A stretch of DNA of 20,399 nt from a virus. The stretch covers positions 1-20,399 of IMG/VR virus record IMGVR_UViG_3300007513_000245; one strand, 5' to 3'. How positions within the stretch are numbered: position 1 is the stretch's first letter; every line of letters begins with the position of its first letter. The translations under genes were made by a program, and so were the position numbers. The notes beneath the pieces are model-generated. The model saw nothing but the letters and a program-made list of their open reading frames with translations, searched no databases and had not been told where the DNA came from. This document shows, piece by piece, positions 1-20,399 of the stretch.

Positions 1-771
1 TTAAGTTCAGAAGTAAGAATGGTCACTCAGTACTGCAAAAGCTTAACTGGAGAAGATTTCGAAGAAGAGCAAGAGGTAAACAGGGCAGCATTTGAATACA
101 AACCCCCAAAACATCCAGATAGAGTACTCAGTAAAATAAACAAGTATATCTTAGACAGTGGGATAGATAAAGAAAAAATAACCCCTAGGCAAAAAAAGAG
201 CATAGATAAACTAATGGGCTATTTACATACCTTTAGGTTTGTGCATCAAATAAGCAACTATAATCACGAGACAGACAGGGAGCTTTTTGAGTCTTCTTTT
301 GTTAGATATACTCATGATAAGTCCGACTTAACTCAAGAAGAAGTTGACCAATACATAGTTCTTTCCGGGGAGGTCGTTATAGCATCAAACATCCAAAGAA
401 GAGTAGGTAGGCTCCAGAATCTATTAGACGAAACAGCAATGGACAACGAAGGGCGAAGGATATCCATGAGTTTGGTGGAAGCAATAAGCACAGCTCAAAA
501 CGAATATAATTCATGCGTAAACAGACAGCATAAACTACTAAGCGACCTAAAACAAAAAAGAAGCGATAGACTAAGCAAGCAAATACACGATAACGCAAGC
601 ATTCTTAACTTAATAGAAACTTGGAAAGAAGAGCAAGGCAGAAAGGAATTAATAAGAATAGCGGAACTTAGAAAGAGAGTCGTTAAAGACTCAGTTGATG
701 AGTTATCAACAATGGATCAAATAAAAGCTAGAATATTTGGAATATCAGAAGAGGAGGCAATCAATGGTTGA
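1..771 (+). CDS. Coiled-coil protein, candidate small terminase subunit (5' end may lie outside window)
   Basis: The frame is open from base 1. The first ATG is at 19 and has no Shine-Dalgarno site, so the true start may lie upstream. From the ATG the protein is 250 residues, highly charged and predominantly helical, with long Lys/Arg/Glu-rich stretches in the C-terminal half (about residues 150-240) that look coiled-coil. No enzyme motif is visible. The next two genes are a nuclease and the large terminase, and the stop overlaps the nuclease start by 8 bases, so they are probably co-translated. Small terminase subunits, which recognise phage DNA and regulate the large subunit, are usually small helical oligomers encoded just before terL. 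That makes TerS the best guess, but it rests on position and composition rather than a recognised domain. It could also be an unrelated phage hypothetical protein. Confidence 0.8.
   Translation, partial: LSSEVRMVTQYCKSLTGEDFEEEQEVNRAAFEYKPPKHPDRVLSKINKYILDSGIDKEKITPRQKKSIDKLMGYLHTFRFVHQISNYNHETDRELFESSFVRYTHDKSDLTQEEVDQYIVLSGEVVIASNIQRRVGRLQNLLDETAMDNEGRRISMSLVEAISTAQNEYNSCVNRQHKLLSDLKQKRSDRLSKQIHDNASILNLIETWKEEQGRKELIRIAELRKRVVKDSVDELSTMDQIKARIFGISEEEAING
751..757 (+). promoter_or_regulatory. Strong ribosome binding site for the ERCC4-type nuclease
   Basis: GAGGAGG lies 6 bases before the ATG at 764, inside the end of the preceding gene. It selects 764 as the start over the in-frame ATG at 737, which has no such site. 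Confidence 0.8.
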
Positions 772-1693
772 TCTAACTTGTAAAATAGATGGAGCGAAGT
801 TTGAAACAGAAAAAGAACTTCATAGGTACTTGCGTAAATTCAAAATAAGAATGGCCGAATATTATCAAAAATATTACCCTCGTAGAGATTTACTTACAGG
901 TGAGTTGATAAAATTTAAAAACAAAAATTATTATTTTTCTAACTATTTTAACTCTAGAGTTAATATGAAAAAATGGTTGAAGGAGACCTCTAAAGAAGAA
1001 GCCAAAGAATTTTGTACTAAAATCATTGAAGAGAGGAAAGATAGGAGAAAGCTAAACTATTCTCCAACACAAGTAGAGATGCGTTGCACCATGATGCCGC
1101 CGATTCACTACTACCAAGAACTATTTGGCGACTTCTACTCTTTGTGTTCGGAACTCGATTTAAAACCTAGGTTTAATAAATTTCCTTCAGAAGAGATAAA
1201 AGAAAAAATAGAAGAAGGCTACGAAATAGTAATCGATACAAGAGAGCAGAAACCTTTAAATATAAACTACCAAACAAGAAGAGAAGGTTTAAAATTTGCC
1301 GACTATTGGCTTGACAAAGAAGATAACAAATGCTACGTAGAAAGAAAAGAGACTAAAGATTTTATAGGTACGTTTACGGGAGGATGCGATAGATTCTGCA
1401 GAGAATTAGAGAGAGCGGAGGAGCAAGATGCTTACGTAGTTGTAGTCGTGGAAAATTCATTAGACAACATGATGAAATTTAATTATCTCAAATACGTAAC
1501 TAAAAAAGTACAGGTTACTCCCGAGTACGTGATGAGAAACGTTAGAGATATAATTCAGAAACATGAAAACGTACAATTCCTTTTCGCTAAAGGTAGAACA
1601 GAAGCTACAAGGTTAACGAGAAAACTATTCTTCTCCGGCACGAACTATAAGGATATAGACCTGCAATTAGCTTATGAGTTAAAACTTTTATGA
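764..1693 (+). CDS. ERCC4/XPF-type nuclease in the packaging module
   Basis: This is a 309-residue protein from the ATG at 764, chosen because of the GAGGAGG site before it. The C-terminal half carries the ERCC4 (XPF/Mus81/Hef) nuclease signature: a beta strand with I157-D158-T159-R160-E161, then E193-R194-K195-E-T-K-D199, which fits the family core ERKxxxD. Family members cut branched or flap DNA structures using metal ions bound by these acidic residues. The N-terminal part (about residues 1-130) is basic and Tyr/Lys-rich; I do not recognise it, and it may bind DNA. No helix-hairpin-helix segment is evident. The gene sits between the putative small terminase and terL, so a role in resolving branched replication concatemers before packaging is a reasonable inference. 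A recombination or repair nuclease that happens to sit here is the alternative. Confidence 0.85.
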   Translation: MVDLTCKIDGAKFETEKELHRYLRKFKIRMAEYYQKYYPRRDLLTGELIKFKNKNYYFSNYFNSRVNMKKWLKETSKEEAKEFCTKIIEERKDRRKLNYSPTQVEMRCTMMPPIHYYQELFGDFYSLCSELDLKPRFNKFPSEEIKEKIEEGYEIVIDTREQKPLNINYQTRREGLKFADYWLDKEDNKCYVERKETKDFIGTFTGGCDRFCRELERAEEQDAYVVVVVENSLDNMMKFNYLKYVTKKVQVTPEYVMRNVRDIIQKHENVQFLFAKGRTEATRLTRKLFFSGTNYKDIDLQLAYELKLL

Positions 1694-1694
1694 T

Positions 1695-3548
1695 ATGTGG
1701 TCTTGTCCAGAAAAATACAAAATAGAAGTAGAAGACGTAAATTCCAGATTAAAAAAACTGGAAGGTTTTCTTGACGACAAAGAAGCGAAGATATCTTTAG
1801 CGGAATTTCTCAGAAACAACTTATATTTCACTACATACCTTTTAAGCGGGATAAAGTTGGCTCCATACCAAGAAATAACCTTAAGGGGGTTATTTAATAG
1901 AAATTTCAGCATGTGTGTCTGGGGTCGTGGTTGTGGTAAAAGTTTCATAGCAGCGGTCTACTGTTTTCTTCAGTGCATTTTTGAACCTAATACGAAAATA
2001 CTTATAGCTGGCCCGACTTTCCGTACGGCAAGATTTATCTTTAACAATATAGAAAAAATAGTAGAGACGAAAGAGGCAGCTTTATTAGCTCAAGCCTTTG
2101 GGGCTAAAGTTAAAAGAAACGACCAGTACGAATGGAAAATAAATAACGGAACAATTACGGCGATCCCGTTGAGTGGAGAGAAGATTCGCGGATTTCGAGC
2201 TAACATACTTGTGCTTGATGAGTTTCTTCTTTTACCAGAAGATATAATCAAAAACGTCTTAATGCCCTTCCTAGTTGCGCCTCAGGACATGGCAAGGAGA
2301 ATGCAGATAAAGGAAATGGAGGACGACTTAATAAAGAAAGGTGCAATAAAAGAGGAGGAGAGAACCAAGTTCGAAAACACTTCTAAAATGATAGCTCTAT
2401 CTTCTGCTAGTTATACTTTTGAAAATTTATATAAAACTTACCAAGAATGGATAAACAAAATAGAAGATAAGGATAGCTCTATGGAAGCTAAATATTTTGT
2501 GTCTCAGTTAGGTTACGAAGCACTACCCAAGGAGATGATAGACAAAACTATCATTGATGAAGCTTCAGAAGGCGGCTCCTCCCATTACTCTTTCCAGAGA
2601 GAGTATTGCGCTCAGTTCACAGATGGCAGCGATAGTTATTTTAGCGCGAAAAAGATGGACGCCTGCACTCTGAAAGGAGACGAGGAACCCAGTACTCTTT
2701 TAGTCGGTAGAAGCGGCAGAAAATATGTTTTAGGTATTGACCCTAATATGAGTGATAGTCCTTCGGCAGATTATTTTGCTATAGCCGTCATGGAGATAGA
2801 TGATGAGACTGGTTTGGGTACGTTAGTTCATTCTTATGCTGGTTTGGGTAATTTGAGTAACCATGTTAAATATTTAGCTTACCTGTTTCAAGCGTTTAAT
2901 ATTGTTTTTGTTTGTTTGGATAATGCTGGGTCTGATGTTTTTATCGATGCTTGTAATGAGTCTCAATATTTTAAAGATATACGAACTGAATTAAAAACTA
3001 TTCCGCTAAACTCTGATGCAGAAGGATTAGATTACCAAAAATCTTTAAAGCAAGCTAAAATAAAATATAATTTAGAAAACAATCAAATATGTTTTAATCA
3101 AGTTTTTACTACCACATTTATTCGCCGAGCTAATGAATATCTTCAGGCCTGCATAGACTATAAGAAGATTTTATTCGCTTCGAGAACTGCTTCTAATGAA
3201 GTTTTTTTCAACAGGACAACTACCCTTCGGCTCCCTTCTCCTAAGAAAATAATTTTCACAGGAGATAGGAAAGATTGGTCTATGTTAGATTTTATAGAGC
3301 ACCAAGATGATATGATCTATCAAACAAAAAAGCAATGTAGTCTCGTAGAACATAAGGCGACAGCGCGAGGAGCTCAAAATTTTGACCTACCACAGCACCT
3401 AAAAAGGTCTACCTCTCCTAATAAAGCTAGAAAAGATAATTATTCTGCTTTAATGTTGGCGAATTGGGGCCTTAAGCTTTATAACGACATAACTAATACG
3501 GAAACTGTCAATAATAACGACACTTTCGAGCCTGTTATGCTTTTTTAA
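1695..3548 (+). CDS. terL: Terminase large subunit (ATPase and nuclease)
   Basis: This is the 617-residue DNA-packaging motor. The N-terminal ATPase has Walker A GRGCGKS at residues 77-83 and Walker B ILVLDE at 171-176, with E176 the probable catalytic glutamate. The C-terminal RNase H-like nuclease shows the expected acidic residues in order: D349 (LGIDPN), D409 (CLDNAG) and D538/D539 (EHQDDM). The length fits full-size large terminases. In this family the ATPase pumps DNA through the portal and the nuclease cuts concatemers. The start at 1695 lies 1 base after the nuclease stop, which suggests translational coupling. The portal gene follows after one inserted fibre-like gene. By eye, codons in the nuclease half (about 2740-2960) are more T-ended than in the ATPase half. 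The assignment is firm; the packaging strategy cannot be told from the sequence. Confidence 0.96.
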   Translation: MWSCPEKYKIEVEDVNSRLKKLEGFLDDKEAKISLAEFLRNNLYFTTYLLSGIKLAPYQEITLRGLFNRNFSMCVWGRGCGKSFIAAVYCFLQCIFEPNTKILIAGPTFRTARFIFNNIEKIVETKEAALLAQAFGAKVKRNDQYEWKINNGTITAIPLSGEKIRGFRANILVLDEFLLLPEDIIKNVLMPFLVAPQDMARRMQIKEMEDDLIKKGAIKEEERTKFENTSKMIALSSASYTFENLYKTYQEWINKIEDKDSSMEAKYFVSQLGYEALPKEMIDKTIIDEASEGGSSHYSFQREYCAQFTDGSDSYFSAKKMDACTLKGDEEPSTLLVGRSGRKYVLGIDPNMSDSPSADYFAIAVMEIDDETGLGTLVHSYAGLGNLSNHVKYLAYLFQAFNIVFVCLDNAGSDVFIDACNESQYFKDIRTELKTIPLNSDAEGLDYQKSLKQAKIKYNLENNQICFNQVFTTTFIRRANEYLQACIDYKKILFASRTASNEVFFNRTTTLRLPSPKKIIFTGDRKDWSMLDFIEHQDDMIYQTKKQCSLVEHKATARGAQNFDLPQHLKRSTSPNKARKDNYSALMLANWGLKLYNDITNTETVNNNDTFEPVMLF

Positions 3549-3574
3549 GTGTAACTAAAGTCAAATAAGAGCTT

Positions 3575-4606
3575 ATGCCTTTTAAAATAGCAACTGGTCA
3601 AATAGACGAGGCTTCGTTTCTTGAATTTTTTAATAAAAAACTTTCAGGATCAAACGCTTATCCATCTGGATTTTACACTCATGACAATAGGTCTGGTTTT
3701 GTATCTCTGACCGAAGGAGGAGCGAACTCCTTTACAGGTTATAGTGGAGATATAATGGTCAGAGTTTCTGGGCTTTCTTCTCAGCTTAGCGGGACGCTAG
3801 ATTCGACCGGAGAGTTGAATTGGCAAAAATCTGTAGACGTTTCTGGCCATGCTGAAACCTACACGAACTCTGCTAGTGGGTTCCTTCAAAGTGAGATAGA
3901 GACTGCTTCCGGTGATTTTTCTACAGTTAGTGGCGAGTTCCTTAAGTCTGGTAGTTTTTATCATTCTGGTTCTGGCGACTTTATGGCTTCGGATTCAATA
4001 ACAGGAGCTTTAGCTTTTTCTTCTGGTCATGATAATAGCTTTGGTCTTTTTGTCGCGACTGGAGATACTAATGTTAAAGCTGGCTGGATGAAGTTGCCCG
4101 GTTACCCTGAAATGACAGGATATGTATCTGCTTCTAGTGGAGATATAAAAAGCAGTCTTAATGCTACTGGCGCAGCGCTCGAAGTTCTCACAACTAATAT
4201 CACATCTAATACTTCTACTGCTTTTTCTGCAGAGAAAACTTTTTCTTCTGGGATAAAAACAGAGAAAATCTCCCTTGGCTCTGATGGTGTTACATTAAGA
4301 GTCAACTCTAACAAGTCTGCTACTTTTGATGATGCTAGCGGAGCCTTGCTTACTTTAGCTCCCGGGTATGGTCCAGATGCTCCAGTATTTTCAGTTACAG
4401 ATAAAGCGGGCTTACCTTTAATTGATGTGTATGATGATGATAGAATTAATTTAGGTCCTTATGGAAAAGATATATTGAGTCTGAGCGGACAAAGAGTTCT
4501 TATGCAAAATTTACCAGCCCACCCAAATACTGGTGGACTACCTAACGGAACACTCTATGTAAGTGGTACCACTACTGCAGGAGGGAAGCACTTAATGATA
4601 ATATAA
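3575..4606 (+). CDS. Ser-Gly-rich fibre-like virion protein, paralogue of the protein at 12951
   Basis: This is a 343-residue protein without a signal peptide or membrane segment. The N-terminus MPFKIATGQID is shared with the gene at 12951 (MPYDIKTGQLD), and in both it is followed by an aromatic-rich stretch, LSGS and GFY. Residues about 60-160 are punctuated by SG doublets every 6-12 residues (SGDF, SGEF, SGSGDF), a pattern typical of elongated trimeric fibres. The C-terminus (NLPAHPNTGGLPNGTLYVSG) resembles the NLP...G.L.VS ending often seen in phage structural proteins. The gene lies between terL and portal, and its stop is 1 base before the portal start. It is probably a head or tail fibre, or a decoration protein docked by the shared N-terminus. 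No enzymatic motif is seen, and the start lacks a good SD site. Confidence 0.8.
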   Translation: MPFKIATGQIDEASFLEFFNKKLSGSNAYPSGFYTHDNRSGFVSLTEGGANSFTGYSGDIMVRVSGLSSQLSGTLDSTGELNWQKSVDVSGHAETYTNSASGFLQSEIETASGDFSTVSGEFLKSGSFYHSGSGDFMASDSITGALAFSSGHDNSFGLFVATGDTNVKAGWMKLPGYPEMTGYVSASSGDIKSSLNATGAALEVLTTNITSNTSTAFSAEKTFSSGIKTEKISLGSDGVTLRVNSNKSATFDDASGALLTLAPGYGPDAPVFSVTDKAGLPLIDVYDDDRINLGPYGKDILSLSGQRVLMQNLPAHPNTGGLPNGTLYVSGTTTAGGKHLMII

Positions 4607-4607
4607 A

Positions 4608-6494
4608 ATGACAAAGAAAAGCAATAATAAAACAGAAGTCAAACCGATGATGACAAGTTTCGCTTCGTCTCCATATACCACTACTGACCAGTCAAGCAGG
4701 ACAAGAAGAAATGTTGGCGGACAGATAGAAAGAACTAATAGGTTTGAAAATATAGACAATGGGCTTGTGCCATTTAAATATTCTAAAGGCGTTAATAACC
4801 AAAGCTCACTTAACGTAAGAGAAGCTGTCATTCTTTGTCAAAAAGCTTATTATAATTTTTCTGTATTCAGAAATATTATAGATCTAATGACGGAGTTTTC
4901 TGCTACAAAACTTTACTTTACCGGAGGTAGTAAGAAGTCGAGAAATTTTATGGAAGCCTTGTTTAAGAAAATAGATATGCAAAGTTTTCTAGATAGATTC
5001 TTTAGGGAATACTATCGTTCTGGAAATGTTTTTATACATAGGTTTGATACTAAGTTGCAGCCGGAAGATTTCAAAAAAATAACCCAGACTTATGGTAGTT
5101 CTAATTTGTTTGCTGAGGCAGAAGGTGGGACTTTGCCTTCTAGGTATATAGTGCTTAATCCTGCGGATATACAAATGGGAGGAAACATATCATTCTTTTC
5201 TGGGATTTATCACAAAGTATTAAGCGACTACGAACTAGAGAGGTTAAAGAACCCAAGGACAGAAGAAGATCGAGAAGTATACGATTCTCTTGATGACGAA
5301 ACAAAAAAAGCCCTCAAACAAAGAAACATAGGGATGCTTAGTATTCGTTTGGATAAAGATAAAGTCACTCCCGTATTTTACAAAAAACAAGATTACGAAC
5401 CATTCTCTGTTCCTATGGGTTTTCCTGTTCTCGAAGATATAAACTGGAAATCAGAAATGAAAAAAATGGATATGGCTATCACACGAACAACAAACCAAGC
5501 CATACTGTTAATTACGATGGGCTCAGAACTTAAGGATGGTAGCTTAAACGTAAACCAAAGAAGCATAGAAACTATGCAAAAGCTTTTCGAGAACCAGTCT
5601 GTAGGGAAAGTTCTTGTTTCTGACTATACTACTCAAGCTAAGTTTGTTATCCCAGACATAGCTAGTATACTTGATCCAAGGAAATACAATGTTGTAAACC
5701 AAGACATACAAATGGGTTTGAATAATATTTTAGTTGGTGATGAAAAGTTTGCTAACACAAGTATTAAAGTTCAAGTATTTATAGAAAGGCTTAAGCAAGG
5801 TAGGGATGCTTTTATAAATCAATTTCTGACACCAGAGATAAAAAGAATCTCCAAAACTTTAGGTTTTAAAAACTACCCCGAGCCCCACTTCGAGGAGATA
5901 GAACTAAAAGATAAGACTACTTGGAATAGAGTGGTGGCTCAATTATTGCAGTACGGAATATTGACTGCAGACGAGGGTTTAGAGGCTATAAATTCAGGTA
6001 GACTACCAGAGCCGGAAGAATCTATTGAGTCTCAAAAGAAATTCAAAGAATTAAGAGACGAAGGTTATTATAACCCACTAATAGGTGGAAACGAAAAAAC
6101 AGAAGAGGGAAGACCAGATGGAAGTAAATCACCACAGACGACAAAGAAGGTTTCCCCTATAGGAGAGAATACTGTAGGTAGGGAAAAATTCAGTGTAGAA
6201 AAAATCAAGGAGAATCTATTGTTGGCTCAAAAGTTGGAATCCGAAGTACAAGAACAACTTAAGGCCAAATACGACAATAAGAGAGTAACCAATAAAATAA
6301 GAAGTCTAGCGGAAGAAATTTGTCAGGTAGTTATGGCTAATGAGATGCCAGCAGAGTGGCTAGAAAAAGCCGTAGATTATATTGACAATCCAATTGATAC
6401 AAATCATAACAAAATAAATGAGGTTCAGACTATAGCATGCGAACACCAAGTAGACGATTACTTAGCTAGTCTTTTGCATGCAAGCAAAATTTAG
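4608..6494 (+). CDS. Portal protein
   Basis: This is a 628-residue protein recognised as a portal by its position after terL, its size, and features such as a helix-rich stem with EYYRSGNVFIHRF near residue 140, a DMAITRTTNQAILLITMG-like segment in the middle, and a Pro/Gly-rich linker (GRPDGSKSPQ) before the C-terminal region. Portals form the dodecameric ring at one capsid vertex through which DNA is pumped and to which the neck attaches. Residues about 525-628 form a charged helical extension. The first 60 residues are polar, Thr/Ser/Arg-rich and probably flexible. The gene begins 1 base after the preceding stop. No nuclease or head-morphogenesis fusion was recognised. The family is assigned by eye rather than by alignment, but the context is very consistent. 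Confidence 0.9.
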   Translation: MTKKSNNKTEVKPMMTSFASSPYTTTDQSSRTRRNVGGQIERTNRFENIDNGLVPFKYSKGVNNQSSLNVREAVILCQKAYYNFSVFRNIIDLMTEFSATKLYFTGGSKKSRNFMEALFKKIDMQSFLDRFFREYYRSGNVFIHRFDTKLQPEDFKKITQTYGSSNLFAEAEGGTLPSRYIVLNPADIQMGGNISFFSGIYHKVLSDYELERLKNPRTEEDREVYDSLDDETKKALKQRNIGMLSIRLDKDKVTPVFYKKQDYEPFSVPMGFPVLEDINWKSEMKKMDMAITRTTNQAILLITMGSELKDGSLNVNQRSIETMQKLFENQSVGKVLVSDYTTQAKFVIPDIASILDPRKYNVVNQDIQMGLNNILVGDEKFANTSIKVQVFIERLKQGRDAFINQFLTPEIKRISKTLGFKNYPEPHFEEIELKDKTTWNRVVAQLLQYGILTADEGLEAINSGRLPEPEESIESQKKFKELRDEGYYNPLIGGNEKTEEGRPDGSKSPQTTKKVSPIGENTVGREKFSVEKIKENLLLAQKLESEVQEQLKAKYDNKRVTNKIRSLAEEICQVVMANEMPAEWLEKAVDYIDNPIDTNHNKINEVQTIACEHQVDDYLASLLHASKI

Positions 6495-6498
6495 AAAC

Positions 6499-7650
6499 AT
6501 GAGTGAAAATACAGATAATATACAAGATGTAAATCAGTATCTGGGAGGAACAGATATCGATATAGCGGTGCCAGATATTCCCTTGCCACCCGAACCGGAA
6601 GAAAAGAAAGAAATCAAAGACGAGGTTGACGGAGCATTCAAATTTGCTTTCATAGGTTCCGGACAGGGTGGGTCAAGAATAGCTGAGACTTTTCATAAAT
6701 TAGGCTATAGAAAAGTTGGTATTATTAACACAGCTCAACAAGACCTAAATACAGTAAATGTAGACAATAAGCTCTGCATAGGTTCAGGAGGAGCAGGAAA
6801 GGACCGGTCAGTTGCTGCTAAATGTTTCCAAGAAAAATCAGATGATGTTTTAGACTTTATGCGTCGTTCTTTTGGGGAAGATGTCGATAGGGTTTTTGTT
6901 TGCGCTGGTGCAGGCGGGGGCTCAGGAGCAGGTACTCTGAAGCCATTGGTCAACACAGCAAAAGAGTTGCAAGATACTCTACAGTCAGACAGTAGTAAGG
7001 TTGGAGTTATTTTAGCCTTGCCGAAATATTCAGAAGGCAAGAAAGTTAATGCCAACGCTTACGAGACCCTAAAAGAAGCAACCGAAATGGTTGAAAGCGG
7101 TTTAGTGTCCCCTCTCGTTATTATAGATAATGAAAAAACTAGTAAGATATACTCTAATGTTTCTGTAGCAAACTTTTGGCAGACAGCGAATATGAGTATG
7201 GCGGGAGTATTTCATTTGTTTAATATGACAGCTTCGAGAGATAGCTCTTACTCTTCTTTTGATTCTAGTGATTACAAAAACGTGCTCGACTCTGGGATAG
7301 TTATATTTGGAGCTACTCCAGTACCGGAGTGGAAAGACCCCGTTAACATATCTAGAGCAGTTAGAGGCATAGCTCAAACCGGCAGCATGTCAGGAGGCAT
7401 AGACATAACTACAGCTAATACGGCTGGAGCTATTTTAATTGGAGGAAAAGAGGTGTTAGATAACGTGCCTCAATCCAACCTTGATCAAGCTTTTGATCAA
7501 TTAAGTAGGATTTTGAGTTCTGGAAGTGTAGTACATAGAGGTATCTACAGTGGAGACAAAGATAACTTGACTGTATTTACAATCATAGGTGGAATAGCTA
7601 CCCCGAACGAAAAATTAGAGGAGCTAAAGAAACTCGGAGACGTGGAATAA
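6499..7650 (+). CDS. Tubulin/FtsZ-superfamily GTPase encoded by the phage
   Basis: This is a 383-residue protein (MSENTDN start; an in-frame ATG at 6478 inside the portal gene would add 7 residues, and neither has a clear SD site). Residues 1-45 are acidic, Pro-rich and probably disordered. The GTPase fold follows: nucleotide loop GSGQGGSRIA at 53-62, INTAQQDL at 76-83, and the superfamily signature GAGGGSGAGT at 137-146. D255-S-S-D258 matches in spacing the paired T7-loop aspartates of FtsZ (D209 and D212 in E. coli) that complete the GTPase site of the next subunit. The last strands (DNLTVFTIIGGI) resemble the FtsZ C-terminal domain, and no C-terminal partner-binding peptide follows. Family members polymerise with GTP. 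Phage tubulins (PhuZ, TubZ) position DNA or phage nuclei. Here the gene sits between portal and head genes, so roles in positioning capsids or DNA, blocking host FtsZ, or assembling the virion are all open. Confidence 0.9.
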   Translation: MSENTDNIQDVNQYLGGTDIDIAVPDIPLPPEPEEKKEIKDEVDGAFKFAFIGSGQGGSRIAETFHKLGYRKVGIINTAQQDLNTVNVDNKLCIGSGGAGKDRSVAAKCFQEKSDDVLDFMRRSFGEDVDRVFVCAGAGGGSGAGTLKPLVNTAKELQDTLQSDSSKVGVILALPKYSEGKKVNANAYETLKEATEMVESGLVSPLVIIDNEKTSKIYSNVSVANFWQTANMSMAGVFHLFNMTASRDSSYSSFDSSDYKNVLDSGIVIFGATPVPEWKDPVNISRAVRGIAQTGSMSGGIDITTANTAGAILIGGKEVLDNVPQSNLDQAFDQLSRILSSGSVVHRGIYSGDKDNLTVFTIIGGIATPNEKLEELKKLGDVE

Positions 7651-7697
7651 AAAATTTCCAAAAAAGCAAAAAACAATGTAATTCAGGATATAGATAA

Positions 7698-7704
7698 CAG
7701 GAGA
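7698..7704 (+). promoter_or_regulatory. Strong ribosome binding site for the 215-residue virion protein
   Basis: CAGGAGA lies 8 bases before the ATG at 7713. The leader GGAGAAAATCATT is almost the same as those before the decoration and major capsid genes. The AT-rich gap 7651-7697 shows no clear terminator, and no promoter could be defined in it with confidence. Confidence 0.7.
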
Positions 7705-7712
7705 AAATCATT

Positions 7713-8360
7713 ATGGCAGAAACAACTTATGGTCAGTGGGCATTAACTACTAACAAGAATCAAGGCAGCAGACTCACGAACCTGACTTCAGGTACGGCGG
7801 CAGGGAAAATCAAATTTTATGATAACGTTGGCGTAAAAAGCGCAACAGATATTGCCTCCGCTAACTTAGCTAAAAACGTTACAGGTATTGTAATCCCTAT
7901 CGGAACAGCTGCTCAAATTGGCGGTTTGGCTGGTACTCCATTCAGCGACGCTAACAAAGCGAATATGATAGGCGACCCACAAGAACCAAACTATGGTTTA
8001 ACTACAGGAGACTTCTTTACACAAGAAAAAGGTGGAGTAGCTTCAGTCGAAAGAGATGGTGGCGCTCAAAAATTTATTAATGCTGTCCTCGACAGTGCTT
8101 ATGTAGCCTACAATTCTGGTGTTCAGCTTGGTAGCGGTCTGTCTAGCATGACAGTTTCTAGAGGAAACCTTTCCTTAACTGCCAGTACTGTGACTGGGGG
8201 CGTAGACGGCGTTAACTCGGGCATCGTGAACACATACTCAAGAAGTTACAGCGTTACATTTAATTACAAACAGTCAGGAAATATTACAGCTGGCGGGACC
8301 TCTGCTTTACCTGATATTACTAATGATTTAGTTGGTGAAGCTGGCGATGGTCCTTTCTAA
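7713..8360 (+). CDS. Probable abundant virion protein of unknown role
   Basis: This is a 215-residue protein rich in Gly, Ala, Ser, Thr and Asn with few charges. It has alternating beta-like stretches (VTGIVIPIG, SMTVSRGNLSLTAS, SYSVTFNYK) and a Gly/Asp-rich tail ending in GDGPF. No signal peptide, membrane segment or enzyme motif is seen, and I do not recognise the family. It starts with MAETTYGQW after a strong SD site and is followed directly by a strong terminator. That arrangement resembles the major capsid gene here and suggests heavy expression. A head decoration, neck or tail-tube-like structural protein is plausible. It follows the FtsZ-like GTPase with a 62-base gap, so the two may be cotranscribed. 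Confidence 0.85.
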   Translation: MAETTYGQWALTTNKNQGSRLTNLTSGTAAGKIKFYDNVGVKSATDIASANLAKNVTGIVIPIGTAAQIGGLAGTPFSDANKANMIGDPQEPNYGLTTGDFFTQEKGGVASVERDGGAQKFINAVLDSAYVAYNSGVQLGSGLSSMTVSRGNLSLTASTVTGGVDGVNSGIVNTYSRSYSVTFNYKQSGNITAGGTSALPDITNDLVGEAGDGPF

Positions 8361-8393
8361 TATTACGCATTACTGTTATCTGTCTTTTAGAAG

Positions 8394-8428
8394 CCCTCGA
8401 GTTTATCTCGGGGGTTTTTATTTTTTTT
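8394..8428 (+). terminator. Rho-independent terminator after the 215-residue virion protein gene
   Basis: CCCTCGAG at 8394-8401 pairs with CTCGGGGG at 8407-8414 (8 bp, one G-U pair) around the loop TTTAT. A T-rich tract runs from 8415 to 8428. It probably ends the packaging/portal transcript. Confidence 0.88.
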
Positions 8429-8448
8429 ATAAGTTTTTTAAAAATAAG

Positions 8449-8465
8449 TGTATAATTATTTAGGT
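8449..8465 (+). promoter_or_regulatory. Candidate promoter -10 element and weak RBS after the first terminator
   Basis: GTGTATAATTA carries a consensus TATAAT at 8451-8456, just after the terminator and before the gene at 8474. No convincing -35 box lies 17 bases upstream (AT-rich TATAAG there). TAGGT at 8461-8465 may be the ribosome site. The leader would be very short. GTGTATA(A/C)T recurs after the second terminator, at 12487. Confidence 0.4.
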
Positions 8466-8473
8466 AATTTAAT

Positions 8474-9076
8474 ATGTCTTCGTTTACAAAAATGCAGGAG
8501 CTGGCCGTAGATTTATCTTCGAGTGGTATCAAGTTTCAAAATGAGAGCGAAGCTATTGACTTAACGAAAGTCAGGGAGATTAAAGTTGAAGAGATTAAAG
8601 ATTCCTTAACTATAGAACTTTCTAACAAAATCGTAGCAATCCTAGAAGAGAAGTGTAAAAACCACAACGAAAATTACCCAAGAAAAGTCACCTTCTCTCA
8701 ACTCAGGGATGTTTATAAGGGAACATGGAACTCGGAGATTTCAACTGACATTGGGAGGAGCGCTTATTCTGACGAGAAAGATTTTTCTGTCAATAAGATG
8801 GCTTTAGCTAGAGTTAACATGTTTTTGAAAATAGTAGGAGAAGGAAAAATTACAAACAGCTATCGCTCAACGGAAGCGAGCTTGATTGATGATAGAGATT
8901 TAGATATGTCTCCTAACTTTTATCCAGACGAAGAAGATTTTATTTTGGCAGAAGACGATATAAGAAAGCATCGCTTGAATGATTATGATTATAGAGATGT
9001 TGATGATCTATATCTTGAAACCGAAGAGGAAATAAGAGCCCAAAGAGCAGATTGGCTTGATGAGGTAATTGATTAA
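8474..9076 (+). CDS. Acidic hypothetical protein in the head-assembly block
   Basis: This is a 200-residue soluble protein that I do not recognise. Residues about 30-60 are a charged helix (KVREIKVEEIKDSLTIELSNKIVAIL). The middle contains an aromatic segment (FSQLRDVYKGTWNSEI). The last 65 residues are strongly acidic and Tyr-rich (DYDYRDVDDLYLETEEE). No metal-binding cluster, signal peptide or membrane segment is present. It is the first gene after a terminator and a candidate promoter, and it ends 9 bases before the prohead protease gene, so it probably belongs to the head-assembly transcript. An assembly chaperone, an internal head protein, or a regulator of the block would all fit. The sequence does not decide among them. 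Confidence 0.85.
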   Translation: MSSFTKMQELAVDLSSSGIKFQNESEAIDLTKVREIKVEEIKDSLTIELSNKIVAILEEKCKNHNENYPRKVTFSQLRDVYKGTWNSEISTDIGRSAYSDEKDFSVNKMALARVNMFLKIVGEGKITNSYRSTEASLIDDRDLDMSPNFYPDEEDFILAEDDIRKHRLNDYDYRDVDDLYLETEEEIRAQRADWLDEVID

Positions 9077-9085
9077 GGTTCAAAT

Positions 9086-10588
9086 ATGAAAGATAAATTA
9101 AAATATACTACAGTTTTTAGTTCTGAAATTAAACCGGTTGTTTCAGAGGAGAGAGATAAGTATTTAGCATTAGCTTCTATGATTGAGGTAGCTAAATTTC
9201 TTCCTGACGTAGACGTTGACAAGCATGTTGATTTGCTTCCCGTAGCCTTCAATGCTTTTGTTGCTAATAGAGTAAATAGAAATGGTGATGTTGTTGACAC
9301 GGAAACAGCTTTATCCTTTTATCAAGATTTTAAAAATAAACCTATTAACATAGAGCACAATAGAGAAAAAGTTATTGGTACAATTTTAACAGCTGGTTTT
9401 TCCGAATTTGGTACAGATACGCCGCTTACAGAAGAGGAAGTATCCAAGCTGGAAGGACCTTTTAACGTAACTCTCGGAGGTGTTATCTGGAAGATGGTTA
9501 ACAAGGGGATTTCTGAATTAATAGAGGACTCAGCTGATCCTAGTAGCGATAGTTATATGAAAGTAAGCGCAAGTTGGGAATTAGGTTTTACTGATTATAA
9601 TTTGGTGATTTTAGAAGGAAACGATAAGAACATAGAAAATGGCACTGTTGTTGATGACGAAAAAGAAATCGAAGCTCTTGAGGGTAAACTAAAAGCTCTT
9701 GGGGGAGAAGGCAGAACTGAAGATGGAAAATTCATATACAGAAAAGTCGTTGGCGACGTTGTTCCTTTGGGTATAGGTCTAACAGAAACCCCTGCTGCGG
9801 ATGTGAAAGGATTAGCAACAGAAAAAACCGTAACTTCTTCTAAAGAAGAGGAAGAAAACACTTTTGCTGAAGTCGAAAAAACTTCACAAATACAACAAGA
9901 TATTGTAATAAATCAAAACGAGGAAAAAATTATGAAAATAGAAAGTATAAAAGACATCACCGATGAATCTTTGAAGCAACTTTCTGCCTCGGCTGTTTCC
10001 GACTTTATTGAGTCGGAGCTCAAGGACGCTTCTGAGAGATTTTCAGCCGAAAAGACACAGGTGGAGAATAATCTCAAAGAGGCTCAGGAGAAAATTAGTA
10101 CGGTTTCTTCGGAATACGATAAGCTCAAGGCTGACCTTGACTCTGTTTCCGAAAAACTTGACACACTCGAGATCGAAAAAGCGAAAAAGGAAGCTGAAGA
10201 GCTGTTCAATCAGAGAATGGCATCTTTGGATGAGACTTACGCTTTGGAAAACGAGGATCGTGAAGTCATTGCTGAACAAGTCAAGGATCTTGACGAGGAA
10301 GCTTGGGAATCTTTCGCGAAGAGAATTAGCGTTCTTCTTCGAGACAAGTCCAGAGAAGTCCTAGCCAAGAAAGAAGCCGAAGCAAAAGAAGTAAAAGAAG
10401 AGAAGGGTGAAGAGCAGGAAGAGAAAACCGAAGAGTCTAAGGCTTCTGAGGATATCGTCGATGAGGCGATAGACAGAGGAGAAGAGGACGCAGAGGTTGT
10501 TCCAGCTTCAACTAACGCTTCTGAAACTTCTACTTACGATAAGTACAAGGACGCTTTTAGCGTAGAACAATTTGATATTAAGTATTAA
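9086..10588 (+). CDS. Prohead protease-scaffold fusion protein
   Basis: This is a 500-residue polypeptide. The N-terminal part (about residues 45-250) looks like a phage prohead serine protease: FVANRVNRNGDVVD, then NKPINIEHN with candidate catalytic H91, then SYMKVSASWELGF with candidate nucleophile S161 or S163, and a TETPAADVKGL segment. Residues about 283-440 are a long charged coiled coil (KTQVENNLKEAQEKISTVSS), as in capsid scaffolds. The tail is Glu/Lys-rich and ends in DKYKDAFSVEQFDIKY. Proteases of this type cut the scaffold and capsid arms during maturation. The next genes are decoration and capsid, as expected. An in-frame start at 9932 probably also makes the scaffold alone. By eye, codons become more C/G-ended after about 9960, as in the capsid gene. 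The fold is well supported; the catalytic residues are tentative. Confidence 0.85.
   Translation: MKDKLKYTTVFSSEIKPVVSEERDKYLALASMIEVAKFLPDVDVDKHVDLLPVAFNAFVANRVNRNGDVVDTETALSFYQDFKNKPINIEHNREKVIGTILTAGFSEFGTDTPLTEEEVSKLEGPFNVTLGGVIWKMVNKGISELIEDSADPSSDSYMKVSASWELGFTDYNLVILEGNDKNIENGTVVDDEKEIEALEGKLKALGGEGRTEDGKFIYRKVVGDVVPLGIGLTETPAADVKGLATEKTVTSSKEEEENTFAEVEKTSQIQQDIVINQNEEKIMKIESIKDITDESLKQLSASAVSDFIESELKDASERFSAEKTQVENNLKEAQEKISTVSSEYDKLKADLDSVSEKLDTLEIEKAKKEAEELFNQRMASLDETYALENEDREVIAEQVKDLDEEAWESFAKRISVLLRDKSREVLAKKEAEAKEVKEEKGEEQEEKTEESKASEDIVDEAIDRGEEDAEVVPASTNASETSTYDKYKDAFSVEQFDIKY
9919..9924 (+). promoter_or_regulatory. Internal ribosome binding site for a nested scaffold start
   Basis: CGAGGA lies 7 bases before the in-frame ATG at 9932, within the protease-scaffold gene. 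The leader GAGGAAAAAATT resembles those of the other virion genes in the window. Confidence 0.65.
9932..10588 (+). CDS. Nested in-frame scaffold protein (internal start)
   Basis: This is a putative separate product of 218 residues, equal to residues 283-500 of the protease-scaffold fusion, starting MKIESIKDITDESLK. It has its own Shine-Dalgarno site and A-rich leader, which would be unusual by chance exactly at the domain boundary. It consists of the long coiled coil plus the acidic tail, without the protease, as expected for a scaffold that fills the prohead. The arrangement is the one known from lambda, where Nu3 is made from an internal start in gene C. Making extra scaffold relative to protease fits assembly needs, since many scaffold copies and few proteases are required. 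It is predicted only; no expression evidence exists in the sequence. Confidence 0.6.
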   Translation: MKIESIKDITDESLKQLSASAVSDFIESELKDASERFSAEKTQVENNLKEAQEKISTVSSEYDKLKADLDSVSEKLDTLEIEKAKKEAEELFNQRMASLDETYALENEDREVIAEQVKDLDEEAWESFAKRISVLLRDKSREVLAKKEAEAKEVKEEKGEEQEEKTEESKASEDIVDEAIDRGEEDAEVVPASTNASETSTYDKYKDAFSVEQFDIKY

Positions 10589-10597
10589 TACAAAAAT

Positions 10598-10604
10598 TAG
10601 GAGA
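10598..10604 (+). promoter_or_regulatory. Strong ribosome binding site for the decoration-like protein
   Basis: TAGGAGA lies 9 bases before the ATG at 10614. It is followed by an AT-rich spacer like those before the genes at 7713 and 11246. Confidence 0.7.
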
Positions 10605-10613
10605 ATATAAATT

Positions 10614-11228
10614 ATGGCAGCGAATAACACACAAAGCTTGAGGCCTTTTAGGCAACACGCTGAGACGGACGTCATTAACCTTTTCACCCTACAAGACGAT
10701 GATGGAGACATAGTAGCTTCTTATGCTGATCTTAAAGCCGATGGCGCTAAGATGAGTAAGGGGATCCTCGTTTCTGTCAAAGGCAATGGTTGGAAAAATA
10801 CAGATGATCCGGTAAATAAAACAGGTATCGGTACTCCCGGTGCCAGTTACACGAATACGACATCGTTTCGATATGGCGCAACTGCGGCAGTCGAGCCTTA
10901 CAAGGCAGGAGAAGAGCCTATCGGCATTACCCTTTGGGACGTCGCAGAAGTCGACGAAAATGGCGAAAAGCTTCTCTACCATCCTCGGAAGGCCGCTGAA
11001 ATGCAGGCTGTGGTGAGCGGTCAGGCAGTTCCAATCCTGACCAAGGGCATTATACTTTATAGTGGTTTGATGAGCGCGGATCCGCCTTCTGCTGGTGATC
11101 CGGTTTACGCCGACAAGACTCAAGGTGGGCAGTTACACAAAGGTCTTCAGACAAATGCCCCAAGAGTAGGTACTGCACTGGGCAATGTTGATGCTAATGG
11201 GTTTCAACTTATTAAGATTGACCTCTAA
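10614..11228 (+). CDS. Putative capsid decoration/stabilisation protein
   Basis: This is a 204-residue soluble protein directly upstream of the major capsid gene, the usual place for a head decoration (stabilisation) protein. The N-terminal arm (about 25 residues, QSLRPFRQHAETDVINLF) precedes a beta-rich body. The final third (KGIILYSG, GDPVYADKTQGGQLHK, RVGTALGNVDANGFQLIKIDL) looks like the beta-barrel ending seen in decoration proteins that sit on HK97-type capsids: a pre-loaded value, a variable loop and a closing strand. The strong SD site and codon use, richer in C and G than in the fibre genes, suggest high expression. It is separated from the capsid gene by 17 bases. The call rests on gene order and strand pattern. 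A minor capsid or vertex protein is the alternative. Confidence 0.85.
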   Translation: MAANNTQSLRPFRQHAETDVINLFTLQDDDGDIVASYADLKADGAKMSKGILVSVKGNGWKNTDDPVNKTGIGTPGASYTNTTSFRYGATAAVEPYKAGEEPIGITLWDVAEVDENGEKLLYHPRKAAEMQAVVSGQAVPILTKGIILYSGLMSADPPSAGDPVYADKTQGGQLHKGLQTNAPRVGTALGNVDANGFQLIKIDL

Positions 11229-11231
11229 AAC

Positions 11232-11237
11232 AAGGAG
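11232..11237 (+). promoter_or_regulatory. Strong ribosome binding site for the major capsid protein
   Basis: AAGGAG lies 8 bases before the ATG at 11246 and is followed by the spacer AAAATATT. Confidence 0.75.
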
Positions 11238-11245
11238 AAAATATT

Positions 11246-12412
11246 ATGAGACTTAAGTTAAAAAATACCCCAGAACAGGTTGAACTCATTAAAGCTATGG
11301 GTTCTAAGAATTCGATAGTTGCTCGTGAAGCATCTGAAGCTTTCGCGGCCTTTTTAGGCCCGGTAGTCAGGAAGGTGTTGCAGCAGGCAGCTACAGCAGG
11401 CGCTATCTATACAGATGCTCCTTTCAATCAGGACGAGGGTGCAAGTTATCCTCTGGACCTTTACTACAATGAGAATAACCAAGGTTATGTCAGTGTTTGG
11501 TCCCAGAATGTTGCGGGTGGTCTTCCGACCTCACAAGACGTTTCTGCAGTTCAAGAGTTGAAAATTGCTACTTACCGTTTGGACAGTGCCGTTTCAATTA
11601 CAAAGAAATATGCAAGACAGGCTAGGCTCGATGTTGTGAGCAAGCTTATTGAGCGTATGTCTCAAGAGGTCCTGCTTAAGCAGGAGAGAAACGCTTGGGC
11701 CGTTGCTTTAAACGCCCTCGCAAACGCGAACACTGCTTCTGTAACAGCGGCTTCCGTTGGGATTACTAGCTTGAAGGCTGGCTCTCACGTTATCCCTGCT
11801 TACGAGCAGAACAAGTTCCAGTTGTCTGATCTTAACAAGCTGATGACCCTCAACAAGAGAATCAACTCTTCTTGGGCAGACGGTACACCTGATGCTGCTT
11901 ACAGCTCCGGTATTACTGATTTGTATGTCAGTCCTGAGATCAAAGAGCAGATCCGTGCATTTGCTTATCAACCAATGAACACAATTCAGGCTCCGAGCGG
12001 AACAAGTTCCGTGCCTCTGCCGGATAACATCAGAACTGATATTTTCAATTCTGCTGGCATGCAGGAGATCTACGGTGTGAATATCGTGGAACTTAACGAG
12101 TTCGGCACTAGCCAGAAGTACAACGATCTCTTTAAAGAGTTTGCTGGAACCGCTTCTGTTGGTCCTACAGCTGCAGGCTGGACGGCTGACGCGCTTGGCA
12201 CTTCTGCTGCTGACGAAGTCTTGGTTGGTGTTGATAATAGCAAGGGCGCGTTTGTGCGAGCTCTCGCTCAGGACGCCGACACAGGTGACACCTTCACTAC
12301 TGCTCCGGATGACCAGTTCACCCAGAGAAACGAGAGAATCGGTTTTTACGGTTCCTTGGAAGAAGGTCGCGTTTGTATCGATGCCAGAGCTATTGTTGGC
12401 TTGGTGGTCTAA
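11246..12412 (+). CDS. Major capsid protein (HK97 fold)
   Basis: This is a 388-residue protein that forms the icosahedral shell. The N-terminal helical arm (about residues 1-50, KNTPEQVELIKAMGSKNSIVAREASEAFAAF) is followed by TDAPFNQDEGASYPLD, long spine-helix segments (KLIERMSQEVLLKQERNAWAVALNAL), and the typical TDLYVSPEIKEQIR and ERIGFYGSLEEGRVCIDARAIVGLVV stretches near the end. These fit the HK97-type capsid family of tailed phages, and the position after protease/scaffold and decoration genes confirms it. Codons are visibly more C/G-ended (CTC, CTG, AAC, AAG) than in the fibre genes, as expected for the most abundant protein. A strong terminator follows within 25 bases. Cleavage of the N-terminal arm by the protease is likely, but the site cannot be read off. 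Confidence 0.94.
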   Translation: MRLKLKNTPEQVELIKAMGSKNSIVAREASEAFAAFLGPVVRKVLQQAATAGAIYTDAPFNQDEGASYPLDLYYNENNQGYVSVWSQNVAGGLPTSQDVSAVQELKIATYRLDSAVSITKKYARQARLDVVSKLIERMSQEVLLKQERNAWAVALNALANANTASVTAASVGITSLKAGSHVIPAYEQNKFQLSDLNKLMTLNKRINSSWADGTPDAAYSSGITDLYVSPEIKEQIRAFAYQPMNTIQAPSGTSSVPLPDNIRTDIFNSAGMQEIYGVNIVELNEFGTSQKYNDLFKEFAGTASVGPTAAGWTADALGTSAADEVLVGVDNSKGAFVRALAQDADTGDTFTTAPDDQFTQRNERIGFYGSLEEGRVCIDARAIVGLVV

Positions 12413-12436
12413 TATACACCTCGATAAATATTACAG

Positions 12437-12464
12437 AAGCCCCCTTTTCGGAGGGGGCTTTTTT
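12437..12464 (+). terminator. Rho-independent terminator after the major capsid gene
   Basis: AAGCCCCCT at 12437-12445 pairs perfectly with AGGGGGCTT at 12452-12460 (9 bp) around the loop TTTCGG. A run of T extends to 12464. It ends the head-assembly transcript. Confidence 0.93.
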
Positions 12465-12486
12465 ATTCTTTTGTTGGGGGCTTTTG

Positions 12487-12513
12487 TGTATACTATGTAT
12501 AACGGATAAAGGA
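12487..12513 (+). promoter_or_regulatory. Candidate promoter -10 element and RBS for the gene at 12523
   Basis: GTGTATACT places a TATACT box at 12489-12494, downstream of the capsid terminator. AAAGGA at 12508-12513 is the probable ribosome site, 9 bases before the ATG at 12523. No clear -35 box is seen at normal spacing. The GTGTATA(A/C)T core matches the one at 8449-8456. Confidence 0.4.
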
Positions 12514-12522
12514 TTAAACATC

Positions 12523-12933
12523 ATGGCAGCAAAGAAAAAGACAAGCGCGGCTAAAAGGAAAACAGTAAAGAAAACCCCCAAAAAGAAGGTTAAAGCTAAG
12601 AAGAAAATGGTTCAAACTCACGCAATGGAGGAAAAAGAACCTTTTCAAAAGACCACTCTAGACCAAATATGGGGAGATACAGGTTCCTCTACATATGGAA
12701 CCTTAGAAGAATCTGTTTATATTGATAAAATAAGAAATATGAATCGTACTGACCTTCATTCTCATGCTGTTTCGGTTGGTATTTTACCTATAGATAATAG
12801 AGAGTTACTAACTTCTAGGCTTACTAGGGAATTTAGAAAACATGTTTTATCTTTCCAGAAGCCTCATGAACAAAAACGCAAAAAGCCTACTTTGTCAGAA
12901 AAAGCTAGATCTATTTTGGCAGAAGGCAAATAA
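12523..12933 (+). CDS. Lys-rich protein with SAP/HeH-like segment
   Basis: This is a 136-residue basic protein. The start at 12523 (AAAGGA 9 bases upstream, after the terminator) is preferred over the in-frame ATG at 12373, which lies inside the capsid gene and would read through the terminator. Residues 2-29 hold 15 Lys/Arg among Ala, Thr, Pro and Val (AAKKKTSAAKRKTVKK), much like a histone H1 or HU-like tail. Residues about 67-104 (YIDKIRNMNRTDLHSHAVSVGILPIDNRELLTSRL) resemble a SAP/HeH helix-loop-helix, a small nucleic-acid-binding fold. The C-terminus is again basic. It probably binds DNA, perhaps as an internal head protein that condenses the genome or as a head-completion factor, given its place right after the capsid gene. 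The SAP similarity is by eye and tentative. Confidence 0.85.
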   Translation: MAAKKKTSAAKRKTVKKTPKKKVKAKKKMVQTHAMEEKEPFQKTTLDQIWGDTGSSTYGTLEESVYIDKIRNMNRTDLHSHAVSVGILPIDNRELLTSRLTREFRKHVLSFQKPHEQKRKKPTLSEKARSILAEGK

Positions 12934-12950
12934 ACATATAAAATGCCTCC

Positions 12951-13787
12951 ATGCCGTATGATATTAAGACAGGCCAGTTAGACTTAGTCGGACTAAAAGA
13001 ATACTTTTTAAAACCGGCCTCTACAAGTTTATCTGGTAGCTCTTTAAATACGACGGGCTTCTATCCTTATACTGGCAATCCTGCTCAATTTATTACTACT
13101 GGAGATGTCCACACTATAAGTGGCGATATTTCTGGTTACATAGATTCTGTTAGTGGAGTTATAAGAACCGATCTCACTAAATCTGGTTTAGATTTAAGTG
13201 GCTATACTACCGCAACAAGAACGGAGTTAAAAACCGACATAAATAGTGTTAGTGGGGACGCTAGAGAAATTAGCGGCGACGTAAGGTGGCTCAGTGGTGA
13301 AACCTACCAACAGCAGCTTGATCTAGGTAACGTTGGAGCTAACCTAGTTTCTTCTGGAGAAAAATTAAGCATCTTAATAACCGGAGCGAGTGGGGATGGG
13401 GTTAGTGGTTATCTTACCGGTCATGTTCGTAATACTAGCGGGGTTCTTAATACGAAAATATCGAATCTAGACACTTCCTTAAGGAGTCATGTTTCTGCAG
13501 ACTATCTTACTAAAAGAGATATCTCGGAAGGGGTTTCGGGGCAAACGCATTTTTTAAAAAATCCTCATTTCAATAAAGGTATTTATTTGGATAAAATTTC
13601 TAATCATAGTAATTTCTCCACTATTCAAACTGGCGTTGGCTCATATAGTCTAGTTGAAGACTTAAGTATTTCTGGGCAAAATTACCAAACCATGACTAAT
13701 TACATGAGGTTTCCAGAAAGTGGAGATTCCTCTAGGCAAGATGTGATAATAAGTTCTCTTATGTACAAAGGAAGTATTCCTCTTTAA
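12951..13787 (+). CDS. Ser-Gly-rich fibre-like protein, paralogue of the protein at 3575
   Basis: This is a 278-residue protein whose first 45 residues parallel the fibre-like protein beside the portal gene: MPYDIKTGQLD, an aromatic/Leu stretch, LSGSS and GFYPYTG. Residues about 55-170 contain closely spaced SG doublets in heptad-like steps (TISGDISGYIDSVSG, INSVSGDAREISGDV), which suggests an elongated trimeric shaft. The C-terminal third (FLKNPHFNKGIYLDKISNHSNF) looks globular. No enzyme motif or signal peptide is seen. The start has no good SD site; the nearby ATG at 12943 is out of frame. It opens the fibre module, 4 bases before the lectin-like gene. It is likely a fibre or fibre connector attached through the shared N-terminus. 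Confidence 0.82.
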   Translation: MPYDIKTGQLDLVGLKEYFLKPASTSLSGSSLNTTGFYPYTGNPAQFITTGDVHTISGDISGYIDSVSGVIRTDLTKSGLDLSGYTTATRTELKTDINSVSGDAREISGDVRWLSGETYQQQLDLGNVGANLVSSGEKLSILITGASGDGVSGYLTGHVRNTSGVLNTKISNLDTSLRSHVSADYLTKRDISEGVSGQTHFLKNPHFNKGIYLDKISNHSNFSTIQTGVGSYSLVEDLSISGQNYQTMTNYMRFPESGDSSRQDVIISSLMYKGSIPL

Positions 13788-13791
13788 AATC

Positions 13792-15729
13792 ATGGCTGCT
13801 TACAATGGAACAAGGCGAAAACTTACGGAAGGCTTAGTAGCGTACGTTAATGAGTTGTCTAGCAAAAGTTATCTTGGGGAGCCTACCACAAACTTTATAG
13901 AGACAGCAGAAAAAGATAACAAGTTTGATGTTCATACTGGTCTCGATTTTTATAGAATATATAGAGATAAAGATCCGAACCAACAAGGTATGTATAAGTC
14001 TTTGGCTCCCGGCTATATGAAAGATTCTGATGTCGTATATAAGAATAATTTTCCAAAAGAATCGTCTACCACAGCCTTAGGCAAACATGGCTTCCAAGGG
14101 ATATATTTAGATATAGGCTCGGAATACACTTTATCGGCAGACGTATTTGTTTCAGAGGGTCATCAAAGAACTGGACTACCTAATAGGGCAGTTTTGCAGG
14201 TAACCCCCATAAACCAAGCTTCTCAGTACGGGACTTACAACTTTTCAAAAAAAGGCACTTGGCAAACAGTGTCTATTCTTATTAAGCCTAGTTTGCTAAC
14301 TGGTACAGAAGCTAGTTCTGGTACAGGAGGAAGTTCCGGATCGTCAGGAACATCTGGAACTTCGGGAGTAATACAAACTTCTATTTATTATTCTGTATAT
14401 ATGAACCCTAGAGTTAATTACCCATACCAAACTTCACAAAGCGGTAATGCTCTTCACGGATATATACTTTATAAAAATTTTCAATTAGAAAAAAATAAAT
14501 CAGAGTATGCAGGTAGTGTGCATAGAACCCAGTTTTTACAAGGTCGTCCGGGAAAAAGCTCCAATTCTGTTCCTCATTCTAATAGGTCTGCATCTTCAGG
14601 GCTTGTTGATCTTAGTGGAAATAAAAATTCTTTTAATATTGGAACCGCAAGTTTTGATTCAGATGCTAGGCCTATCTTTTCGTCGAAGGGAAACTATGGG
14701 TCGTATTACAATCTTGGAATCACTTCTACAAAATCTGGTTCTTCGTCTTATTTATCCTTGAATAATTCTAGTAAAAAAACTTATGATTTTTGGGTAAATT
14801 TAAATTCTGTCACTGATGAATATTCTACTTTATTTTATTCTGATATAACCCAATCGGGCTCTTTTACATCATACGATAATATATCAAAGAAACAGCATAT
14901 TTATATTTATAATGGTCGAGTTTATTGTGACTTTTATAATTCTAGTGGTCTTTCTACTAGCTGCTTTACTAACAGCGAGGAAATAAGCGCAAGTAACACC
15001 CATAATATTAGCGTAGTAGTAGACACGATTTTAACAGAGAGAAAAATAAAGGTATACGTAGATGGTTATATTAAAAACATTACAGTAGTTAAGAATATTG
15101 AACCTCCACCTAACGTTACCTTAAAAACTTTTAATTTAGAAAAAGGGTCAAATTTACTAAGAAGAGGGCAGACGGTAAATTATAAAGTATCTTCTTATGA
15201 CGAAAAAGGAGAATCGGTAGCTAGCGCACTTAAAACAGTTTTAATTAAGAATAATTTTACTATAGTTAATCTAACTTGGTCTAATGTTCCGTCAGCTTTA
15301 GGTTTTTCGATCTATAGATCCACAAATCCCTTAGGTAAATTTGACGACAATTCATTATTAACAAAAGTAACAAATTTTTATTTTGGTGGAGACACTTCAA
15401 ATTCAATAATTTTTTCTGATGATAATTCAATTACCCCAACCAACGGAACGCCAAAAGACGTAAACGATTACAATAAATATTCTTTAATAAATACTGATTT
15501 TTATGACGGCTCAGATCTCAAAGCAACGATAGGGGGGTTTCCTAAAATAGGCGAGGCGGGAAAGAAAAATCACACAGAAGGCAAAATATACAAGGTTTCT
15601 ATTTATAAAAAAGCTTTGAATAGTAATCAGATTTTACATAACTACATACAAGGTTCTGAGGATTTTAATTTAAATAGTGTAAATTATAGTTTTGCAGCTT
15701 CAGCGAATAGTTCCACAGGAGGATATTAA
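13792..15729 (+). CDS. Large lectin-like adsorption protein (jelly roll, LamG and inserted Fn3-like domain)
   Basis: This is a 645-residue putative tail fibre or spike. The N-terminus (RKLTEGLVAYVNEL) precedes a carbohydrate-binding jelly-roll-like region (about residues 80-240, ending GYILYKNFQLEKNKSEYAG). That region is interrupted at residues 174-192 by a Gly/Ser/Thr stretch with SGTSGTSG. A LamG/concanavalin-like domain starts near residue 265 (GLVDLSGNKNSFN). Within it, residues about 437-552 look like an inserted fibronectin-III-type domain (PPPNVTL, NYKVSSYDEKGESVAS, LGFSIYRS). The LamG then resumes with GKIYKVSIYKKALNSNQILHNY. The C-terminus ends TGGY. Such folds bind sugars on host surfaces, so a receptor-binding role is inferred. 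The neighbours are a fibre-like gene and a second LamG gene whose SD site lies in the last codons of this one. Confidence 0.87.
   Translation: MAAYNGTRRKLTEGLVAYVNELSSKSYLGEPTTNFIETAEKDNKFDVHTGLDFYRIYRDKDPNQQGMYKSLAPGYMKDSDVVYKNNFPKESSTTALGKHGFQGIYLDIGSEYTLSADVFVSEGHQRTGLPNRAVLQVTPINQASQYGTYNFSKKGTWQTVSILIKPSLLTGTEASSGTGGSSGSSGTSGTSGVIQTSIYYSVYMNPRVNYPYQTSQSGNALHGYILYKNFQLEKNKSEYAGSVHRTQFLQGRPGKSSNSVPHSNRSASSGLVDLSGNKNSFNIGTASFDSDARPIFSSKGNYGSYYNLGITSTKSGSSSYLSLNNSSKKTYDFWVNLNSVTDEYSTLFYSDITQSGSFTSYDNISKKQHIYIYNGRVYCDFYNSSGLSTSCFTNSEEISASNTHNISVVVDTILTERKIKVYVDGYIKNITVVKNIEPPPNVTLKTFNLEKGSNLLRRGQTVNYKVSSYDEKGESVASALKTVLIKNNFTIVNLTWSNVPSALGFSIYRSTNPLGKFDDNSLLTKVTNFYFGGDTSNSIIFSDDNSITPTNGTPKDVNDYNKYSLINTDFYDGSDLKATIGGFPKIGEAGKKNHTEGKIYKVSIYKKALNSNQILHNYIQGSEDFNLNSVNYSFAASANSSTGGY
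15717..15722 (+). promoter_or_regulatory. Consensus ribosome binding site deciding the start of the second lectin-like gene
   Basis: AGGAGG, within the last codons of the preceding gene, lies 8 bases before the ATG at 15731. It favours that start over the in-frame ATG at 15692. Confidence 0.85.
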
Positions 15730-15730
15730 A

Positions 15731-16588
15731 ATGTCAAGTAAAGTAAATTACGGTAAGTATAGAGTTAATACAGATGGGCTGGTATTTAGGGTAGATGGCT
15801 ATAGCCAAAGAAGTTATAATCACAACACGCAGATTTGGAAAGATCTAAGTCCCAGTGGATTAGACGTTACGTTGACTGAGACCGGCTTGTATGATGAGAC
15901 AAGTGGCTATTATAAATTTAGAAAAGGTGCTAGCGAAAATGATTTTGGAGCTATATCTGGCGCGAACTTTTCTGGCTTGAGATCATTAGGGGTTCTAAAA
16001 GATGAAGAATCAAGTTTTTCTATAGAAGTTTTCTTTGAGATAAAAAGAGATCTCTCTACTTACCCTGATGACGGAGCCGTGCTTTTCGGAAATACTGATC
16101 ATAATAAAAATGGATACTCGTATGGTATAGTTACTATGACAGGGAACGGAGATGGAACCACAAATCAAATTAGCGGATTGAAAGCTTTTATAGCTTCTAA
16201 TAAGTTTGAATCAGCCACAGTTAATAGCCCGTGGACCGGTTTAGAAGTTGTGCTTTCTGATACTAGTGACCCATCTATCTCTGGATCTAGTTTTCGTCAT
16301 GCTGCTATGACATATGATGGCAGCAACGGGAGAATGATAGGCTATTTGGATGGCGTTGTCAAAGGTACTGGCACTTACCCTCTACCAAATATTAACGCAA
16401 GTAATATAGGTGGTTTTCATACTGGTACAGTAAATGGTACCTATCAACAGTTTTACATAGGAGGGAACGCAAGCTCTGGCTTAAATACTAATATAGGAAT
16501 GGTTGCATGTTACAACAGAGCTCTTTCCAGTGGTGAGGTGTACGGTAACTGCAAGGCTGTAAAACACAGGTATGGCGGCGGATATTAA
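15731..16588 (+). CDS. LamG/concanavalin-like lectin fibre protein
   Basis: This is a 285-residue protein, with the start fixed by the AGGAGG site. Almost the whole length is one LamG/concanavalin A-like jelly roll: GLVFRVDGYSQRSY, WKDLSPSGLDVTL, SFSIEVFFEIKRDLS, FRHAAMTYDGSNGRMIGYLDGVVKG, then QFYIGGNASSGLNTNIGMVACYNRALSSGEVYGNC. The last two are the classic late strands of the fold. The beginning (GLV..V..YS..SY) and the end (GGGY) echo the larger lectin-like protein before it, so the two may be paralogues or share an assembly partner. The fold typically binds glycans, and a role in adsorption is inferred. It carries no collagen-like segment. A 38-base AT-rich gap without a clear terminator separates it from the glycosyltransferase gene. 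Confidence 0.88.
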   Translation: MSSKVNYGKYRVNTDGLVFRVDGYSQRSYNHNTQIWKDLSPSGLDVTLTETGLYDETSGYYKFRKGASENDFGAISGANFSGLRSLGVLKDEESSFSIEVFFEIKRDLSTYPDDGAVLFGNTDHNKNGYSYGIVTMTGNGDGTTNQISGLKAFIASNKFESATVNSPWTGLEVVLSDTSDPSISGSSFRHAAMTYDGSNGRMIGYLDGVVKGTGTYPLPNINASNIGGFHTGTVNGTYQQFYIGGNASSGLNTNIGMVACYNRALSSGEVYGNCKAVKHRYGGGY

Positions 16589-16626
16589 TTTTTGAAAACA
16601 AACTTCTTAATTGTTAAAACTAAACA

Positions 16627-19299
16627 ATGGAGCAGTTTAAAAAAGAAGACTTAATGGGGCGTCAAGAAGACGCAAAAGAGGTAATATTAAAATTAGGATG
16701 CGAGTCTTTTGGGGATTCTCTTTGCTCTACGCCTACGTTAAGAAAATTAGCTAAATCTTATGGTAAAAAAATAATAGTATGCTCCCATAAGCCTTTCGTA
16801 TTCGAAAATAACCCTTATGTAAAATTCCATATACATGTTAACGATTTCAAAGAAGAGTTTCGAGAGCAATACGAAGTATTAGAAACTTTTCAATTAAATT
16901 CAAATGGAATGAGCTTAAAATATGGTAGTGTTGACATAAGGAAAATTCATTGTACCAATTTAGGATTTGATCTAAAACCAAATGAAATGCATTGTGAGTA
17001 TTATCCGAGCCCAGTTAATTTTGAAGAGTCGGATGAGAATTTTTTGAATTCAGAAAGTTATATTGTAATACATATATCTAAAACTTGGCCAAGTAGAACA
17101 TGGCTAAAATCAAATTACGAAGAGTTAATAACAAACATTAATAAAGCGGGTTACAAAGTTGCCCTTATTGGTTTCGATCAAGCCAAAGAGCCCGGAAGTA
17201 ATAATTATGATAAATCTTGTTATAATTTTGAAGATTTTGTTTTCGAGGGCGTTAGTTTTTTAAACAGAACATCTTTAGATCAAGACTTTGAAATAATTAA
17301 AAAAGCTAATATTTGTGTTACTTGTGACACAGGGATATTGCATTTAGCTGGGTGTACTGACACGGAGATTATTTATATAGGAGGCTCAATAGATCCAGCA
17401 TTAAGAGCTCCATATAGGCACGGGGGTCAAGATTATAAATTTTCCTTTGTCGGAGGCGAATGTAAGATCTTTTGCGGGTCTAATATAAAATATTGCATAA
17501 CAGAGCACGCTGAGCTAAATAGTTTCCCTCTTATCTCAGAATGTTTAGAGAAGAAACCTTCTTTTGAGTGTCATCCTACTAACGAGCAGGTTTTTAAAAA
17601 AATAGCAGAAGTCAATTTAAGGAATTTAAAAGAAGCAACTTCGGAGAAGAAGAAAGTCCTTGTGGAGTTCCATAGTTCAGCCTTGGGGGATTCTGTAGCT
17701 TGGATGCCTTACGTGGAGAAATATAGGTTAAAAAATAATTATGAAGTATATTGTTCAACTTTCAGAAATGAATTATTTGAAAGAGAATATCCGGAAATCA
17801 AATTTATTAAACCCGGAGAGGTAGTTGAGGGAGACTGCGATGTTATTATAATGGGTTGGAAAAAAAATCAGGAAACAGGAGAACTCTATCCGCCCCTAAA
17901 TATAAGAAATGACAGCTTACAAAAAACTGCATCCTTCTGTCTCGGTTTAGAAGATCACTCAGAGCTAAAACCTAAAATACATATAGAAAATAAAGAAAGA
18001 CAGATAGAGGGTAAGTATGTTTGCATAAGTGTTCAATCTACGGCTCAAGCTAAATATTGGAATAATGAGGAAGGCTGGAGAAAAACTGTTAAATATTTAA
18101 AGTTACTAGGGTATGAGGTCGTATGTATAGATAGGCATGCTCAATTTGGAAAAGAAGACCAAGGATATAACTATATACCAGAAGGAGTTATAGATAAAAC
18201 AGAGGAAGACAACATACAAGAGAGAGTAACGGACTTGTATAATTGTGAGTTTTTCATAGGCTTACCTTCGGGCTTGTCTTGGCTAGCTTGGGCTCTTGAT
18301 AAAGAAGTGGTAATGATAAGCGGGTTTAGTGATCCGAAAACTGAATTTCGTACTCCTTACAGGTTAATCAATAGGGATGTTTGTAATTCTTGTTGGAACA
18401 AAGAAGAATTTGATAGAAGTAATTGGAATTGGTGCCCTTACCACGAAGGAACAGAAAGAGAATTCGAATGCACTAAAAAAATAACCTTTGAAGATGTAAA
18501 AAAAGAAATAGACAGGGCTATTAATTTCACAGAGTTAGAAAAAGAAGGGAAAATAACTTTTGATGGACTTACGCAAAATATGTTAAAGCTACCTGATAAT
18601 AATTTTTTAGGGTTAGATCTCCAATGGAAGGAGATATTCATGGATCAAGTTTATGAATCACTTTCTCCTGTAGAAAAAGGTGACGTGGTTTTAGACGTTG
18701 GGGCAAACGTAGGCTTCTTTTCGCAATTTGCAATGTGGAAAAAAGCTTCTAAATGTTATTCCGTTGAGCCGGTTCTTTCTAATTTTGAAACATTAACTAA
18801 TTGGATAAATACTTCTAAAGATAGGGGCAAGTTTCATCTTATTAATGCAGCCATAGGAGACAAAGATAAACCTCTATACGAAAACTTTTTCATGAATAGT
18901 GACGAAAATAACCACAAGGAAATAGAAATAATTAAATTAAGCGATTTTTTTAAAAAATATCATTTCGAAAATTTTGATTTTATTAAATTAGATTGCGAAG
19001 GCGCAGAGTGGTCTATACTTAACGATAAAGAAGAGTTAGATCTACTAGTCGAAAAAACAAAAAAAATAGCAATGGAGGTACACTTAAGATTAGGCTGGGC
19101 GGAAAATGCGCACATTTTTGACTTCAATTTTGATTTTATTGATAAATTTATTAATAAAGGGTTTAACATAAAATTTACTGATGTATCTGGTTTGGACATC
19201 ACAAACTCTATATTAAATAATGAAAAAATACCGGACCAAGATAACCTTTTAGCGCATGATTATTACAGACAAATTATGTTTTTTGCTCAAAAAAGATGA
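16627..19299 (+). CDS. Trimodular glycosyltransferase-O-heptosyltransferase-FkbM methyltransferase
   Basis: This 890-residue enzyme has three domains. Domain 1 (about 15-330) is a GT9-like glycosyltransferase with VTCDTGILHLAG (D234) and YIGGSIDP. Domain 2 (about 343-650) closely resembles the autotransporter O-heptosyltransferases (TibC/BAHT family): FIGLPSGLSWLAWALDKEVVMISGF, then the Cys cluster C586, C589, C603, C615 (NSCWN...WNWCP...FEC) that binds iron in that family. Domain 3 (about 680-885) is an FkbM-type SAM methyltransferase with VLDVGANVGFF at 688-698 and FIKLDCEGAEW. TibC-type enzymes put heptose on Ser of adhesin repeats; FkbM enzymes methylate sugars. It sits among Ser/Thr-rich fibre genes, so it may glycosylate fibres and cap the sugar; changing host glycans is the alternative. 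The start lacks an SD site, and the ATG at 16654 is also possible. No membrane segment is seen. Confidence 0.9.
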   Translation: MEQFKKEDLMGRQEDAKEVILKLGCESFGDSLCSTPTLRKLAKSYGKKIIVCSHKPFVFENNPYVKFHIHVNDFKEEFREQYEVLETFQLNSNGMSLKYGSVDIRKIHCTNLGFDLKPNEMHCEYYPSPVNFEESDENFLNSESYIVIHISKTWPSRTWLKSNYEELITNINKAGYKVALIGFDQAKEPGSNNYDKSCYNFEDFVFEGVSFLNRTSLDQDFEIIKKANICVTCDTGILHLAGCTDTEIIYIGGSIDPALRAPYRHGGQDYKFSFVGGECKIFCGSNIKYCITEHAELNSFPLISECLEKKPSFECHPTNEQVFKKIAEVNLRNLKEATSEKKKVLVEFHSSALGDSVAWMPYVEKYRLKNNYEVYCSTFRNELFEREYPEIKFIKPGEVVEGDCDVIIMGWKKNQETGELYPPLNIRNDSLQKTASFCLGLEDHSELKPKIHIENKERQIEGKYVCISVQSTAQAKYWNNEEGWRKTVKYLKLLGYEVVCIDRHAQFGKEDQGYNYIPEGVIDKTEEDNIQERVTDLYNCEFFIGLPSGLSWLAWALDKEVVMISGFSDPKTEFRTPYRLINRDVCNSCWNKEEFDRSNWNWCPYHEGTEREFECTKKITFEDVKKEIDRAINFTELEKEGKITFDGLTQNMLKLPDNNFLGLDLQWKEIFMDQVYESLSPVEKGDVVLDVGANVGFFSQFAMWKKASKCYSVEPVLSNFETLTNWINTSKDRGKFHLINAAIGDKDKPLYENFFMNSDENNHKEIEIIKLSDFFKKYHFENFDFIKLDCEGAEWSILNDKEELDLLVEKTKKIAMEVHLRLGWAENAHIFDFNFDFIDKFINKGFNIKFTDVSGLDITNSILNNEKIPDQDNLLAHDYYRQIMFFAQKR

Positions 19300-19688
19300 A
19301 AATAGAAATATCAAATGGAGAAATATTAGATAAGTTATCTATATTAGAAATTAAAATAGATAACATAACAGACGAACTGAAGCTAAGTAACGTAAGAAAG
19401 GAACATTCTGTCCTAAAAGAAACCCTTGGTGATCCGCCTTGGGCTGCTCATATTTTTAGGGATTATGGCTTTTATGACCAACTCAAAGAGATCAATGAAC
19501 AACTTTGGGTCATCGAAGATAACATAAGAATAAAAGAAAAAAACCAAGAATTTGATTCAGAATTTATTTCATTAGCGCGTTCAGTATACGAAACAAACGA
19601 TAAAAGAGCGGAAATAAAAAAAGAAATAAACATATACACAAAATCGAGCCTAATAGAGGAAAAATCCTACGAAGATTACTCTCAATAA
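19296..19688 (+). CDS. Small helical protein resembling DUF6165
   Basis: This is a 130-residue soluble, helical, charged protein. Its start overlaps the last 4 bases of the glycosyltransferase gene (ATGA), so translation is likely coupled. The N-terminus MKIEISNGEILDKLSILEIKIDNI, followed by NVRKEHSVL and repeated Glu/Lys helices, resembles from memory the DUF6165 family of small proteins of unknown function, which I associate with glycosyltransferase gene neighbourhoods. No catalytic motif is present. Coupling to the enzyme suggests a helper of glycosylation, perhaps a binding partner, but that is inference. Assignment to the family is moderate; that the gene is real is well supported by overlap, length and coding pattern. 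Confidence 0.8.
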   Translation: MKIEISNGEILDKLSILEIKIDNITDELKLSNVRKEHSVLKETLGDPPWAAHIFRDYGFYDQLKEINEQLWVIEDNIRIKEKNQEFDSEFISLARSVYETNDKRAEIKKEINIYTKSSLIEEKSYEDYSQ

Positions 19689-19707
19689 TGTGTAATTTAA
19701 TGAGAGT

Positions 19708-20399
19708 ATGGCGGTTAAAAGGTATGTTGGCGACAAGCTGGTCGGTTTGGATAGCGAAAAAGACGGTGTTTTAAACACGGTCTCTGAAGGTGCTAACTAC
19801 TATTCGTCTGATTCTCCCTACAACGTATATATAAGACAAAATAACGCTTGGCAACAAATAAGCGGAGGTGGGGGCGGTAGCTTAAACGTTACCGAAGTTA
19901 ATGATCCATCTAGTGATGTTTCTGTATCGAACGTAAGTACTATACAGTTTGACGTTGATTCAGGTTTTGCTTTATCTAGCCCAAGTTCTGGTGTCGTTAA
20001 GGTCGCAATGGAGAGCACCTTTAAGACTTGGCATGTTTTCGAAGATCCCGGTGATACAACTTCTGTCGATATAATAGCTACTGCTGTAGACGAAATAGAC
20101 ATCAAAGCTGGGACTAATATTACCTTGTCTGCAACGACTACTGCTGGTTCAAAAGGTATAGTAATTAATGCGCCAAATTTAGATGGCACTTCTGGTACTT
20201 CTGGTACTTCAGGATCAGATGGTATATCAGGTACTTCAGGATCAGATGGTATATCAGGTACTTCAGGATCAGATGGTATATCAGGTGCTTCCGGTACTTC
20301 GGGATCAGATGGAACGGCAGGTGCTTCCGGTACTTCGGGATCAGATGGAACGGCAGGTTCAAGTAATACCAACTCTGGTACTTCGGGATCAGATGGAAC
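19708..20399 (+). CDS. Collagen-like fibre protein, 3' end beyond window
   Basis: The reading frame is open from the ATG at 19708 to the window edge (230 codons) with no stop, so the gene continues outside. GAGAGT just upstream may serve as a weak ribosome site. The N-terminus MAVKRYVGDKLVGLDSEKDG resembles the docking region of phage structural proteins. A GGGGG linker follows near residue 56, then a beta-rich domain with TFKTWHVFEDPGD and KAGTNITLSA. From about residue 161 to the edge it is a Gly-X-Y array without proline: GTS, GSD, GIS, GAS and GTA triplets, with one break (NTNS). Such arrays form trimeric collagen-like shafts in phage fibres. The dense Ser/Thr next to an O-glycosyltransferase gene makes it a candidate sugar acceptor, which is inference. 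Confidence 0.85.
   Translation, partial: MAVKRYVGDKLVGLDSEKDGVLNTVSEGANYYSSDSPYNVYIRQNNAWQQISGGGGGSLNVTEVNDPSSDVSVSNVSTIQFDVDSGFALSSPSSGVVKVAMESTFKTWHVFEDPGDTTSVDIIATAVDEIDIKAGTNITLSATTTAGSKGIVINAPNLDGTSGTSGTSGSDGISGTSGSDGISGTSGSDGISGASGTSGSDGTAGASGTSGSDGTAGSSNTNSGTSGSDG
20221..20394 (+). repeat. In-frame tandem repeats encoding the collagen-like array
   Basis: Two exact 27 bp units (20221-20247 and 20248-20274) are followed by two near-identical 36 bp units (20275-20310 and 20311-20346) and a diverged 48 bp unit (20347-20394). All units end in GGATCAGAT or a close variant. Unit lengths are multiples of 3, and the first four are multiples of 9, so Gly-X-Y phase is kept when units are gained or lost. 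Confidence 0.92.

Follow-up and report, generated by a model that had tools for sequence, protein, structure and literature searches.

The stretch of viral DNA analyzed here (the window, a linear fragment 20,399 bases long from an uncultured virus, with every recognizable gene on the plus strand) carries what we judge from sequence evidence, with a probability of roughly two in three, to be a cassette of phage genes for protein O-glycosylation, directed at the phage's own Ser/Thr-rich fibers. At its center is an 890-residue protein with a domain like TibC, the bacterial adhesin heptosyltransferase; hundreds of phage contigs carry such an enzyme, usually beside fiber genes, so that these viruses probably sugar-coat their own fibers.

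The window also encodes an ERCC4-type nuclease, a terminase large subunit (identity at most 27% among the matches listed), a tubulin-family protein, presumed capsid genes (for the presumed capsid protein the phage collection yielded no match) and fiber-like genes. A terminator-like hairpin separates the presumed major capsid gene from a fiber/glycosylation operon, in which the genes from 12951 to the end follow one another with overlaps of up to 38 bases and gaps of up to 38 bases:

12435–12462, plus strand: strong terminator-like hairpin, 3' of the presumed major capsid gene (assigned by position)
12951–13787, plus strand: Ser/Thr-rich protein (24% S+T) of the fiber/glycosylation operon (composition, synteny)
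13792–15729, plus strand: structural protein rich in Ser/Thr (22% S+T), containing an 18-residue GTSG array, a possible further acceptor (composition, synteny)
15731–16588, plus strand: LamG_3-domain virion protein upstream of the enzyme; likely start ATG 15731 (TTG 15692 in the ORF list)
16627–19299, plus strand: fused enzyme (GT9 + TibC-like O-heptosyltransferase + FkbM methyltransferase), 890 residues in a single open frame (ORF list, domain searches)
19296–19688, plus strand: small helical DUF6165 protein, overlapping the enzyme gene by 4 bases and recurring 3' of TibC-like genes
19708–20399, plus strand: collagen-like tail-fiber gene, cut by the contig end, the proposed acceptor (Pfam Collagen, synteny)
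20185–20364, plus strand: Gly-X-X array (GTSGSDG repeats) of 60 residues, fiber residues 160–219

This tight one-strand spacing after a terminator-like hairpin suggests that the enzyme is, most likely, a late product made together with the fibers. Ser and Thr account for 24, 22, 18 and 29% of the ORFs at 12951, 13792, 15692 and 19708, and for 9–15% of most others. An earlier sequence-only reading of this DNA had described the neighbors as Ser/Thr-rich repetitive proteins; the richness held (18–29%, including the collagen-like array), while the genes at 12951–16588 proved not to be strongly repetitive. That reading did not list the DUF6165 gene, whose product has a confident, helical predicted structure with no relative in the PDB.

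The enzyme itself divides as follows:

16663–17613, plus strand: GT9 (heptosyltransferase-like) part, residues 13–329; a separate gene in syntenic relatives (51–58% identical)
17635–18522, plus strand: TibC/AAH-like protein O-heptosyltransferase part, residues 337–632 (TIGR04414, phmmer, Foldseek)
17689–17691, plus strand: D355, counterpart of the TibC catalytic base Asp-110 (alignment; role from PMC4358343)
18382–18471, plus strand: four iron-finger cysteines C586, C589, C603 and C615 (TibC Cys 339/342/358/370; alignment, PMC4358343)
18685–19152, plus strand: FkbM methyltransferase part, residues 687–842 (PF05050, 4.6e-13; TIGR01444)

The sequence-only reading had seen two glycosyltransferase folds and a sugar methyltransferase in this one protein and had proposed an HMM scan of each domain, and that scan bears it out, with all three above curated cut-offs: GT9 (PF01075, 81.6 bits against 22, best stretch residues 134–264) and FkbM (PF05050, 50.1 bits against 22.7, residues 690–842) in Pfam, and FkbM again (TIGR01444, 73.4 bits against 37.7) and the hepto_Aah_TibC equivalog (TIGR04414, residues 337–630, 340.3 bits against 200, E 1.2e-101) in NCBIfam, the last being the model of the autotransporter strand-loop-strand O-heptosyltransferases (the BAHT or TibC family). 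The best PDB sequence matches were the TibC entries 4rap and 4rb4 (phmmer, E about 1e-62; 1.5e-62 for 4rap), and the structure that AlphaFold predicts for the middle domain (pLDDT mostly 80–96) matched 4rap with a Foldseek E of 2.2e-23 and an rmsd of 2.9 Å over about 300 columns; in structural alignment, the catalytic domain of TibC and the window domain are 38–39% identical. The N-terminal beta-barrel of TibC (PF21129) is absent from the 890-residue protein, the TIGR04414 match beginning at model position 78, and we therefore confine the claim of BAHT membership to the catalytic domain rather than to the full-length TibC architecture. Assignment to the LPS heptosyltransferases was rejected on the curated equivalog cut-offs: the scores were 54.9 bits for WaaC (cut-off 185.3), 37.0 for WaaF (134.6) and 24.2 for WaaQ (170.2). 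The AlphaFold model of the GT9 half was poor.

In addition to the catalytic Asp-110, the sugar-binding residues Thr-226, Lys-230, Arg-286 and Trp-305 of TibC (roles from PMC4358343) are kept in the aligned window enzyme, as T472, K476, R533 and W552. TibC has the identical motif FIGLPSGLSWLAW (PDB sequence alignment), and the four-Cys iron finger is retained, with iron binding predicted; both the motif and the cysteines had been picked out in the middle domain beforehand, and the comparison with TibC confirms them. All 98 aligned phage domains have the catalytic Asp and 97 have the four Cys, and the sugar-contacting Arg (TibC R286) is kept in 28 and replaced in 70, versus kept in 78 of 80 bacterial domains. 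Since the clade of the window enzyme keeps this Arg, heptose is favored as its donor; the replacement in the other 70 phage homologs suggests that the donor may vary, and that other clades may use other sugars.

A profile scan of IMG/VR for the TibC-like domain confirmed at least 571 stretches, and the best 80 of these were kept. The seven nearest relatives among those 80 (L006–L012) are syntenic with the window, in the order capsid block, three structural genes, LamG, GT9, TibC-like, DUF6165 and collagen-like fiber, and the N-terminal 51 residues of the window fiber are 76–84% identical to their fibers at the equivalent place. Their TibC-like gene is fused to GT4 and GT2 (in L007, L009 and L010 also to FkbM), and their counterpart of the window protein's GT9 part is a free-standing gene; thus the window protein fuses what its relatives keep apart. 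Another contig (L182), whose capsid block and tubulin gene are closely related to those of the window, ends before the cassette. TIGR04414 matched all 57 phage relatives scanned, with GT4 as fusion partner in about 36 and FkbM in 9–11; a close GT9 relative was fused to the TibC-like gene or lay within 2.3 kb of it at 16 of 60 phage loci, and none of equal score was found near control loci in any control set. Common neighbor families of the phage genes are GT4, FkbM, GT2, LamG, GT9 and tail-sheath. A GenBank relative in Microcystis phage Mel-JY01 (a complete genome record) carries no annotation beyond that of an FkbM methyltransferase, and a 447-residue Gly-X-X array lies 1.7 kb from it. In an unrooted maximum-likelihood tree, the window enzyme groups with its syntenic relatives (support 100/98), and all but one of the 40 bacterial rows (39) fall into a single clade (100/100) set among several phage clades. 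The AIDA adhesin stalk was found in 13 of 50 scanned neighbor proteins of the bacterial homologs, which also have autotransporter domains and FkbM beside them.

Linkage to fibers was measured by looking for Gly-X-X arrays, Ser/Thr-rich and 24 or more residues long, near 60 non-redundant phage loci that had been fetched via the TibC profile regardless of fibers, 33 of them flanked by 4 kb or more on each side. Among these 33, an array lay within 5 kb in 25 and within 2 kb in 17, versus 2 and 0, respectively, of 16 terminase-centered loci; none of 50 bacterial TibC loci had one. In a same-contig control on 19 long contigs, 16 TibC loci carried an array versus 3 of the pre-chosen distant 20-kb segments, the discordant pairs running 13:0 in favor of the TibC locus. 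Co-occurrence of the enzyme with GTSG fibers had been proposed as a test by the sequence-only reading, and with controls in place it came out favorably. The reverse search, starting from GTSGTSGTS arrays, found a TibC domain at 11 of 120 loci versus 0 of 59 terminase loci, and the domain occurred near 11 of 101 Ser/Thr-rich arrays versus 0 of 96 Pro-rich collagen arrays (Fisher p 5e-4), a comparison confounded with phage lineage and GC. TibC-linked arrays have mostly Thr/Ser at X and mostly Ser/Asn at Y, with Pro at 0.3% of X/Y positions. The majority of Ser/Thr arrays, about 90% in the short loci, stand without a neighboring TibC gene; such arrays can therefore do without the enzyme.

In the mechanism that we infer, the TibC-like domain would transfer a sugar to Ser/Thr of the phage's Ser/Thr-rich fiber proteins in the cytoplasm, before assembly, with the collagen-like fiber encoded 0.4 kb downstream as the most likely acceptor; the donor in the window clade would probably be heptose from the host ADP-heptose pool. 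The GT9 domain would then probably add a second sugar, the FkbM domain would probably O-methylate the added sugar, DUF6165 may act as an accessory, and the modified fibers would be carried in the virion. Supply of ADP-heptose by the phage was rejected as a general route: in searches of 20–26 phage records, RfaE domain II and the heptose epimerase gave sub-cut-off relatives only and GmhA passed its cut-off in one 636-kb phage only, which together make no general heptose pathway. The intact heptosylation residues and the controlled co-occurrence with fibers lend support to the earlier suggestion that the phage may decorate its own fibers, with receptor tuning or shielding as possible purposes. 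Besides the many arrays without a TibC gene and the Arg replaced in most phage homologs, further points count against fiber glycosylation: the beta-barrel of TibC, missing here, serves its dodecamer; TibC is known to act on adhesins with a beta-solenoid fold, as opposed to collagen-like arrays; and the nearest array is on the same strand as the TibC-like gene in 23 of 40 cases and on the opposite strand in 17.

Rather unlikely, in our judgment, is a remodeling of the host surface, with LPS/O-antigen or another host glycan altered for superinfection block or receptor change. Two comparative papers (PMC7029224 and PMC7824862) so read the glycosyltransferases of fiber regions, GT9 is the LPS heptosyltransferase family, and GT4/GT2 partners are common among phage TibC-like genes; however, the highest score belongs to a protein O-heptosyltransferase domain, not to an LPS enzyme, and the LPS cut-offs are missed by far (54.9 versus 185.3 bits), and this reading predicts neither a late structural operon beside fibers nor specificity for Ser/Thr arrays. 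No flippase, polymerase or ligase was found among the 25 commonest of the 49 neighbor families of phage TibC-like genes, and the pattern that the sequence-only reading had named as contrary to its proposal (homologs without repetitive fibers and with host-glycan genes) was not seen among them. Neither the scanned window ORFs, on a contig that is itself a fragment, nor those 25 families included a flippase or lipid-linked sugar transferase gene of the kind that marks Gtr-type cassettes for O-antigen conversion.

That the enzyme glycosylates a surface protein of the host, be it an adhesin, pilin or flagellin, instead of a protein of the virion is quite improbable: family members in bacteria do act on host adhesins (PMC4358343) and have AIDA neighbors, but the listed phage neighbor families include no adhesin genes and the gene travels with phage fiber genes. 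The array linkage could also be locational, because the fiber loci of large phages gather glycosyltransferases generally and fiber regions are known hypervariable islands (PMC7029224), in which genes of any sort might collect; the enzyme might then have hitch-hiked there and act on something unrelated, phage DNA or small molecules for example. This we regard as slightly more improbable still, since the linkage holds for Ser/Thr arrays specifically and turns up again in divergent clades whose fusions are reshuffled, and the window showed no genes for DNA modification.

Glycosylation of the phage's own fibers would offer phage glycosyltransferase islands, usually read as O-antigen modification, a virion-fiber hypothesis that specifies the enzyme family, the residues and the acceptor, and it may explain the stability of proline-free Gly-Thr-Ser collagen-like arrays. 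The phage TibC-like pool also suggests a source for the bacterial adhesin heptosyltransferases. A bolder proposal joins these points and is possible but doubtful: that a large, phage-specific branch of TibC-like enzymes densely O-glycosylates Pro-free Gly-Thr/Ser-Ser collagen-like fibers, that the glycans stiffen the triple helix in place of Pro/hydroxyproline and govern how the fibers adhere, and that the bacterial adhesin heptosyltransferases are its descendants.

The BAHT/TibC enzymes form a dodecamer and processively heptosylate an autotransporter from ADP-heptose. The window enzyme shares with TibC/AAH (which heptosylate TibA and AIDA-I) the same catalytic and sugar-binding residues, the four-Cys iron finger and a gene position beside a Ser-rich repetitive adhesive protein, here the collagen-like fiber downstream; it differs in having no N-terminal beta-barrel, in its fusion to GT9 and FkbM, in being phage-encoded and in having a collagen-like fiber, not a beta-solenoid autotransporter, as neighbor. 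Among the open-access papers searched, none was found to mention an enzyme of the TibC type from a phage. Glycosylated proline-poor collagens and BclA-type glycosylated collagen-like proteins carry O-glycans on Thr/Ser-rich Gly-X-Y arrays, through other enzymes and in other organisms; for the phage arrays we can only infer such glycans. Pelagimyophages and cyano-jumbo phages likewise have glycosyltransferases among their tail-fiber genes, in a host recognition region; the available text of PMC7029224 and PMC7824862 reads them as modifying the O-antigen or outer polysaccharide and does not name a TibC-type domain. Glycosylation of the virion by phage glycosyltransferases is known in mycobacteriophages (Freeman et al., 2023, as cited in PMC12619734), a likeness that the genes of the window suggest; there the glycans are on the C-termini of capsid and tail-tube subunits, unlike the fiber glycans proposed here.

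Within the packaging and capsid gene block of the window, positions 6478-7650 encode a tubulin/FtsZ-family GTPase (PF00091, 8.7e-12), for which a single relative was found, in the compared locus L182. The ORF at 12373-12933, as listed with a TTG start, overlaps both the presumed capsid gene and a terminator-like hairpin; judged from its relatives, translation probably begins further downstream, at the ATG that opens MAAKKK.

Two of the nearest syntenic phage relatives carry a second, highly divergent TibC-like copy downstream of the main one (L006, 10849-11736; L008, 10660-11550), with a branch length of 1.84 and Ala in place of the sugar-contacting Arg. The sole bacterial row placed inside a phage clade of the tree, an 11.9-kb Flavobacteriales contig (L164), may be a phage contig binned together with a bacterium. 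The 636-kb phage genome LR756504.1 encodes GmhA (430182-430640; above the equivalog cut-off, E 1e-75) about 27 kb away from its TibC-like gene.

In locus L002, the TibC-like gene and a GSSG array adjoin a 1383-aa fibre (14882-19033, minus strand) built from repeats of about 20 residues of the STISGGYxNTISGHYS type, for which a Pfam search returned no match. Synechococcus phage DSL-LC02 (locus L345, 5637-17448) consecutively encodes a collagen-like protein, a beta-mannosyltransferase, two FkbM proteins and a tail fibre, the same layout as in the TibC-bearing phage loci, but without TibC. In three Bradyrhizobium loci (L086, L090 and L096), an FkbM methyltransferase-like gene adjoins the bacterial TibC homologue, an adjacency that parallels the fused FkbM and TibC-like domains of the phages.
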